Assembly: GCF_003627795.1 (NCBI RefSeq)
Contig: NZ_CP032684.1
Span: 1,899,001-1,963,000 of the forward strand
From: Rhizobium sp. CCGE531
GTDB taxonomy: Bacteria; Pseudomonadota; Alphaproteobacteria; Rhizobiales; Rhizobiaceae
Direction of reading: 5' to 3'
Length of the DNA: 64,000 nt
A program made the position numbers and the translations under genes. Position 1 is the first letter of the stretch. Each line of letters starts with the position of its first letter. Positions 1 through 64,000 of this stretch are shown piece after piece. The notes beneath the pieces were generated by a model. The model saw only the letters and a program-made list of their open reading frames with translations, did no database searches and was not told the DNA's origin.

Positions 1-1070
1 ATCGGCCCGCGTGCGTGATAGGCAAATTGATTGAAGGCGGCGCGTTGTCGCAAGCGGGCGATGCGCGGCGCTCGATGTTTCTCATAGAGATCGAACGCTT
101 CAGGCAGTGGACGTGCCGCCAGCATGCCGGCGAGCTCGAAGGCGTCCTCGATCGCCATGGCCGCGCCTTGAGCCGCAAACGGCATCATCGCATGCGCGGC
201 GTCACCGATGAGAATCACATCGCGCCGGTTATGCCATTTGCCGGCTTTCATCTCGTAAAGTGGCCAGAAGCTAGCCTGTTCCTGTCTTTCCAGCATGTGC
301 AGGATCGCGTCATTCCAGCCGGAGAAGCCGCGCAGCATGCTCTCTCTCTGAGCTTTGCTGCCGGTGGCGTTCCAGTCATGGCTGGCGCTGCTGCCGGAAA
401 CGATCGCGACCATATTGAATGCAGCATTTTCTCGGATCGGGTAGCAAACGAGATGGCTGGAGCGGCCGAGAAAGGCCGTGACGCTGGTGCGGTTCAGGAT
501 CGCCGGCGCGGATGCTTCCGGAACCGTGAAGCGCCATGCGATATTTCCGGAAAAGAGCGGCGAGGGGGCACCGGGCACGAGGGAGCGTGTCTTCGACCAG
601 ACACCATCGGCGCCAATGACGAGATCAAAGTCGCGGCCAACGATTCCATCCGGCATCGTTCGGTCTTCAAGATCGATGCGTCGGCCAAGATGCAGCGCGC
701 ACAGCGCATTGGCGGCGACGGCATCGAGAAGCGCCTTTTGCAGCGTGGCGCGATGTGCCGTACCGTAAGGTGCTCCCCACCGTCGCCTCGCAAAATTCCC
801 ACATGGGACGGATGCGATTTGCCGCAGCGAGGAGCCGGATACCAGCTGAACCTCCTCAGGCTCCAGCCAGACCGACCGAAACGCATCGAGCACGCCAAGC
901 GTATCGAGGATGCGGGAGGCATTCGGCGAAATCTGCAGGCCGGCGCCGACTTCGGTCAGCGCTTCGGCCTGTTCGAAAATATCCGATTCTATGCCATGCC
1001 TCGCCAAAGCCAGCGCGGCCGTCAATCCAGCTATTCCGGCGCCGATGATGGCAGCTCTTTTGACCGGCAT
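1..1070 (-). CDS. FAD-dependent monooxygenase (salicylate hydroxylase/UbiH-like), C-terminus off window
   Basis: The minus-strand frame opens at ATG 1070 and runs without a stop to the left edge, so about 356 residues are visible and the C-terminus is missing. A Rossmann dinucleotide motif GAGIAGL lies at residues 10-16, a GADGVWS motif near residue 155 and the FAD-binding GDAAHA motif near residue 287. This is the order expected of class A flavin monooxygenases, which hydroxylate aromatic substrates with NAD(P)H, FAD and O2. The substrate cannot be told from sequence. The zf-CHCC gene starts 274 bases upstream on the same strand. Confidence 0.88.
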   Translation of the reverse strand, partial: MPVKRAAIIGAGIAGLTAALALARHGIESDIFEQAEALTEVGAGLQISPNASRILDTLGVLDAFRSVWLEPEEVQLVSGSSLRQIASVPCGNFARRRWGAPYGTAHRATLQKALLDAVAANALCALHLGRRIDLEDRTMPDGIVGRDFDLVIGADGVWSKTRSLVPGAPSPLFSGNIAWRFTVPEASAPAILNRTSVTAFLGRSSHLVCYPIRENAAFNMVAIVSGSSASHDWNATGSKAQRESMLRGFSGWNDAILHMLERQEQASFWPLYEMKAGKWHNRRDVILIGDAAHAMMPFAAQGAAMAIEDAFELAGMLAARPLPEAFDLYEKHRAPRIARLRQRAAFNQFAYHARGP

Positions 1071-1098
1071 CGATTATGTCCGATCGGAATCGACGGGA

Positions 1099-1344
1099 TT
1101 ACGCTGCCTTGAAGTGAAAGACGCAGCCGGCGGGATTGGTCTGATCCGCCTTCAGCGACGGATTATAGCGATACAGCGTCGAGCAGTAGGAGCAGACCTT
1201 CTCGTTCTCGTCGCCAAGATCGATGAAGATATGCGGATGATCGTAGGGAACCGAGGCGCCAGTGCACATGAATTCCTTCACGCCGATTTCGATGACGCGA
1301 TGTCCGCCGTCGTTCTGGAAATGGGGAATATTGTGGCCGGCCAT
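1099..1344 (-). CDS. zf-CHCC family zinc-finger protein (NDUFS6-like)
   Basis: An 81-residue protein with a Cys, then a His within PYDHPH, then a CSYC pair, all near the C-terminal half. This is the ligand pattern of the zf-CHCC family, which includes the mitochondrial complex I accessory subunit NDUFS6. In bacteria these small proteins are usually unassigned; a role as a zinc-bearing accessory of respiratory complex I is family inference. The gene lies 28 bases upstream of the FAD monooxygenase on the same strand, so the two may share a transcript. Confidence 0.82.
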   Translation of the reverse strand: MAGHNIPHFQNDGGHRVIEIGVKEFMCTGASVPYDHPHIFIDLGDENEKVCSYCSTLYRYNPSLKADQTNPAGCVFHFKAA

Positions 1345-1514
1345 GATGATCTCCGAATGCGTCCTGCCGTAAGCGGCATGAATGTTGCGCCAGACTTGCT
1401 AGCCCCTCTTTATAATCCTTCTTCCTGCTTGTGTAGTGCGAAAGTCCGGCTTGATGCAGAGATTTTCGCACGCGCAGGGTTCATTTGATATCGCCGATAA
1501 AATATGGTCCGGCG

Positions 1515-1552
1515 CCAACAGAACCCAGCTTGCCCAACAGAACCCAGCTTGC
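1515..1552. repeat. Perfect tandem duplication, 2 x 19 bp
   Basis: Bases 1515-1533 and 1534-1552 are identical 19-mers (beginning CCAACAG and ending AGCTTGC) placed head to tail, 12 bases before the chosen start of the alpha/beta hydrolase. Nineteen is not a multiple of three, so if this region were coding the duplication would have shifted the frame. That argues it is 5' untranslated sequence. Confidence 0.9.
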
Positions 1553-1564
1553 GAAGACGAAGCC

Positions 1565-2365
1565 ATGAATTTGAATGCTCCCACGATGTCTAATTTTGTC
1601 CGAGACGGATTGAAGCTCGCCTTTTTCGATGAGGGCGATCCCGGCGGCGTGCCGGTGCTGCTCATTCACGGCTTTGCCTCGACGGCGATTGCGAACTGGG
1701 TCAACCCGGGCTGGCTCAAGACGCTTGGCGAGGCGGGCTACCGCATGATCGCCATCGACAATCGCGGCCACGGCTTGAGCGACAAGCTTTATGACGCCGA
1801 TGTCTACCACCCCTGGATCATGGCCGAGGATGCCGTCGCTCTCCTCGACCATCTCGGCATATCCGAGGCGCATGTGATGGGCTATTCCATGGGCGCGCGC
1901 GTTGCCACGTTCATGGCGATCGCACATCCCGATCGCGTCCGCTCGCTGGTGCTTGGCGGCCTTGGCATCGGCATGGTCGAGGGGGTCGGCGATTGGGATC
2001 CGATCGCGGACGCGCTGGTTGCACCGTCGCTCGATGACGTCACGCATCCGCGCGGGCGTATGTTCCGCGCCTTTGCCGAGCAGACGAAAAGCGACCGGCA
2101 GGCGCTGGCCGCCTGCATCCAGGGCTCGCGCGATCTGGCGGCGAGGGAAGATGTGGCAAGGATCGAAGCGCCGGCTTTGATCGCCGTCGGCACCAAGGAC
2201 GATATTGCCGGCTCCGGCCATGAACTGGCGGCGCTGATGCCGAATGCCGAGGCCATCGACATCCCGAACCGCGATCATATGCTTGCCGTCGGAGACAAGA
2301 TCTTCAAGGCGGCGGTTCTCGAGTTCTATCAGCGCCTCGACAGGCGCTACTGCATAATTCCTTAA
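1565..2365 (+). CDS. Alpha/beta hydrolase
   Basis: A 266-residue alpha/beta-fold hydrolase. The oxyanion-side HGF motif is near residue 33, the nucleophile elbow GYSMGAR puts the catalytic Ser near residue 108, a GTKDD Asp is near 212 and an NRDH His is near 236, so the triad is complete. The substrate is unknown. The reading frame extends upstream to 1436, but ATG 1565 is preferred because the upstream stretch contains a 19-bp tandem duplication; ATG 1586 is an alternative. The last residues and the TAA stop (2363-2365) lie inside a repeated intergenic element. Confidence 0.85.
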   Translation: MNLNAPTMSNFVRDGLKLAFFDEGDPGGVPVLLIHGFASTAIANWVNPGWLKTLGEAGYRMIAIDNRGHGLSDKLYDADVYHPWIMAEDAVALLDHLGISEAHVMGYSMGARVATFMAIAHPDRVRSLVLGGLGIGMVEGVGDWDPIADALVAPSLDDVTHPRGRMFRAFAEQTKSDRQALAACIQGSRDLAAREDVARIEAPALIAVGTKDDIAGSGHELAALMPNAEAIDIPNRDHMLAVGDKIFKAAVLEFYQRLDRRYCIIP

Positions 2366-2454
2366 ATCGGAATCGATTTAAGGATAAAATTATGCAGCAG
2401 ATTTAAGGTGCTACAGCGACCTTTGCGCGTCATATATGACGCGCGGCGCTGTAG
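2350..2454. repeat. Intergenic mosaic repeat, double-palindrome module, copy 1
   Basis: Two nested palindromes. The first spans 2350-2397 (arms CTGCATAATT/AATTATGCAG, with inner CCTTAAATCG/CGATTTAAGG). The second spans about 2411-2454 (arms CTACAGCG/CGCTGTAG, with inner GCGTCA/TGACGC). A near-identical copy lies at 18379-18482, with only a handful of differences over about 105 bases. It contains the stop codon of the upstream hydrolase gene. The size and architecture fit rhizobial RIME-like elements (family recall). Confidence 0.88.
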
Positions 2455-2576
2455 AGCATTTCCCCAGGAAAAGTGCGCAGCGGTTTTCCGTCCGGAATGC
2501 GTCAAGAAGCAAAATGCGCCAGGAAACAAAAGGATAGAGCGGTTTCGCGATTCGAAGAAAAGCGGAAGTGCTCTAG
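2453..2576. repeat. RIME-like intergenic repeat module
   Basis: Abuts the preceding palindrome module. It opens with AGAGCATTTCC and closes with GGAAGTGCTCT, forming terminal inverted repeats, and carries the core AGCGGTTTTCCGTCCGGAAT shared almost exactly with the element at 46845-46934. It lies between the convergent 3' ends of the hydrolase and the enoyl-CoA hydratase, ending two bases before the hydratase stop codon. Confidence 0.85.
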
Positions 2577-2577
2577 G

Positions 2578-3393
2578 TCACTTGCCGGTGAAATGGGGTT
2601 TCCGCCGCTCGGCAAAGGCGGCGCGGCCCTCGGCATAGTCGGCGCTGTCGAAGGTTTCGGCGCCGATCACCTCCGCTTCGCGCAGCAGGTCTCTATCCTG
2701 CTCGATGGCGGCGCGGATCGCGAGTTTCGAGGCATGCAGCGCGATCGGCGCATTGGCTGCGATCGCATGGGCGAGGGCAGAGACCTCGCTGTCGAAAGCG
2801 TCCGCCTCGATTTCCTCCAGAAGAAAGCCGGCGGCAACCATCTTCTCGCTCGACATGGGAGCGCCCGTGAACAACGTGACCTTGGCCATCTGCGCCCCAA
2901 GGGCGTTGACGATGTCCTGCACCGCATCGGCGGGATAGGCGATGCCGAGGCGAACGGCGGGCACGGAAAACCGTGCGCCGCGTTCGGCGATCCGCAAATC
3001 GCAGGCAGCCGCCAGCCCGAAGCCGCCGCCATAGCAGATGCCGCGGATCGCCGCGATCGTCGGCACGCGGCAATGCCGGATTGCCTCGAAAGCCTGGCTG
3101 TTCAACGCCTCATAAGCGACCGCGGTCTCGGCGTTCTTGCGGAGGTTATCGAATTCGCTGATATCGGCGCCGGCGGAAAAATCCGCGCCGGTGCCACGAA
3201 GGACGACGACATGCGTATGCGCTTTGTCGGTCAGCATGCGCACGGCTTGCGGGATGGCACGCCACATGGCGGCGGTCACCGCATTCTTCCGGTCGGGGTT
3301 GCGGACGGTGATCGTGCCTATGGCATCGCTGCACGTCGCCTGGATGAGACCGCCGGCAAAATCATGCTCGAAATTCATGCGCGACCAACCCAT
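2578..3393 (-). CDS. Enoyl-CoA hydratase/isomerase family protein
   Basis: A crotonase-fold protein of 271 residues. The SAGADI stretch near residues 72-77 and the glycine-rich GGGFGLAAACDLR segment near residues 120-132 form the two halves of the oxyanion hole that binds the acyl-CoA thioester carbonyl. The catalytic Glu that defines true hydratases is not obvious, so isomerase or another crotonase activity is possible. Two starts are plausible, ATG 3393 and ATG 3378 (MNFEHD), neither with a strong ribosome site. It is divergent from cysE. Confidence 0.85.
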   Translation of the reverse strand: MGWSRMNFEHDFAGGLIQATCSDAIGTITVRNPDRKNAVTAAMWRAIPQAVRMLTDKAHTHVVVLRGTGADFSAGADISEFDNLRKNAETAVAYEALNSQAFEAIRHCRVPTIAAIRGICYGGGFGLAAACDLRIAERGARFSVPAVRLGIAYPADAVQDIVNALGAQMAKVTLFTGAPMSSEKMVAAGFLLEEIEADAFDSEVSALAHAIAANAPIALHASKLAIRAAIEQDRDLLREAEVIGAETFDSADYAEGRAAFAERRKPHFTGK

Positions 3394-3454
3394 TTGTCTT
3401 GTGTGGCATTTATTCTATATAATGTATCCCTGACAGAAAATCGGGAGGCCGCCA

Positions 3455-4318
3455 ATGGTCGCAGCAACGGACATTCGCCCTGTAGAGGGCTTGGGCGCGG
3501 TTAAGGTCATGGATCCCATATGGGACAGCATGCGCGAGGAAGCTCGCGCCGCTGCCCAAGAGGATCCGTTGCTTGCCGCCTTCCTCTATTCGACGATCAT
3601 CAACCACCGTTCGCTGGAGGAATGCGTTATCTATCGCATCTGCGAACGCCTCGATCATCCCGACATGCAGGCCATTCTCCTGCGGCAGACATTCGAGGAG
3701 ATGCTGGCCGACTGGCCGGAGTGGGGATCGATCCTGCGCGTCGACATTCAGGCCGTCTACGATCGTGATCCCGCCTGCCTGCGGTTCCTGGAGCCCGTGC
3801 TCTATTTCAAGGGGTTCCATGCGCTGCAGACGCATCGTCTCGCGCACTGGCTCTACAATCACGGTCGCCGCGATTTCGCGCTTTATCTGCAGAGCCGTTC
3901 CTCGAGCGTTTTCCAGACCGATATCAATCCGGCGGCGCGCATCGGCAAGGGCATCTTCCTCGATCACGCGACCGGCCTCGTGGTGGGTGAAACGGCCGTG
4001 ATCGGCGATAACGTTTCGATCCTGCACGGGGTCACGCTAGGCGGAACCGGCAAGGAAGGCAGCGACCGTCACCCGAAAATCGCCCATGGCGTATTGATCG
4101 GCGCCGGCGCCAAGATTCTCGGCAATATCCAGATCGGCCATTGCTCGCGCATAGCCGCCGGCTCGGTGGTGCTGAAGGAGGTGCCGCCGAAGACGACGGT
4201 TGCCGGCGTTCCGGCCAAGGTGGTCGGCGAGGCCGGCTGTTCCGAGCCATCCCGCTCCATGGATCAACTGCTCGCCGAACGCATGGTTGTCGACCAGATC
4301 AAGGGTGCGGGAATCTAG
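3455..4318 (+). CDS. cysE: Serine O-acetyltransferase
   Basis: A 287-residue protein that acetylates L-serine with acetyl-CoA to give O-acetylserine, the first committed step of cysteine synthesis. The N-terminal helical SATase domain occupies roughly residues 20-150. A left-handed beta-helix of hexapeptide repeats follows, including the conserved DHATGLVVGE and HGVTLGGTG motifs with the catalytic His. A GGGAGG ribosome site precedes ATG 3455. The length is normal for the rhizobial family. Confidence 0.95.
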   Translation: MVAATDIRPVEGLGAVKVMDPIWDSMREEARAAAQEDPLLAAFLYSTIINHRSLEECVIYRICERLDHPDMQAILLRQTFEEMLADWPEWGSILRVDIQAVYDRDPACLRFLEPVLYFKGFHALQTHRLAHWLYNHGRRDFALYLQSRSSSVFQTDINPAARIGKGIFLDHATGLVVGETAVIGDNVSILHGVTLGGTGKEGSDRHPKIAHGVLIGAGAKILGNIQIGHCSRIAAGSVVLKEVPPKTTVAGVPAKVVGEAGCSEPSRSMDQLLAERMVVDQIKGAGI

Positions 4319-4443
4319 GGGAAATCCAGCCTGACTTTCGGAGGCTCGCGCTGCCGGCGGACAGGTATGCGCGGTTCCGGTCTTTACACCGCCGCTTTTC
4401 CTATGCAAGAAGCGGCCAACCGAGATCCTCACGGAGAAGCATT

Positions 4444-4647
4444 GTGAAGCCTGAAGAAATCAAGAAACTCGACGCCTATTTCAAGCGCACGTTCAACCCG
4501 CAGATCGTGGTGAAGGCCCGTCCGCGCAAGAACGATTCTGCGGAAGTCTATCTCGGCGAAGAGTTTCTGGGTGTCGTCTATATCGATGACGAAGATGGCG
4601 ATCGCTCCTATAATTTCTCGATGGCGATCCTGGACGTCGATCTCTAA
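4444..4647 (+). CDS. DUF3126 family small protein
   Basis: A 67-residue protein starting at GTG 4444, eight bases after a GGAG-type ribosome site. It matches the short DUF3126 proteins that are widespread in Rhizobiales and have no known function. The sequence is highly charged, with a central YLGEEFLGVVYIDDEDGD segment and no signal peptide or membrane helix. It sits 125 bases after cysE and just before a strong terminator, so it may be the last gene of a cysE transcript. Confidence 0.8.
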   Translation: MKPEEIKKLDAYFKRTFNPQIVVKARPRKNDSAEVYLGEEFLGVVYIDDEDGDRSYNFSMAILDVDL

Positions 4648-4679
4648 TTTTATCGATTGCGTATAGCGATCGTATACTC

Positions 4680-4715
4680 GGGCCGTATTTCATTGAAAAT
4701 GCGGCCCTTTTCTTT
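4680..4715 (+). terminator. Rho-independent terminator after the DUF3126 gene
   Basis: A hairpin with arms GGGCCG and CGGCCC (extended by an ATTT/AAAT-type inner stem) is followed at once by TTTTCTTT. It lies 32 bases after the stop of the DUF3126 gene. Confidence 0.8.
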
Positions 4716-4998
4716 GGCAATTGCCAATTTGCTCATTCCGCGGCCTTTCTGAGCCGACACAGCTTTTCCGTCCTTAAATGCTAATATTTAAACAAAGCCT
4801 TGGGTTGCAGGGGCAATGATATATATTAGAAAAAACAGAATGATGCGGTGCACTTCTTGCGGCTGACATCGCGTTGTCACCAGAAATGCAACCAAGGGAT
4901 GATATTGCGTCGCACAAGACTACTTGACTAATTGTGCGTCGCATTTAAGCTTTGCCCTGTAAACCGGCCGCCGGCCGGCCAACAAGGGACGGAGAAGC
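4716..4998 (+). promoter_or_regulatory. Phasin promoter region with paired TGC-N3-GCA sites
   Basis: A comparatively AT-rich, non-coding stretch. The same 9-mer TGCGTCGCA occurs at 4906-4914 and 4935-4943, 29 bases apart. Each copy fits the TGC-N3-GCA core described for PhaR-type regulators of phasin genes. A CTTGAC hexamer at 4923-4928 lies between the copies and could be a -35 box, which would place the second copy in the -35/-10 spacer where binding would block RNA polymerase. The -10 is weak (TAAGCT near 4946). No gene is seen in this gap. Confidence 0.5.
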
Positions 4999-5364
4999 AT
5001 GTTCAATTTCGAAGACGCGAACAAGAAGGGCAAGGAAGCCATGGACACGGCGCTGAAGAGCTATTCCGATGTCACCAAGGGCTTTCAGGCAATTGCTGCG
5101 GAAGCCGCCGAATATTCCAAGAAGTCTTTCCAGGATGGCGTTACCCACGTCGAAACGCTCGCCGGCGTCAAGAGCTTCGAAGCTGCCTTCGAACTGCAGA
5201 GCAGCTATGTAAAGTCTTCCTACGAAAACTTCGTCGCCGAAGCCACCAAGCTCGGCGAAATGTATGCAGATCTCGCCAAGAATGCCTATAAGCCTTACGA
5301 AGCGCCCGTTGCTGCCGCGACCAAGGCCGCCAGCAAGGCAGCAGCAACGGCAACCGCCGCTTAA
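4999..5364 (+). CDS. Phasin family protein
   Basis: A 121-residue, mostly helical protein with the phasin-type core (residues about 10-100, rich in Ala, Glu and aromatic residues such as YVKSSYENFVAEATKL) and an Ala/Lys-rich C-terminal tail. Phasins coat polyhydroxyalkanoate granules and control granule size. GGAG precedes ATG 4999. The gene is monocistronic between two strong terminators, and its promoter carries candidate PhaR operators. Confidence 0.88.
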   Translation: MFNFEDANKKGKEAMDTALKSYSDVTKGFQAIAAEAAEYSKKSFQDGVTHVETLAGVKSFEAAFELQSSYVKSSYENFVAEATKLGEMYADLAKNAYKPYEAPVAAATKAASKAAATATAA

Positions 5365-5394
5365 GTTCCCGCCGAGAGGCAAAATTTCCGGAAG

Positions 5395-5425
5395 GACCGG
5401 CCACGCACGGCGTGGCCGGTCTTTT
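5395..5425 (+). terminator. Rho-independent terminator after the phasin gene
   Basis: A 12-base GC-rich stem (GACCGGCCACGC paired with GCGTGGCCGGTC), a very short loop and a T run (TTTTGCGTTTT), 31 bases after the phasin stop codon. Confidence 0.88.
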
Positions 5426-5652
5426 GCGTTTTCGAGCACTGAACCGAAGCTGAGGATATGTCGCGACTTTTTTGGCCGCAGCCCGTTTTGTCAGCGAATT
5501 GTGATTGCAGTGTCCCGCAAGGGGCTTAAAATCACGCCAATATGAACTAAGTTAGAGGTTCGGATATCTGGCCCGACCAAATGAAGAAACCAATCCTAGT
5601 TGCCAAGTCGGAATGCGATAGCTTCTGCCGGATGATTTGAGGAAAGAACGAA

Positions 5653-6006
5653 ATGATCGCTGAGCCGATCCGGATGCAAAACAACAGCGAAAGGAACGGG
5701 GACAACGGAAATCGCGGGACCTCGGTGATTACGCGCACCAAGCCCAAAACCAAGAAACCCAATCTATACCGCGTGCTGCTTCTGAATGATGACTATACGC
5801 CCATGGACTTCGTGATCCATATCCTGGAGCGTTTCTTTCAAAAGGATCTCGAGAGTGCCACCCGCATCATGCTTCACGTCCACAACCACGGCGTCGGCGA
5901 GTGCGGGATATATACATATGAAGTAGCCGAAACGAAGGTGAGCCAGGTGATGGACTTTGCCCGGCAGCACCAGCATCCGCTGCAATGTGTTATGGAAAAG
6001 AAGTGA
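5653..6006 (+). CDS. clpS: ATP-dependent Clp protease adaptor ClpS
   Basis: A 117-residue adaptor that binds N-end-rule substrates and delivers them to ClpA. A flexible charged N-terminus of about 35 residues precedes the core, which includes [12 protein letters not shown] and the [19 protein letters not shown] segment of the degron pocket. The gene is immediately followed by clpA, whose GTG start is 10 bases downstream. A 288-base leader separates it from the phasin terminator; no other gene is seen there. Confidence 0.95.
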
Positions 6007-6016
6007 GGATCTGAAC

Positions 6017-8548
6017 GTGCCAACATTTTCGCCTAGTCTTGAGAAGGCGCTGCATCAGGCACTGACCTACGCGAACGAGCGGCATCACGAGTATGCCACG
6101 CTGGAACATCTGCTTTTGGCGCTGGTAGACGACGCCGATGCCGCAGCTGTCATGGGCGCGTGCAATGTTGATCTCGACGCGCTCCGTAAGACTCTGACTG
6201 AATACGTCGATAATGAACTTTCCAACCTGGTCACGGGCTATGATGAGGACTCGAAGCCGACTTCCGGCTTCCAGCGCGTCATCCAGCGCGCCGTGATCCA
6301 TGTGCAATCTTCCGGCCGCGAGGAAGTGACGGGCGCCAATGTTCTCGTCGCGATTTTCGCGGAGCGGGAAAGCCATGCTGCCTTTTTCCTGCAGGAGCAG
6401 GAAATGACCCGCTACGACGCGGTCAATTACATTTCTCACGGCATCGGCAAGCGCCCGGGTTCCTCCCAGACCCGCACGCCGCGCGGCGCCGAGGAAAGCG
6501 AATCCGAAAGCAAGCCGACCGCGCGCGGCGAGCAGGAGGAGGGTAGCAGCAAGAAGCAGCAGGACGCGCTGAAGGCCTATTGCGTCAACCTCAACGAGAA
6601 GGCCAAGAGCGGCAAGATCGATCCGCTGATCGGCCGTCATTCGGAGGTCAGCCGCACCATCCAGGTGCTGTGCCGGCGTTCGAAGAACAACCCGCTCTAT
6701 GTCGGCGACCCCGGCGTCGGCAAGACCGCGATCGCCGAAGGTCTCGCCAAGCGCATCGTCGAGGGCAAGGTTCCCGAAGCATTGGCCGACGCCACGATCT
6801 TTTCGCTCGATATGGGCACGCTGCTGGCCGGCACCCGTTATCGCGGCGATTTCGAAGAGCGCCTGAAGCAGGTCGTCAAGGAGCTCGAAGAGTATCCGGG
6901 CGCCGTGCTGTTCATCGACGAGATCCATACGGTCATCGGTGCGGGCGCCACTTCCGGCGGCGCGATGGATGCATCGAACCTGTTGAAGCCGGCCCTTTCC
7001 TCGGGGGCGATCCGTTGCATCGGTTCGACCACCTACAAGGAATATCGTCAGTTCTTCGAGAAGGACCGGGCGCTCGTCCGCCGTTTCCAGAAGATCGACG
7101 TCAACGAGCCGAGCATCGAGGATGCCATCGAAATCATGAAGGGCCTGAAGCCCTATTTCGAAGAGTATCATCACCTGCGCTATTCGAACGACGCCATCAA
7201 GTCGGCGGTCGAGCTCTCGGCGCGCTATATCTCCGACCGCAAGCTGCCGGACAAGGCGATCGATGTCATCGACGAAACCGGTGCCGCGCAAATGCTGTTG
7301 CCGCCGTCGAAGCGTCGCAAGCTGATTACGGAGCGGGAGATCGAGGTTACGATCGCGACCATGGCCCGCATTCCGCCGAAGACGGTTTCCAAGGATGACG
7401 AGATGGTTCTCGCCAACCTCGAACAGGAACTGCGTTCGGTCGTTTACGGCCAGGATACGGCGATCGAAGCGCTTTCGACTTCGATCAAGCTCGCTCGCGC
7501 CGGCCTGCGCGAACCGAACAAGCCGATCGGCTGCTACGTCTTCTCAGGCCCCACGGGCGTCGGCAAGACGGAAGTCGCCAAGCAGCTTGCTTCGTCGCTC
7601 GGCGTCGAACTGCTGCGCTTCGACATGTCGGAATATATGGAGCGTCATACGGTTTCTCGTTTGCTCGGCGCACCTCCCGGCTATGTCGGCTTCGATCAGG
7701 GCGGCCTCCTGACCGATGGTGTCGATCAGCATCCGCACAGCGTCGTCCTGCTCGACGAAATCGAGAAGGCGCATCCGGATATCTTCAATATCCTGCTGCA
7801 GGTCATGGACCATGGCGCGCTGACCGACCACAACGGCAAGAAGATCGACTTCCGCAACGTCATCCTGATCATGACGACCAATGCGGGCGCTTCGGAAATG
7901 GCCAAGGCCGCCATCGGCTTCGGTTCGTCCAAGCGTACGGGCGAGGACGAAGAGGCTCTGAACCGGATGTTCTCGCCGGAATTCCGCAACCGTCTGGATG
8001 CGGTCATTCCCTTCGCGTCACTGCCGACGACGGTCATCCACAAGGTCGTGCAGAAGTTCATCATGCAGCTGGAAGCGCAGCTTTCCGAACGGAACGTTAC
8101 CTTCGACCTGCACGAGGACGCCATCGCCTGGCTGTCCGAGAAGGGCTACGACGACAAGATGGGCGCCCGTCCGCTGGCGCGCGTCATCCAGGAAAGCATC
8201 AAGAAGCCGCTGGCGAACGAAATCCTCTTCGGCAAGCTGAAGAAGGGCGGCGTCGTCAACGTCACGGTCGGCAAGAAGGAAGACGGCTCGACGGGTATCC
8301 TGCTCGACGCGATCGCGGACACCGCTCCGATCCGGCCGAAGCCCGAAGCCGAAGTCGGCGATGTGCCGGCCGAGGTGGAGGAGGATGACGGCGATACCGT
8401 CAAGACCAGAAGCCGCGTCGGCAAGGCCGGAGCGGCAACCGATGCCCGTCGTTCGGCGAAGGCTTCGAGATCGAGCGAAAGCGATGAACCGGAAGGCAAG
8501 TCGCCCCGCAAGGGTGGCGGCGCGGTTCCAAAGGTGCCGCGCAAGTAA
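6017..8548 (+). CDS. clpA: ATP-dependent Clp protease ATP-binding subunit ClpA
   Basis: An 843-residue Hsp100 unfoldase that feeds substrates to ClpP. An N-terminal Clp_N double repeat (about residues 1-145) is followed by AAA+ module 1 with Walker A GDPGVGKT near residue 233, AAA+ module 2 with GPTGVGKT near 511, and the ClpB-type D2 small domain. GTG 6017 is preceded by GAGGAT and matches the conserved start PTFSPSLEKAL. The C-terminus carries roughly 65 extra low-complexity residues, first acidic and then Lys/Arg/Ser-rich, beyond the E. coli protein. Confidence 0.96.
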   Translation: MPTFSPSLEKALHQALTYANERHHEYATLEHLLLALVDDADAAAVMGACNVDLDALRKTLTEYVDNELSNLVTGYDEDSKPTSGFQRVIQRAVIHVQSSGREEVTGANVLVAIFAERESHAAFFLQEQEMTRYDAVNYISHGIGKRPGSSQTRTPRGAEESESESKPTARGEQEEGSSKKQQDALKAYCVNLNEKAKSGKIDPLIGRHSEVSRTIQVLCRRSKNNPLYVGDPGVGKTAIAEGLAKRIVEGKVPEALADATIFSLDMGTLLAGTRYRGDFEERLKQVVKELEEYPGAVLFIDEIHTVIGAGATSGGAMDASNLLKPALSSGAIRCIGSTTYKEYRQFFEKDRALVRRFQKIDVNEPSIEDAIEIMKGLKPYFEEYHHLRYSNDAIKSAVELSARYISDRKLPDKAIDVIDETGAAQMLLPPSKRRKLITEREIEVTIATMARIPPKTVSKDDEMVLANLEQELRSVVYGQDTAIEALSTSIKLARAGLREPNKPIGCYVFSGPTGVGKTEVAKQLASSLGVELLRFDMSEYMERHTVSRLLGAPPGYVGFDQGGLLTDGVDQHPHSVVLLDEIEKAHPDIFNILLQVMDHGALTDHNGKKIDFRNVILIMTTNAGASEMAKAAIGFGSSKRTGEDEEALNRMFSPEFRNRLDAVIPFASLPTTVIHKVVQKFIMQLEAQLSERNVTFDLHEDAIAWLSEKGYDDKMGARPLARVIQESIKKPLANEILFGKLKKGGVVNVTVGKKEDGSTGILLDAIADTAPIRPKPEAEVGDVPAEVEEDDGDTVKTRSRVGKAGAATDARRSAKASRSSESDEPEGKSPRKGGGAVPKVPRK

Positions 8549-8576
8549 TCGCCGATCGGCTGCCTGAGAAAAACGA

Positions 8577-8609
8577 AACGGCTGCATTAGGGATAATGCA
8601 GCCGTTTTT
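8577..8609 (+). terminator. Rho-independent terminator after clpA
   Basis: Stem AACGGCTGCATTA/TAATGCAGCCGTT with a short GGGA loop, followed by a T run. It lies 28 bases after the clpA stop codon and would end the clpS-clpA transcript. Confidence 0.9.
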
Positions 8610-8657
8610 ATATGCTTATGAGGAAAACATCAGAAATGACTCGAGGGACCCGGCGCC

Positions 8658-9086
8658 TCAGGCCAGCGCCTCGATGATTTTCCTGGCGTTTTCCGCCAGC
8701 ACCGCGCCATCCTCCATCTTGCCCGAATGCGGCTTCAGCGCGATGCCTTCGAGGCGCGGGATGATGTGGAAATGCAGATGGAACACGGTCTGGCCGGCGG
8801 CTGGTTCGTTGAACTGGGCGATATAGACACCGTCGGCATCGAAGGCTTCCTGAACCGCAATGGCGATCTTCTGGACGACAGCGATTGCGTGCTGCAATGC
8901 GGCCGTATCGGCATCGAAAATGTTGCGGGACGGTGACTTCGGCATAACCAGCGTATGGCCGGGCGACTGCGGCATCACATCCATGAAGGCGACCGTGTGC
9001 TCATCCTCATAGACACGATAGGACGGGATATCGCCCTTCAGGATCTTCGCGAAGATATTGTTGTCGTCATAGGCGGGGCTGGTCAT
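8658..9086 (-). CDS. HIT family protein (histidine triad nucleotide hydrolase/transferase)
   Basis: A 142-residue protein with the signature HLHFHIIP near residue 103; the histidine triad His-x-His-x-His acts on the alpha-phosphate of nucleotide conjugates. The N-terminal part (NIFAKILKGDIPSY) is typical of bacterial HinT-like proteins. The substrate is probably an AMP-lysine or AMP-amine type conjugate, by family. It ends tail to tail with clpA across the clpA terminator. Confidence 0.92.
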   Translation of the reverse strand: MTSPAYDDNNIFAKILKGDIPSYRVYEDEHTVAFMDVMPQSPGHTLVMPKSPSRNIFDADTAALQHAIAVVQKIAIAVQEAFDADGVYIAQFNEPAAGQTVFHLHFHIIPRLEGIALKPHSGKMEDGAVLAENARKIIEALA

Positions 9087-9127
9087 CCAGGTTCTCCTCG
9101 TCTTCCGTTTATGGTTATTTCGAACCG

Positions 9128-10315
9128 CTAAATATCCTGCCGCTCGCCTTTGCGGAAGGGGCTGTGTTCGGTGAGGACTTCGCTCATCTCCTCCACCTGC
9201 TCCCGCTCGTGCTCCAGGTAGTCGGCAACAGCGCGCCGCAGGCCATGATGGCCGATATAGTGCGCCGAATGCGTGATGACCGGAAGATAGCCGCGCGCCA
9301 GCTTGTGCTCGCCTTGCGCGCCGGCTTCCACCCGCTTCAGCCCCTTCTCAAGCGCGAAATCGATCGCCTGATGATAGCAGACTTCGAAATGCAGAAAGGG
9401 ATGATCTTCGATGCAGCCCCAATGCCGGCCAAACAGCGTCTCGCCGCCGATGAAGTTGATGGCGCCGGCAATGTAGCGGCCCTCCCGCTTGGCCATGACG
9501 AGCAGGATATCGTCGGGCATGCGTTCGCCGATCAGTGAATAGAATTTTCGGGTGAGATAGGGGCGGCCCCATTTGCGGCTGCCGGTATCCATGTAGAAGG
9601 CGAAAAACTGGTCCCAGATGTTTTCGGTGAGATCGCTGCCGGTCAACCAGTCGATGCTGATGCCATGCTCGACCGCCGTGCGCCGCTCCTTCTTCAGCGC
9701 CTTGCGCTTGCGTGACGCAAGCGTTTCCAGGAAGGCATCGTGATCCGCATAGCCTTCATTGATGAAATGGAACTGCTGGTCAGTGCGATGCAGGTAGCCA
9801 TCGCCTTCGAAGATCGAAGCTTCGTCTTCGGGCAGGAAGGTGATGTGCGCGGAGGAAACGCCGAGTTGCCGGGTGACTTCCTTCAGGCTCTCGGCCAGCG
9901 CCGGCTGCAGCACGCTCCGATCCTGTCCCTCGGCGACGAGCAGCCGTGGCCCGGTAGCGGGCGTGAAGGGAATGGAGCATTGCAGCTTCGGATAATAGCG
10001 GCCACCAGCCCGCTCGAAAGCATCGGCCCAGCCATGGTCGAAGACATATTCGCCCTGGCTGTGGCTCTTGAGATAGCCCGCGACGGCACCGAGCAATTCG
10101 CCGCCGTCGGTTTCGAGCAGCAGGTGATTGCCGAGCCATCCCGTCTTGTCGGTCGCGGAGCCGGACTCCTCGAGCGACGACAGGAAAGCGTGCGAGACGA
10201 AGGGATTGTACGGCAGGATGCTGCCGGTTCTGGACGCCCCGGCCAGCTTGGACCAGCTCTCCGGGGCGATGTTCTTAAAGGATCGTTCGACTCGAATGGA
10301 TAATTCGTCTGTCAT
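9128..10315 (-). CDS. GNAT/FemAB-like N-acyltransferase (COG3146 type)
   Basis: A 395-residue protein from ATG 10315; a TTG codon sits directly upstream in frame. It resembles the peptidogalycan biosynthesis/recognition group: an N-terminal NPFVSHAFLSSLE segment, a central FAFYMDTGSRKWGRPYL region and a GAINFIGGETLFGRHWGC core typical of the double-GNAT fold. The reaction is not established; FemX-like aminoacylation of an envelope substrate is inference. No signal peptide is visible. The next gene upstream on this strand begins after a 120-base gap. Confidence 0.78.
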   Translation of the reverse strand: MTDELSIRVERSFKNIAPESWSKLAGASRTGSILPYNPFVSHAFLSSLEESGSATDKTGWLGNHLLLETDGGELLGAVAGYLKSHSQGEYVFDHGWADAFERAGGRYYPKLQCSIPFTPATGPRLLVAEGQDRSVLQPALAESLKEVTRQLGVSSAHITFLPEDEASIFEGDGYLHRTDQQFHFINEGYADHDAFLETLASRKRKALKKERRTAVEHGISIDWLTGSDLTENIWDQFFAFYMDTGSRKWGRPYLTRKFYSLIGERMPDDILLVMAKREGRYIAGAINFIGGETLFGRHWGCIEDHPFLHFEVCYHQAIDFALEKGLKRVEAGAQGEHKLARGYLPVITHSAHYIGHHGLRRAVADYLEHEREQVEEMSEVLTEHSPFRKGERQDI

Positions 10316-10438
10316 CAACTTCTTGCGCTAGGAAGGATGGGAGGGGCTCTCACCGCTGCGCCTCCATCCGGGAGGATACGTCGTAGGCGCAGCGATAATT
10401 TGGGTTTGCGCAAAGCCTCTCCTTCAATCGATCCCGAT

Positions 10439-11158
10439 TTACGAGGCCAGGCGCGGGTCAAAACCTTCGAAGGTCATCTGGTCTGCATTGGCAAATGTAT
10501 GTTTGCGGGCCGCTTCGTCGCGCACGGTCCAGGTGATGACCGGAATGCCGCGCTGGCGCTGCGCCGTGACAAAGGGGTTCGGCAGGTGGCCGTAGAAGTA
10601 CGAAATGAAGTCTAGCCCAAGATGCATGGCTTCGTCATGCTGAAAAAACGTCTCGGGCTTGTTTCCTTCGGCCGTAAGCCCGACCGGGTAGGGTGCTTCC
10701 AGGCCTTTAAGGTCCTTGAGCAGCCAGTGGTCGAAGCTCATCAGCGCGACGTGGCCCCTGTAACCTTCGAGCACTTCGAGAACGAATTCAGCAAAGCCTT
10801 CGTCGTCGCCTTCGCGTCCCTTGAGTTCCAGCAAGAGCGGCACCTTGCCACCGCAGAGCTGCAGAAGCTGCTTCAGCGTCGGGATCTTGTCCTTGGTGCC
10901 GCCGATCGAGAGCAGCCCGAGTTCGGCCGAGGTGCGCTCGCGCACTTCGCCGGGCAGGTTGCAGACGCGCTGCAGGTCGTCGTCATGGAAGACGACCGGA
11001 ACGCCGTCCGAGGCGTAATGCAGGTCGCATTCGATGGCAAAGCCCGCCTCGATGGCGCGGCTGAAGGCCGAGAGCGTATTCTCCCAGACTTCCTTGTTCA
11101 TGTCATGATAGCCGCGATGGGCGACGGGACGCTCAGTCAGCCAGGCAAGCTTGCTCAT
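10439..11158 (-). CDS. Glycerophosphodiester phosphodiesterase
   Basis: A 239-residue TIM-barrel GDPD enzyme hydrolysing glycerophosphodiesters to glycerol 3-phosphate and an alcohol. The catalytic signature is complete: HRG at residues 14-16, EN at 27-28, a metal-binding ECDLH segment near 42-46 and the catalytic VFHDDDL His near 56. No signal peptide is seen, so a cytoplasmic location is likely. Its start overlaps the stop of the RidA-type gene (TAATG), so the two are translationally coupled. Confidence 0.93.
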   Translation of the reverse strand: MSKLAWLTERPVAHRGYHDMNKEVWENTLSAFSRAIEAGFAIECDLHYASDGVPVVFHDDDLQRVCNLPGEVRERTSAELGLLSIGGTKDKIPTLKQLLQLCGGKVPLLLELKGREGDDEGFAEFVLEVLEGYRGHVALMSFDHWLLKDLKGLEAPYPVGLTAEGNKPETFFQHDEAMHLGLDFISYFYGHLPNPFVTAQRQRGIPVITWTVRDEAARKHTFANADQMTFEGFDPRLAS

Positions 11159-11625
11159 TATGCAATTTCCAGAATGGCATCGATTTCAACGGCGGCATTG
11201 AGCGGCAAGGCGGCCATGCCGACGGCTGCGCGGGCATGCTTGCCGGCTTCGCCCAATACATTTGCCAGAAGATTGGAGGCGCCGTTGATCACAAGATGTT
11301 GTTCGACGAAATCCGGGGTCGAAGCAACGAAGCCGTTCAGCTTGATCAGCCGCTTGATCCGGCCGAGATTACCGCCGAGCGCGGCTTTCGCCTGGGCAAG
11401 AATATTGATGGCGCAGAGCTCGGCCGCGCGCTGGCCGCCGGCGACATCGACGTCGTTGCCGAGATGGCCCGTCACGCCGATCTTGCCGTTTTCCATCGGC
11501 AGCTGCCCCGACAGATAGAGAAGATTGCCGCTGATGACATAGGGAACATAGTTGGCGGCCGGTGCCGCGGCCTGTGGCAGAACGATGCCGAGTTCCTTCA
11601 GGCGACCCTCGATGGCGTCGGACAT
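11158..11625 (-). CDS. RidA family protein
   Basis: A 155-residue member of the YjgF/YER057c/UK114 family, distinct from classic 130-residue RidA and closer to the longer subfamily. RidA proteins deaminate reactive enamine/imine intermediates or have related roles. ATG 11625 is chosen over ATG 11631 because a GGGAG ribosome site lies six bases from the former and touches the latter. The C-terminal GMAALPLNAAVEIDAILEIA stretch is typical. It is divergent from the EipB-like gene. Confidence 0.85.
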   Translation of the reverse strand: MSDAIEGRLKELGIVLPQAAAPAANYVPYVISGNLLYLSGQLPMENGKIGVTGHLGNDVDVAGGQRAAELCAINILAQAKAALGGNLGRIKRLIKLNGFVASTPDFVEQHLVINGASNLLANVLGEAGKHARAAVGMAALPLNAAVEIDAILEIA

Positions 11626-11760
11626 TTTCATCTCCCGTTTTGTTGTAAAAACTTCAAAAATCCGGCATCAAGACTAAATTCCGTCACTTAGGATCGGCAG
11701 CCTCGTTTCAGCCGAAAGCGTTCTTATAACATCGCATGCGAGTCCAACAGGAGATAATGA

Positions 11761-12588
11761 ATGTTCCGCTCGAGTCTTGCTGCCACCGTCGTTTCGGGGC
11801 TGGGCATTCTGTCACTGGGGATTTCCGCAGCCAATGCAGCCGGTCCGAGCGGGCTGATCGCGCATCGCGCCGTCTATGATCTCGAGCTGAAGGATGCTTC
11901 GGATCGCTCCGGCATTTCCGGCATGGTCGGCCGCATGGTCTATGAGTTCGAAGGCTCCGATTGCGCCGGATTCACCACCAACTTCCGTTTCGTGACGAAG
12001 ATCGACACAGGCGATTCCACCCGTGTCAGCGACCAGCAGACGACCACGTTCGAGGATCTCGGGAAGCGCCTGTTCCGCTTCGAGACCAAGTCCTTTACCG
12101 ACAACCAGCTCGACAAGGACGTGCGGGGAGCCGCAAGCGACGATCAGAAGGGCATCAAGGTCGATCTGATGCAGCCGCATAGCAAGCAGGTCGAACTTAT
12201 CCAGAGCCGTTTCCCGACCGAGCATATGCTCGACATCATCCACAATGCCAAGCTCGGCAAGAATTTCTTCGAGGCGCAGGTCTTCGACGGCTCCGACGAT
12301 GGCGACAAGCCGCTCATCGCCACCACGGTCGTGGGCAAGGCGCAGCCTCCGGCCACGGACGATCCCGATGCCGACAAGGCCGGCGCCTTCGCCAAGACGT
12401 CTTTCTGGCCGGTGACCGTGGCCTATTTCAACGAGAAGTCCACAGGCGATGCCACGCCCGTCTACCGCATGTCCTTCAAACTCTACGAGAACGGCATAAC
12501 GCGCGATCTCACCATGGATTACGGCGACTTCGTACTGACCGGCAAGCTTACCAAGCTCGAGGTTCTCGATGCCAAGGCGTGCCAGTAG
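11761..12588 (+). CDS. eipB: EipB-like cell envelope integrity protein (DUF1849)
   Basis: A 275-residue periplasmic protein with a signal peptide ending at about AANAA (residues 23-27). DUF1849 proteins include Brucella EipB, a beta-spiral protein needed for envelope integrity. Two cysteines, near residue 64 (DCAGF) and at 274 in the C-terminal KACQ, match the pair that forms a disulfide in that family. The name is by resemblance. A 222-base gap separates it from the telA operon. Confidence 0.82.
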   Translation: MFRSSLAATVVSGLGILSLGISAANAAGPSGLIAHRAVYDLELKDASDRSGISGMVGRMVYEFEGSDCAGFTTNFRFVTKIDTGDSTRVSDQQTTTFEDLGKRLFRFETKSFTDNQLDKDVRGAASDDQKGIKVDLMQPHSKQVELIQSRFPTEHMLDIIHNAKLGKNFFEAQVFDGSDDGDKPLIATTVVGKAQPPATDDPDADKAGAFAKTSFWPVTVAYFNEKSTGDATPVYRMSFKLYENGITRDLTMDYGDFVLTGKLTKLEVLDAKACQ

Positions 12589-12627
12589 TCCGACGTGCGG
12601 CGCTGGGTTGGCCGAAACATAAAATCA

Positions 12628-12645
12628 TCGTCATAAAACTGTGAT
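12628..12645 (+). promoter_or_regulatory. Weak PHO-box-like site upstream of the telA operon
   Basis: Two 7-base half-sites (TCGTCAT and CTGTGAT) are separated by AAAA. They match 11 of the 14 informative positions of the PHO box CTGTCAT-N4-CTGTCAT. A CTATGG that could serve as a -10 starts at 12656, ten bases downstream, the spacing expected of a PhoB-activated promoter. Matches of this quality are expected a few times by chance in 64 kb, so this is only a candidate. Confidence 0.3.
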
Positions 12646-12810
12646 CTAAGCTTCACTATGGTGTGAAACGATTGGCACGTGTGGGTGAGTCCGTCTTTCG
12701 CTCGCGCCGATCTGGAATTGTAGTGGGGCGCGCGGGGGAATGATCGCTTTTTGGGGCGATTGGAAGTTTTTGCGGTCGGCTCCGTGTTTATGGACGAGAA
12801 AGCACGACCT

Positions 12811-13890
12811 ATGAGCAATACCGATATCTCCACCGGTTCCACCAACAGCCTGCCGGTTGTCGTCGCCGATCCGGCGGAAATCGCCCGCATCGGCGACGGC
12901 ATCGATCTGACCGATCGCGCGGGCATTTCCGTCTATGGCGATCGCGCGCAGCAAGCCGTTTCCGATTATTCCGATCGTATCCTGCGCGAAGTTCGCAATC
13001 GCGATCTTGGCGAGGTCGGCAAGCTGCTGACCGATATCATCGTCAAATCGAAGAAGCTGGACCCCGCCTCCTTGAAGGACGAGGGTTTCCTCTCGCGGAT
13101 GTTTTCCTCGTTCAGGGCGAGGCTGGAGCGCTTCAAGGAGCAATTCGAGGATGTGGCCGGCCAGATCGATCGCATCGGGCTCGAGCTCGATCGGCACAAG
13201 GACATCTTGCGCCGGGATATCGCCCTTCTGGACGATCTGCACGAGGAGACCAAGCAGTCCATCGTGCAGCTCGATGCGTATGTGCAGGCCGGCAAGGATT
13301 TTGCCGAGCGTTTTCGGTCGACCGAACTCCCCCGGCTGAAGAGCGCCGCCGATGCGGCCTCCGCCAATCCGGGCGGCGGCATGCTGGAAGCGCAGATCTA
13401 CCAGGATAGCCTTCAGGCCCTCGATCGGCTGGAGAAGCGGATTTTTTATCTGCAGCAGGCACGCCAGCTCGGCATTCAGCAATTGCCGCAGATCCGGATT
13501 GTCCAGTCGGGCGACGAAACCCTGATCGAAAACCTGCAGGCGACCTCGGCGCTGACGGTGCCGGCCTGGAAGCAGAAGATGGTGATCCTGCTCGGCCTGA
13601 CGCAGCAGAAATCCGCGCTCGACCTGCAGAAGACGGTCACCGACGCCACCAATGACATGATCCGCCAAGCCTCGAAAATGATGAAGGATCAGGCGATCGC
13701 CATAGAACAGCAGTCGCAGCGCGGTATCGTCGACATCGACACACTTGCGGCTGCCAACCGCGACCTGATCGACACGATCGGCGGTGTCCTGAAGGTGCAG
13801 GAGGATGGCCGCGCCAAGCGGGCAGAGGCCGAGCAGCGGATGCAGAAAATGACCATAGAGCTCAAGAAAGCAATGATCGAGGCGCGGTAA
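12811..13890 (+). CDS. TelA family toxic anion resistance protein
   Basis: A 359-residue cytoplasmic, coiled-coil-rich protein of the TelA/YceH family, historically linked to tellurite resistance but with no defined biochemical activity. Family-like segments include the central HKDILRRDIALLDDLHEET stretch and the late WKQKMVILLGLTQQKSALDLQK stretch with the following TNDMIRQ helix. ATG 12811 has a GAGAAAG site nearby; the frame is open upstream to 12751 without a better start. The next gene begins five bases after its stop, indicating an operon. Confidence 0.9.
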   Translation: MSNTDISTGSTNSLPVVVADPAEIARIGDGIDLTDRAGISVYGDRAQQAVSDYSDRILREVRNRDLGEVGKLLTDIIVKSKKLDPASLKDEGFLSRMFSSFRARLERFKEQFEDVAGQIDRIGLELDRHKDILRRDIALLDDLHEETKQSIVQLDAYVQAGKDFAERFRSTELPRLKSAADAASANPGGGMLEAQIYQDSLQALDRLEKRIFYLQQARQLGIQQLPQIRIVQSGDETLIENLQATSALTVPAWKQKMVILLGLTQQKSALDLQKTVTDATNDMIRQASKMMKDQAIAIEQQSQRGIVDIDTLAAANRDLIDTIGGVLKVQEDGRAKRAEAEQRMQKMTIELKKAMIEAR

Positions 13891-13895
13891 TTCGC

Positions 13896-15470
13896 ATGAC
13901 AATCCGCAAATTTGTTACCGGCCTGACGCTCGCGTCAGCTCTTGCGCTGAGCGGCTGCAATATCGGCGGGCAAGGCCCGAAATTCTCGATCGTTTCCGGC
14001 TCGGAAAACACGGTTCTTCAGCCTGTTGTCGAGGAATTCTGCAAGGAGAAGAAGGCGACCTGCAGCTTTACCTATGAAGGCACGCTGGATATCGGCTTGG
14101 CCCTGCAGGGCGAGCAGGGCGTCGAGCAGGATGCCGTCTGGCCTGCCTCGAGCGTCTGGGTCGATATGTTCGACGCCAAGCGGCGGGTGAAGTCATTGAC
14201 GTCGGTCGCGCAGATGCCGGTCATTCTCGGCGTGCGCAAATCCAAGGCCGAGGCGCTCGGCTGGGTCGGCAAGCCTGTTTATATGAAAGACATATTGACG
14301 GCGGTGAAGAGCGGCTCGCTGAAGTTTCTCATGACATCGGCGACACAATCGAATTCCGGCGCCAGTGCCTATCTCGGCATGCTGTCGAGCGCGCTCGGCA
14401 ACAAGCCCGTGATCGAGCCGGGCGATCTCGACAAGCCGGATGTCCAGGGTGCGGTCCGCTCGCTGCTCGGCGGCGTCGAGCGCTCCTCCGGGTCATCGGG
14501 CTGGCTTGCGGATCTCTATACCGATTCGGCCGGAAAGGGCGTGCTCTACGACGCCATGTGGAACTACGAGGCGGTGCTGAAGGAAACCAACGACAAGCTC
14601 GCGGGCATGGGCAAGGAACCGCTTTATGCCATCTACCCCGCCGACGGCGTCGTCGTTGCCGATTCTCCGATCGGTTTCGTCGACCATGGGCGAGGGCAGG
14701 AGGTCGAGATCTTCTTCAACCAGCTCGTCGAATATTTGCGCTCCGCGCCGGTGCAGAAGCGTATCGCGGATACGGGCCGCCGCATTCCGCTCGCGGATGT
14801 CACCGCCAAGCCGGAACCGTCATGGAATTTCGATCCGACCCGGCTCGTGACCGCGATCCGCATGCCGGAGCCTGCCGTCATCCGCCAGGCGCTCGATCTC
14901 TATCAGGTGGCATTGCGCAAGCCGTCACTGACCGCACTCTGCCTTGATTTCTCAGGCTCTATGGCGGGCAAAGGCGAGGAGCAGCTCCAGGCGGCCATGC
15001 ACTTCCTGTTCAATCCCGACGAAACAGGCAAGGTGCTGGCGCAATGGACGCCGACCGATCGCATCATGGTCATTCCGTTCGACGCCGATGTGCGCACGAC
15101 TTTCGAGGGTACGGGAAATCCGGCTCAGCAGAAAATGCTTGTCGACAAGGTTTCGCGCCAGCGCGCCGACGGCGGCACGGATATGTATGCCTGCGCGAGC
15201 AAGGCGCTTGACTGGATAAGCGCGACGCGGGATCTGTCATCCTATCTGCCGGCGATCGTCATCATGACCGATGGTAGATCCGATGATGCCAACGGTGATT
15301 TCATGAGCCGCTGGGCATCGGTGAACCCGCATGTGCCGGTGTTCGGCATCACCTTCGGCGATGCGGACAAGCGGCAGCTGGATGCTCTCGCAAAGGAGAC
15401 CTCGGCGCGCGTCTTTGACGGCCGTGGCGATCTGGTCAGCGCGTTCCGGGCAGTGCGCGGCTATAACTAG
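13896..15470 (+). CDS. Lipoprotein with solute-binding-like and C-terminal VWA domains
   Basis: 524 residues. A lipoprotein signal with lipobox LSGC puts the lipidated Cys at residue 21. A periplasmic-binding-protein-like region (about 28-320) carries WPASS at 82-86 and SNSG at 152-155, both echoed in the fourth gene of the operon. The C-terminal VWA domain (about 345-524) keeps a full metal-ion-dependent adhesion site: DFSGS at 351-355, Thr in GGTDM near 428 and Asp in MTDG near 458. Predicted location is the periplasmic face of a membrane. Its TAG stop coincides with the start of a repeat element. Function unknown. Confidence 0.85.
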   Translation: MTIRKFVTGLTLASALALSGCNIGGQGPKFSIVSGSENTVLQPVVEEFCKEKKATCSFTYEGTLDIGLALQGEQGVEQDAVWPASSVWVDMFDAKRRVKSLTSVAQMPVILGVRKSKAEALGWVGKPVYMKDILTAVKSGSLKFLMTSATQSNSGASAYLGMLSSALGNKPVIEPGDLDKPDVQGAVRSLLGGVERSSGSSGWLADLYTDSAGKGVLYDAMWNYEAVLKETNDKLAGMGKEPLYAIYPADGVVVADSPIGFVDHGRGQEVEIFFNQLVEYLRSAPVQKRIADTGRRIPLADVTAKPEPSWNFDPTRLVTAIRMPEPAVIRQALDLYQVALRKPSLTALCLDFSGSMAGKGEEQLQAAMHFLFNPDETGKVLAQWTPTDRIMVIPFDADVRTTFEGTGNPAQQKMLVDKVSRQRADGGTDMYACASKALDWISATRDLSSYLPAIVIMTDGRSDDANGDFMSRWASVNPHVPVFGITFGDADKRQLDALAKETSARVFDGRGDLVSAFRAVRGYN

Positions 15471-15572
15471 GGCATTTCTGTTTTAAACGGAGTCACGGAA
15501 ATGCTCTATCTCTTTGTTTTCACGCAATTCCAGACGCAAAACCGCTTCGCGCCTTTGCCGGAATTGCTCTAG
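15468..15572. repeat. RIME-like intergenic repeat inside the telA operon (inverted orientation)
   Basis: Read on the minus strand, this element shares the AGCGGTTTTGCG core, the GGAATTGCG block and the GCATTTCCGTGAC block with the element at 46845-46934. Its first bases supply the TAG stop of the VWA gene, and its last bases (CTCTAG, 15567-15572) run into the AGGACG ribosome site of the next gene. It occupies the whole gap between two operon members. Confidence 0.82.
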
Positions 15573-15579
15573 GACGATA

Positions 15580-16197
15580 ATGCGCAATTGGTTCGGCAAT
15601 GACTGGAATTGGATCGTGGCGGGCCTTGCCGCCGCCATCGTCGTTCCTGTCCTCAGCTTTGTTGCCGGCATGCCGATATGGATCGCGGCGATCATCGGCC
15701 TCTTGGTTTTCGTCGGCCTGATCTTCGTCCTTGCACCGAAGCGTATGTTCGAAGGGCTGGATGCGAAGGCGATCGGCAGGGGACGTCTGGATTTTGCCCG
15801 CGACCTGTTGAGCGCGGCGACACCCGCCGCGCAAAGGCTGGAAGCGTCGGCGAGCCAGATCGTCAGCAAGGAAACGGCAAAACGGGTGCGACATCTGGCT
15901 GAAATCGCCGCCGACGTCTTTGCCAAGGTGGAGGCCAATCCGGAAAGCGCCGGCACGGTCCGGCGGTTCCTCAGCTATTATCTGCCGCGGGCAGCGGAGG
16001 TGGCGGAAGGATTTGCCGTGATCGAGGCAAAACGCCAGCCGGATGCCGTCCGCCTGCAGGAGGTCGGTCTCGTTCTGACCAAACTCGAAGACGCTTTCGT
16101 ACACTATTCCGATAGCCTGGTCGAAGACAGGCTTGATACGCTTGATACCGAGCTGCGCCTCATACAGGCCTCGCTCAAAGAGGACATAGGACGCTGA
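15580..16197 (+). CDS. XpaC-like (5-bromo-4-chloroindolyl phosphate hydrolysis family) membrane protein
   Basis: 205 residues with two adjacent N-terminal hydrophobic segments (about residues 8-28 and 31-50) followed by a helical cytoplasmic domain containing RRFLSYYLPRAAEVAEGF, the recognisable core of the XpaC family. XpaC homologues recur beside TelA genes; the original hydrolysis phenotype does not define a natural substrate. ATG 15580 follows the AGGACG site made at the edge of the upstream repeat. The stop codon overlaps the next start by one base (TGATG). Confidence 0.82.
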   Translation: MRNWFGNDWNWIVAGLAAAIVVPVLSFVAGMPIWIAAIIGLLVFVGLIFVLAPKRMFEGLDAKAIGRGRLDFARDLLSAATPAAQRLEASASQIVSKETAKRVRHLAEIAADVFAKVEANPESAGTVRRFLSYYLPRAAEVAEGFAVIEAKRQPDAVRLQEVGLVLTKLEDAFVHYSDSLVEDRLDTLDTELRLIQASLKEDIGR

Positions 16198-17303
16198 TGG
16201 CCATTTCCCGCCGCGCTTTTGGAGTAGGGCTTCTTGCCGCCGGTGTCGCGGGGACCGGAGGCTATTTCGCTGTCAAGGACCGGCCGGAGCTACAGGGGCT
16301 GCTCGGCAACCGCACCAAGCTCTTCGGCTTCATCGGCGGCGAGAAGGAAGCCTTCCTGGCTGACAACGACGTGATCTCGGCGCTCCACGGTTACGGATTG
16401 GAGATCAACAGCCGCGTCGCCGGTTCGGTCGAGATGGTGCGTGAACAGGCGCTTCTGTCGCAGAACCCCGCGTTCCTGTGGCCGTCCTCATCGATCATGG
16501 TCGATATCGCCCGGCAGGGCGGCATCAAGATCCGCAACGATCGCGTCATCCTCAATACGCCCATCGTCGTCTATTCCTGGCAGCCCGTCGTCGACGGATT
16601 GACCAAGGCGGGGCTCGTCACCACGACGCCAGAGGGGCAGCATCAGCTTGATCTCAAGGCGTTGCTGGACGCAATGCTTGCCGGAACGAACTGGTCGAAG
16701 CTCGGCGTCAACTCGCTCTATGGTCAGGCCCGGATCGTCTCGACCGATCCCAACCGTTCCAATTCCGGCTTCATGTTTTCAGGCCTCGTGCTCAGCCTCC
16801 TGAGCGGCAATGTGGCGAGTACTGAAAGTCTCCCGCAATTCGGGGACAAGGCGCAGGCGATCTTCCGCAACATGGGCTTCAAGTCGTCGTCATCGGGCAA
16901 GCTGTTCGAACAGTATCTTGCCGGTGGCATCGGCGGCGAGCCGATGATCGTCGGCTATGAGAATCAGCTGGTGGAATGGATTATCGCCGATCCGAAGCGT
17001 TGGCAGAGGATACAGGCCGGCAACAGCGCTAAGCCCGTGGTGCTCTATCCGCATCCGACCGTCTATTCCGCGCACCCGCTGATCGCCATCGATGAACAGG
17101 TCGATCGCATGATAGAGGCCTTGGTCAGCCCGCGGCTACAGGAGCTTGCCTGGACCAAGCACGGTTTCCGTGGGCCGCTGGGAACAGTAACCGGCGATGC
17201 CGACAGCGCGATTGCCGGCCTGCTGCCGGCTGAAATCGACGCCGTATTGCCGATGCCGGACGCCAATGTCATGCTGGCGCTGCTCGACAAACTGGTCAGC
17301 TGA
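16197..17303 (+). CDS. Tat-exported solute-binding-like protein
   Basis: 368 residues. The N-terminus SRRAFGVGLLAAG is a twin-arginine signal, so export in folded form is expected. The mature part is periplasmic-binding-protein-like and shares with the VWA lipoprotein the motif WPSSS..VD (residues 95-103 here) and SNSG (188-191), implying the two arose from one ancestral binding domain. No transporter permease or ATPase gene accompanies it. The ligand is unknown. It is the last gene of the telA operon. Confidence 0.8.
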   Translation: MAISRRAFGVGLLAAGVAGTGGYFAVKDRPELQGLLGNRTKLFGFIGGEKEAFLADNDVISALHGYGLEINSRVAGSVEMVREQALLSQNPAFLWPSSSIMVDIARQGGIKIRNDRVILNTPIVVYSWQPVVDGLTKAGLVTTTPEGQHQLDLKALLDAMLAGTNWSKLGVNSLYGQARIVSTDPNRSNSGFMFSGLVLSLLSGNVASTESLPQFGDKAQAIFRNMGFKSSSSGKLFEQYLAGGIGGEPMIVGYENQLVEWIIADPKRWQRIQAGNSAKPVVLYPHPTVYSAHPLIAIDEQVDRMIEALVSPRLQELAWTKHGFRGPLGTVTGDADSAIAGLLPAEIDAVLPMPDANVMLALLDKLVS

Positions 17304-17491
17304 AAGCAGGGCAGGGGTTATTTTTGATCCAAAAGCCTTGCATTCCCGATGAATCGAATGTAAGGGCACCCTCATTCCACACGTAAGGCATGGGATCGTC
17401 CGGGAGAAATCCGGATTTTTCCGCCCGGTGGCATTCTCGAAGAGGGTGCTGTTCGCCTTGCGGAGGTTCAACCGGAAAAGGATACAAAGGC
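17304..17491 (+). promoter_or_regulatory. rpsB leader with a long-range stem
   Basis: GGCACCCTC (17365-17373) can pair with GAGGGTGCT (17442-17450) over nine bases, one being a G-U pair. This closes a multibranch that includes a small AATCCGGATT hairpin followed by a T run. The stem ends about 40 bases before rpsB. Ribosomal protein S2 represses its own mRNA in other bacteria through a 5' leader, so an autoregulatory leader is a reasonable inference; no published rhizobial structure is being matched here. Confidence 0.35.
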
Positions 17492-18259
17492 ATGGCATTG
17501 CCCGATTTTTCTATGCGCCAGCTTCTGGAAGCTGGTGTTCACTTCGGCCACCAGACGCATCGCTGGAACCCGAAGATGAAGCCGTACATTTTCGGCGATC
17601 GCAACAACATCCACATCATCGACCTCGCGCAGACGGTTCCGTTGCTGAGCCGCGCCCTGCAGGTCGTCAGCGACACCGTTGCCCGTGGCGGCCGTGTTCT
17701 GTTCGTCGGCACCAAGCGCCAGGCGTCCGAACTGATCGCCGACAGTGCCAAGCGCTCGGCTCAGTACTACGTCAACGCCCGCTGGCTCGGCGGCATGATG
17801 ACCAACTGGAAGACGATCTCCAACTCGATCCAGCGTCTGCGCAAGCTCGACGAAATCCTCTCCGGCGATGCCCAGGGCTTCACCAAGAAGGAACGTCTGA
17901 ACCTTGAGCGCGAGCGCGAAAAGCTCGACAAGGCCCTCGGCGGTATCAAGGACATGGGCGGCACGCCGGACCTGATGTTCATCATCGACACCAACAAGGA
18001 AAAGATCGCGATCGACGAAGCCAAGCGCCTCGGCATCCCGGTCGTCGCCATCATCGACTCGAACTGCGATCCGGACCTGATCGACTATCCGATCCCGGGC
18101 AACGACGACGCCTCGCGCGCCATCGCTCTTTACTGCGACCTGATCTCGCGCGCTGCCATCGACGGCATCGCCCGTCAGCAGGGTGCATCCGGCCGTGATC
18201 TCGGCGCTTCCGAAGAAGCTCCGATCGAGCCGACCCTGGCGGACGGCACCGAAGCCTGA
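17492..18259 (+). CDS. rpsB: 30S ribosomal protein S2
   Basis: 255 residues with an unmistakable S2 N-terminus ([19 protein letters not shown]) and the conserved core VDTAKEKIA-type segment ([20 protein letters not shown]). The acidic C-terminal tail after residue 235 is common in alphaproteobacteria. The start is ATG 17492, after an AAAGG site; the frame is open further upstream but without family similarity. It is followed by a terminator and a repeat rather than directly by tsf. Confidence 0.97.
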
Positions 18260-18311
18260 TCGCGCCCAGAGGCGGGCATTAGACTGTCCGCCCAAGCGCA
18301 ATGAAATCCGG

Positions 18312-18361
18312 GATAAGGCCGTTTGCGACTTCAACAAGTTCGAGCGGCCTTATCGCGTTTT
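18312..18361 (+). terminator. Rho-independent terminator after rpsB
   Basis: Arms GATAAGGCCG and CGGCCTTATC form a ten-base stem around a loop of about 23 bases that can itself fold, followed by GCGTTTT. It lies 53 bases after the rpsB stop codon and would separate rpsB from tsf. Confidence 0.75.
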
Positions 18362-18378
18362 GCATGACGCCACGCCTA

Positions 18379-18482
18379 CTGCATAATTCCTTAAATCGGA
18401 ATCGATTTAAGGGTAAAATTATGCAGCGGATTTAAGTGCTACAGCGACCTTTGCGCGTCACTTGTGACGCATGGCGCTGTAG
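18379..18482. repeat. Intergenic mosaic repeat, double-palindrome module, copy 2
   Basis: A near-identical copy of the element at 2350-2454, with both nested palindromes conserved. The differences include a one-base gap and changes in the loop of the second palindrome (ATAT against CTTG). It lies between rpsB and tsf. The remaining bases of the 376-base rpsB-tsf gap hold the rpsB terminator upstream and an unremarkable 153-base tsf leader downstream. Confidence 0.88.
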
Positions 18483-18635
18483 GCGGTAAATCCAGGCATG
18501 TTCCAATCAAGAATTCCACAGTATGACGCTGCTTCATAACGCTGTCATACTTACGGGTACATTTCGTCCCTCAAATCGGTGCCGCTTCGGCTCAAAACCG
18601 CCTGCTGCACCGTATGAACCGACAAGAGGAAGCTT

Positions 18636-19562
18636 ATGACCGAGATTACGGCTGCACTGGTGAAGGAACTGCGCGAAAAGTCTGGCGCAGGCATGATGGA
18701 CTGCAAGAAGGCGCTGACCGAAACCAACGGCGATATCGAAGCAGCGATCGACTGGCTGCGCGCCAAGGGCATCTCTAAGGCCGACAAGAAGTCCGGCCGC
18801 ACCGCCGCTGAAGGCTTGGTCGCCATTGCCGGCGCCGGCCACAAGGCCGTTGTCGTCGAGCTCAATTCCGAAACCGACTTCGTTGCCCGTAACGATGCCT
18901 TCCAGGACCTCGCCCGCGGCATCGCCGAAGTTGCGCTGTCCACCGACGGCACGGTCGAAGCCATTTCGGCTGCGACCTACCCCGCATCCGGCAAGCCGGT
19001 TGCCGACACCATCAAGGACGCGATCGCAACCATCGGCGAGAACATGACGCTTCGTCGTGCAGCCAAGCTGGAAGTCGAGCACGGCGTCGTGGCGACCTAC
19101 ATCCACAACGCTGCCGGCGACGGTATCGGCAAGCTCGGCGTTCTGGTCGCCCTGAAGTCGGTCGGCGACAAGGCCGTTCTGACGTCGATCGGCCGCCAGG
19201 TTGCCATGCACATTGCCGCTACCAACCCGCTGGCTATCCGCGCCGAAGAAGTCGATGCGGCGGTCGCCGAGCGCGAACGCAACGTCTTCATCGAGCAGTC
19301 CCGCGAATCCGGCAAGCCGGAAGCCATCATTGAAAAGATGGTGGAAGGCCGCATGCGCAAGTTCTTCGAGGAAGTCGCTCTTCTTTCGCAGGCTTTCGTC
19401 ATCAACCCGGACCTGACGGTCGCTGCTGCCATCAAGGAAGCCGAAAAGACCGCCGGCGCCCCGATCGAAGTCGTCGGCATGGCCCGTCTGCTCCTCGGCG
19501 AAGGCGTCGAGAAGGAAGAGACCGACTTCGCCGCCGAAGTCGCCGCTGTAGCCAAGGGCTGA
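18636..19562 (+). CDS. tsf: Translation elongation factor Ts
   Basis: 308 residues. EF-Ts exchanges GDP for GTP on EF-Tu. The N-terminal UBA-like domain with [16 protein letters not shown] (residues about 11-26) and the core [10 protein letters not shown] motif (near 82-91), which contacts EF-Tu, are intact. An AGAGGAAG ribosome site precedes ATG 18636. The length is normal for the alphaproteobacterial family. Confidence 0.97.
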
Positions 19563-19617
19563 TCAGCGAAAAGAAGTCATATCCCGGATTGGCGAAACCA
19601 TATCAGGGAAAACATCA

Positions 19618-19643
19618 GGGCATCGCGTGACAACGCGGTGCCC
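19618..19643 (+). terminator. Hairpin after tsf, possible terminator
   Basis: GGGCATCGCG and CGCGGTGCCC form a ten-base stem with one G-U or mismatch position around a TGACAA loop. The following TTCGTGT is a poor T run, so termination may be partial, allowing read-through into pyrH. Confidence 0.5.
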
Positions 19644-19696
19644 TTCGTGTATCCGGCTTTCACAATCATCCCCCGCGATCACTTCAAGGAGCCACG

Positions 19697-20416
19697 ATGT
19701 CTCAGCCGATCTACAAGCGCGTACTGCTCAAGGCCTCCGGCGAAGCCCTGATGGGTAGCCAGGGGTTCGGCATCGACGTGACCGTCGCCGACCGGATTGC
19801 GTCCGACATCGCGGAAGCGCGCGCGATGGGCGTCGAGGTCGGCGTGGTCGTCGGCGGCGGCAATATCTTCCGTGGCGTTGCCGTGGCCTCCAAGGGCGGC
19901 GACCGTGTGACCGGCGATCACATGGGCATGCTCGGCACCATCATCAATGCGCTCGCTCTGGCGACCTCGCTGCGTAAACTCGATATCGACACCGTCGTGC
20001 TCTCGGCCATCTCGATGCCGGAAATCTGCGAAAGCTTCTCGCAGCGTGCCACGCTTTATCATCTCTCGCTTGGTCGCGTGGTGATCTTTGCCGGCGGCAC
20101 CGGCAATCCGTTCTTCACGACAGATTCCGCCGCCGCGCTGCGTGCCGCCGAGATGGGCGCGGAAGCGATCTTCAAGGGCACACAGGTCGACGGCATCTAC
20201 TCCGCCGATCCGAAGAAATTCCCCGATGCCGAGCGCTTCGACCATCTGACTCACAGCCAGGTGCTCGAAAAGGGACTGGCCGTCATGGATGTGGCCGCCG
20301 TGGCGCTTGCTCGCGAAAACTCCATTCCGATCGTCGTCTTCTCGATTCACGAGGAGGGCGGTTTCGCCCAAATCTTGACCGGCGGCGGCCGCAAGACCAT
20401 CGTATCAGACAATTGA
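19697..20416 (+). CDS. pyrH: UMP kinase
   Basis: 239 residues of the amino-acid kinase fold, phosphorylating UMP to UDP. The N-terminal [11 protein letters not shown] phosphate-binding loop, the GGGNIFRG motif near residue 54 and the [10 protein letters not shown] motif near 135 are conserved. AAGGAG lies before ATG 19697. The order tsf-pyrH-frr is widely conserved in bacteria. Confidence 0.97.
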
Positions 20417-20429
20417 CGTTCCTGTGGCG

Positions 20430-20443
20430 CCGGGCATGCCCGG
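20430..20443. other. Perfect GC-rich palindrome between pyrH and frr
   Basis: CCGGGCATGCCCGG is a perfect 14-base palindrome, extended outward by GGCG (20426-20429) and CGCC (20447-20450). It would fold into a strong hairpin in the 55-base pyrH-frr spacer. No T run follows, so it is more likely an mRNA processing or stabilising structure than a terminator. Confidence 0.5.
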
Positions 20444-20471
20444 TGTCGCCCTATCCGACGGGAGTATGAAC

Positions 20472-21032
20472 ATGAGTGAAGGCACCGACCTCAAGGAATT
20501 GAAGCGCCGCATGGACGGCGCCATCGCGGCATTCAAAAGCGATATCGCCTCTCTGCGCACCGGACGTGCATCCGCCAACATCCTGGACCCGGTCACGATC
20601 GAAGCCTACGGGTCGCGTATGCCGCTGAACCAGGTTTCCAACATCACCGTGCCGGAACCGCGCATGCTGGCGGTTTCGGTGTGGGACAAGTCGATGGTCG
20701 GTGCCGTCGAGCGCGCCATCCGCGAATCCAATCTTGGCCTCAATCCCATCATTGACGGCCAGAACCTGCGCATTCCGCTGCCGGAGCTCAACGAAGAGCG
20801 CCGCCGTTCGCTGGTCAAGGTCGCCCATGAATATACCGAGAAGGCCAAGGTAGCGATTCGCCACGTTCGCCGCGATGGCATGGATGGTCTCAAAAAGGCC
20901 GAAAAAGACGGTGTAATCGGCCAGGACGAGAGCCGGTCTCTCTCTGAACGTGTGCAGAAGATGACGGATGAGACGATTTCGGAAGTCGACCGCTTGCTAG
21001 CCGACAAGGAAAAGGAAATCATGCAGGTCTGA
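20472..21032 (+). CDS. frr: Ribosome recycling factor
   Basis: 186 residues, the usual length. RRF splits post-termination ribosomes together with EF-G. Conserved segments are [13 protein letters not shown] near residues 31-43 and [15 protein letters not shown] near residue 133. Of two close ATGs (20466 and 20472), the second is preferred because the GGGAG site ends eight bases before it and only two before the first. Confidence 0.96.
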
Positions 21033-21141
21033 TCGCACGCTGGGGAGATTTCACGCTTTTGATTTGGCAATATTGAAAGCGGTGACCGCGCCCTAGATTA
21101 CGAGACCAGAGCGTATTTCCGCCGAACGAAACCGGACCCAT

Positions 21142-21885
21142 ATGTCAGCTCCCACGTTCTCCGTCGTACCCGAACACGTTGCCATTATCATGGATGGCAA
21201 CGGTCGCTGGGCCAATGCGCGCGGTCTGCCGCGCACCATGGGCCATCGCAAGGGCGTGGAGGCGGTCAGGGAAACGGTTCGGGCCGCCGGCGATATCGGC
21301 ATCAAATACTTGACGCTTTTTGCCTTTTCCTCGGAGAACTGGCGCCGCCCCGAGACTGAGGTGAGCGATTTGCTCGGCCTGCTCAAGGCCTTCATTCGCC
21401 GCGATCTCGCGGAGCTTCATCGGCAGAACGTCCGGATTCGCGTCATAGGCGATCGCGGCAACCTGCGTGGCGACATTCTGCCCCTGTTGATCGAGGCAGA
21501 GGAGACCACCAGGAACAATACGGCCCTGACCTTGGTCATCGCCTTCAATTACGGCTCGCGCGATGAGATCACGCGCGCCTTCGCGAGCCTTGCGAAAGAC
21601 GTCGAGGCCGGGCGGCTGCGCCCGCAGGACATCAGCGCGGAGCTGGTCGACGCCCGTCTCGACACCGCCGGGATTCCCGATCCCGACCTCATTATCCGCA
21701 CGAGCGGCGAGGAACGGCTTTCGAATTTCCTGTTGTGGCAGGCCGCCTATTCCGAGTTCATGTTCGTGCCGGACTATTGGCCCGATTTCAGCCGCGATCT
21801 CTTCTTCTCCGCGCTGGAAAAATATGCAGCGCGCGACCGGCGCTTTGGTGGTCTTTCCGCCAAGCAAGCGGCCGTGGGGTCCTGA
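21142..21885 (+). CDS. uppS: Isoprenyl transferase (undecaprenyl diphosphate synthase)
   Basis: A 247-residue cis-prenyltransferase making the C55 lipid carrier for peptidoglycan and O-antigen. The catalytic MDGNGRWA motif is at residues 17-24, [11 protein letters not shown] near 67 and the conserved [16 protein letters not shown] segment near 193. The stop codon overlaps the cdsA start (TGATG), indicating coupling. dxr, which sits between frr and uppS in E. coli, is absent here. Confidence 0.96.
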
Positions 21886-22718
21886 TGAGCCGCGAACTCA
21901 GGCTGCGCATTATCTCCGGCATCATTCTCGCCGTCATCGTTCTCGTCGCCACCTGGTATGGCGGTTTGAGCTTTCGTCTTTTGGCGGCTGCGATCGGCCT
22001 GCTCGTCTACTATGAATGGTCGACGATAACGGATCTGCATGGCCGCGATCCCCAGGGAAATGCGCTCGGCTGGCTTGGCCTCGTGCTGATTGCCGGTGCA
22101 ACGGTCCTGGGCGAATCCGTCTATTCCATTGAAGTTCTGGCCGCCTTCGTCGTGATCACGGCGGTCATGGTCGGGATTCGCGCCAGAAGCTGGTGGCTGC
22201 CTTCAGGCATATTCTATTCCGGACTGACGACGATTGCGCTTTCGGAGATTCGCGATGACGATCTGCGCGGCTTCGTCCTGATGCTGTTCGTTTTCGCCAC
22301 CGTGTGGGCAACGGATATCCTCGCCTATTTCGTCGGACGCGCCATCGGCGGGCCGAAGCTGGCTCCGAGGATATCGCCCGGCAAGACATGGTCGGGCGCG
22401 GTCGGCGGCGCCATCGCGGCCGTCGTCGCGGGAACTGCGGTGGTATGGAGTTTCTTTTCCGCCGACGAGCTGCGGATTCCCGTCCTTGCCCTTGTGCTTT
22501 CCATATGCAGCCAAATCGGCGATTTGTTCGAGTCTTTCATCAAGCGCAAGTTTGGCGTGAAAGACTCCAGCCACCTGATTCCCGGCCATGGCGGCGTCAT
22601 GGATCGGGTCGATGGACTAATTTTTGCTTGTTTTGCAGCGTTTTTGTTGGCTATCGTAATGTCGCTGACAATGAGCGGCGAGACCCTTTCACTGGGCGGC
22701 GTTCTGCTCGGGGTCTGA
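21885..22718 (+). CDS. cdsA: Phosphatidate cytidylyltransferase (CDP-diacylglycerol synthase)
   Basis: 277 residues with roughly seven or eight membrane-spanning segments. The family signature lies in the C-terminal part: KRKFGVKDSSHLIPGHGGVMDRVDG-type sequence (cited in pieces: KFGVKDSSHLIPGHGG then MDRVDG), which binds CTP and metal. It makes CDP-DAG for all phospholipids. The start ATG 21885 overlaps the uppS stop. Confidence 0.95.
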   Translation: MSRELRLRIISGIILAVIVLVATWYGGLSFRLLAAAIGLLVYYEWSTITDLHGRDPQGNALGWLGLVLIAGATVLGESVYSIEVLAAFVVITAVMVGIRARSWWLPSGIFYSGLTTIALSEIRDDDLRGFVLMLFVFATVWATDILAYFVGRAIGGPKLAPRISPGKTWSGAVGGAIAAVVAGTAVVWSFFSADELRIPVLALVLSICSQIGDLFESFIKRKFGVKDSSHLIPGHGGVMDRVDGLIFACFAAFLLAIVMSLTMSGETLSLGGVLLGV

Positions 22719-22742
22719 AATTAACATGAACAGGATCGTTGC

Positions 22743-24416
22743 ATGGGTAGCGCGGCTAGCTTCATCGGTTTCTTGACGAACAACGTCATCACGTTTGTCT
22801 TCGTCCTGTCGTTGCTCGTTTTCGTGCATGAGATGGGTCATTATCTGGTCGGCCGCTGGTCCGGTATCCGCATCATGGCCTTCTCGATCGGCTTCGGCCC
22901 CGAGATCGCCGGATTTACCGATCGGCACGGCACGCGCTGGAAGCTTTCGCTCATCCCGCTCGGCGGCTACGTGCGATTCTTCGGTGACGAGGATGCCTCC
23001 AGCAAGACCGACGTGGATCAGCTTTCGGCCATGACGGAGGAGGAGCGGGCCCAGTCCTTTGCCGGTGCGAAGCTATGGAAGCGGGCCGCCACGGTTGCGG
23101 CCGGCCCGATTGCCAATTTCCTTCTCGCCATCGCGATCTTTGCCGTCCTTTTCAGCATCTACGGCCGCACGGTCGCCGATCCGGTCGTTGCCATGGTGAC
23201 GCGAGACGGCGCTGCCGCCGAGGCCGGCATCGAGCCAGGCGACCGCCTTGTCGCCATCGACGGCAACAAGGTGGCGACGTTCGATGAAGTGCAGCGTTAT
23301 GTCGGTCTTCGCCCGGGCCGTACCATCGTTCTGACCGTCCAGCGCGACGGCCAGAATCGCGATTTCCAGATCGTGCCGAAGCTCGTCGAAGATACCGATC
23401 AGTTCGGCAACAAGATGGAAATGGGCCGCATCGGCATTGCGCTCGTCGATCCGGTCGTGACCGCAGTGGAGCCGACCGGTCCAGCGGCTAAGGCCGGGGT
23501 GCAGGCCGGGGATCGCCTGATTGCCGTCGACGGCAACAATGTCGCCACTTACTACGACATCGGTCGCTACTTGGCCGAGCGCCCGGGCAAGAGCATCGTG
23601 CTCACCATCAAGCGCAACGGCGCGATCCGTGATTTCCCGATGATGACCGAGACCCTGGTCGACACGGATGCATCCGGGAACAAGAAGGATGTCGGCGCCA
23701 TCGGCATTGCGCCGATCGATCCCATCGTCGCGTCGATTGGTTCGGACAGTCCGGCCCAGACGGCAGGTCTCGAACTCGGGGATCGCATTCTTTCCGTGGA
23801 CGGACGAGAAATCGGTTCCATCGGTGAAGTGCAGCGTTATGCGGCGTCTCATGCCGACAAATCGATGACATTGACGGTCAAGCGCGACGGCCAGGCGCGC
23901 GACGTGACGGTGACGCCCAAAAAGTCGGAGGAGACAGATGCCTTTGGCGCCCGGATGGAGATCGCCACCATCGGCATCACCGACGGCCAGAAGCCGATCA
24001 AGCTGCGTTACGAGGCATATGGGCCGCTCCAGGCGCTCGCCGAGGGCGTGAAGCAGACCGGCAGCATCGTTTCCGGCACTTTCGAATACATCGGCAATGT
24101 CATCGGCGGCTACATGAAGGCCGATCAGCTGGGAGGCCCCATTCGGGTTGCGCAACTGTCCGGGCAAATGGCAACCCTGGGTTTTGCCGCGGTGCTCCAA
24201 TTCGCCGCCATACTTTCTGTTTCAATAGGGTTATTAAATTTGATGCCGGTGCCGGTACTTGATGGCGGCCATCTGATGTTCTATGCGATTGAAGCCGTAA
24301 GGGGAAAACCCCTGGGTGCAAGGGCGCAGGATATCGCTTTCCGGATCGGATTTGCGATGGTGCTCTCACTCATGGTGTTTGCGACCTGGAACGACATCAG
24401 TTCCAGAATAGGCTAG
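22743..24416 (+). CDS. rseP: RIP site-2 metalloprotease RseP with three tandem PDZ domains
   Basis: 557 residues. The zinc-binding HEMGH lies in the first membrane helix (residues 29-33) and the second-half LDGGH at 506-510. Between them are three PDZ domains in tandem, starting with DPVVAMV (146), DPVVTAV (236) and DPIVASI (326) and ending with GIA, GIA and GIT: an exact 90-residue period. Removing two repeats leaves 377 residues, the size I recall for other rhizobial RseP proteins, while E. coli has two PDZ domains. The enzyme cleaves membrane-bound anti-sigma factors and signal-peptide remnants. Its neighbours are cdsA and bamA. Confidence 0.94.
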   Translation: MGSAASFIGFLTNNVITFVFVLSLLVFVHEMGHYLVGRWSGIRIMAFSIGFGPEIAGFTDRHGTRWKLSLIPLGGYVRFFGDEDASSKTDVDQLSAMTEEERAQSFAGAKLWKRAATVAAGPIANFLLAIAIFAVLFSIYGRTVADPVVAMVTRDGAAAEAGIEPGDRLVAIDGNKVATFDEVQRYVGLRPGRTIVLTVQRDGQNRDFQIVPKLVEDTDQFGNKMEMGRIGIALVDPVVTAVEPTGPAAKAGVQAGDRLIAVDGNNVATYYDIGRYLAERPGKSIVLTIKRNGAIRDFPMMTETLVDTDASGNKKDVGAIGIAPIDPIVASIGSDSPAQTAGLELGDRILSVDGREIGSIGEVQRYAASHADKSMTLTVKRDGQARDVTVTPKKSEETDAFGARMEIATIGITDGQKPIKLRYEAYGPLQALAEGVKQTGSIVSGTFEYIGNVIGGYMKADQLGGPIRVAQLSGQMATLGFAAVLQFAAILSVSIGLLNLMPVPVLDGGHLMFYAIEAVRGKPLGARAQDIAFRIGFAMVLSLMVFATWNDISSRIG

Positions 24417-24610
24417 TGGAGCTGCGTGAGAGGAAAATTACGATTTATTTACGATGTTTCAAAGCTGTAGTGGCGAATGGGCCACGCTTCGAAATGAAGT
24501 AAACAGAAATTAACGTGCTCCCTTGCTTGTATGTCAAAAGCGGGTAAAACGACACACGTGGCCGGAATCGGGTTCGCTCGGGGCTGGGGACGATTGAAAA
24601 AAGGTAAGAA

Positions 24611-26950
24611 GTGAAAATGAAGGCTGGTTCAAAATTTTTGAACGCAGTGTCGGCGGTAGCGCTGTCTGCTGGTGTTGTTGCGTCTGGTGCTGGTGTTATC
24701 ACCCTTGCCTCTACCTCGGTCGCGGAAGCAGCTGTTATTCAGCGCGTTGACGTTCGCGGTGCGGAACGTGTCGGCGCGACGGCGGTTCGCGACAATATCG
24801 CGATCAAGCCTGGAAAGAACTTCTCCCCCGGCGATATCGATGTTTCGGTGAAGCAACTCTATGCCACCGGATATTTCTCCGATGTCCACATTACGGTTTC
24901 GGGCAGCACCCTGGTCGTAACGGTCCAGGAAAATAAGCTCATCAACGCCGTGGTCTTCAACGGCAACCGCAAGATCAAGGACGACAAGCTCCAGGGCGTC
25001 GTTCAGACCCATTCGGCCGGCCCTTACAACGAAGCTTCCGTTCAGGCCGACATTAAGACCATCAAGGATGCCTACGCCTCGATCGGTCGTAACGATGTAC
25101 AGGTGACGACGCAGACCGCGGAAGTCTCGCCGGGCCGCGTCAACGTCGCCTTCGTCATCAATGAAGGTGACCGCACCAAGATCGACAAGATCAATTTCTC
25201 GGGCAATCAGGCCTATGGCAGCGGCCGCTTGGCTTCGGTGATCGCCACCAAGAAAAGCAACTTCCTGTCGTTCCTGACCCGCAAGGACGTCTACAGCCCC
25301 GAGCGCCAGCAGGCCGACCAGGATACGCTGCGTCAGTTCTACTACAATCACGGCTACGCCGATTTCCGCATCGTCAGCGCCGACGCGACGCTGAACGAGC
25401 AGAACAACGAATACACGCTGAACTTCAATGTTGATGAAGGTCCGCGTTACACCTATGGCGACATCAACGTGATTTCGACGGTCGACGGCGTCAATGGCGA
25501 CGAGCTGAAGGGCCTCATCATCACCCACAAGGGCGATGTCTACAGCGCCAAGGATATCCAGACCTCGATCGAGAACATTTCCAAGCGCGTAGCGTCCGCG
25601 GGCTATCCGTTCGCCCGCATCACGCCGCGTGGCAATCGCGATCTGTCCGGTCACACCATCGGTATCGAATATCTGGTCGATCAGGGCGAGCGCGCCTATG
25701 TCGAGCGGATCGAAATCCGCGGCAACACCCGCACGCGCGATTACGTCATTCGCCGCGAGTTCGACCTCAACGAAGGCGATGCCTTCAACCAGGAAATGAT
25801 CACGCGCGCCAAGCGTCGCCTCGATGCGCTGGGCTATTTCACCAAGGTCGATATCTCGACGGCGCAGGGCAGTGCCCCGGACCGCGTGGTCGTCGTCGTC
25901 AACGTCGAAGACCAGCCGACCGGCTCCTTCGGTATCGGCGCGGGTTACGCTGTCGGCAACAACGGTGGCCTGCTGCTCGAAGCTTCGGTCGAAGAAAAGA
26001 ACTTCCTCGGTCGCGGCCAGTACATCCGTATCGCTGCTGGTGCCGGCACGGAAGGTAACCGTACCTACAACATCTCGTTCACCGAGCCCTACTTCCTCGG
26101 CTATCGCCTTGCCGCTGGTTTCGATATCTTCAAGAACCAGACGTCGAGCGACGATTTCTACGACTACTCGGAAGAAGGTTTCTCGCTGCGCGTCACCGCG
26201 CCGATCACCGAGAACTTCGCGACGACCCTGCGCTATAACTACAAGCGCCTGACCTACGACGGCACGAATGATTGGCAGAACAATCTTTCCGCTCCGTATG
26301 TCAACCTCGTCGAGAACGGTCCTTGGACTCAGTCGACTCTTTCGCAGACCTTTACCTACAACACGCTTGATGACCAGAATCTGCCGCGCGAAGGTATCAT
26401 CGCCAAGTTCACGCATGAATATGCTGGTCTCGGCGGCGACTCGGACTTCTACAAGCTGAGCGGTAAGGCTCGTTACTACAAGATGATCAGCGACGAAGCC
26501 GATATCATCGGCTCGCTGACGGTCGGTGCCGGTTATGTGATGCCGACGGACGGCAAGCTGAACGTCTTCGATCAGTTCACGCTCGGTGGCCGCGAAATCC
26601 GTGGCTTCGAGAATGCTGGTATCGGCCCGCGTTCGTCGCATGGCGATCCGCTCGGTGGTACGACCTACTTCACGGCTTCGGCTGAAGCGAGCATGCCGAT
26701 GCCGGGTATACCGCAGGACATCGGTCTGCGTATCGCAGCCTTTGCCGACGCAGGTTCGCTCTACGGCAACAAGGCGAATCTCTTCGGCGATACGCTCCAT
26801 AACGACAGCTCGATCCGAGCTTCGCTCGGTGCTGGCCTGATCTGGTCTTCGCCGTTCGGTGTCATCCGTGTCGACTATGCCGTGCCGGTTCTCAAGGAAG
26901 ATTACGACAAGGTTGAGAATTTCCGGTTTGGCATCGCCAACCAGTTCTGA
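24611..26950 (+). CDS. bamA: Outer membrane protein assembly factor BamA
   Basis: 779 residues: a signal peptide ending near AEAA (about residue 37), five POTRA domains (about 40-430) and a 16-strand Omp85 barrel ending in the Phe-terminated NQF. The conserved lid-lock motif VRGF appears as IRGF near residue 664. It inserts beta-barrel proteins into the outer membrane. The start is taken as GTG 24611, seven bases after AAGG; ATG 24617 two codons on is equally possible. Confidence 0.96.
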   Translation: MKMKAGSKFLNAVSAVALSAGVVASGAGVITLASTSVAEAAVIQRVDVRGAERVGATAVRDNIAIKPGKNFSPGDIDVSVKQLYATGYFSDVHITVSGSTLVVTVQENKLINAVVFNGNRKIKDDKLQGVVQTHSAGPYNEASVQADIKTIKDAYASIGRNDVQVTTQTAEVSPGRVNVAFVINEGDRTKIDKINFSGNQAYGSGRLASVIATKKSNFLSFLTRKDVYSPERQQADQDTLRQFYYNHGYADFRIVSADATLNEQNNEYTLNFNVDEGPRYTYGDINVISTVDGVNGDELKGLIITHKGDVYSAKDIQTSIENISKRVASAGYPFARITPRGNRDLSGHTIGIEYLVDQGERAYVERIEIRGNTRTRDYVIRREFDLNEGDAFNQEMITRAKRRLDALGYFTKVDISTAQGSAPDRVVVVVNVEDQPTGSFGIGAGYAVGNNGGLLLEASVEEKNFLGRGQYIRIAAGAGTEGNRTYNISFTEPYFLGYRLAAGFDIFKNQTSSDDFYDYSEEGFSLRVTAPITENFATTLRYNYKRLTYDGTNDWQNNLSAPYVNLVENGPWTQSTLSQTFTYNTLDDQNLPREGIIAKFTHEYAGLGGDSDFYKLSGKARYYKMISDEADIIGSLTVGAGYVMPTDGKLNVFDQFTLGGREIRGFENAGIGPRSSHGDPLGGTTYFTASAEASMPMPGIPQDIGLRIAAFADAGSLYGNKANLFGDTLHNDSSIRASLGAGLIWSSPFGVIRVDYAVPVLKEDYDKVENFRFGIANQF

Positions 26951-27001
26951 TATCGGCAGTCCAGAACTTCGGGCTTGAACACCGTTCTGGAGCTGGTGCT
27001 T

Positions 27002-28069
27002 ATGGAACATACTGGTTTTTTCCCGCCCCATGGCGGCATCAGCTTAAGGCAACTGGCTGAGCATCTTGGGGCGGAACTTGCTGATGCGGCCTCTGCGGAG
27101 GTCGCCATCAGGTCTATCGCCCCCGTCTATCGGGCAGGCGAGGGTGATATTTGTTATATCCTTTCCCGAAAGAATCGCGCTGAGCTGGAGACCTGCAAGG
27201 CTTCCGCCATCATTTGCTTGCCGGCGCTGAAATCTTTCGTTCCCGACCATATTCCGGTGCTTCTGTCGAAGAAGCCGCATACGGATTTTGCGATTGCCGG
27301 CGGCCTGCTGCATCCGCAAGCCATGCGGCCGGTCACATTCGCGGCGAACCCGGGAACGATTTCACCGGCGGCCATCATCGACCCGACGGCGAAGCTGGAG
27401 GCCAATATCGGCGTCGAGCCGGGCGCGATCATCGGCGCTGGCGCCGAGATCGGCGAGGGCACCTATATCGGCGCCAATGCCCTTATCGGGCCAGGCGTGA
27501 AAATCGGACGCAACTGCAGCATTGGCGGCGGCGCGAGCGTGCTCTGTGCCTATCTCGGCAATGGCGTCATCGTCCATAATGGTACGCGCATCGGCCAAGA
27601 CGGTTTCGGTTATGCGCCTGGGCCTCGCGGCATGGTCAAGATCGTTCAGATCGGCCGCGTCATCATCCAGGACAATGTCGAGATCGGCGCCAATACAACG
27701 ATCGATCGCGGCACCATGGATGATACCGTGATCGGCGAAGGCACCAAGATCGACAACCAGGTCCAGATCGGACATAACGTCCGCATCGGTCGGCATTGTG
27801 CTATCGTCAGCCAGGTCGGCATCGCCGGCAGCACGGTGATTGGAGATGGCGTGCAGATTGGCGGCCAGGCGGGCCTCAATGGTCACATTCACATCGGCGA
27901 CGGCGCGCAGATCGGTGCCAAGAGCGGCGTGATGAACAGCATTCCGGCCGGAGAGCGCTATGCAGGCCTTCCAGCGCGGCCTCTATGGGATTTTCTAAGG
28001 GAATCGGCGGAGATCGCAAAGCGGTCAGGAGCCAGGGAAAAGAAAGACGGGAGTGCGGAGCATGACTGA
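27002..28069 (+). CDS. lpxD: UDP-3-O-(3-hydroxymyristoyl)glucosamine N-acyltransferase
   Basis: 355 residues. LpxD adds the second hydroxyacyl chain in lipid A synthesis. An N-terminal LpxD domain (about residues 1-100) precedes a long left-handed beta-helix of hexapeptide repeats, with the active-site segment [15 protein letters not shown] near residue 191 and QIGHNVRIG near 258. ATG 27002 follows GGAG by nine bases. It overlaps fabZ by eight bases. Confidence 0.96.
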
Positions 28070-28535
28070 AGAAGCCAAGGCGTCGTTGTCGTCGGCTGAC
28101 ATTCTGGAAATTATGAAGCTTTTGCCGCATCGCTATCCCATGCTCATGGTTGACCGGATCATCGAGATCGATAGCGATAATTCCGCGATCGGCATCAAGA
28201 ACGTGACGGCCAACGAGCCGCAATTCACCGGCCATTTTCCGAGTTCTCCGATCATGCCGGGCGTGCTGCTTATCGAAGGCATGGCCCAGACCGCCGGCGC
28301 GATCTGCGCTCGCAAGGATGGCATCGGCGGCAATCTCGTCTATTTCATGACGATCGACAATGCGCGCTTCCGCAAGCCGGTCGTTCCCGGTGACCGCGTC
28401 GAGTTCCATGTCGTCAAGCAAAAGCAGCGTGGCACGATCTGGAAATTCCATTGCGACGCGAAGGTTGATGGCTCCCTGGTCGCCGAAGCCGATATCGGAG
28501 CGATGATTGTGAGGAAGGATCAAGACGAGGCATGA
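28062..28535 (+). CDS. fabZ: 3-hydroxyacyl-[acyl-carrier-protein] dehydratase FabZ
   Basis: 157 residues of the hot-dog fold. The active-site His lies in [11 protein letters not shown] (near residue 25) and the Glu in [18 protein letters not shown] (near 66-73). It dehydrates hydroxyacyl-ACP, competing with LpxA/LpxD for the same substrate, which explains the shared operon. GGAG lies just before ATG 28062; the stop overlaps lpxA by four bases (ATGA). Confidence 0.96.
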
Positions 28536-29347
28536 GCAGCATCGCAAAAAGCGCGAGCATTCATAAGTTCGCGGTCGTTGAGGATGGTGCCACCATCGGC
28601 GAGAACGTCGTAGTCGGGCCTTTCTGCCACGTAGGTCCCAAGGTCGTACTGCATGACAATGTCCAATTGCTGACGCATGCCGTCGTCACTGGCCGCACGA
28701 CGATCGGTAAGGGAACGAAGATATTTCCGATGGCGATCGTCGGTGGTGATCCACAGAGCGTTCATCACGGCGGCGAAGAGACGACGCTGGATGTTGGTGA
28801 GAACTGCACGATCCGCGAAGGCGTGACCATCAATACCGGTACTGCCGATTACGGCGGCAAGACCATTGTCGGCAACAATAATCTGTTCCTCGCCAATTCC
28901 CATGTCGCGCATGATTGCCGCATCGGCAACAATGTCATCATGTCGAACAACGTCATGTTGGCAGGGCATGTGGTCGTCGACGATCGCGCCATCCTGGGTG
29001 GCGGTTGCGCCGTCCATCAGTTCACGCGCATCGGTCGGCAGGCTTTTGTCGGTGGACTTTCGGCTGCGAGCTATGACGTCATCCCTTACGGCATGCTGAA
29101 CGGCAATCCTGGCGTGCTTTCAGGCCTTAATATCGTCGGCATGTCGCGTGCAGGCGTAGACCGCGCGGTTATTCACAGGGTTCGACGCGCCTACAAGACC
29201 ATCTTCGAAGGCGAGGGCTCGATCCGCGACAACGCCGCCGCGATCCGCGACGAATATGCCGATTGCAAGGAAGTGATAGAGATCCTCGATTTCATCGCAG
29301 CCGATAGCGATCGTGCCCTGTCGTCGCCCAATCGCGGCAAGAGCTGA
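28532..29347 (+). CDS. lpxA: UDP-N-acetylglucosamine O-acyltransferase
   Basis: 271 residues, first step of lipid A synthesis, trimeric beta-helix enzyme. The hexapeptide repeats run from the N-terminus to about residue 190, with the catalytic His in [13 protein letters not shown] (near 126), followed by a C-terminal helical domain. The start ATG overlaps the fabZ stop. Confidence 0.96.
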
Positions 29348-29348
29348 G

Positions 29349-30230
29349 GTGGTTTCGGCCGGCCAAAGCGGCAAAGGCAGGCTGGCGATTATCGCAGGCA
29401 GCGGGCTTTTGCCGGTTTATGTCGCCGACGCCGCCCGCCAGGCCGGTGAAAATCCCGTCATCATCGCATTAACGGATGAGGCTGATCGGGACTGGTCCGC
29501 CTTTGATCATGCCAATCTCGGTGTCGGCAACTTCGCGGGCCTGGAGGCGATGTTCCGCCGTCATGGCGTGGACCGCGTCGTGATGTCGGGCGGTGTCGCG
29601 CGTCGTCCGCCCTGGCGCGAGATCCATCCGACGTGGCGTGTGATCAAAGAATTGCCCCTGACTATCCGCACGCTTCTTTCCGGCGGCGACAATGCCGTGC
29701 TGCAAATGGTCATCCGCTTGATCGAAGCCGGCGGCGTTCAAGTCGTTGGAGCGCATGAAATTGCGCCCGATCTGCTGGCGACCACCGGTCCGCTCGGCCG
29801 CCACTCGCCGTCCGCAGAGGATTTGCGCGATATCGCGCAAGGTGCGAAGGCCGCCGATGCGCTGGGGTTGCTGGATGTCGGTCAGGGCGCCGTCAGCGTC
29901 GGTGGGCGTGTCGTCGCGCTGGAAGGCGCGGAGGGCACGGACAAGATGATCGAGCGGGTTGCCGAACTGCGCGCGGCGGGGCGCATCTCGACGCGCCGGC
30001 GGGGCGTGCTCGTCAAGCTCTGCAAGCCGCAACAGGATGTCCGGGCCGACCTGCCGTCCATAGGGGTGTCTACGGTGTCGAACGCCAGGAAAGCCGGTCT
30101 CGCCGGCGTCGCCGTCGAAGCGGGGAGAGCGCTGATCCTCGATCGGCAGGCTGTCATCGCCGCCGCGGACGAAGCCGGCATTTTCGTTTGTGGCATCGAT
30201 CGTGGCTTGAGCGCGGAGGGCTTCATGTGA
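29349..30230 (+). CDS. lpxI: UDP-2,3-diacylglucosamine pyrophosphatase LpxI
   Basis: 293 residues from GTG 29349, one base after the lpxA stop. It has the DUF1009/LpxI architecture: N-terminal LAIIAGSGLLPVYVA, central VARRPPWREIHPTW and the C-terminal LVKLCKPQQDVRADLPSIG catalytic region. LpxI hydrolyses UDP-diacylglucosamine to lipid X, replacing the LpxH of gammaproteobacteria. The stop overlaps the lpxB GTG start. Confidence 0.93.
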   Translation: MVSAGQSGKGRLAIIAGSGLLPVYVADAARQAGENPVIIALTDEADRDWSAFDHANLGVGNFAGLEAMFRRHGVDRVVMSGGVARRPPWREIHPTWRVIKELPLTIRTLLSGGDNAVLQMVIRLIEAGGVQVVGAHEIAPDLLATTGPLGRHSPSAEDLRDIAQGAKAADALGLLDVGQGAVSVGGRVVALEGAEGTDKMIERVAELRAAGRISTRRRGVLVKLCKPQQDVRADLPSIGVSTVSNARKAGLAGVAVEAGRALILDRQAVIAAADEAGIFVCGIDRGLSAEGFM

Positions 30231-31408
30231 GCGGTGCGCCTTTGAAACTTGCCGTCGTTGCCGGCGAGGTTTCCGGCGATCTGCTGGGGGGCGATCTCGT
30301 TGCATCCCTGAAGAGTCGTTACGACGGCCCCGTCGAGCTGATGGGCGTCGGCGGCGAGGCATTGGAAGCGCAGGGCTTGCGCTCGCTCTTCGACTATTCC
30401 GAATTGTCGATCATGGGCTTCATCCAGGTCATCAAGCGTCTGCCGAAGCTGCTTGCCCGCATCCGGCAGACGGCCGAAGCCATCATTGCCGCAAAGCCTG
30501 ACGTGCTTCTCATCATCGATAGCCCTGATTTCACCCATCGCGTCGCGAAGAGGGTGCGCAAGGCTCTGCCTGATCTTCCGATCGTCAATTATGTTTGCCC
30601 CAGCGTCTGGGCGTGGAAGGAATATCGCGCGCAGAAGATGCTCGCCTATGTCGACCATGTACTGGCCGTGTTGCCGTTCGAACCCGCCGCGATGCAGCGC
30701 CTGGGCGGTCCGGCCACGACCTATGTCGGCCATCGGCTGACGGTGGATGCCAACCTGCTGGAGGCGCGTCGCCGGCGCGCTTTGCGCAGCACGACTGCCG
30801 CCGATGCTAAGATGACAGTCCTTCTTCTCCCGGGATCGCGCGCTTCGGAAATCCGCCAACTTCTTCCAGTTTTTGAGCGGGCTACCGAAGAGCTTAGTCG
30901 GCGAAATGACGATGTCCGCTATCTGCTGCCGACGGTGCCGAAGCAAGAAGCCCTCGTGCGTTTGCTTCTCGAAAATTGGAGCGTCAAACCGGAAATCCTC
31001 GTCGGTCAGGAGGCGAAATGGGAGGCTTTTGGACAGGCTGATACCGCCATGGCCGCATCAGGCACCGTGATCTTGGAGTTGAGCCTTGCTGGCATTCCCG
31101 TGGTTTCGGCCTATAAGACGGAGTGGCTGGCCAGGTTCGTGATGTCGCGCATCAAGGTATGGTCGGCGGCCCTGCCGAACCTGATTGCCGACTACGCCGT
31201 GGTGCCGGAACTCATCAACGATGTTTTGCGGCCCGGCCTGCTGGCTCGTTACATGGAGCGCCTGTCGAACGATACTCCCGAGCGCGCCGCGATGCTTGTG
31301 GGCTACGATCTCGTCTGGCACCGAATGCAAACGGAGGAGCCGCCGGGCGACAAGGCGGCGGCGATTCTCCTGGATGTTTTGTCCCATAAAAAAACCGGTC
31401 ATCTCTGA
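30227..31408 (+). CDS. lpxB: Lipid-A-disaccharide synthase
   Basis: 393 residues, GT19 glycosyltransferase joining lipid X to UDP-diacylglucosamine. Recognisable segments are VAGEVSGDLLGG near residues 9-20, YVCPSVWAWKEYRAQK near 124 and LLPGSRASEIRQLLP near 202. GTG 30227 is seven bases after GGAGGG. Its stop codon lies in the loop of a terminator hairpin, so the final KKTGHL residues are encoded by the left arm. Confidence 0.95.
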   Translation: MSGAPLKLAVVAGEVSGDLLGGDLVASLKSRYDGPVELMGVGGEALEAQGLRSLFDYSELSIMGFIQVIKRLPKLLARIRQTAEAIIAAKPDVLLIIDSPDFTHRVAKRVRKALPDLPIVNYVCPSVWAWKEYRAQKMLAYVDHVLAVLPFEPAAMQRLGGPATTYVGHRLTVDANLLEARRRRALRSTTAADAKMTVLLLPGSRASEIRQLLPVFERATEELSRRNDDVRYLLPTVPKQEALVRLLLENWSVKPEILVGQEAKWEAFGQADTAMAASGTVILELSLAGIPVVSAYKTEWLARFVMSRIKVWSAALPNLIADYAVVPELINDVLRPGLLARYMERLSNDTPERAAMLVGYDLVWHRMQTEEPPGDKAAAILLDVLSHKKTGHL

Positions 31409-31418
31409 CCGGTTTTTT
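31388..31418. terminator. Bidirectional terminator between lpxB and gltA
   Basis: AAAAACCGGTC and GACCGGTTTTT flank a six-base loop, with A and T runs on the two sides, so it can end both the lpx operon (plus strand) and gltA (minus strand). The hairpin includes the last codons and stop of lpxB; gltA ends 17 bases to its right. Confidence 0.9.
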
Positions 31419-31434
31419 GTTTCAATTCCGAAGC

Positions 31435-32724
31435 TTAGCGCTTGGAAACAGGCACATATTCGCGCAGCGGTGCGCCGGTATAGAGCTGGCGCGGACGGCC
31501 GATGCGCTGATGCGGATCCTCGATCATTTCGTTCCACTGAGCGATCCAGCCGACGGTGCGGGCGAGAGCGAACAGAACGGTGAACATGGTCGTGGGGAAG
31601 CCGAGAGCCTTCAGCGTGATGCCGGAGTAGAAGTCGACGTTCGGATAGAGCTTCTTCTCGATGAAATATTCATCCGTCAGAGCGATGCGTTCGAGCTCGA
31701 TTGCGATGTCGAGCAGCGGATCGTCCTTGATGCCGAGTTCGCCGAGAACCTCATGCGCCGTCTTCTGCATGATCTTGGCGCGCGGATCGTAGTTCTTGTA
31801 AACGCGGTGACCGAAGCCCATCAGGCGGAACGGATCGTTCTTGTCCTTGGCGCGGGCGATGTACTCCGGAATGCGGTCGACGGAGCCGATCTCGCTGAGC
31901 ATGTTCAGTGCTGCTTCGTTGGCGCCGCCGTGCGCCGGACCCCAGAGGCAGGCGATGCCCGCTGCAATACAGGCGAACGGATTGGCGCCGGAAGAGCCTG
32001 CCAGGCGAACCGTCGAGGTCGAAGCGTTCTGCTCATGGTCGGCATGCAGGATGAAGATGCGGTCCATGGCGCGGGCGAGCACCGGATTGACGACATAATC
32101 TTCGCACGGAACGGCAAAGCACATGCGCAGGAAGTTCGACGCATAGTCGAGATCGTTCTTCGGATAAACGAAAGGCTGGCCGATATGGTACTTGTAGGCC
32201 ATGGCGGCGAGCGTCGGCATCTTGGCGATCATGCGCAGGCTTGCGACCATGCGCTGATGCGGATCGGTGATGTCGGTCGAGTCGTGATAGAAGGCGGAGA
32301 GCGCGCCGACGCAGCCGCACATGACGGCCATCGGATGCGCGTCGCGGCGGAAGCCGGTGAAGAAGCGCGACATCTGCTCGTGCACCATCGTGTGGTGGGT
32401 CACGCGATAGTCGAAGTCCTTCTTCTGCGCTGTCGTCGGCAGCTCGCCGTAGAGAAGAAGGTAGCATACTTCCAGGAAATCGCCGTGTTCGGCCAGCTGA
32501 TCGATTGGATAGCCGCGATGCAGCAGAACGCCTTCGTCGCCATCGATATAAGTGATGCTGGACTCGCACGATGCGGTCGAGGTGAAGCCAGGATCGTAAG
32601 TAAACGTGGAGGTGTTCTTATAAAGGGCACCAATATCAATGACACTCGGGCCGATGGTTCCGGTCTTGACCGGCAGGTCGACCGTCTTTTCACCCCAAGT
32701 TAGTTTCGCGCTTTGTTCCGTCAT
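31435..32724 (-). CDS. gltA: Citrate synthase
   Basis: 429 residues of the type II (hexameric) kind, condensing oxaloacetate and acetyl-CoA. The active-site stretches are present: ADHEQNAST near residue 227-235, [14 protein letters not shown] near 302 and a late Asp in the [14 protein letters not shown] region. A strong GGAGGATC ribosome site precedes the ATG at 32724. It is convergent with lpxB. Confidence 0.97.
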
Positions 32725-33005
32725 GCTGATCCTCCAAGATTTGGCGGGATTGACGCCATAAAAAGCGCCAAAAGGTTAAGCGACTACCGACTAGCTATAT
32801 GATCCAGAGCCTAATGCCAAGTTATCCTAGTGCCGAATTGTGCATTGCAGTATCAACTTTTGGGCACTGCAGCAGCGTCACTGATCGTGCCGCGTCGGGA
32901 AACCGGCTCAATTTGGTCTCTCTCATGACGATTTCGGTTGAAATCACCAGATAGTGACGGCAAAAATCGCGCAAAAGCTGTGGTTTTACGCGGGGGCGGC
33001 GGCGG

Positions 33006-35468
33006 GTGCCTAATTTGGAGGCAGCGGAGCAGCGGGAAGATGGTCGGGATGTCGCTGCGCCTCCGCAGCTTCGTCCTGCTGTTGCGACGATTGTGCTCCG
33101 CGCCAAGGCACCGCAAGGGGAGCGGACGCAGGATCTGGCGCCGCTGACATCGCGCTTCCTTTTGATCGCGGGCCGCATTCGAGGCAGTATTGCCCGGCTG
33201 GTCGAAGAGGAGGCTTCACATGGCCGGGCCGTCCTTTTCGCGCCGATCTATATGGGTCTCGGTGCGATCTTCTGGTTTGAAGCTGGCAGCGATCCGCCGC
33301 CGCAAGCCGTGCTTGCGGGCCTGTTTGTCTTTGCCGCTAGCTTCGCGCTCCGGCGAGAAGCGGGGAGGCTGTTTCGCCACCTTCTTTTCGCCGGCATGCT
33401 AATTTGTCTCGGTATGACACTGGCTCAATGGGAAAGCTGGCGGGCTTCCACTGTCATGCTCGACTCTGCGGTGACGACGACCGTCACCGGCAGGATCGAG
33501 CGACGCGAATCCTATGACAATGGAGGCTGGCGCTATGTCGTCCGGGTCGAGGCAACGGAAAAGCCCACAATTCGCCGTTCGCCGGAACGGATCACGATCT
33601 TCGTCCGCAAGCAGGTGGAGCCGTTTAACCTCGGTGATCGGATGCAGGGCAGGGCGCGTCTGACACCGCCGGCAGGACCGGCACTGCCAGGCCTCAACGA
33701 TTTCGCCTTCAGCTCCTATTTCAATGGCATCGGTGCGAACGGTTTCGCCTACGGCACCCCGACCCGATTGTCCCCGTCTGGTGATAATCTCGCGGAGCCG
33801 CTGCTGGATAAGGCCGATATCTGGCTTGCTGGCCTGCGCAACAGCATTGGCGACCGGATCAGGGAAACCTTGCCGGGAGATACGGGCGCCTTTGCCGCAG
33901 CGCTCGTCACCGATGAGCGACGTGCGATCTCCAAGGATACGACCGAGTCGCTGCGAATTGCCGGTCTCACCCATATCATTGCAATTTCAGGGCTGAACAT
34001 GGCGCTGTCGGCCGGCATCTTCTATATCGGCCTGCGCTATCTGTTCAGTTTGTTTCCGGGAGTTGCGCAGGCCTGGCCGACCAAGAAGTTCGCGGCCTTC
34101 GGCGCGCTTTTGACGGTAACGGCCTATTACCTTATTTCCGGCTTCGGCGTATCCGCCGAGCGCGCTTTCATCATGATGGCGATCATGCTGGTGGCCGTGC
34201 TTTTCGATCGGCCGTCGCTCAGCCTTCGCAATGTCGCCCTATCCGCCATCGTCATCCTCGTTCTGTCGCCGTCGCAGGTGCTTGGTCCAAGCTTTCAGAT
34301 GTCCTATGCAGCGACGCTGGCGCTGGTGTCGGGCTATTCGCTATGGAAACGACGGCGGCATCGCGAAAACATTCTCTCGCGGATCCGTCTGCTAAGCCCG
34401 CTGCTGTTTGTCTCGCGCTTCTTCGGCGGCGTGTTGTCGACCTCGTTCATCGGCGGCGCATCGACGGCCATCTTCTCGATCGAGCATTTTCATCGGCTGG
34501 CGACATATGGTCTCGCCGCCAACCTCGCAGCCATGCCGGTCGTCTCCTTCATCGTCATGCCCTTTGGCATGGTGGCAATGCTGCTCATGCCCTTCGGCTT
34601 GGACGGGCCGTTTTGGAAAGTCACCGGAGAGGGACTGGAACTCGTCATCCTGATCGCCAAAACCGTGGCTGGCTGGGGAGGCGACATCACCTTCGGCCGC
34701 CAGCCAGCCTGGCTGCTGCCGATCTTCATTGCCGGCTTCCTGATCATGACCATGCTGCGGACCCGGCTTCGCCATTTGGGCCTGCTGTTGCTGCTCTCAT
34801 CCACCGGCGTGGCGGCATTCGGCTCCGGCGTGCCGAAGCCGGATCTGATGATTTCCGAGGATGGTGTCCTGGTTGCGCTGCGGCAGGACGATATACTCGC
34901 CACAAATCGCGAAAGGCCGCAGGCTTTCATTTTCGAACAATGGCGGAAGGCACTGGTCGCAACCGAACATCAGCCGCCCACCATTCTCCCTGGCGATAGC
35001 CGGCTTCCGCAGATCAACAAGACGACCGATCGCCATCGCCGGTTAAGCGGGGAAGAGCAGAATGCTGTGCGCAAGGCAATGGAAGAAGCGCTCGACAGGA
35101 CGATGCAGGGAAGCTTCGCCTGTCAGAAAGGCGCATGGTGCGTGGCGATGCTTGATAACGGCGCCATGTTGGTCACCATCGAAAATGCCGCCTATCTGCC
35201 GCCGGCTTGCGATACTGCAAACATCGTCGTGACGCCGATCCGGCTGCGGCTTGATCATTGCCGTTCCGGCGCAATGCTCATAACGGGCGCAACACTGCGA
35301 AGAACCGGCTCTCTTGAAATGACCCTCGGCGCCGATACGCCGATCATTTCCGCAGCATTCGAAAACCCTCGACGACCATGGACACGGCATCGAACTTACG
35401 ATTGGCGCGCAGACAAGTCCGGCACGCCGATCGCGCCACAATCACCGGTCAGTGATAGCGCCGAATAA
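33006..35468 (+). CDS. ComEC/Rec2 family membrane protein lacking a recognisable catalytic lactamase domain
   Basis: 820 residues. The N-terminal membrane anchor and DUF4131-like soluble region (about residues 70-300) precede the polytopic competence core with [15 protein letters not shown] near residue 321. The C-terminal 220 residues sit where other ComEC proteins have a metallo-beta-lactamase domain, but no HxHxDH cluster is visible. ComEC forms the inner-membrane DNA uptake channel. GTG 33006 is the longest start and is uncertain. The 3' end overlaps the convergent lexA gene by 20 bases. Confidence 0.87.
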
Positions 35469-36171
35469 GGCCGACGAGCTTGCCTTGGACCTTGACGCGG
35501 TCCGGCCCGAAGATACGGGTTTCATAGGCGGGATTGGCGGCTTCCAGCGCGATGGAGGCGCCCTTGCGGCGGAAGCGCTTCAGCGTTGCCTCTTCGTCGT
35601 CGACGAGCGCAACGACGATATCGCCGGGATTGGCCGTCGTCGAATTGCGGATGATGACTGTGTCGCCATCGAAAATTCCGGCGTCGATCATCGAATCGCC
35701 CCTGACCTCGAGCGCATAATGCTCGCCGGAGCCGAGCATATCGGCGGGAACGGTAATGTCATGCGTATTGTTCTGAATGGCGGAAATCGGAACGCCGGCA
35801 GCGATGCGCCCCATGACCGGTACCGATACGGAACTATTGTGGTCGTCGTTCGCAACCTTTGCCGGGGCGGGCGGCGCGACCGGCTGAGGTTTGCCGAGGC
35901 TGCCCTCGATAACGCTCGGCGAAAAGCCGCGACGCGGCTGCAGGCTTGAATTATAGGCCTCCGGCAGCTTGATGACTTCGAGCGCCCGCGCCCTGTTCGG
36001 CAGGCGGCGGATGAAGCCGCGTTCCTCGAGCGCCGTGATCAGACGGTGAATGCCGGATTTGGATGCCAGATCCAGTGCGTCCTTCATCTCGTCGAAAGAT
36101 GGCGGGACTCCCGACTCCTTCATCCGCTCGTGAATGAAGAGAAGCAGTTCCTGCTGCTTGCGCGTCAACAT
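35449..36171 (-). CDS. lexA: SOS repressor LexA
   Basis: 240 residues from ATG 36171 ([10 protein letters not shown]). The frame stays open 26 codons upstream, but that part lies across the operator and is not family-like. A winged-helix domain (about 1-70) is followed by an S24 peptidase domain with the autocleavage Ala-Gly in RIAAGVP, catalytic Ser in GDSMIDAG and Lys in EATLKRF. It represses DNA-damage genes until RecA promotes self-cleavage. Confidence 0.96.
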
Positions 36172-36229
36172 CGTCTTGGAACCCCAAATCAAGAAAAACC
36201 GTGAAACAAATCCAGAACGGACACTATAT

Positions 36230-36244
36230 GTTCCATATGTGTTC
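36230..36244. promoter_or_regulatory. LexA operator (SOS box) upstream of lexA
   Basis: GTTC-CATATGT-GTTC is an exact match to the alphaproteobacterial direct-repeat SOS box GTTC-N7-GTTC. It lies 59-73 bases upstream of the lexA start codon, supporting autorepression and fixing the start at 36171 rather than at the longer upstream frame. Confidence 0.9.
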
Positions 36245-36249
36245 CGCAA

Positions 36250-36593
36250 GTGCTTAAATTTCGGTAAAGCCTTGCCGGGCGGATCAAATAATTGCCGCCA
36301 TCGAATGGATCGCCTGAAAACCCTTGAGAGTTATATCCGCGCTAATCCATCGATAAATATGAGAAATGCCGCTCTGTTCGTTTCGTGAACGCTTCAGGCC
36401 CATCTCCGGATCTTGATGTGCGGATGAAGACGACGATCCGCCGCATAAGCCGGCTACAGTTGAGAATCAGTGCGGTCCAGTTGCCAGGGTTGCGTCCGGT
36501 TTCCATTGTCGCGCGCCTTCACGGCTTGGTTTTCGTCTTGAATTCAGCTTTGTATGGGCGCAAATCTGCTTTTGCAGGCAAACAGGGGGAACC
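36250..36593. other. Non-coding gap between the lexA operator and the VOC gene
   Basis: About 340 bases with no convincing gene, hairpin terminator or repeat. A 70-codon frame at 36385-36597 begins at a GTG without a ribosome site and reads as arginine-rich filler. The region presumably holds the promoter of the VOC-kdsA pair; no clear -35/-10 pair was found. Confidence 0.5.
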
Positions 36594-37481
36594 ATGACTT
36601 TGTCGCCGCATCCGCTGGATCATCTCGTGCTGCCGACCGTCAACATCGCATTGGCGCGCGAACGGCTGGGCAAGCTCGGCTTCACGGTGGCGCCGGACGC
36701 CCGCCATCCGTTCGGCACCGAAAATGCCTGCGTCTTCCTTGCCGACAAGACCTATCTCGAACCTTTGGGCGTGGCATCCCAGGAGCAATGCGAGACGAGT
36801 ATTGCCGACGGCAATGTCTTCGTTGCGCGTGACCAGGCCTATCGCTTCCGCGTCGCCGAGGATGGATTTTCGGCCGTGGTTTTCGGTACGGACGATGCCG
36901 TCGGCGATGACGAGCGTTTCAAGGTGGCGGCGATCTCGGCCGGACGCATGCTGGATTTCTCCCGGCAGATGAAGATGCCGGACGGAACGGAAACCACGGC
37001 CGGTTTTCGCCTCGCATTTGCGGCCGATCTGCGCGCGCCGGATTTCCTGGCCTTCTGCTGCCAGCGCATCAATCCGCTGCCGACCGACCGCGGCGTGCTC
37101 GAGCGTCACGAAAACGGCGTGACCGGCATCGCACGAGTGGCGCTTTCCGCGCTGAAACCAGCGGCGTATCGCACCTTTTTCGAAGAGATCGTTGGCGGTC
37201 CGCGAGTCATCAAGCACTCCTTCGGCCTGACGATCAAGGCTGCCAATGCCGATGTCGAACTTTTGACGCCGGAAGGAATGGAAGCATTCTACGATTTGCC
37301 GGTTCACACCAGCGATCCCGGGCTGAGGGCACGCGCAATCCTTTTCAAGACGCGCGATCTTTCCGTGACATCGTCGCATTTCACTGCTAACGGCGTCACT
37401 TACACGCGTAAGAACAATCGTATACTGGCAAGGCTGGCGCCCGGACAGGGCGCATTATTCGCCTTCGAGGAGATAGCATGA
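36594..37481 (+). CDS. VOC family protein (glyoxalase-like domain)
   Basis: 295 residues. The opening [25 protein letters not shown] is the first beta-alpha unit of a glyoxalase-like VOC domain (cited for its HLVLPTV core), followed by a long region with [12 protein letters not shown] near residue 150 and a second betaalpha module. Substrate and metal use are unknown. AGGGGGA precedes the ATG. The stop overlaps the kdsA start by four bases, so the two are translationally coupled. Confidence 0.8.
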
Positions 37482-38317
37482 GCACGAATTCCGAAGTCAC
37501 CGTCGGCGAGGGTGCCTCCAAGGTCCTCTTTTCCAATGCCGCCAAGCTGTCGCTGATTGCCGGCCCCTGTCAGATGGAGAGCCGTGACCATGCTTTCATG
37601 GTCGCCGGAGTCCTGAAGGAGCTCTGCGGTAAGCTCGGCATCGGCCTTGTCTACAAGTCCTCCTATGACAAGGCGAACCGGACCTCTCTGTCAGGCAAGC
37701 GTGGCATCGGCTTGGAAAAGTCCATGGAAGTCTTTGCCGACCTCAAGAGGGAATATGGCTTTCCGGTTTTGACCGACATTCACACGGAGGAGCAGTGCGC
37801 CATCGTCGCCAAGACGGTCGATATCCTGCAGATCCCGGCTTTCCTGTCGCGCCAGACCGATCTTTTGGTTGCCGCCGCCCAGACCGGCCGTGTTGTCAAC
37901 GTCAAGAAGGGTCAATTCCTCGCGCCCTGGGATATGAAGAACGTGCTTGCCAAGCTCAATGAGAGCGGCAATCCGAATATTCTTCTGTGCGAGCGGGGCG
38001 CCTCCTTCGGCTACAATACGCTGGTTTCGGATATGCGCTCGCTGCCGATCATGGCGGCTATGGGCGCGCCTGTCATCTTCGATGCGACCCATTCCGTGCA
38101 GCAGCCCGGCGGGCAGGGCGGCTCCACCGGCGGCGACCGCCGATTCGTCGAGACGCTGGCGCGCGCCGCTGTCGCTGTCGGCGTTGCAGGTGTTTTTGTC
38201 GAGACGCATGAGGACCCGGATAACGCGCCCTCGGACGGCCCGAACATGGTCTATCTGAAGGATATGCCGCGGCTTCTGGAAAAGCTGCTGGCCTTTGACG
38301 CCGTGGCCAAGGCCTAA
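37478..38317 (+). CDS. kdsA: 3-deoxy-8-phosphooctulonate synthase
   Basis: 279 residues, condensing PEP with arabinose 5-phosphate to make KDO 8-phosphate for the LPS inner core. The signature segments [10 protein letters not shown] near residue 25, [11 protein letters not shown] near 58 and [15 protein letters not shown] near 199 are all present. It complements the lpx genes of the window. It is coupled to the upstream VOC gene. Confidence 0.96.
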
Positions 38318-38445
38318 GAAATATCAGGCATTCAACAGGCTGACATGATTTTGCTTTACGCGGCCTGCAGGAGTGCCAAATCGGCGCGCGGATCGGCATT
38401 GAAATTTCCGTGCCTTCGACTAAGACGATTTAAATCGATTTATAA

Positions 38446-39741
<1,296 letters not shown>

Positions 39742-39795
39742 TGCCTGATCAGCGGGATCCGCTTGGATCCGCGACGAGAGTATTCGCTGAAATTA

Positions 39796-39822
39796 AACCG
39801 CGCCTTCGGGTGCGGTTTTTTG
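39796..39822 (+). terminator. Rho-independent terminator after eno
   Basis: AACCGCGCC, a UUCG tetraloop and GGTGCGGTT with a T run form a compact hairpin 55 bases after the eno stop codon. Confidence 0.88.
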
Positions 39823-39962
39823 TTGGGCCGCGCAGTTAGAGTCAACGGACGGTTAATCTCTGCCGGTTACATTAGCTCTAGGTGTTTGATTTGATGTGAT
39901 CTTGTCCGAAGCGGCATTGGCTTTGGAGCGGGATTGCTTAAAGCCAGAGCGTTCGAGCGAGT

Positions 39963-40274
39963 ATGTGGACAAAGTATCATAAGAAGAGAAAGTTCGGGCG
40001 TTTCATCCTTCCCGCCATCACCATCGCCTTTGTGAGCTATTTCGGTTATCATTGCATCCATGGCGACTACGGCCTGAAGGCGACCGAAGTATTCGAGCAG
40101 CGTCGCATCGACCGCGCCAAGGAACTGGCAGATCTCGTCGGCAGGCGCGAGCACCTTGAAAAGGAGGTCACGCTCTTGAGCGACGGCTCCTTGGACAAGG
40201 ACATGCTCGATCAATATGCGCGCTATCAGTTGACCTATTCCAAGGCGAACGAAATCGTCATCTTCAACAAATAG
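39963..40274 (+). CDS. FtsB/DivIC-type septum formation initiator protein
   Basis: 103 residues with one N-terminal membrane helix (about residues 14-34) and a following coiled coil with KEVTLLSDGSLDKDMLDQYAR, as in bacterial FtsB/DivIC proteins that bridge FtsQ and FtsL at the divisome. The place just after eno and before pdhA is the usual one for this gene. Short length and low sequence conservation limit certainty. Confidence 0.85.
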   Translation: MWTKYHKKRKFGRFILPAITIAFVSYFGYHCIHGDYGLKATEVFEQRRIDRAKELADLVGRREHLEKEVTLLSDGSLDKDMLDQYARYQLTYSKANEIVIFNK

Positions 40275-40279
40275 CCGCA

Positions 40280-40300
40280 ATTAACCGAATTCAGGTTAAT
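40280..40300. other. Inverted repeat after the ftsB-like gene
   Basis: ATTAACC and GGTTAAT, perfect seven-base arms separated by GAATTCA, lie six bases after the stop codon and are followed by CGACTTTTTG. It could act as a weak AT-rich terminator or as an operator for the pdh promoter that must lie in this 157-base gap. Confidence 0.4.
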
Positions 40301-40431
40301 CGACTTTTTGTAAGTTATATCAACAATTTGCGAAGAATATGAGCCATGCAATTATAGCATTGCTGTGGCGAACAATCTTGCCTATGTTACGCCTCACCAT
40401 AAAACGAGGCTACTCACACAGGGAGGGTTGA

Positions 40432-41475
40432 ATGGCGCCGCGAAAAAACGCGACCGTTTCCAGCCGTAAGACAGCATCAAGGCCCGCCAAGGAAACCAAT
40501 GGCGGCCCGATCGCAGAATTCGATCGTGATGCGGAGCTCAAGGCTTATCGTGAGATGCTCCTGATCCGCCGCTTCGAGGAGAAGGCCGGCCAGCTTTACG
40601 GCATGGGCTTCATCGGCGGCTTCTGTCACCTTTATATCGGCCAGGAAGCTGTCGTCGTCGGCATGCAGCTGGCGCTGAAGGATGGCGACCAGGTCATTAC
40701 CGGCTATCGCGACCACGGCCATATGCTGGCAACCGGCATGAGCGCGCGCGGCGTCATGGCCGAGCTCACCGGACGCCAGGGCGGCTATTCCCGAGGGAAG
40801 GGCGGCTCGATGCACATGTTCTCCAAGGAGAAGAATTTTTACGGCGGCCACGGCATCGTCGGTGCCCAGGTGTCGCTCGGCACCGGTCTCGGCTTTGCCA
40901 ACTGGTATCGCGGCAATGACAATGTCAGCGTTGCCTATTTCGGTGACGGCGCCGCCAACCAGGGCCAGGTCTACGAAAGCTTTAACATGGCGCAGCTCTG
41001 GAAGCTGCCTGTCATTTTCGTGATCGAAAACAACCGTTACGCCATGGGCACGTCGACGGCGCGCGCCACGGCGCAGGCCGATTTCTCCAAGCGCGGCGCA
41101 TCCTTCGGCATTCCCGGCATCCAGGTGGACGGCATGGACGTACGCGCCGTCAAGGCCGCGGCTGACGAAGCCGTCGCGCATTGCCGCTCCGGCAAGGGCC
41201 CGATCATCCTGGAAATGCTGACCTATCGTTATCGTGGTCACTCCATGTCCGACCCGGCCAAGTACCGTTCTAAGGACGAAGTGCAGAAGATGCGCTCCGA
41301 GCACGACCCGATCGAGCAGGTCCGTATTCGCCTTCTCGAAAAGGGCTGGGCGAGCGAAGACGATCTGAAGGATATCGACAAGAATGTCCGCGACATCGTC
41401 GCAGACAGCGCCGATTTCGCCCAGAACGATCCGGAGCCGGACGCATCCGAGCTCTACACCGACATTCTGCTCTAA
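40432..41475 (+). CDS. pdhA: Pyruvate dehydrogenase E1 component subunit alpha
   Basis: 347 residues. With PdhB it decarboxylates pyruvate and reductively acetylates the lipoyl group of E2. The thiamine-diphosphate motif GDGAANQGQVYESFNMA lies near residue 172 and the phosphorylation-loop-like YRGHSMSDPAKYR near 266. GGGAGGG is eleven bases before the ATG, after a 157-base leader. It heads the pdhABC operon. Confidence 0.97.
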   Translation: MAPRKNATVSSRKTASRPAKETNGGPIAEFDRDAELKAYREMLLIRRFEEKAGQLYGMGFIGGFCHLYIGQEAVVVGMQLALKDGDQVITGYRDHGHMLATGMSARGVMAELTGRQGGYSRGKGGSMHMFSKEKNFYGGHGIVGAQVSLGTGLGFANWYRGNDNVSVAYFGDGAANQGQVYESFNMAQLWKLPVIFVIENNRYAMGTSTARATAQADFSKRGASFGIPGIQVDGMDVRAVKAAADEAVAHCRSGKGPIILEMLTYRYRGHSMSDPAKYRSKDEVQKMRSEHDPIEQVRIRLLEKGWASEDDLKDIDKNVRDIVADSADFAQNDPEPDASELYTDILL

Positions 41476-41493
41476 ATCGGGGAGGGACGATCC

Positions 41494-42876
41494 ATGCCCA
41501 TCGATATTCTCATGCCCGCCCTTTCTCCGACGATGGAAGAGGGTACCCTTTCGAAATGGCTCAAGAAGGAAGGCGACAAGGTCGCTTCCGGTGATGTCAT
41601 TGCCGAAATCGAAACCGACAAGGCCACCATGGAAGTGGAAGCCGTTGACGAAGGCATCATTGGCAAGCTGCTGGTCGACGCCGGCACCGAAGGCGTCAAG
41701 GTGAACGCCAAGATCGCCATCCTGCTGCAGGACGGCGAATCCGCTGACGCCATTTCTTCCGAAAAGGCGGCACCCGTTGCCGAGCCTGCTAAGGCCGAGG
41801 TCCCCGCAGCCGCTCCGGCGCCCGCAGTAGCACCGGTTCCGGCCCAGCCGAAGGTTGCCGCAGCAGCCGATCCGGAAATTCCGGCCGGCACGGAAATGGT
41901 ATCGATGACGGTGCGTGAAGCACTGCGCGATGCAATGGCCGAAGAAATGCGCGCCAGCCCGGACGTCTTCGTCATGGGTGAAGAAGTCGCAGAATACCAG
42001 GGCGCCTATAAGGTGACCCAGGGTCTGCTGCAGGAATTCGGCGCCCGCCGCGTCATCGACACCCCGATCACCGAGCATGGTTTTGCCGGTATCGGCGTTG
42101 GTGCCGCGATGGCTGGCCTTCGCCCGATCGTCGAGTTCATGACCTTCAACTTCGCCATGCAGGCGATCGACCAGATCATCAACTCCGCCGCCAAGACGCT
42201 CTATATGTCCGGCGGCCAGATGGGCGCTCCGATCGTCTTCCGCGGCCCGAACGGCGCGGCAGCCCGCGTCGGCGCTCAGCACAGCCAGGACTATGCGGCC
42301 TGGTACAGCCACATTCCGGGGCTCAAGGTCGTCATGCCTTACACGGCAGCCGACGCCAAGGGCCTGCTCAAGGCTGCCATCCGCGATCCGAACCCGGTCA
42401 TCTTCCTTGAAAACGAAATCCTCTACGGCCAGCACTTCGATGTGCCGAAGCTGGATAATTTCGTTGTGCCGATCGGTAAGGCCCGCATCCATCGTCCGGG
42501 CAAGGACGTAACGGTCGTCTCCTTCGGCATCGGCATGACCTATGCCACCAAGGCCGTCGCCGAGCTGGAAGCCCAGGGCATCGATGTCGAACTCATCGAC
42601 CTGCGCACCATCCGCCCGATGGATCTTCCGACGATCATCGAATCGGTCAAGAAGACCGGCCGCCTGGTCACCGTCGAGGAAGGCTATCCGCAGTCCTCCG
42701 TCGGCACGGAGATCGCCACCCGCGTCATGCAGCAGGCCTTCGATTATCTCGATGCGCCGATCCTGACGATCGCCGGCAAGGACGTACCCATGCCTTACGC
42801 CGCCAACCTCGAAAAGCTGGCGCTTCCAAACGTCGCTGAAGTGGTCGATGCGGTGAAAGCCGTTTGCTACAAATAA
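41494..42876 (+). CDS. pdhB: Pyruvate dehydrogenase E1 component subunit beta with N-terminal lipoyl domain
   Basis: 460 residues, longer than the usual 330 because residues 1-80 form a lipoyl domain with the [15 protein letters not shown] lipoylation site; an Ala/Pro linker leads to the E1 beta core from about residue 137. This lipoyl-E1 beta fusion is characteristic of alphaproteobacteria. Its lipoyl domain is closely similar to that of PdhC. GGGGAGGGACG precedes the start, 18 bases after pdhA. Confidence 0.97.
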
Positions 42877-42891
42877 GGGGAGGGCTCATCG

Positions 42892-44259
42892 ATGCCTATC
42901 AACATCACCATGCCTGCCCTCTCGCCGACCATGGAAGAGGGCAACCTCGCCAAGTGGCTCGTCAAGGAAGGCGACAAGATCAAGTCCGGCGACGTGCTCG
43001 CCGAGATCGAGACTGACAAGGCAACGATGGAAGTCGAGGCCGTCGATGAAGGCACCGTCGCCAAGATCGTCGTTCCTGCCGGCACCGAAGGCGTGAAGGT
43101 CAATGCCCTGATCGCCGTCCTCGCCGCCGATGGCGAGGATGTCGCGGCCGCAGCTTCCGGCGCTGGCGCTGCTCCGGCTGCAAAGGAAGCACCGAAGGCC
43201 GAAGCAGCTCCGGCGGCAGCATCTGCTGCAGCCCCCGCTCCGGCAAGCGTTTCGGCCCCTGCCGCAAACGCTCCGGCACCTGCTGCATCGGCTCCGGCAG
43301 CAAACGACGGTCATCGTACCTTCGCTTCGCCGCTCGCTCGGCGCCTCGCCAAGGAAGCCGGCATCGATGTGACCGCGGTTTCCGGCTCCGGCCCGCATGG
43401 CCGTGTGGTCAAGAAGGATATCGAAGCTGCGGTTTCCGGCGGCACCGCCAAGGTTGCTCCATCAACTGCGCCAGCTGCACAGCCGGCCGCTGCCGCTCCG
43501 GCCGCAGCACCTAAGGGCATGTCCGAGGATGCCGTCCTCAAGCTGTTCGAGCAAGGTTCCTACGAGCTCGTGCCGCATGACGGCATGCGCAAGACGATCG
43601 CCAAGCGCCTGCAGGAATCCAAGCAGACGATCCCGCACTTCTACGTCTCGGTCGATTGCGAACTCGACGCGCTGCTGGCGCTCCGCACGCAGCTCAACGA
43701 TTCCGCTCCGAAGTCGAAGGACGGCGTGCCGGCCTACAAGCTCTCGGTCAACGACATGGTCATCAAGGCACTGGCTCTCGCGCTGCGCGACGTTCCGGAT
43801 GCCAACGTCTCCTGGACCGACAGCAACATGGTCAAGCACAAGCATGCCGATGTCGGCGTTGCCGTTTCCATTCCGGGCGGCCTGATCACCCCGATCATCC
43901 GCAGCGCCGAGCAGAAGACGCTCTCGACCATCTCTAACGAGATGAAGGACTACGGCAAGCGCGCCAAGGAGCGCAAGCTGAAGCCCGAGGAGTATCAGGG
44001 CGGCACCACGGCCGTGTCGAACATGGGCATGATGGGCGTCAAGAACTTCGCCGCCGTCGTCAACCCGCCGCATGCGACCATCCTGGCCGTCGGTGCGGGC
44101 GAACAGCGCGTGGTCGTCAAGAAGGGCGAGATGGCGATTGCCACCGTGATGACCGTCACGCTGTCGACCGACCATCGTGCCGTCGACGGTGCACTCGGCG
44201 CCGAGCTCCTGGCAGCCTTCAAGGGCTACATCGAAAACCCGATGGGGATGCTCGTCTGA
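42892..44259 (+). CDS. pdhC: Dihydrolipoyllysine acetyltransferase (pyruvate dehydrogenase E2)
   Basis: 455 residues: a lipoyl domain (1-80, site [10 protein letters not shown]), a long Ala/Pro linker, a peripheral subunit-binding domain near 142-178 ([15 protein letters not shown]) and the catalytic acyltransferase domain with the DHRAVDG active-site motif near residue 427. It passes acetyl groups to CoA. GGGGAGGG precedes the ATG, 15 bases after pdhB. Confidence 0.97.
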
Positions 44260-44262
44260 GCT

Positions 44263-44376
44263 TAGAGCCGGATGATTTTAGGTCTATTCGACCTAAAATC
44301 TGAATCCGCTCTAGAAACAAATAGGTAGAGCGTGATGTCGTCCGAAAACCGCTTACACTTTTCGGCATCACGCTCT
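44263..44376. repeat. RIME-like intergenic repeat between pdhC and the SGNH esterase
   Basis: Two palindromic modules. The first, at 44263-44313, has arms TAGAGC..GATTTTAGGT and ACCTAAAATC..GCTCTA. The second, at 44326-44376, has arms AGAGCGTGATG and CATCACGCTCT around the CCGAAAACCGCTTACACTT core, which is the reverse complement of the core seen in the other elements of this window. Confidence 0.85.
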
Positions 44377-44397
44377 GGTCGCGACACGGAGGCATGA

Positions 44398-45039
44398 ATG
44401 ACCAAGACTGTTCTGTGTTACGGCGACTCGCTGACATGGGGCTACAGCGCCGAGACGATCGGCCGTCATGCCTATGAAGATCGGTGGCCGAGCGTGCTGC
44501 AAAAGGCGCTCGGCAGCCAGGTGCGCGTCATTCCGGAAGGATTGAATGGTCGTACTACTGCTTTCGACGATCACCTCGCCGATTGCGATCGCAACGGCGC
44601 ACGGATACTGCCGACGATCCTGCAGACCCACAATCCGCTCGATCTCGTAATCCTCATGCTCGGCACCAACGACATGAAGCCGGTCGTTGCCGGCTCGGCC
44701 TTTGCTGCGCTGCAGGGCATCAGCCGGTTGGTCCAGCTCGTGCGTAATCACGCCTGGGGGTTCGACTACGAGGCGCCCGATATCCTCATCGTCGCCCCGC
44801 CGGCAATCTCCGAGACGGCCAATCCGGCTTTTGCGGCGAGCTATCTCGGCGCGGTCAAGGAATCGACCAAGCTGCCGACGCTCTACAGCGATCTGGCCGA
44901 CGAGCTCGGCTGCGGCTTCTTCGATGCCAATACGGTCGCCGTCACCACGCCGCTCGATGGCGTTCATCTCGATGCAGAAAACACCCGGGCGCTCGGTCGC
45001 GGCCTCGAGCCGATCGTGCGGATGATGCTCGGTCTCTGA
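44398..45039 (+). CDS. SGNH/GDSL hydrolase (arylesterase-like)
   Basis: 213 residues. Block I GDSLTWG (residues 8-14) holds the nucleophile Ser, block III GTNDMK is near residue 86 and block V DGVHLD near 188 carries the Asp-His pair. No signal peptide is seen, so it is probably cytoplasmic. The substrate is unknown; similar enzymes hydrolyse aryl or short-chain esters. It sits inside the pdh cluster, between the repeat and lpdA. GGAGG lies 12 bases before the chosen ATG. Confidence 0.88.
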   Translation: MTKTVLCYGDSLTWGYSAETIGRHAYEDRWPSVLQKALGSQVRVIPEGLNGRTTAFDDHLADCDRNGARILPTILQTHNPLDLVILMLGTNDMKPVVAGSAFAALQGISRLVQLVRNHAWGFDYEAPDILIVAPPAISETANPAFAASYLGAVKESTKLPTLYSDLADELGCGFFDANTVAVTTPLDGVHLDAENTRALGRGLEPIVRMMLGL

Positions 45040-45091
45040 CACATTCAAGGCGCCGGCTCCGATCCGCCGCCACCAATAAGGCAGGAAACAC

Positions 45092-46537
45092 ATGGCTGAG
45101 AATTACGACGTCATTATCATCGGCTCCGGTCCGGGCGGTTATGTCGCCGCCGTGCGCGCCGGCCAGCTTGGCCTGAAGACAGCGATCGTCGAGCGCGAGC
45201 ACCTGGGTGGCATCTGCCTTAACTGGGGCTGCATCCCCACGAAGGCGCTGCTTCGCTCGGCCGAAATTCTCGATCATTCCAACCACCTGAAGGATTACGG
45301 CCTCGTTCTCGAAGGCAAGGTGAGCGCGGATGTGAAGGCCGTCGTTGCCCGCTCGCGCGGCGTTTCCGCCCGCCTCAACGCCGGCGTCGGCTTCCTGATG
45401 AAGAAGAACAAAATCGACGTCATCTGGGGCGAAGCCAAGATCACCAAGCCGGGTGAGATCGTCGTCAGCAAGTCGACCAAGCCCGTCGTCGAACCGCAGC
45501 ATCCGGTGCCGAAGAACGTCAAGGGCGAGGGCACTTACAACGCCAAGCACATCATCGTCGCGACCGGCGCCCGCCCGCGCGCGCTGCCCGGCATCGAGCC
45601 GGACGGCAAGCTGATCTGGACCTATTTCGAAGCGCTGAAGCCGGACTTCCTGCCGAAGTCGCTGCTCGTCATGGGCTCGGGCGCCATCGGCATCGAATTT
45701 GCAAGTTTCTATCACTCGATGGGCGTCGATGTCACCGTCGTCGAAGTCATGCCGACGATCATGCCGGTCGAGGATGCCGAAGTCTCCGGCATCGCCCGCA
45801 AGCAGCTCGAAAAGCGTGGCCTGAAGATCTTCACTAAGGCGAAGGTCACGAAGGTCGACAAGGCCGCCAACAGCATCACCGCCCATGTCGAAACGGAAGA
45901 CGGTAAGGTGCAGCAGATCGTTGCCGACCGCATGATCTCGGCGGTCGGCGTGCAGGGCAATATCGAAAATCTCGGCCTTGAAGCGCTCGGCGTGAAGACC
46001 GACCGCGGCTGCGTCGTCATCGACGGCTACGGCAAGACCAATGTTCCCGGCATCTACGCCATCGGCGATGTCGCCGGCCCGCCGATGCTCGCCCACAAGG
46101 CCGAGCATGAGGGCGTCGTCTGCATCGAGAAGATCGCCGGCCTGCCGAACGTTCATCCGACGGACAAGAGCAAGGTTCCGGGCTGCACCTATTGCCAGCC
46201 GCAGGTCGCTTCCGTCGGCCTGACCGAAGCCAAGGCCAAGGAACTCGGCCACGATATCCGCGTCGGCCGTTTCTCCTTCGTTGCCAACGGCAAGGCGATT
46301 GCTCTCGGCGAAGACCAGGGTCTCTGCAAGGTCATCTTCGACAAGAAGACCGGCGAGCTGCTCGGCGCGCACATGGTCGGCGCCGAAGTTACCGAACTCA
46401 TCCAGGGCTTCGTCGTCGCCATGAACCTGGAGACGACGGAAGAAGAACTGATGCACACGATCTTCCCGCATCCGACCGTTTCGGAAACGATGAAGGAAGC
46501 GGTGCTGGACGCCTACGGCCGGGTGCTGAACGCTTGA
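45092..46537 (+). CDS. lpdA: Dihydrolipoyl dehydrogenase (E3 of pyruvate dehydrogenase)
   Basis: 481 residues. FAD-binding GSGPGGYVAA near residue 11, the redox-active disulfide in GGICLNWGCIPTKALL (Cys 43 and 48), NAD-binding GSGAIGIEFASF near 196 and the C-terminal HPTVSE His-Glu pair near 460 are all conserved. It reoxidises the dihydrolipoyl groups on PdhB and PdhC. GCAGGAAA precedes the ATG, 53 bases after the esterase. Confidence 0.97.
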   Translation: MAENYDVIIIGSGPGGYVAAVRAGQLGLKTAIVEREHLGGICLNWGCIPTKALLRSAEILDHSNHLKDYGLVLEGKVSADVKAVVARSRGVSARLNAGVGFLMKKNKIDVIWGEAKITKPGEIVVSKSTKPVVEPQHPVPKNVKGEGTYNAKHIIVATGARPRALPGIEPDGKLIWTYFEALKPDFLPKSLLVMGSGAIGIEFASFYHSMGVDVTVVEVMPTIMPVEDAEVSGIARKQLEKRGLKIFTKAKVTKVDKAANSITAHVETEDGKVQQIVADRMISAVGVQGNIENLGLEALGVKTDRGCVVIDGYGKTNVPGIYAIGDVAGPPMLAHKAEHEGVVCIEKIAGLPNVHPTDKSKVPGCTYCQPQVASVGLTEAKAKELGHDIRVGRFSFVANGKAIALGEDQGLCKVIFDKKTGELLGAHMVGAEVTELIQGFVVAMNLETTEEELMHTIFPHPTVSETMKEAVLDAYGRVLNA

Positions 46538-46540
46538 TAA

Positions 46541-46585
46541 TTTCCTGCCATGCCCTCTATCCAAGGGGTGGAAATCAGGAAAGGA
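46541..46585 (+). promoter_or_regulatory. Hairpin overlapping the ribosome site of the first GlsB-type gene
   Basis: TTTCCTG (46541-46547) pairs with CAGGAAA (46576-46582), and the latter overlaps the AAGGA ribosome site (46581-46585) seven bases before the start codon. An inner CCC/GGGG pairing may extend it. Occlusion of the ribosome site is possible; T runs are absent, so this is not a terminator. Confidence 0.35.
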
Positions 46586-46592
46586 AATCAAC

Positions 46593-46847
46593 ATGTCTAT
46601 AGCTGCTCAAGGTTGGATCGTCTTTCTTCTCATCGGGCTGGTCGCGGGGTTTCTCGCGAGCCTGATCGTCGGAGGAGGCGGGCTCGTCGGTTGCCTGGTG
46701 AGCGGTGTGATCGGAGCGTTCGTTGGCGGCTTCCTGTTTCACTATTTCGGGATTTCGCTCGGCATTGAAAATGCGCTTGTGGTGGAAATCATCCATGCCA
46801 CCGTCGGCGCGATCATCGTGGTGCTGTTGGCGAGATTGATCGTCTAG
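46593..46847 (+). CDS. GlsB/YeaQ/YmgE family small membrane protein
   Basis: 84 residues, nearly all hydrophobic, with three predicted membrane segments and glycine-rich turns (AGFLASLIVGGGGLVG). The family, also called transglycosylase-associated, is stress-induced in several bacteria and has no defined biochemical role. Its TAG stop codon is the first three bases of a RIME-like repeat. A second family member lies 102 bases downstream. Confidence 0.85.
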   Translation: MSIAAQGWIVFLLIGLVAGFLASLIVGGGGLVGCLVSGVIGAFVGGFLFHYFGISLGIENALVVEIIHATVGAIIVVLLARLIV

Positions 46848-46934
46848 AGCAATTCCAGGAAAAGTGCGTAGCGGTTTTCCGTCCGGAATTGCGAAAAACA
46901 AAAGGATTGAGCATTTCCGTGACGGAAATGCTCT
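46845..46934. repeat. RIME-like intergenic repeat between the two GlsB-type genes
   Basis: It begins TAGAGCAATTCC and ends GGAAATGCTCT. Internal blocks AAAAGTGCG, AGCGGTTTTCCGTCCGGAAT and GAGCATTTCCGTGACGG are shared with the elements at 2453-2576 and, inverted, at 15468-15572. It separates two related small membrane protein genes. Confidence 0.85.
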
Positions 46935-46949
46935 GAGATCGGGTATGTG

Positions 46950-47198
46950 ATGGAAAGTGTCGGTTGGCTGGGTCTGATCATCATCGGCGGTCTTGCGGGT
47001 TGGCTCGCAGGCAAGCTGATGGATGCGCGCTACGGCATTATCCTGAACATCATCCTCGGCATCGCCGGCTCGGTGGTCGCAGCGGGGCTTCTGGTGGCCC
47101 TACATGTCGGCGTACCCGGCGGCCGGCTCGGCTTTTTCATCACCGGTTTCATCGGTGCATGCATTCTGATATTCCTCGCCAAATTCGCTCGGCGATGA
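46950..47198 (+). CDS. GlsB/YeaQ/YmgE family small membrane protein, second copy
   Basis: 82 residues with the same three-helix, glycine-rich layout (GLIIIGGLAGWLAGKLMD, then GIILNIILGIAGSVVAAGLL, then a helix ending in FAR). It is clearly of the same family as the protein 100 bases upstream but not a recent duplicate, since the sequences differ widely. The start could be GTG 46947 or ATG 46950. It lies just before lipA. Confidence 0.83.
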   Translation: MESVGWLGLIIIGGLAGWLAGKLMDARYGIILNIILGIAGSVVAAGLLVALHVGVPGGRLGFFITGFIGACILIFLAKFARR

Positions 47199-47234
47199 AG
47201 GGCCGCATTTCAAGCGGCGGAAAGTAGACGTTTC

Positions 47235-48206
47235 ATGGTCACCATTCTCGATACGATCAATCCGGACGCCAAGCGCGTACGACACCCGGAGAAGGCGCAT
47301 CGGCCGGATACGGAAGTCTTGCGCAAGCCGGACTGGATCCGCGTGAAGGCGCCGACATCGAAGGGCTATGCCGAGACCCGCTCGATCGTGAAGGAGCACA
47401 AGCTCGTCACGGTCTGCGAGGAAGCCGGCTGCCCGAATATCGGCGAATGCTGGGATAAGAAGCACGCCACCTTCATGATCATGGGTGAGATCTGTACGCG
47501 CGCCTGTGCCTTCTGCAATGTCGCGACCGGCAAGCCGAATGCGCTCGACATGGCGGAGCCGGAAAATGTTGCCAAGGCCGTCAAGCAGATGGGCCTCAGC
47601 CACGTCGTCATCACCTCGGTCGACCGTGACGATCTCGCAGACGGCGGCGCCGAGCATTTCGAGAAGGTGATCTGGGCGATCAGAGCCGCTTCGCCGGCGA
47701 CGACGATCGAGATCCTGACGCCGGACTTCCTGAAGAAGCCGGGCGCTCTGGAGCGTGTCGTTGCCGCCAAGCCGGACGTCTTCAATCACAATATGGAAAC
47801 GGTCGCGGGTAATTATCTGACCGTGCGTCCCGGTGCGCGCTACTTCCATTCGATCCGCCTGCTGCAGCGGGTCAAGGAACTGGACCCCACAATGTTCACC
47901 AAGTCCGGCATCATGGTCGGCCTCGGCGAAGAGCGCAACGAAGTGCTGCAGCTGATGGACGACCTGCGCACCGCCGATGTCGACTTCCTCACCATCGGCC
48001 AGTACTTGCAGCCGACGCGCAAGCATCATCAGGTGATGAGCTTCGTGACGCCGGAAGAGTTCAAATCCTACGAGACGGTCGCCTATAGCAAGGGCTTCCT
48101 GATGGTCGCTTCCAGCCCGCTCACGCGCTCGTCGCATCATGCCGGCGACGATTTCGAGCGTCTGCGCGCCGCTCGCGAAAAGAAGCTGCTGCTGGCTGCC
48201 GAATAA
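47235..48206 (+). CDS. lipA: Lipoyl synthase
   Basis: A 323-residue radical SAM enzyme inserting two sulfur atoms into octanoyl groups on lipoyl domains. Both iron-sulfur clusters have their ligands: the auxiliary cluster in [12 protein letters not shown] (near residue 56-67) and the radical SAM motif CTRACAFC (near 82-89). The C-terminal serine of the RSSHHA motif that ligates the auxiliary cluster is also present. Its products are the lipoyl domains of pdhB and pdhC upstream. Confidence 0.97.
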
Positions 48207-48238
48207 GCGCACCAAATTACATCTTGCCATTCGAACGA

Positions 48239-48266
48239 ACCGCGGCGATTGTGCCGCGGTTTTTGT
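48239..48266 (+). terminator. Rho-independent terminator after lipA
   Basis: AACCGCGGC and GCCGCGGTT form a nine-base stem with a GATTGT loop, followed by TTTTG. It lies 32 bases after the lipA stop and would end the pdh-lipA transcript. Confidence 0.85.
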
Positions 48267-48362
48267 TCGCGCCGTCATCTCTTTGTCATCAAGGCGGCCT
48301 AGGGAACACGCCGCCGTTTGTTACCGGTTTCGGCGCTTTAGATGAGACTATGGAGCTGAACC

Positions 48363-48956
48363 GTGGAGCAGATCGTCGCGCCGCAGGCGCTTGCCCATGC
48401 CGTCGATATGGATGAAGGGGTTACCCTTCTTAAAAAGGCGAATCGCATCCTCATCATGGGCTGCTCCGGTGGGGGCAAGTCGACACTTGCGCAGAAAATC
48501 GTCGTTCATCTGGACCTGCCTTATATCTCGATGGATCGCGAGTTTTTCTGGTTGCCCGGCTGGGTAAAGAGAGACAAGGCCGAGGAACGTTCCCTGATCG
48601 CCGCCAAGGTTGCTGAGGATCGCTGGTTGATCGATGGGACCGGGCCATCCAGTTTTGATCTGAGATTGCCGCGCACTGAGCTTGTTCTCTGGGTACGCAT
48701 GCCGCGCTGGCTGTGCATGTGGGGGGCCCTGTCGAGAGCGCTGCGATGGCTGGGGCGGTCGCGCCCGGATATGGCGCCGGGTTGTCCCGAGCGCATCGAT
48801 TGGGAGTTCCTGCATTACATATGGGATTGGGAGCAGAAATTTGCGCCCAAAGTGCTTGCCGGCCTTGTCGAGCACGGCCCAAACGTACCCGTTTTGCAGC
48901 TGAAATCCCGCGGCGAAATGCGTCAGCTTCTTGATCTTCTTGGCCGTCCTGCTTAA
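48363..48956 (+). CDS. P-loop NTPase, FlaR/topology-modulation-like kinase fold
   Basis: 197 residues with an unusual Walker A, GCSGGGKST near residues 34-42, preceded by the hydrophobic strand ILIM. It then shows SMDREFFWLPGW near 58 and a DGTG loop near 91, features of the small P-loop ATPases related to topology modulation protein FlaR and shikimate/adenylate kinases. The phosphoryl acceptor is unknown. The start is GTG 48363; ATG 48408 would remove 15 residues before the first strand. It precedes a RatA-type gene by nine bases. Confidence 0.7.
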   Translation: MEQIVAPQALAHAVDMDEGVTLLKKANRILIMGCSGGGKSTLAQKIVVHLDLPYISMDREFFWLPGWVKRDKAEERSLIAAKVAEDRWLIDGTGPSSFDLRLPRTELVLWVRMPRWLCMWGALSRALRWLGRSRPDMAPGCPERIDWEFLHYIWDWEQKFAPKVLAGLVEHGPNVPVLQLKSRGEMRQLLDLLGRPA

Positions 48957-48965
48957 TTGCGGCTC

Positions 48966-49412
48966 ATGCCTCAATTCGAAACTCATCGTCCCGTTCCGCA
49001 TTCGCCCGACCAGATGTTCGACCTTGTCGCCGACGTGGAACGCTATCCCGAATTCCTGCCGCTTTGCGAGGCGCTCACCATCCGCAACCGCAAGGAACGC
49101 GACGGCAAGATCCTGCTGATTGCCGATATGACCGTCGGCTACAAGGCGATCCGCGAGACCTTCACGACGCAGGTGCTGTTGAACAAGGCGGAGCGCGCGA
49201 TCGATGTGAAATATATCGACGGGCCCTTCAAATATCTCGACAATCGCTGGCGCTTCACGCCGTCGGAAAATGGCGGCTGCAGTATCGATTTCTTCATCGA
49301 CTACGAGTTCAAGAGCCGCATCCTCGGCGCCCTGATGGGATCGATGTTCGATCGGGCTTTCCGCATGTTCACGGATGCCTTCGAGACGCGCGCGAGCAAG
49401 ATATATGCTTGA
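48966..49412 (+). CDS. RatA/COQ10-type SRPBCC family protein
   Basis: 148 residues of the START-like fold: PQFETHRPVPHSPDQMFDLV-type opening (core SPDQMFDLVADVERYPEFLP near 14-33), a long hydrophobic cavity and a C-terminal helix. Alphaproteobacterial members are annotated either as ubiquinone-binding COQ10 homologues or RatA toxins; the former is favoured because no antitoxin-like partner gene is adjacent. Two bases after the previous stop a TTG could also start. It is convergent with cinA, 12 bases apart. Confidence 0.85.
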   Translation: MPQFETHRPVPHSPDQMFDLVADVERYPEFLPLCEALTIRNRKERDGKILLIADMTVGYKAIRETFTTQVLLNKAERAIDVKYIDGPFKYLDNRWRFTPSENGGCSIDFFIDYEFKSRILGALMGSMFDRAFRMFTDAFETRASKIYA

Positions 49413-49424
49413 GGACGCGCCCGG

Positions 49425-49922
49425 TTATCGGCTGAGCGCGACAAGCATCTCCAGCGCCGTCTTCAACGTGGCGAGCCGGACCTTGTCGCGGCCGATATCG
49501 CCGTAGCGCATTTCGTGATGGATGAGCGTACCGCGGCGCGCCTTGGCTGCGAGATGAACCAGTCCAACAGGCTTTTCGGCGGAGCCGCCGCCAGGCCCGG
49601 CAATACCGGTGACGGCCACGGCAAAATCGGCCCGGGAACGGAAGAGGGCGCCTTGTACCATCTGCAGCGCCGTTTCCTTTGACACCGCGCCGAACTGCGC
49701 AAGCGTCTGTTCCTGAACGCCGAGCATCTCCATCTTCGCGATATTGGTATAGGTCACGAAGCCGCGATCGACCACGGCGGATGAGCCGGGGATTTCCGTT
49801 AACGCGCCGGCGATCAGGCCGCCGGTGCAGGATTCGGCCGTGGCGACCATCCAGCCCTTTTCGGTGAAGTCACTGACGATCTTGTGTGCGAGCGCGAGAA
49901 TCTCATCCGGGAAATGCATCAT
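49425..49922 (-). CDS. CinA C-terminal domain protein (nicotinamide-nucleotide amidohydrolase)
   Basis: 165 residues, the stand-alone CinA amidohydrolase domain that deamidates NMN to nicotinate mononucleotide (PncC type). The motif [21 protein letters not shown] near residue 28 (in pieces ESCTGG and IPGSS) and [15 protein letters not shown] near 113 are diagnostic. ATG 49922 overlaps the ispDF stop (ATGA), with GGAG seven bases ahead; the long frame upstream to 50345 is antisense to nothing and simply overlaps ispDF in another frame. Confidence 0.92.
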
Positions 49923-51139
49923 GTCTTGGCTCCGCGATAGACGACCGTCGCCGTCGCGATGGCCGCGATACCTTCGCGGCGGCCGACGAAGCCGATCGTC
50001 TCGTTTGTCGTTGCCTTGACGGAACAGCGCTCGAGGCTGATGCCCAGAAACTCGGAAAGCCTGGCGCGCATGACGTCGCGATGCGGCCCGATCTTCGGCG
50101 CTTCGGCGATCAGCGAGACATCGGCATTCATGATGGTGCCGCCGCGCTCGCGCACGATCTTTGCCGCATGCTCGATAAAGATGCGGGAAGGGGCACCTTT
50201 CCATTGCGGATCGGAGGGCGGGAAATGGTCGCCGATATCGCCGGCACCGCATGTGGCGAGCAACGCGTCGGTCAGGGCGTGCAAGGCAACATCGGCGTCC
50301 GAGTGCCCCTTCAGCTTCTGATCGTGCGGAATGAACACGCCGCAAAGGGTTACGCCGTCGCCGGGCACCAACTGGTGCACGTCATAGCCATTGCCGGTGC
50401 GCACGTCGGGCAGCAGGCCAGCACTCAGCTTTTCATCGGCCATGGCGATATCCCTCTTGATGGTCAGTTTCACATTGTCGGCGCTGCCGGTCACGAGCGT
50501 CACCGGCAGGTTGCACCATTCCGCGATCGCCGCGTCGTCGGTGAAATCGGTCTTGCCGGCGGCCTCCGCTTTTTCATGCGCGGCGAGAATATCGGCGAAG
50601 CGAAAGGATTGCGGCGTCTGCGCGGCGTGAAGCCCGGCGCGGGGGACCGTGTCAATGACCAGCCCGCTTGCGTCGCCGCGCTTCAGCGTGTCTGTGACGG
50701 GCATGGCGGGCAGCACGGCCGGCGCGCCCTCTGCAAGGGCTGCGGCAACGCGATCCAGCAGATCATGGTCGAAGAAGGGGCGCACGGCATCATGGATCAT
50801 GACATGCGTCACACCGCTTCCATTCAGTTGCCGAAGTCCGGCAAGCACGGATTGCTGGCGTGTCGTGCCGCCGAAGGCGATCTCGACATCAGGCAGGCCG
50901 GTAACCTGCTCCAGTGCCGAGCGGAGCAGCCTTTCGTCGTCGCGATGAATGACCACGACGATCTTCGATGTCTGCGGCCATGTCACGAATCTTTCAAGCG
51001 TATGCGTAATAACCGCTCTGCCGCCGATCGGGCGATATTGCTTGGGACCTTCTTCTGGAGAGCCCGACCGTTCGCCGCGCCCGGCGGCAACGATCACGAT
51101 TCCCACCGACAGCGGTTGCGTTGAATGCATTTGCGTCAT
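49919..51139 (-). CDS. ispDF: Bifunctional IspD/IspF (MEP cytidylyltransferase / MECDP synthase)
   Basis: 406 residues. The N-terminal IspD half ([12 protein letters not shown] with the CTP-binding loop; MIHDAVRPF near 100) makes CDP-methylerythritol. The C-terminal IspF half ([12 protein letters not shown] with metal ligands, near 250; [14 protein letters not shown]) makes the cyclic diphosphate. The fusion is standard in many alphaproteobacteria. ATG 51139 is chosen from three in-frame ATGs (51172, 51139, 51130), none with an ideal ribosome site. It is divergent from dusB. Confidence 0.95.
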
Positions 51140-51356
51140 AACCCCCGAAGGATAAAGGCTCGTCTCCGGCATGGCTTTGAAAGCGTGGAGCTTTCTTTTG
51201 AACAAGCACATGCTAAATAGATCGTCAAACGAGATCCTGCTTCAGCAGGGTCTATCGCCTCAACTGAGTATTTTCCAGCATCTGCTCAAAAAATATCGGG
51301 ATTCTCCAAACCCCCTTGGCAAACTTTCAAAGCGTGTCTAAAAATAGTGCAGATGT

Positions 51357-52385
51357 ATGATGTGCCCGAAAGATAATCATTTGCTTTCTTCCCTGCTTGC
51401 AGCTCCATTTTCCATCGGTTCTGTGCCCATCCGAAATCGCGTGATTCTGGCGCCGATGTCGGGCGTGACCGATCTTCCTTTCCGGCAGCTCGCCTTGCGT
51501 TACGGCGCGGGCCTGGTCGTCACCGAAATGGTTGCCAGCCGTGAGCTCGTCCAGGATACGGCCGAATCCTGGGCGCGTCTGAAGAGCGCGGGATTGAAGC
51601 CGCATATGGTGCAGCTTGCCGGCCGCGAGGCGCATTGGATGGCCGAGGCGGCGAAGATTGCCGCAGATAACGGCGCCGATATCATCGATATCAATATGGG
51701 GTGCCCGGCCAAGAAGGTGATCGGCGGCTATTCCGGCTCGGCGCTGATGCGCGATCCCGACCACGCGTTGACTTTAATCGAGGCGACGGTCCGCGCGGTG
51801 AACATCCCCGTGACCTTGAAGATGCGGCTTGGCTGGGATGAAAATTCCATCAACGCGCCTGATATCGCGCGCCGTGCCGAGGAGGCGGGTATCCGGCTCG
51901 TCACCATTCATGGTCGCACGCGCATGCAGTTCTATGAAGGCAGGGCGGATTGGGATGCGATCCGTGCCGTTCGCGATGCCGTCTCCATCCCGCTTGTCGC
52001 CAATGGCGATGTCGAGACGGCGGAAGACGCGCGGGAAATCCTGCGGCGCTCGGGGGCCGATGCCGTCATGATCGGCCGTGGCTGCCAGGGCCGTCCGTGG
52101 CATGCGGGCGTTCTGGCCGGTCATCGCGAGCCGGGCCGCGAGGAGATCGTCGAGATCGCGCTCGAACATTATCGCATGATGCTGGAGTTCTATGGAGAAG
52201 CCGTCGGCATTCGCCATGCCCGCAAGCATCTGGCTTGGTATCTCGATCGCTATGCGCCGACGACGACAGGTGCCGACAAGGCGAAAATCATGACGTCGAA
52301 GGAGAGCGGCGAGGTGGCTGCATCCTTCCATGCCGCGCTGTTGGCAGGCGCCGATCTCGCCCAATACGTCCAGGAGGCTGCATGA
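51357..52385 (+). CDS. dusB: tRNA-dihydrouridine synthase DusB
   Basis: 342 residues, FMN-dependent TIM barrel reducing uridines in tRNA. The start of the barrel is [14 protein letters not shown] near residue 33, with the catalytic Cys in [13 protein letters not shown] near 117, K/R-rich LKMRLGWDE near 157 and the FMN phosphate site [10 protein letters not shown] near 238. It overlaps ntrB by four bases. The linkage dusB(nifR3)-ntrB-ntrC is classic in alphaproteobacteria. Two adjacent ATGs (51357, 51360) are possible. Confidence 0.96.
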
Positions 52386-53535
52386 CTTCGAAATCCAGCT
52401 CCGAAGGCGTGGATAACACGGCCAATTCCATGGCCATGGCCGTTCTCAACGCAATCCAGAACGCCGTCGTGATGGTCGACGAAGCGGGTTTGATTGCATT
52501 CGCCAACTGGGAGGCTGAGGCCTTCTTTGGCGCCAGCGCCTCGCATCTGTCGCGCTACAAGATTTCGACCTTCATCCCGTTCGGCAGCCCCTTGCTGGCG
52601 CTGATCGATCAGGTGCGCGAGCGCCGTGGGCCGGTCAACGAATATCGCGTCGACCTGAGCTCGCCGCGCCTGGGGCAAGACAAACTGGTGGATATCTATG
52701 TCGCGCCGGTTTCCAGCGATCCAGGCTCCGTGGTGGTTGTGTTCCAGGAACGCTCCATGGCGGACAAGATCGACCGGCAGTTGACGCACCGCGCCGCCGC
52801 CCGCTCGGTCACCGGTCTTGCTTCCATGCTGGCGCATGAAATCAAGAATCCCTTGTCGGGCATTCGCGGCGCGGCGCAGCTGCTCGAGCAGTCCGTCGAG
52901 GACGACGACCGCGCCCTGACGCGCCTCATCTGCGACGAGACTGATCGTATCGTCTCGCTGGTCGATCGCATGGAGGTTTTCTCCGACGAGCGGCCGGTCG
53001 ATCGCGTCCCCGTCAACATCCATTCCGTGCTCGATCATGTGAAGGCAGTCGCCAAGGCCGGCTTTGCCCGCAACATCAAGCTTTCCGAGAATTACGACCC
53101 GTCACTGCCGGCGGTCTTCGCAAACCGGGACCAGCTCGTGCAGGTCTTCCTCAATCTGGTGAAGAATGCCGCCGAGGCGGTCGGCGACCGGCAGGACGGC
53201 GAGATCATGCTGACGACGGCCTATCGCCCCGGCATCCGGCTTTCGGTCGCCGGCACGCGCGAGAAGATCTCCCTGCCGCTGGAATTCTGCGTCATCGACA
53301 ATGGTCCCGGCGTGCCGTCCGATCTCGTGCCGCATCTCTTCGACCCGTTTATCACCACGAAGACGAATGGAACCGGCCTCGGCCTTGCGCTGGTCGCCAA
53401 GATCATCGGCGACCATGGTGGCATCGTCGAATGCGACAGCCAGAACCATCGCACCACTTTCCGCGTTTTGATGCCTGCCTCCAAGGGCATCACCTCAGAA
53501 GATGCCCCCCTTCCGAACTCTACAGGGACTACTCG

Positions 53536-53539
<4 letters not shown>
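52382..53539 (+). CDS. ntrB: Nitrogen regulation sensor histidine kinase NtrB
   Basis: 385 residues, soluble. A PAS domain (about 20-130), the phosphoacceptor His in [18 protein letters not shown] near residue 151 and a HATPase domain with N-box [20 protein letters not shown] and [11 protein letters not shown]. It phosphorylates NtrC under nitrogen limitation and is controlled by PII proteins. The start overlaps the dusB stop; the stop overlaps the ntrC start. Confidence 0.96.
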
Positions 53540-54987
<1,448 letters not shown>

Positions 54988-54988
54988 C

Positions 54989-55014
54989 AATGCAATCCGA
55001 TGCGTTGCATTTTC
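54989..55014 (+). terminator. Weak hairpin after ntrC
   Basis: AATGCAA and TTGCATT form a seven-base stem around TCCGATGCG, followed by TTCG, directly after the ntrC stop. It is a possible weak terminator separating ntrBC from ntrYX. Confidence 0.4.
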
Positions 55015-55145
55015 GCCACAATGCGTTGCTTAAAGGTCACGCAGTTGATTCGTCGTTTTTGCAGTGGACACTCGTCTGACTTTCTCTCCTAAAAGTGAGA
55101 GTTCGTCTGATTTTTCAGCCCGTTGCAAGGGTGACGTGAAGTAAA

Positions 55146-55167
55146 GGTTTCGCTCCTGTGCGAAACC
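55146..55167. promoter_or_regulatory. Perfect inverted repeat in the ntrY leader
   Basis: GGTTTCGC and GCGAAACC are perfect eight-base arms around TCCTGT, about 100 bases before the ntrY start. No T run follows, so an operator or a leader hairpin is more likely than a terminator. The ntrC-ntrY gap (277 bases) holds nothing else that was recognised apart from the weak hairpin after ntrC. Confidence 0.4.
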
Positions 55168-55264
55168 GAACGACAGTTCCCGCCTTTGCCTGTCGCGCGC
55201 ACGGATGCCAATAGTGGCGTGCGATTTGACCAGGGCGTAGACCGTCGCTCGGGCGTGGAGATTG

Positions 55265-57544
55265 ATGGGAATGATGCAGGACGCGGTGTCGCCGGCGGCG
55301 AGCGACGAGGCGGTTGTCAAGGTGACGGACCGCCGTGCTTCCTTTGCCTTGCCGGGTCTGATCCTGGCCGGTGGGGCGCTTCTGTGCGCCATCGCGACCT
55401 TGCTGATGCTCCTCGGGCTGACGCCGATCGCGCCGACGTCCTCCGTCGTCTTCACTTCGGTCGTGATCAACGGCCTCTTCGTATTGGGTTTGATTGCGCT
55501 GATCGCCCGCGAGGTCGGCCGGTTGGTCAAGGCACGCAGCCGTGGTCGCGCCGCGGCGCGGCTCCATATCCGCATCGTCGTTCTTTTCTCGATAGTGGCG
55601 ATCACGCCGGCAATCCTTGTCGCCATCGTTGCCAGCCTGACGCTCAATGTCGGCCTCGACCGCTGGTTCGGCGTGCGCACGCAGCAGATCATCAGTTCCT
55701 CGCAGAACGTCGCGCAAGCCTACCTGATGGAGAATGCGAGCTATCTGCAGGGGCAGACCGTATCGATGGCGAACGACCTGGAGCGCAATCGCTCGCTCTT
55801 CAATCTCGACCGCACCGGTTTTGCCGATCTGATGACCCGTCAGGCGCGCGGGCGCGGCTTGCTGGGCGCCTTCCTCGTGCGCCGCGACGGCACCGCCATC
55901 GTCCAGGCCGAGATCAAGACCGAGCGGCCGCTGCCGGCCATCCCGAAGGATGCGCTCGATTCCTCCGCCAACGGTCAGCCGACGCTCATTCCGCCGGGAG
56001 TGACCAACCTCGTCGGCGCGGTCATCAAGCTCGATGAAATCCCCGGCTCGTTCCTCTACACCGTGCGCGCTGTCGACCCGCGCGTCATGAACGCCATGCG
56101 GATGGTGGAGGATAACACCGTCGAATACAAGGCGATGGAAGCGGGGCGCATGTCGCTCCAGATCGCCTTCGCCGTTCTTTACATCGGCTTTGCACTCATC
56201 GTGCTGTTGGCCGCGATCTGGACCGCCATCGCGATCGCCGACCGTATCGTCAGGCCGATCCGTCTCCTCATCAGTGCGGCGGATAATGTCGCCTCGGGCA
56301 ATATGAACGTGCTGGTGCCCGTGCGCTCGGCCGATGGCGACGTCGGCAGCCTGTCGCGTACCTTCAACAAGATGATCTCGGAAATCCGCACGCAACGCGA
56401 TGAAATCCTGGAAGCGAAGGATGAGGTCGATGACCGCCGGCGCTTCATCGAGGCCGTTCTGTCGGGCGTGACGGCGGCAGTGATCGGCGTCGAGCACGAC
56501 CGGCGCATCACCATCGTCAATACCTCGGCCGAGGATCTGCTGACGCTGAAGAGCGAAGAGCTCATCGGCAAGAACTTGTCGGAAATTTCCCCCGAGGTCG
56601 ATCAGGTCGTCACCGAGGCGACGACGCGCCATCGCAGTGATTTCCGCAAGCAGATCAGCCTCGTTCGCGGCGGAACGGTGCGCACGCTCAGTGTCCAGGT
56701 GACGCGCGAGGAATCGCGCGACGCCAACGAATCCTACGTGATCACGCTCGACGACATCACCGATCTGGTCATCGCGCAGCGCTCGACCGCCTGGGCCGAC
56801 GTCGCGCGCCGCATCGCGCATGAGATCAAGAACCCGCTGACGCCGATCCAGCTGTCGGCGGAACGCATCCGCCGCCGTTTCGGCAAGAACATCGCCGATG
56901 CCGACCGTCCGGTCTTTGACCAGTGCACGGATACGATCATCCGGCAGGTGGGCGATATCGGCCGCATGGTCGACGAGTTCTCCTCCTTTGCCCGTATGCC
57001 GAAGCCGACCATGGAGCCGAGCGATCTGCGCGATATCCTGCGCGATGCCGTATTCCTGCGCGAGATGGGCAACAGCCACGTCAAATTCGAGCGTGAGCTG
57101 GGCGACGAACGGCTGGAGGGCATGTTCGATGCCCGCATGCTCGGCCAAGCCTTCGGCAATCTCATCAAGAATGCCGTCGAGGCGATCGAAGGCGTGCCGA
57201 GCGATCAGGCGCGCGAACAGCCGAAGGTCCTGGTGCGTTCGTCCCTGGATTCGGAGCGGGATCGTTTCACCGTCGATGTCATCGACAATGGCCGCGGCCT
57301 GCCGGTGGAGAACCGGCACAGCATTCTCGAACCCTACATGACCATGCGCGAGAAGGGTACCGGCCTCGGTCTCGCCATCGTCAAGAAGATCATTGAAGAC
57401 CATGGCGGGCAGATCGAACTCCACGATGCACCCGCCGATTTCGACCAGGGCAGGGGGGCCATGATCCGCGTGCATCTGCCGCGCCGTGAGCAGGCCGCCG
57501 TCGCCCAGACAGCAAGTGACAAGGAAAGCGTTTATGGCATCTGA
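55265..57544 (+). CDS. ntrY: Nitrogen/redox sensor histidine kinase NtrY
   Basis: About 759 residues. Three membrane segments near the N-terminus (roughly 29-52, 59-80 and 101-127), a periplasmic stretch and a fourth segment near 300, then HAMP (RIVRPIRLLI), PAS and a kinase core with [16 protein letters not shown] (phosphoacceptor His), N-box FGNLIKNAVEAI and KGTGLGLAIVKK. ATG 55265 is taken; TTG 55262 and ATG 55274 are alternatives near the GGAG site at 55257. ntrX overlaps its 3' end by 11 bases. Confidence 0.94.
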   Translation: MGMMQDAVSPAASDEAVVKVTDRRASFALPGLILAGGALLCAIATLLMLLGLTPIAPTSSVVFTSVVINGLFVLGLIALIAREVGRLVKARSRGRAAARLHIRIVVLFSIVAITPAILVAIVASLTLNVGLDRWFGVRTQQIISSSQNVAQAYLMENASYLQGQTVSMANDLERNRSLFNLDRTGFADLMTRQARGRGLLGAFLVRRDGTAIVQAEIKTERPLPAIPKDALDSSANGQPTLIPPGVTNLVGAVIKLDEIPGSFLYTVRAVDPRVMNAMRMVEDNTVEYKAMEAGRMSLQIAFAVLYIGFALIVLLAAIWTAIAIADRIVRPIRLLISAADNVASGNMNVLVPVRSADGDVGSLSRTFNKMISEIRTQRDEILEAKDEVDDRRRFIEAVLSGVTAAVIGVEHDRRITIVNTSAEDLLTLKSEELIGKNLSEISPEVDQVVTEATTRHRSDFRKQISLVRGGTVRTLSVQVTREESRDANESYVITLDDITDLVIAQRSTAWADVARRIAHEIKNPLTPIQLSAERIRRRFGKNIADADRPVFDQCTDTIIRQVGDIGRMVDEFSSFARMPKPTMEPSDLRDILRDAVFLREMGNSHVKFERELGDERLEGMFDARMLGQAFGNLIKNAVEAIEGVPSDQAREQPKVLVRSSLDSERDRFTVDVIDNGRGLPVENRHSILEPYMTMREKGTGLGLAIVKKIIEDHGGQIELHDAPADFDQGRGAMIRVHLPRREQAAVAQTASDKESVYGI

Positions 57545-58898
57545 CATTCTCGTAGTGGACGACGAGGAAGACATTCGCGAAATCGTTTCGGGGATTCTCT
57601 CGGATGAAGGGCACGAAACCCGCACGGCGCATGACAGCGACAGCGCGCTCGCCGCGATTTCAGATCGTGCGCCGCGGCTGATCTTCCTCGATATCTGGAT
57701 GCAGGGCAGCAAGCTCGACGGTCTGGCGCTGCTGGACGAAATCAAGGCACGTCATCCGGAACTGCCCATCGTCATGATCTCCGGTCACGGCAATATCGAG
57801 ACGGCCGTCTCCGCCATCAAGCGAGGCGCCTTCGACTTCATCGAAAAGCCGTTCAAGGCCGATCGCCTGATCTTGATTGCCGAGCGCGCTTTGGAGAATT
57901 CCAAGCTGAAGCGCGAAGTCTCCGAACTGAAGCGCCGCACCGGCGACGCCGTGGAGCTGATCGGCACGTCGGTTGCCGTTTCGCAGCTGCGCCAGACGAT
58001 CGACAAGGTGTCGCCCACCAACAGCCGCGTCATGATCTTCGGTCCGTCCGGTTCCGGCAAGGAACTCGTTGCCCGGATGGTGCACAAGAAGTCGACCCGC
58101 GCCAACGGTCCCTTCGTGGCGCTGAACGCCGCGACCATCACGCCTGAGCGCATGGAAATCGCCCTCTTCGGCACAGAAGGGTCGCCGGGGCAGGCGCGCA
58201 AGATCGGCGCCCTGGAAGAGGCTCATCGCGGTATCCTCTATCTCGACGAAGTTGGCGAAATGCCGCGCGAGACGCAGAACAAGATCCTGCGCGTGCTCGT
58301 CGATCAGCAGTTCGAGCGCGTCGGCGGTTCCAAGCGCGTTAAGGTGGACGTTCGTATCATCTCGTCCACGGCCTATAACCTTGAGAGCCGCATCGCCGAT
58401 GGCCTGTTCCGCGAGGATCTCTATCACCGTCTGGCCGTCGTGCCCGTCCGCGTGCCCGCCCTTGCCGAGCGTCGGGAGGATATTCCTTTCCTCGTCGATC
58501 AGCTCATGCGGCAGATTTCCGAGCAGGCCGGGATCCGTTCGCGCCGGATCGGCGACGACGCCATGGCCGTGCTGCAGGCGCATGACTGGCCGGGCAACAT
58601 CCGCCAGCTGCGCAACAATATCGAGCGGCTGATGATCCTCGCGCGTTCCGATGGCGCGGAAACGCCGATCACGGCGGAAATGCTGCCGACCGACCTCGGC
58701 GACATGCTGCCGAAGGTGTCCGCCAAGAACGATTATCACATCATGACGCTGCCGCTGCGCGAAGCGCGTGAAATGTTCGAGCGCGATTATCTCATTGCCC
58801 AGATCAACCGCTTCGGCGGCAATATCTCGCGCACGGCGGAATTTGTCGGCATGGAGCGTTCGGCGCTGCACCGCAAGCTGAAGTCGCTGGGCGTCTGA
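57534..58898 (+). CDS. ntrX: Response regulator NtrX, lacking the GAFTGA motif
   Basis: 454 residues. Receiver domain with Asp 53 (IFLDIW), AAA+ domain with GPSGSGKE near 168 and a Fis-type helix-turn-helix at the C-terminus (ISRTAEFVGMERSALHRKL). Where NtrC has GAFTGA, this protein has FGTEGSPGQARKIG, so the sigma-54 contact loop is missing, as reported for NtrX in several alphaproteobacteria. AAGGAAAG precedes ATG 57534, inside the end of ntrY. Confidence 0.95.
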   Translation: MASDILVVDDEEDIREIVSGILSDEGHETRTAHDSDSALAAISDRAPRLIFLDIWMQGSKLDGLALLDEIKARHPELPIVMISGHGNIETAVSAIKRGAFDFIEKPFKADRLILIAERALENSKLKREVSELKRRTGDAVELIGTSVAVSQLRQTIDKVSPTNSRVMIFGPSGSGKELVARMVHKKSTRANGPFVALNAATITPERMEIALFGTEGSPGQARKIGALEEAHRGILYLDEVGEMPRETQNKILRVLVDQQFERVGGSKRVKVDVRIISSTAYNLESRIADGLFREDLYHRLAVVPVRVPALAERREDIPFLVDQLMRQISEQAGIRSRRIGDDAMAVLQAHDWPGNIRQLRNNIERLMILARSDGAETPITAEMLPTDLGDMLPKVSAKNDYHIMTLPLREAREMFERDYLIAQINRFGGNISRTAEFVGMERSALHRKLKSLGV

Positions 58899-58947
58899 CC
58901 GGCCAGCTCGATACGTCAACATCGTAGAATTCTGATCAGGGGCTTCC

Positions 58948-59811
58948 ATGCCGAGAATAGCTTATGTCAACGGCTGCTACGTCAAGCACAGCGATGCCAT
59001 GGTGCATATCGAGGATCGCGGCTACCAGTTCGCCGATGGCGTCTATGAAGTATGCGAGGTTCGCCATGGTGTGATCGTCGACCTGACGCGCCATCTCGAT
59101 CGCCTCAACCGTTCGCTGAGCGAGCTGCGTATCGCCTGGCCGATGACGCGCTCGGCGCTGATCGTCGTGATTCGCGAGACGCTGCGCCGCAATCATGTCC
59201 GCAACGGCTTGTTCTATCTGCAGGTGACGCGCGGCGTTGCCCGGCGCGATCACGTCTTCCCGCCGGCCGGCACGCCATCCTCTATCGTCGTCACCGCCAA
59301 GAGCACCGATCAGTCCGTGATTGCCAGGAAGAATGCCGATGGCATCAAGGCGATCACCCTCCGCGACAATCGCTGGGACCGGGTCGATATCAAGTCTGTC
59401 GGCCTGCTTCCGAACGCGATGGCTCGACAGCAGGCCAAGGAGGCCGGCGCCCAGGAAGCGATCTATATCGACCACAACGGCATGGTGAAGGAAGGGGCCG
59501 CGACCAACGTCTGGATCGTCGATCATGACGGCAATCTCGTCACCCGCCCGGCCGAGCACGGCATCCTGCGCGGCATCACACGCACGACCCTGATGGACAT
59601 TGCAGCGAAGTTGGACGTGACGATTATCGAGCGATTCTTCTCCGTCGAGGAGATGATGAAGGCCCGCGAAGTCTTCATCACCGCGGCGACAAGTATATGT
59701 TTTCCGGTCATTTCTATCGATGGTGAGACCATTGCAAACGGTCATCCGGGCAGCATGTCACAGAAAATTCGTGAAGCCTTTTTCGACGTTGCGGAAAAGA
59801 CTGCGATTTGA
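58948..59811 (+). CDS. dat: D-amino-acid aminotransferase
   Basis: 287 residues of PLP fold type IV. The N-terminal VNGCYVKHSDAMVHIEDRGYQFADG stretch (core HIEDRGYQFADGVYE) and the Schiff-base Lys in DIKSVGLLPNAMARQ near residue 149 point to D-amino-acid transaminase rather than branched-chain aminotransferase. It would supply D-glutamate or D-alanine for peptidoglycan. It sits between ntrX and hfq. Confidence 0.9.
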   Translation: MPRIAYVNGCYVKHSDAMVHIEDRGYQFADGVYEVCEVRHGVIVDLTRHLDRLNRSLSELRIAWPMTRSALIVVIRETLRRNHVRNGLFYLQVTRGVARRDHVFPPAGTPSSIVVTAKSTDQSVIARKNADGIKAITLRDNRWDRVDIKSVGLLPNAMARQQAKEAGAQEAIYIDHNGMVKEGAATNVWIVDHDGNLVTRPAEHGILRGITRTTLMDIAAKLDVTIIERFFSVEEMMKAREVFITAATSICFPVISIDGETIANGHPGSMSQKIREAFFDVAEKTAI

Positions 59812-59918
59812 TACCAACATTCGCTGGGGGGAGAGATTGAGGATATCTCCTGTCTGGGACCTCTGTATATCATGACATTTAACCGGCCTAGGTCGGCAAA
59901 AAAGAAAGAAGCGGCGCG

Positions 59919-60161
59919 ATGGCGGAACGTTCTCAAAACTTGCAGGACTTGTTTCTCAATACTGTTCGCAAGCAAAAAATTTCACTGACAATTTTCTTGA
60001 TTAACGGCGTGAAGCTCACGGGTGTCGTAACCTCGTTCGACAATTTCTGCGTCCTGCTCCGCCGCGATGGCCATTCGCAGCTCGTCTACAAGCATGCGAT
60101 CTCGACGATCATGCCGGGTCAGCCGATGCAGATGTTCGAGAGCGAAGAAGCCGCATCCTAA
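59919..60161 (+). CDS. hfq: RNA chaperone Hfq
   Basis: 80 residues, the compact alphaproteobacterial form. Sm1 ([22 protein letters not shown], cited for its QDLFLN start and FLING end) and Sm2 with YKHAISTI are intact, as is the SFDNFCVLL core. It forms hexamers that pair small RNAs with mRNAs. The 107-base spacer after dat holds its promoter. hflX follows in the same reading frame. Confidence 0.97.
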
Positions 60162-60239
60162 CTGGGATTTGTTACTATCACGACACGCGATACCAAAAAT
60201 GATTCCCTTATCCCGGAGTCCGTAAAACACCGGGATGAT

Positions 60240-61574
60240 ATGCGCGCTGTCGTCGTCGTGCCTGTGTTGAAACAGGCGCGCGCGGCGCGTTCCGCTCAGG
60301 CCGATAGCGCCAATTCCGTCTCACGCCCGCCCGAAAGCCGACTGGAAGAGGCCAAAGGCCTCGCTTTGGCGATCGATCTCGAGGTGGTTAACGGTTCCAT
60401 CGTGCCGATCAACGATCCACGGCCGGCAACGCTGCTGGGAACCGGCAAGATCGAGGAAATCCTCGCGTTGCTCGACGAGTTCAACGCCGGCCTCGTCATC
60501 GTCGATCATCCGTTGACGCCGGTGCAGCAGCGCAATCTCGAGAAGGCATGGAACGCCAAGGTCATCGACCGCACCGGCCTTATCCTTGAAATCTTCGGTC
60601 GCCGCGCCTCCACCAAGGAAGGCACGCTGCAGGTCGAGCTCGCGCATTTGAACTATCAGAAGGGCCGGCTGGTTCGAAGCTGGACCCACCTTGAACGTCA
60701 GCGCGGCGGTGCCGGTTTCATGGGCGGCCCGGGCGAAACCCAGATCGAAGCCGACCGGCGGATGCTGCAGGAGCGGATTATCCGGCTGGAGCGCGAGCTG
60801 GAGCAGGTGGTTCGCACCCGCCAGCTTCATCGCGCCAAGCGCCGGAAAGTGCCGCATCCGATCGTGGCCCTGGTCGGCTATACCAATGCCGGCAAATCGA
60901 CGCTGTTCAACCGCATTACCGGTGCCGGCGTTCTGGCGGAAGACATGCTGTTTGCGACGCTCGACCCGACGCTGCGCCGCATGAAGCTGCCGCATGGCCG
61001 TACCGTCATCCTCTCCGATACCGTCGGCTTCATTTCCGACCTGCCGACTCACCTTGTGGCAGCATTCAGAGCGACACTGGAAGAGGTTCTGGAAGCCGAC
61101 CTGATCCTGCATGTGCGCGATCTTTCGGACGACGACAATCAGGTTCAGAGCGCTGACGTGATGCGCATCCTCGGCGATCTCGGCATCGGCGAGGCCGAAG
61201 GCGCCGAGCGCATTCTCGAGGTCTGGAACAAGATCGACCGCCTGGAGCCGGAAGCTCACGATGCCATCGTGCAGAAGGCTTCGACATCAGAAAACGTCAT
61301 TGCCGTTTCGGCGAAAAGCGGCGAGGGCGTCGATCATCTGATGGACGAAATCAGCCGGCGTCTCTCCGGTGTACTGACGGAAACGACGATCACGCTGCCC
61401 GTCGAAAAGCTGGCGCTGCTGCCTTGGCTTTACAATCATGCCATCGTCGATAACCGCGAGGATAACGAGGACGGCACCGTGACGTTGGACGTCCGCCTGA
61501 CCGAGACTGAGGCTGCGGAATTGGAGCGGCGCATGGGCAATGGCCCCAAGCCGCAGCGCGAGGATTGGGAATAG
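60240..61574 (+). CDS. hflX: GTPase HflX
   Basis: 444 residues from ATG 60240. An N-terminal nucleotide-binding domain with GTGKIEEI and the glycine-rich GGAGFMGGPGETQIEADRR (pieces GGPGETQIE), then a GTPase domain with G1 GYTNAGKST near 220 and G3 DTVGFISDLP near 266. HflX splits stalled or hibernating ribosomes. The frame is open upstream to the hfq stop and reads plausibly, but contains no ATG, GTG or TTG, so the start is not fully certain. Confidence 0.94.
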   Translation: MRAVVVVPVLKQARAARSAQADSANSVSRPPESRLEEAKGLALAIDLEVVNGSIVPINDPRPATLLGTGKIEEILALLDEFNAGLVIVDHPLTPVQQRNLEKAWNAKVIDRTGLILEIFGRRASTKEGTLQVELAHLNYQKGRLVRSWTHLERQRGGAGFMGGPGETQIEADRRMLQERIIRLERELEQVVRTRQLHRAKRRKVPHPIVALVGYTNAGKSTLFNRITGAGVLAEDMLFATLDPTLRRMKLPHGRTVILSDTVGFISDLPTHLVAAFRATLEEVLEADLILHVRDLSDDDNQVQSADVMRILGDLGIGEAEGAERILEVWNKIDRLEPEAHDAIVQKASTSENVIAVSAKSGEGVDHLMDEISRRLSGVLTETTITLPVEKLALLPWLYNHAIVDNREDNEDGTVTLDVRLTETEAAELERRMGNGPKPQREDWE

Positions 61575-61580
61575 GCGGCG

Positions 61581-61688
61581 TTAAAGCATGTCGCGCAAAA
61601 GTGTGCAGCGGTTTTGCGAGAACGACATGCGCAAATTCAAGGGCCTAAAGCGCCAGAAGCGAATCTGAAAGATCGCGACGCGCTTTAG
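61581..61688. repeat. RIME-like intergenic repeat between convergent hflX and mazG
   Basis: GCATGTCG and CGACATGC arms (61586-61629) surround the AAAAGTGTGCAGCGGTTTTG core of this repeat family; a second half (AAAGCG..CGCTTT) closes at 61688. Its right end supplies the TAA stop of mazG (61685-61687 on the plus strand, TTA). Confidence 0.82.
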
Positions 61689-62536
61689 GCCGTTTTCACG
61701 CCCGCGAGCTGCCGCTCTATGGCTTTTGCCGACTGCCAGATTTCTTCCATCCGCTCCAGCGAGGCGCCTTCGAGCGTCTCGCCAGCGGCTTCAAGCGTCG
61801 TCTCGATATGATGGAAGCGGCGGCGGAATTTCGTGTTCGTGCCGCGCAAGGCCTGCTCCGGATCGGCCTTCACGTGCCGGCCGATATTGACGACGGCGAA
61901 GATCAGGTCGCCGAGTTCGTCGCTGACCTTGGCCCTGTCGCCGCTTGCGAGTGCTGCCCGCAATTCGCCGATCTCCTCCTCAATCTTGTCGAGGATCGGC
62001 TCGGGCGCCGACCAGTCGAAGCCGACCTTGGCGGCGCGCTCCTGCAATTTCAACGCTTCCGTCAAGGCAGGGAAGGTGCGTTGAACCGAGCCCAGGAAAC
62101 CAGCCTTGAAATCCTCGGTAATGCCACTTTTGGCCCGACGCTCGGCCCGCTCGCGCTTCTCTTCAGCCTTGATCCGATCCCATTGCAGCGTCACCGCGTC
62201 CTCGGTCTTGGCATCCGAGACGGCAAAGACATGCGGATGGCGGCGGATCATTTTGCGCGAAATGGCATGGACGACGTCACCGAAGGAAAACGCGCCCGCC
62301 TCCTCGGCGATCCGCGCATGGAAAACGACCTGCAGTAGGAGATCGCCGAGCTCGTCGCAAAGGTCGTCGGTATCCTTGCGCTCGATCGCATCCGCGACCT
62401 CATAGGCCTCTTCGATGGTGTAGGGCTTGATGGTCTCGAAGGTCTGGACGATATCCCAGGGGCAGCCGCTTTCGGGGTTTCGCAGCGCCGCCATGATGTC
62501 GATCAGGCCGCTTATGTCTCGCGATGCTTCCATCAT
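61685..62536 (-). CDS. mazG: Nucleoside triphosphate pyrophosphohydrolase MazG
   Basis: 283 residues with two MazG domains. The first has ESGCPWDIVQTFETIKPYTIEEAYE (core TIEEAYEV) and CDELGDLLLQVVFH, the second KIEEEIGELRAAL and SDELGDLIFAVVN, giving the metal-binding Glu/Asp clusters. It hydrolyses abnormal or excess NTPs. Two adjacent ATGs are available at 62536 and 62533. Stop codon from the repeat. Confidence 0.95.
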   Translation of the reverse strand: MMEASRDISGLIDIMAALRNPESGCPWDIVQTFETIKPYTIEEAYEVADAIERKDTDDLCDELGDLLLQVVFHARIAEEAGAFSFGDVVHAISRKMIRRHPHVFAVSDAKTEDAVTLQWDRIKAEEKRERAERRAKSGITEDFKAGFLGSVQRTFPALTEALKLQERAAKVGFDWSAPEPILDKIEEEIGELRAALASGDRAKVSDELGDLIFAVVNIGRHVKADPEQALRGTNTKFRRRFHHIETTLEAAGETLEGASLERMEEIWQSAKAIERQLAGVKTA

Positions 62537-62555
62537 TGCCTCGGGTCTTGCTCTA

Positions 62556-63143
62556 TCAATTCAAAGGGATGTCGTTGCTGCTCTTCGACGCCTGGTAGTT
62601 CTCGGAGAGACCGGCATAGGCCCGCTTGATGCGCGCCGTCTGGTCCTTCAGCTCGCCTTTGCGCGGATCGGCTTCCGTTTCCACAAGGTCGGAGACGGCA
62701 AAGCTGTTCCAGAATGCGTTTTGGCGGCGATAACCGCCCGGTTCCAGGCCGAAGACCTCCTTCAAGATCTTGAGATCGTGCGGGATCGCGAAAGCGTCGC
62801 GGGAGTCCTCATGGCTGAAGAAATAATAGAAATTGTCGAACCCGGCCCAGGTGATCGCCGACATGCACATGGTGCAGGGTTCGTGGGTGGACAGGAAGAT
62901 CAGATCCTTGGTCACGGGCTTTTCGCCAAGTTCGTAGAAGCGCTTGAGGGCATGAACCTCGCCGTGCCACAGCGGGTTCTCCAATTCGTTGTTGGTTTCG
63001 GCGATAACAAGCGAAAGGTCGGATTTGCGCAGGATAGCCGCACCGAAGACTTTGTTTCCGGCGGTCACGCCCTTACGGGTCAGGGGTAGGATGTCGTGCT
63101 CCACGACGTCGAGAAGGCGGGCTGCGATGCTGTTGTCGGACAA
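62556..63143 (-). CDS. Nucleoside deaminase (cytidine/deoxycytidylate deaminase family)
   Basis: 195 residues. Zinc site residues lie in WHGEVHAL (His and catalytic Glu, near residue 59-66) and PCTMCM (Cys pair, near 88-93). The start is TTG 63143, the first codon after a GGAGAG ribosome site; no ATG occurs before the active site. The C-terminal half (from about 110) is longer than in plain CDAs and unassigned. Substrate unknown; it lies 20 bases upstream of mazG, which suggests nucleotide pool cleaning. Confidence 0.85.
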   Translation of the reverse strand: MSDNSIAARLLDVVEHDILPLTRKGVTAGNKVFGAAILRKSDLSLVIAETNNELENPLWHGEVHALKRFYELGEKPVTKDLIFLSTHEPCTMCMSAITWAGFDNFYYFFSHEDSRDAFAIPHDLKILKEVFGLEPGGYRRQNAFWNSFAVSDLVETEADPRKGELKDQTARIKRAYAGLSENYQASKSSNDIPLN

Positions 63144-63265
63144 GGATCTCTCCAGAGTTTTGGTGCCAGTCTATCGGCATTGCGCAAGCGGCGGAATGCG
63201 CAAATGACGTATGGACCAAGTTTGTCACAGGCAATAAAATCGCCGCAGGCGACAGTCAATCATAA

Positions 63266-63279
63266 AAATCTATAGATTT
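63266..63279. promoter_or_regulatory. Perfect AT-rich palindrome upstream of cysG
   Basis: AAATCTATAGATTT is a perfect 14-base palindrome, followed at 63281 by CTATATTTAT, which could be a -10 region. It lies 154 bases before the cysG start in a 289-base gap that contains no other recognisable feature. A regulator-binding site for the sulfate or siroheme genes is possible; the factor is unknown. Confidence 0.4.
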
Positions 63280-63432
63280 CCTATATTTATCTCGATCTGC
63301 TCGTCTGGTGAGTTTTGCTCAAATCCTTATCATGTCGAGCAAAAGAATACGCGCACGCATGGGCATTAGAATTTCTGTTTCTTCAATCTCTTGGCAGCAA
63401 GGGCGATATTCGCCAAATCTCGAAGTGGAACC

Positions 63433-64000
63433 ATGATGCCTCCCAGGACTGAACAGCTTTCAGTGTTTCCCGCCTTCTTTCGTGTGGAAGGAAGGGTAGC
63501 GGCTGTCTTCGGCAATGGTGATGAGGCCTTCGCCAAGGCGCGGCTGCTCATGAACACGCAGGCAAGGATCGTCGCCTATGCGCCGGCGCCCGAGGCTGAC
63601 TATCATGCTTTCCTGATCGCCAATCGCATCGAAACCGTACGCGGCGATTTTTCAGCCGATCAGGTCAAGGGTGCGACCCTGGTATTTGCCGCCACCGGCG
63701 ACGCCGAGGCGGATCGCGCGATCGTCGATGCCGCCCGCACTGAGCGAATTCCGGCGAACGCCGTCGATCAGCCCGATTATTGCGATTTCTACACGCCGGC
63801 GCTGGTCAATCGCGCTCCCGTGGCCGTTGCCATCGGCACCGAGGGTGCCGGTCCGGTGCTGGCGCAGATGATCCGTGCGCAGATCGACCAGATGCTGTCG
63901 CCGTCGCTCGGCAAGCTGGCTGACTTTGCGACGCGCTACCGCAAGCCGGTCGAGCGTCTCGTTGCGCGCGGCGTTGCGCGTCGCGTCTTCTGGCGGCGGT
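63433..64000 (+). CDS. cysG: Siroheme synthase CysG, N-terminal part, runs off window
   Basis: About 189 residues are visible. The N-terminal FPAFFRVEGRVAAVFGNGDEAFAKARLL is the NAD-binding Rossmann unit of the precorrin-2 dehydrogenase/sirohydrochlorin ferrochelatase domain (core GNGDEAFAKA). The dimerisation segment LAQMIRAQIDQML near 150 also fits. The C-terminal uroporphyrinogen methyltransferase domain would lie beyond the edge. Siroheme serves sulfite reductase. ATG 63433 or 63436. Confidence 0.9.
   Translation, partial: MMPPRTEQLSVFPAFFRVEGRVAAVFGNGDEAFAKARLLMNTQARIVAYAPAPEADYHAFLIANRIETVRGDFSADQVKGATLVFAATGDAEADRAIVDAARTERIPANAVDQPDYCDFYTPALVNRAPVAVAIGTEGAGPVLAQMIRAQIDQMLSPSLGKLADFATRYRKPVERLVARGVARRVFWRR

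Follow-up and report, generated by a model that had tools for sequence, protein, structure and literature searches.

A conserved four-gene module encoding TelA, an XpaC-like protein and two solute-binding-like proteins, with a predicted Pho box upstream, in Rhizobium sp. CCGE531

Four genes lie on the forward strand between eipB and rpsB in the window, the 64,000-nucleotide stretch of Rhizobium sp. CCGE531 DNA analysed here. The first (12811..13890) encodes a 359-aa TelA protein (PF05816, E 1.2e-92). It is followed by the gene for a lipoprotein in which a solute-binding protein (SBP) domain is joined to a VWA domain, here called V (13896..15470; 524 aa; PF13531 plus VWA PF13519/PF00092), by an XpaC-like gene (15580..16197; 205 aa; Halogen_Hydrol PF10112 (XpaC), E 1.3e-28), and by the gene for a second solute-binding protein, S (16197..17303; 368 aa), assigned from its predicted structure and its homology to V. 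All four reading frames are open and free of internal stops, and the genes lie exactly where the initial annotation had drawn them. TelA and V are separated by 5 bases and V and XpaC by 109 bases, while XpaC and S overlap by a single base. The V–XpaC gap (15471..15579, no strand assigned) had been described as repeat-filled, and it is indeed occupied by a dispersed palindromic repeat of about 100 bp with at least 41 matches across the genome (40 of 135 candidates scored). By coordinate calculation, 11 Rhizobium relatives out of 15 have a gap of just 7 bp here and the other 4 one of 109–112 bp, and the repeat is missing between V and XpaC in most relatives. A predicted Pho box, TCGTCATAAAACTGTGAT, is located on the forward strand at 12628..12645, separated from the start codon of TelA by 165 bases. 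There is no permease or ATPase gene at the locus, because no genes other than these four lie between eipB and rpsB; the earlier statement that this is not an ABC transporter therefore holds at the level of the locus, and the rest of the genome may still encode a partner permease. A functional link with eipB was considered and rejected: EipB is present in 8/8 genomes searched and lies far from the module in one of them, and two genomes of the same genus have eipB and rpsB adjacent (about 0.3 and 1.1 kb apart) with no module protein match between them.

S has no Pfam match, and comparison with PDB sequences returned nothing credible. Its AlphaFold2 model (pLDDT 91.2, pTM 0.85, helix at residues 5–26) has the canonical fold of a type-II SBP according to Foldseek and VIA-align matches. 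Foldseek ranks the sugar-phosphate binder AfuA, the sulfate binder Sbp and the PLP binder P5PA highest; the oxyanion binders ModA and Sbp are both among the structural matches, proteins that bind thiamin, ferric ion or polyamines reach similar scores, and the modelled fold settles neither the ligand nor its charge. Profile comparison identifies S and the SBP half of V as paralogues (hhalign probability 99.5, E 1.7e-22). The module thus contains the two solute-binding-like proteins recognised earlier, one of them VWA-fused, as judged by Pfam for V and by predicted structure for S. The relation of S to SBPs stood, and the "Tat" label that had been attached to it needs qualifying: a twin-arginine (RRx) start is found in 14/17 alphaproteobacterial rows versus 2/27 others, and so looks like an alphaproteobacterial trait rather than a defining feature. 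The N-terminal hydrophobic helix of S may act as a membrane anchor or as an export signal. In V, Cys21 is invariant and the lipobox pattern is satisfied in 33/37 rows, while the VWA domain carries a complete MIDAS at D351, S353, S355, T428 and D459, this metal site (DxSxS...T...D) being complete in 37/37 rows. Several sources give V the name "Ca-activated chloride channel family", but it differs from the VWA proteins so labelled by its SBP fusion and its conserved operon, and nothing was found in support of a channel role. V also occurs in R. leguminosarum.

TelA is taken as cytoplasmic, since no signal or transmembrane segment was found in it; it gives weak coiled-coil matches to PDB sequences and is the only TelA match in this genome. 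The XpaC-like protein has hydrophobic segments at residues 12–28 and 35–51, exactly two such segments occur in 24/32 XpaC rows, and the protein looks like a two-helix membrane hairpin with a helical tail and almost no outside part. The XpaC and TelA genes are linked, in the window on either side of V. TelA is not an obligatory output of the module and is missing from some lineages, because 17 of 20 genomes chosen for having no TelA adjacent to S lack any TelA match. Both proteins are widespread, and we know of no defined biochemistry for either.

Among the closest known arrangements is the pair formed by XpaC and YaaN (TelA) in Bacillus, Listeria and Lactococcus, in which a PF10112-type protein is likewise encoded with PF05816 and which is reported in envelope-stress contexts. 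The present module might be a general envelope-stress system like Bacillus xpaC–yaaN, its SBP-like domains binding cell-wall or lipid components and the Pho box being one of several inputs. The core sigma-W genes listed for B. subtilis include xpaC and yaaN (PMC3498285), the transcriptome table of a Lactococcus CesSR paper gives ratios of 10.3 for an XpaC-like gene and 3.44 for telA1 (PMC3139573), and loss of telA function in a Listeria mutant is reported to raise nisin sensitivity 4-fold, in a study that also calls the mechanism unknown (PMC12791056). The window module, however, adds two SBP proteins (one with VWA) and a Pho box, which is the conserved upstream element here, whereas the available passages on these three genera name the XpaC–TelA pair only, with no S or V; we regard this explanation as improbable.

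Of the 80 loci compared (the best 80 of 203 relatives), 58 carry all four genes side by side on the same strand, in orders that are cyclic permutations of one gene order, and 57 of the 58 complete loci have less than 600 bp between consecutive module genes. These loci stem from one peptide pattern, with Lentzea and Nonomuraea heavily represented, and the relatives span Pseudomonadota, Actinomycetota, Verrucomicrobiota and Bacillota. One locus (L103) with a single S–TelA frame was excluded from consideration because its S lacks the last ~40 residues. In a census of 199 Rhizobiales genomes, in which scoring for S and V covered the top 7–10 first-look candidates of each genome, the same six genomes carry S and V, seven carry XpaC and nine TelA; all six hold the four genes within 5 kb. 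Pairwise tree-distance correlations over 32 loci are 0.90–0.96 (0/999 permutations as high), and an identical deep two-clade split is present in all four gene trees. Sequence comparison thus strongly supports a dedicated, conserved four-part module, as the initial annotation had proposed: the genes co-vary in the 199 genomes and the set recurs across phyla. That recurrence also removes the possibility, raised at the time, that the four genes co-occur only in this lineage. No prior description of the four-gene set was recognised in a full-text literature search, although one may exist. A phage origin is unsupported, as viral contigs gave 26 pattern matches of which none was confirmed as an S relative; the S protein of Sphaerotilus had no match in 50,697 phage records, and matches in 8 of 72,556 plasmid records, several of them chromosome-sized.

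The predicted Pho box upstream of the module is a new observation, and the strongest functional clue at the locus; the interpretation offered earlier was sound as to a dedicated system and overlooked this element. The box is the sole match with at most three mismatches to CTGTCATAWAWCTGTSAT within the window, against an expectation of 0.11; of 100 shuffles, 10 gave one match or more. It has 3/14 half-site mismatches, equal to the boxes that precede the two pstS homologues of this genome, for which the region scanned was longer. TCATAAA-N-CTGT is invariant upstream of the module in 16 Rhizobium loci, which are close relatives of one another, and these regions average 2.75/14 mismatches to CTGTCAT-N4-CTGTCAT, whereas the regions ahead of eipB (n=15) average 4.60 and those ahead of rpsB (n=16) 5.13. 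On five divergent loci, 0/300 permuted motifs were equally good. The other genomic site with at most two mismatches adjoins hydantoinase-like and oxidase-like genes, as judged by eye, and not Pho genes.

A different box appears in actinomycetes. Across 17 loci, about one per genus, the mean is 2.71 mismatches to GTTCACC-N4-GTTCACC, with 0/300 permuted motifs equally good and control means of 4.76 downstream of the module and 4.88 at 1.6 kb upstream; 13/17 loci have at most three mismatches (permuted motifs: mean 0.79, largest 10). The mean falls to 1.40 in 25 actinomycete loci, nearly all from Pseudonocardiaceae (0/300), and is 3.39 in 18 Streptosporangiaceae loci (3/300). Neither the Rhizobium nor the actinomycete group matches the other group's box. 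The signal is weak in 15 beta-, gamma- and verrucomicrobial loci (7/300 permuted motifs equally good), of which 2 have at most three mismatches (permuted mean 0.40, largest 4). Two of four other alphaproteobacterial loci show 5/14 mismatches, and no Bacillus-type Pho pattern was seen upstream of the two Clostridia loci scanned. A scan of all loci with the E. coli 18-mer, superseded by the phylum-specific half-sites, was mixed, with little beyond alpha- and a few betaproteobacteria. A predicted phylum-specific Pho box precedes the operon in Rhizobium and in Actinomycetota, both backed by the permuted-motif and neighbour-gene controls.

The half-sites used are the published ones (PMC4415409, PMC3131613). 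In the actinomycete Actinosynnema, gel shifts showed PhoP binding to promoters that contain GTTCACNC, where it acts as a repressor (PMC9019756). Two of these papers urge caution: confirmed PHO boxes also occur at genes with no phosphate control and clear Pho genes may lack a box (PMC4415409), and the well-matching PHO box of rosR played no role (PMC3131613). The main text of an S. meliloti phosphate-stress paper (PMC8829014) contains none of the five terms looked for. Pho control of the module is indicated by these motif matches, which fall short of proving it.

The surroundings of the module were compared at 44 loci, giving 28 neighbour clusters in at least three genera, mostly shadow frames of module genes. 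Four clusters, judged by eye on one sequence per cluster, look like real genes: an ABC-ATPase type in 7 of the compared genera, within 4.5 kb of the module, a GGDEF-like type in 4, and acyl-CoA-synthetase-like and aminotransferase-like types in 3 each. Twenty flanking frames searched with Pfam share no theme. In Sphaerotilus the module lies between genes for a PhoX phosphatase and an ExeM/NucH nuclease: phoX, with a box of 2/14 mismatches upstream, ends 4 bases ahead of S, and a small hypothetical gene and the nuclease gene follow the module.

Such neighbours, together with Pho control, would suit a scavenging co-receptor, in which S and V pass a phosphorus compound to the permease of a separately encoded ABC system, such as Pst or Ugp, and TelA and XpaC are accessory. 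Pst and Ugp likewise pair SBPs with an upstream Pho box, as at pstS of this genome and upstream of Ugp, and the predicted type-II SBP fold of S, the PF13531 domain of V, the ABC-ATPase-type cluster and the one permease-family frame beside a Lentzea module (L042) are in keeping with this. The module itself, by contrast, has no permease or ATPase, its short intergenic distances leave no space for an internal permease, and one would expect a shuttle to have neither a VWA domain nor a cytoplasmic partner such as TelA. We consider a co-receptor rather unlikely.

Only slightly less doubtful is a shield against toxic oxyanions, whereby phosphate uptake induced by starvation would admit arsenate, tellurite or similar anions, S and V would trap or sense them, and TelA and XpaC would protect the cell. 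The TelA family is named for toxic anion resistance, a Listeria telA mutant is reported to be 2-fold more tellurite-sensitive (PMC12791056), ModA and Sbp match S, and Pho control would be consistent. The RK2 tellurite determinant klaABC also encodes a TelA homologue, KlaB, which shares 26% identity with the window TelA. Its KlaA is paralogous to TelA and its KlaC matches TrbC/VirB2 PF04956, with no SBP, VWA or XpaC match. Membership of the module in that system was rejected on the Pfam make-up of KlaA and KlaC, which is unlike that of XpaC, S and V, and on the single TelA match in the genome. The absence of a KlaA or KlaC counterpart from the operon and that single match likewise weigh against an oxyanion shield, as does the lack of any efflux or reductase gene among the recurring neighbour clusters, judged by eye on one sequence each.

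The reading we favour, at about even chances, is a Pho-regulon (phosphate-starvation) envelope system in which S and V bind a ligand and work with XpaC and TelA. Under low phosphate, PhoB (PhoP in actinomycetes) would turn the operon on, and S and V would be positioned outside the inner membrane, S by its N-terminal hydrophobic helix and V as a lipoprotein contributing a metal-dependent VWA adhesion domain. The two probably pair through the VWA metal site, and the likeliest ligands are phosphate itself, phosphate esters and other envelope compounds that contain phosphorus. Because a permease is absent, they would serve as a receptor or scaffold rather than an importer; the ligand state might be relayed, as the initial annotation suggested, to membrane-embedded XpaC and, in lineages that have it, to the underlying TelA, and these two would adjust or protect the membrane. 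A partial parallel is glucose-6-phosphate sensing in Staphylococcus aureus, where HptA signals to the histidine kinase HptS. To our knowledge HptA has no VWA, XpaC or TelA partner, and the window module, unlike that system, has no kinase. It is possible, and we say so tentatively, that the module represents a new class of phosphate-starvation receptor, an SBP/SBP-VWA pair that, instead of feeding a transporter, steers a membrane machine made up of XpaC alone or of XpaC and TelA.

If this receptor reading is true, TelA–XpaC would gain a biological role beyond "tellurite resistance", and the Pho response would gain a non-transport, non-kinase branch common to rhizobia and actinomycetes. Tied to a phosphate-starvation motif in two phyla, the TelA–XpaC module gives "toxic anion resistance" proteins a testable job, and it suggests that, in bacteria living in soil or associated with plants, the Pho regulon may include a receptor module besides transporters, phosphatases and two-component systems.

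The four genes lie between eipB and rpsB in the 7.14 Mb genome of Rhizobium sp. CCGE531 and encode, in order, a TelA protein (T, 12811–13890), a lipoprotein joining a solute-binding-like half to a VWA domain (V, 13896–15470), an XpaC-like protein (X, 15580–16197) and a second solute-binding-like protein (S, 16197–17303). The frames, coordinates, spacing and domains proposed for them in the initial annotation were all confirmed. S has no Pfam family and was for that reason chosen as the bait for finding relatives. When the species-genome collection was scanned by pattern, 203 relatives were retrieved, and the loci of the best 80 were searched with profiles built for this analysis. In this sample, which is skewed toward Lentzea and Nonomuraea, all four genes were found on one strand in 58 loci, 56 of them ordered S-T-V-X (one with a wider gap) and two V-X-S-T. 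The remaining loci held S-V-X (11), S-V (5), V-S (1), S-T-V (1, at a contig end) or S by itself (4, one at a contig end). Plasmid collection records from Sphaerotilus, Variovorax and Nonomuraea also contain the same four genes in an order other than that of CCGE531. Cyclic permutation converts any of the three arrangements T-V-X-S, S-T-V-X and V-X-S-T into the others.

Tree distances from 32 complete loci were correlated at 0.90–0.96 for all six gene pairs, a level reached by none of 999 permutations. Every gene tree contained the identical split, with support of 0.998–1.0, between clade I (alphaproteobacteria and Clostridia) and clade II (beta- and gammaproteobacteria, Verrucomicrobiota and actinomycetes). 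Loci L024, L030 and L103 had been removed before this count, as had 32 loci from Lentzea, Nonomuraea and some close relatives. In the 35-row V tree, the row UBP7, L103 and one further alphaproteobacterial genome also fell in clade I. The T and X profiles contained members from Sphaerotilus, Variovorax and Nonomuraea, so that same-clade X proteins match partly by construction; in a separate profile comparison, X of clade I matched X of clade II with a probability of 93.3 (E 2.6e-7, 121 columns). In an order-level draw of 199 genomes, S occurred in six, V in six, X in seven and T in nine. The S-bearing and V-bearing genomes were the same six, all of which hold the four genes within 5 kb. One additional genome had T and X on separate contigs, and two had T alone. 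That the four genes form a real module is virtually certain.

Several loci depart from this pattern. A Hahella MAG carries a second, solitary S (L100) in addition to a full module (L035). In a Lachnospiraceae MAG (L103, 7926–10031), S lacks its last ~40 residues and is fused to TelA in a single frame, possibly through a deletion or an assembly artefact. A deltaproteobacterial S-like protein (L075, 7488–9053) has a long additional N-terminal part, which by eye we take to be CsgG-like, and a Nocardia S-like domain lies inside a longer frame with an additional N-terminal region (L080, 7422–8972); neither locus has a match to V, X or T.

S was found in 4 of 115 genomes in a class-level draw and in 50 of 120 at genus level, some of these including fragments. 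Within the genus, rpsB follows the module in 29 of the 30 loci fetched and eipB precedes T in all 15 examined. Only 3′ remnants of S lie between eipB and rpsB in L166 (genome G415, 5478–5759) and L167 (genome G370, 5272–5670), a sign of module decay, and in two genomes no match to the module proteins was found between these genes. The simplest reading would be that the module is ancient, has a fixed position and was lost repeatedly within the genus. One Rhizobium genome has a tandem pair of EipB-like genes upstream of the module (L163, 35–1700). The gap between V and X at 15471–15579 is occupied by a dispersed palindromic repeat of ~100 bp, which recurs at 46844–46923 and has at least 41 matches in the genome. 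Among 15 Rhizobium relatives, this gap measures 109–112 bp in four, similar to that of CCGE531, and 7 bp in 11.

An alignment of 16 Rhizobium upstream regions contained one strongly conserved block amid diverged DNA, the invariant TCATAAA-N-CTGT. It matches the Pho box of E. coli and R. leguminosarum, described in passages of PMC3131613 and PMC4415409 as CTGTCAT 7-nt repeats with a 4-nt spacer. The predicted box of CCGE531 (12628–12645) is the sole match in the 64-kb window (0.11 expected); across the complete genome, only one other site has two or fewer mismatches (control, 0). The best boxes upstream of the two pstS homologues, both of which score below the family cut-off, equal that of the module at 3 of 14 mismatches, over a longer scanned stretch. 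Mean mismatches were 2.75 upstream of the module (n = 16), 4.60 upstream of eipB (n = 15) and 5.13 upstream of rpsB (n = 16). Other alphaproteobacteria gave a weak signal in two of four loci.

The half-site expected in actinomycetes differs, being GTTCACC in the relevant part of PMC4415409. Upstream of S in 17 actinomycete loci (about one per genus), this box averaged 2.71 mismatches. The mean was 4.85 for permuted half-sites, none of 300 doing as well as the true motif, 4.76 downstream of the module and 4.88 at 1.6 kb upstream. Three or fewer mismatches were found in 13 of the 17; permuted motifs averaged 0.79 such loci, and one permutation, which may be a shifted form of GTTCACC, reached 10. 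The mean was 1.40 in 25 loci, nearly all from Pseudonocardiaceae, with perfect copies in three, and 3.39 in 18 Streptosporangiaceae (3 of 300 permutations as good). Rhizobium loci do not match the actinomycete box, nor actinomycete loci that of Rhizobium. Because each group fits only its own box, the same module seems, at the sequence level, to have come under a different phosphate switch in each of two phyla. The signal was weak in 15 beta-, gammaproteobacterial and verrucomicrobial loci (7 of 300 permuted motifs scored at least as well; three or fewer mismatches in 2 of 15). In Sphaerotilus, S starts four bases past the end of phoX, which has a box with two mismatches upstream, and an ExeM/NucH nuclease gene lies downstream of the module beyond a small hypothetical gene. 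Motif matches by themselves do not prove control, since both functionless PHO boxes and Pho genes without boxes appear in the portions of PMC3131613 and PMC4415409 consulted. Judged from the motifs, Pho control of the module in rhizobia and actinomycetes is nevertheless very probable.

Pairs related to X and T are seen in envelope-stress contexts. Bacillus xpaC-yaaN appears in the core sigma-W regulon as listed in an excerpt of PMC3498285. A Lactococcus table in PMC3139573 gives ratios of 10.3 for an XpaC-like gene and 3.44 for telA1, and a section of PMC12791056 describes a Listeria telA mutant with sensitivity increased 4-fold to nisin and 2-fold to tellurite. IncP KlaA itself belongs to the TelA family (L005, 3159–6033; PF05816, E 1.7e-10), while KlaC matches the TrbC/VirB2 pilin family PF04956. 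The XpaC-TelA pair of Pseudorhodobacter (L006, 4957–10286) adjoins proteins labelled by eye as SPFH/virion-core-like and zinc-ribbon; this locus has no S or V match and is a different TelA neighbourhood.

Each part singly and XpaC-TelA pairs are already known, and V carries a descriptive database name; the literature searched yielded no account of the four genes as a set or of their Pho control, some relevant papers lying outside that search. The evidence supports a phosphate-starvation module. As the module has no permease, S and V are probably receptors or scaffolds. Pairing of S with V through the VWA metal site would be attractive, since S corresponds to V's own binding half supplied in trans. 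Hardly any of X lies outside, which makes contact via the S helix or the lipid surface the likeliest route by which the outside state would reach X and T. We give this full mechanism an even chance.
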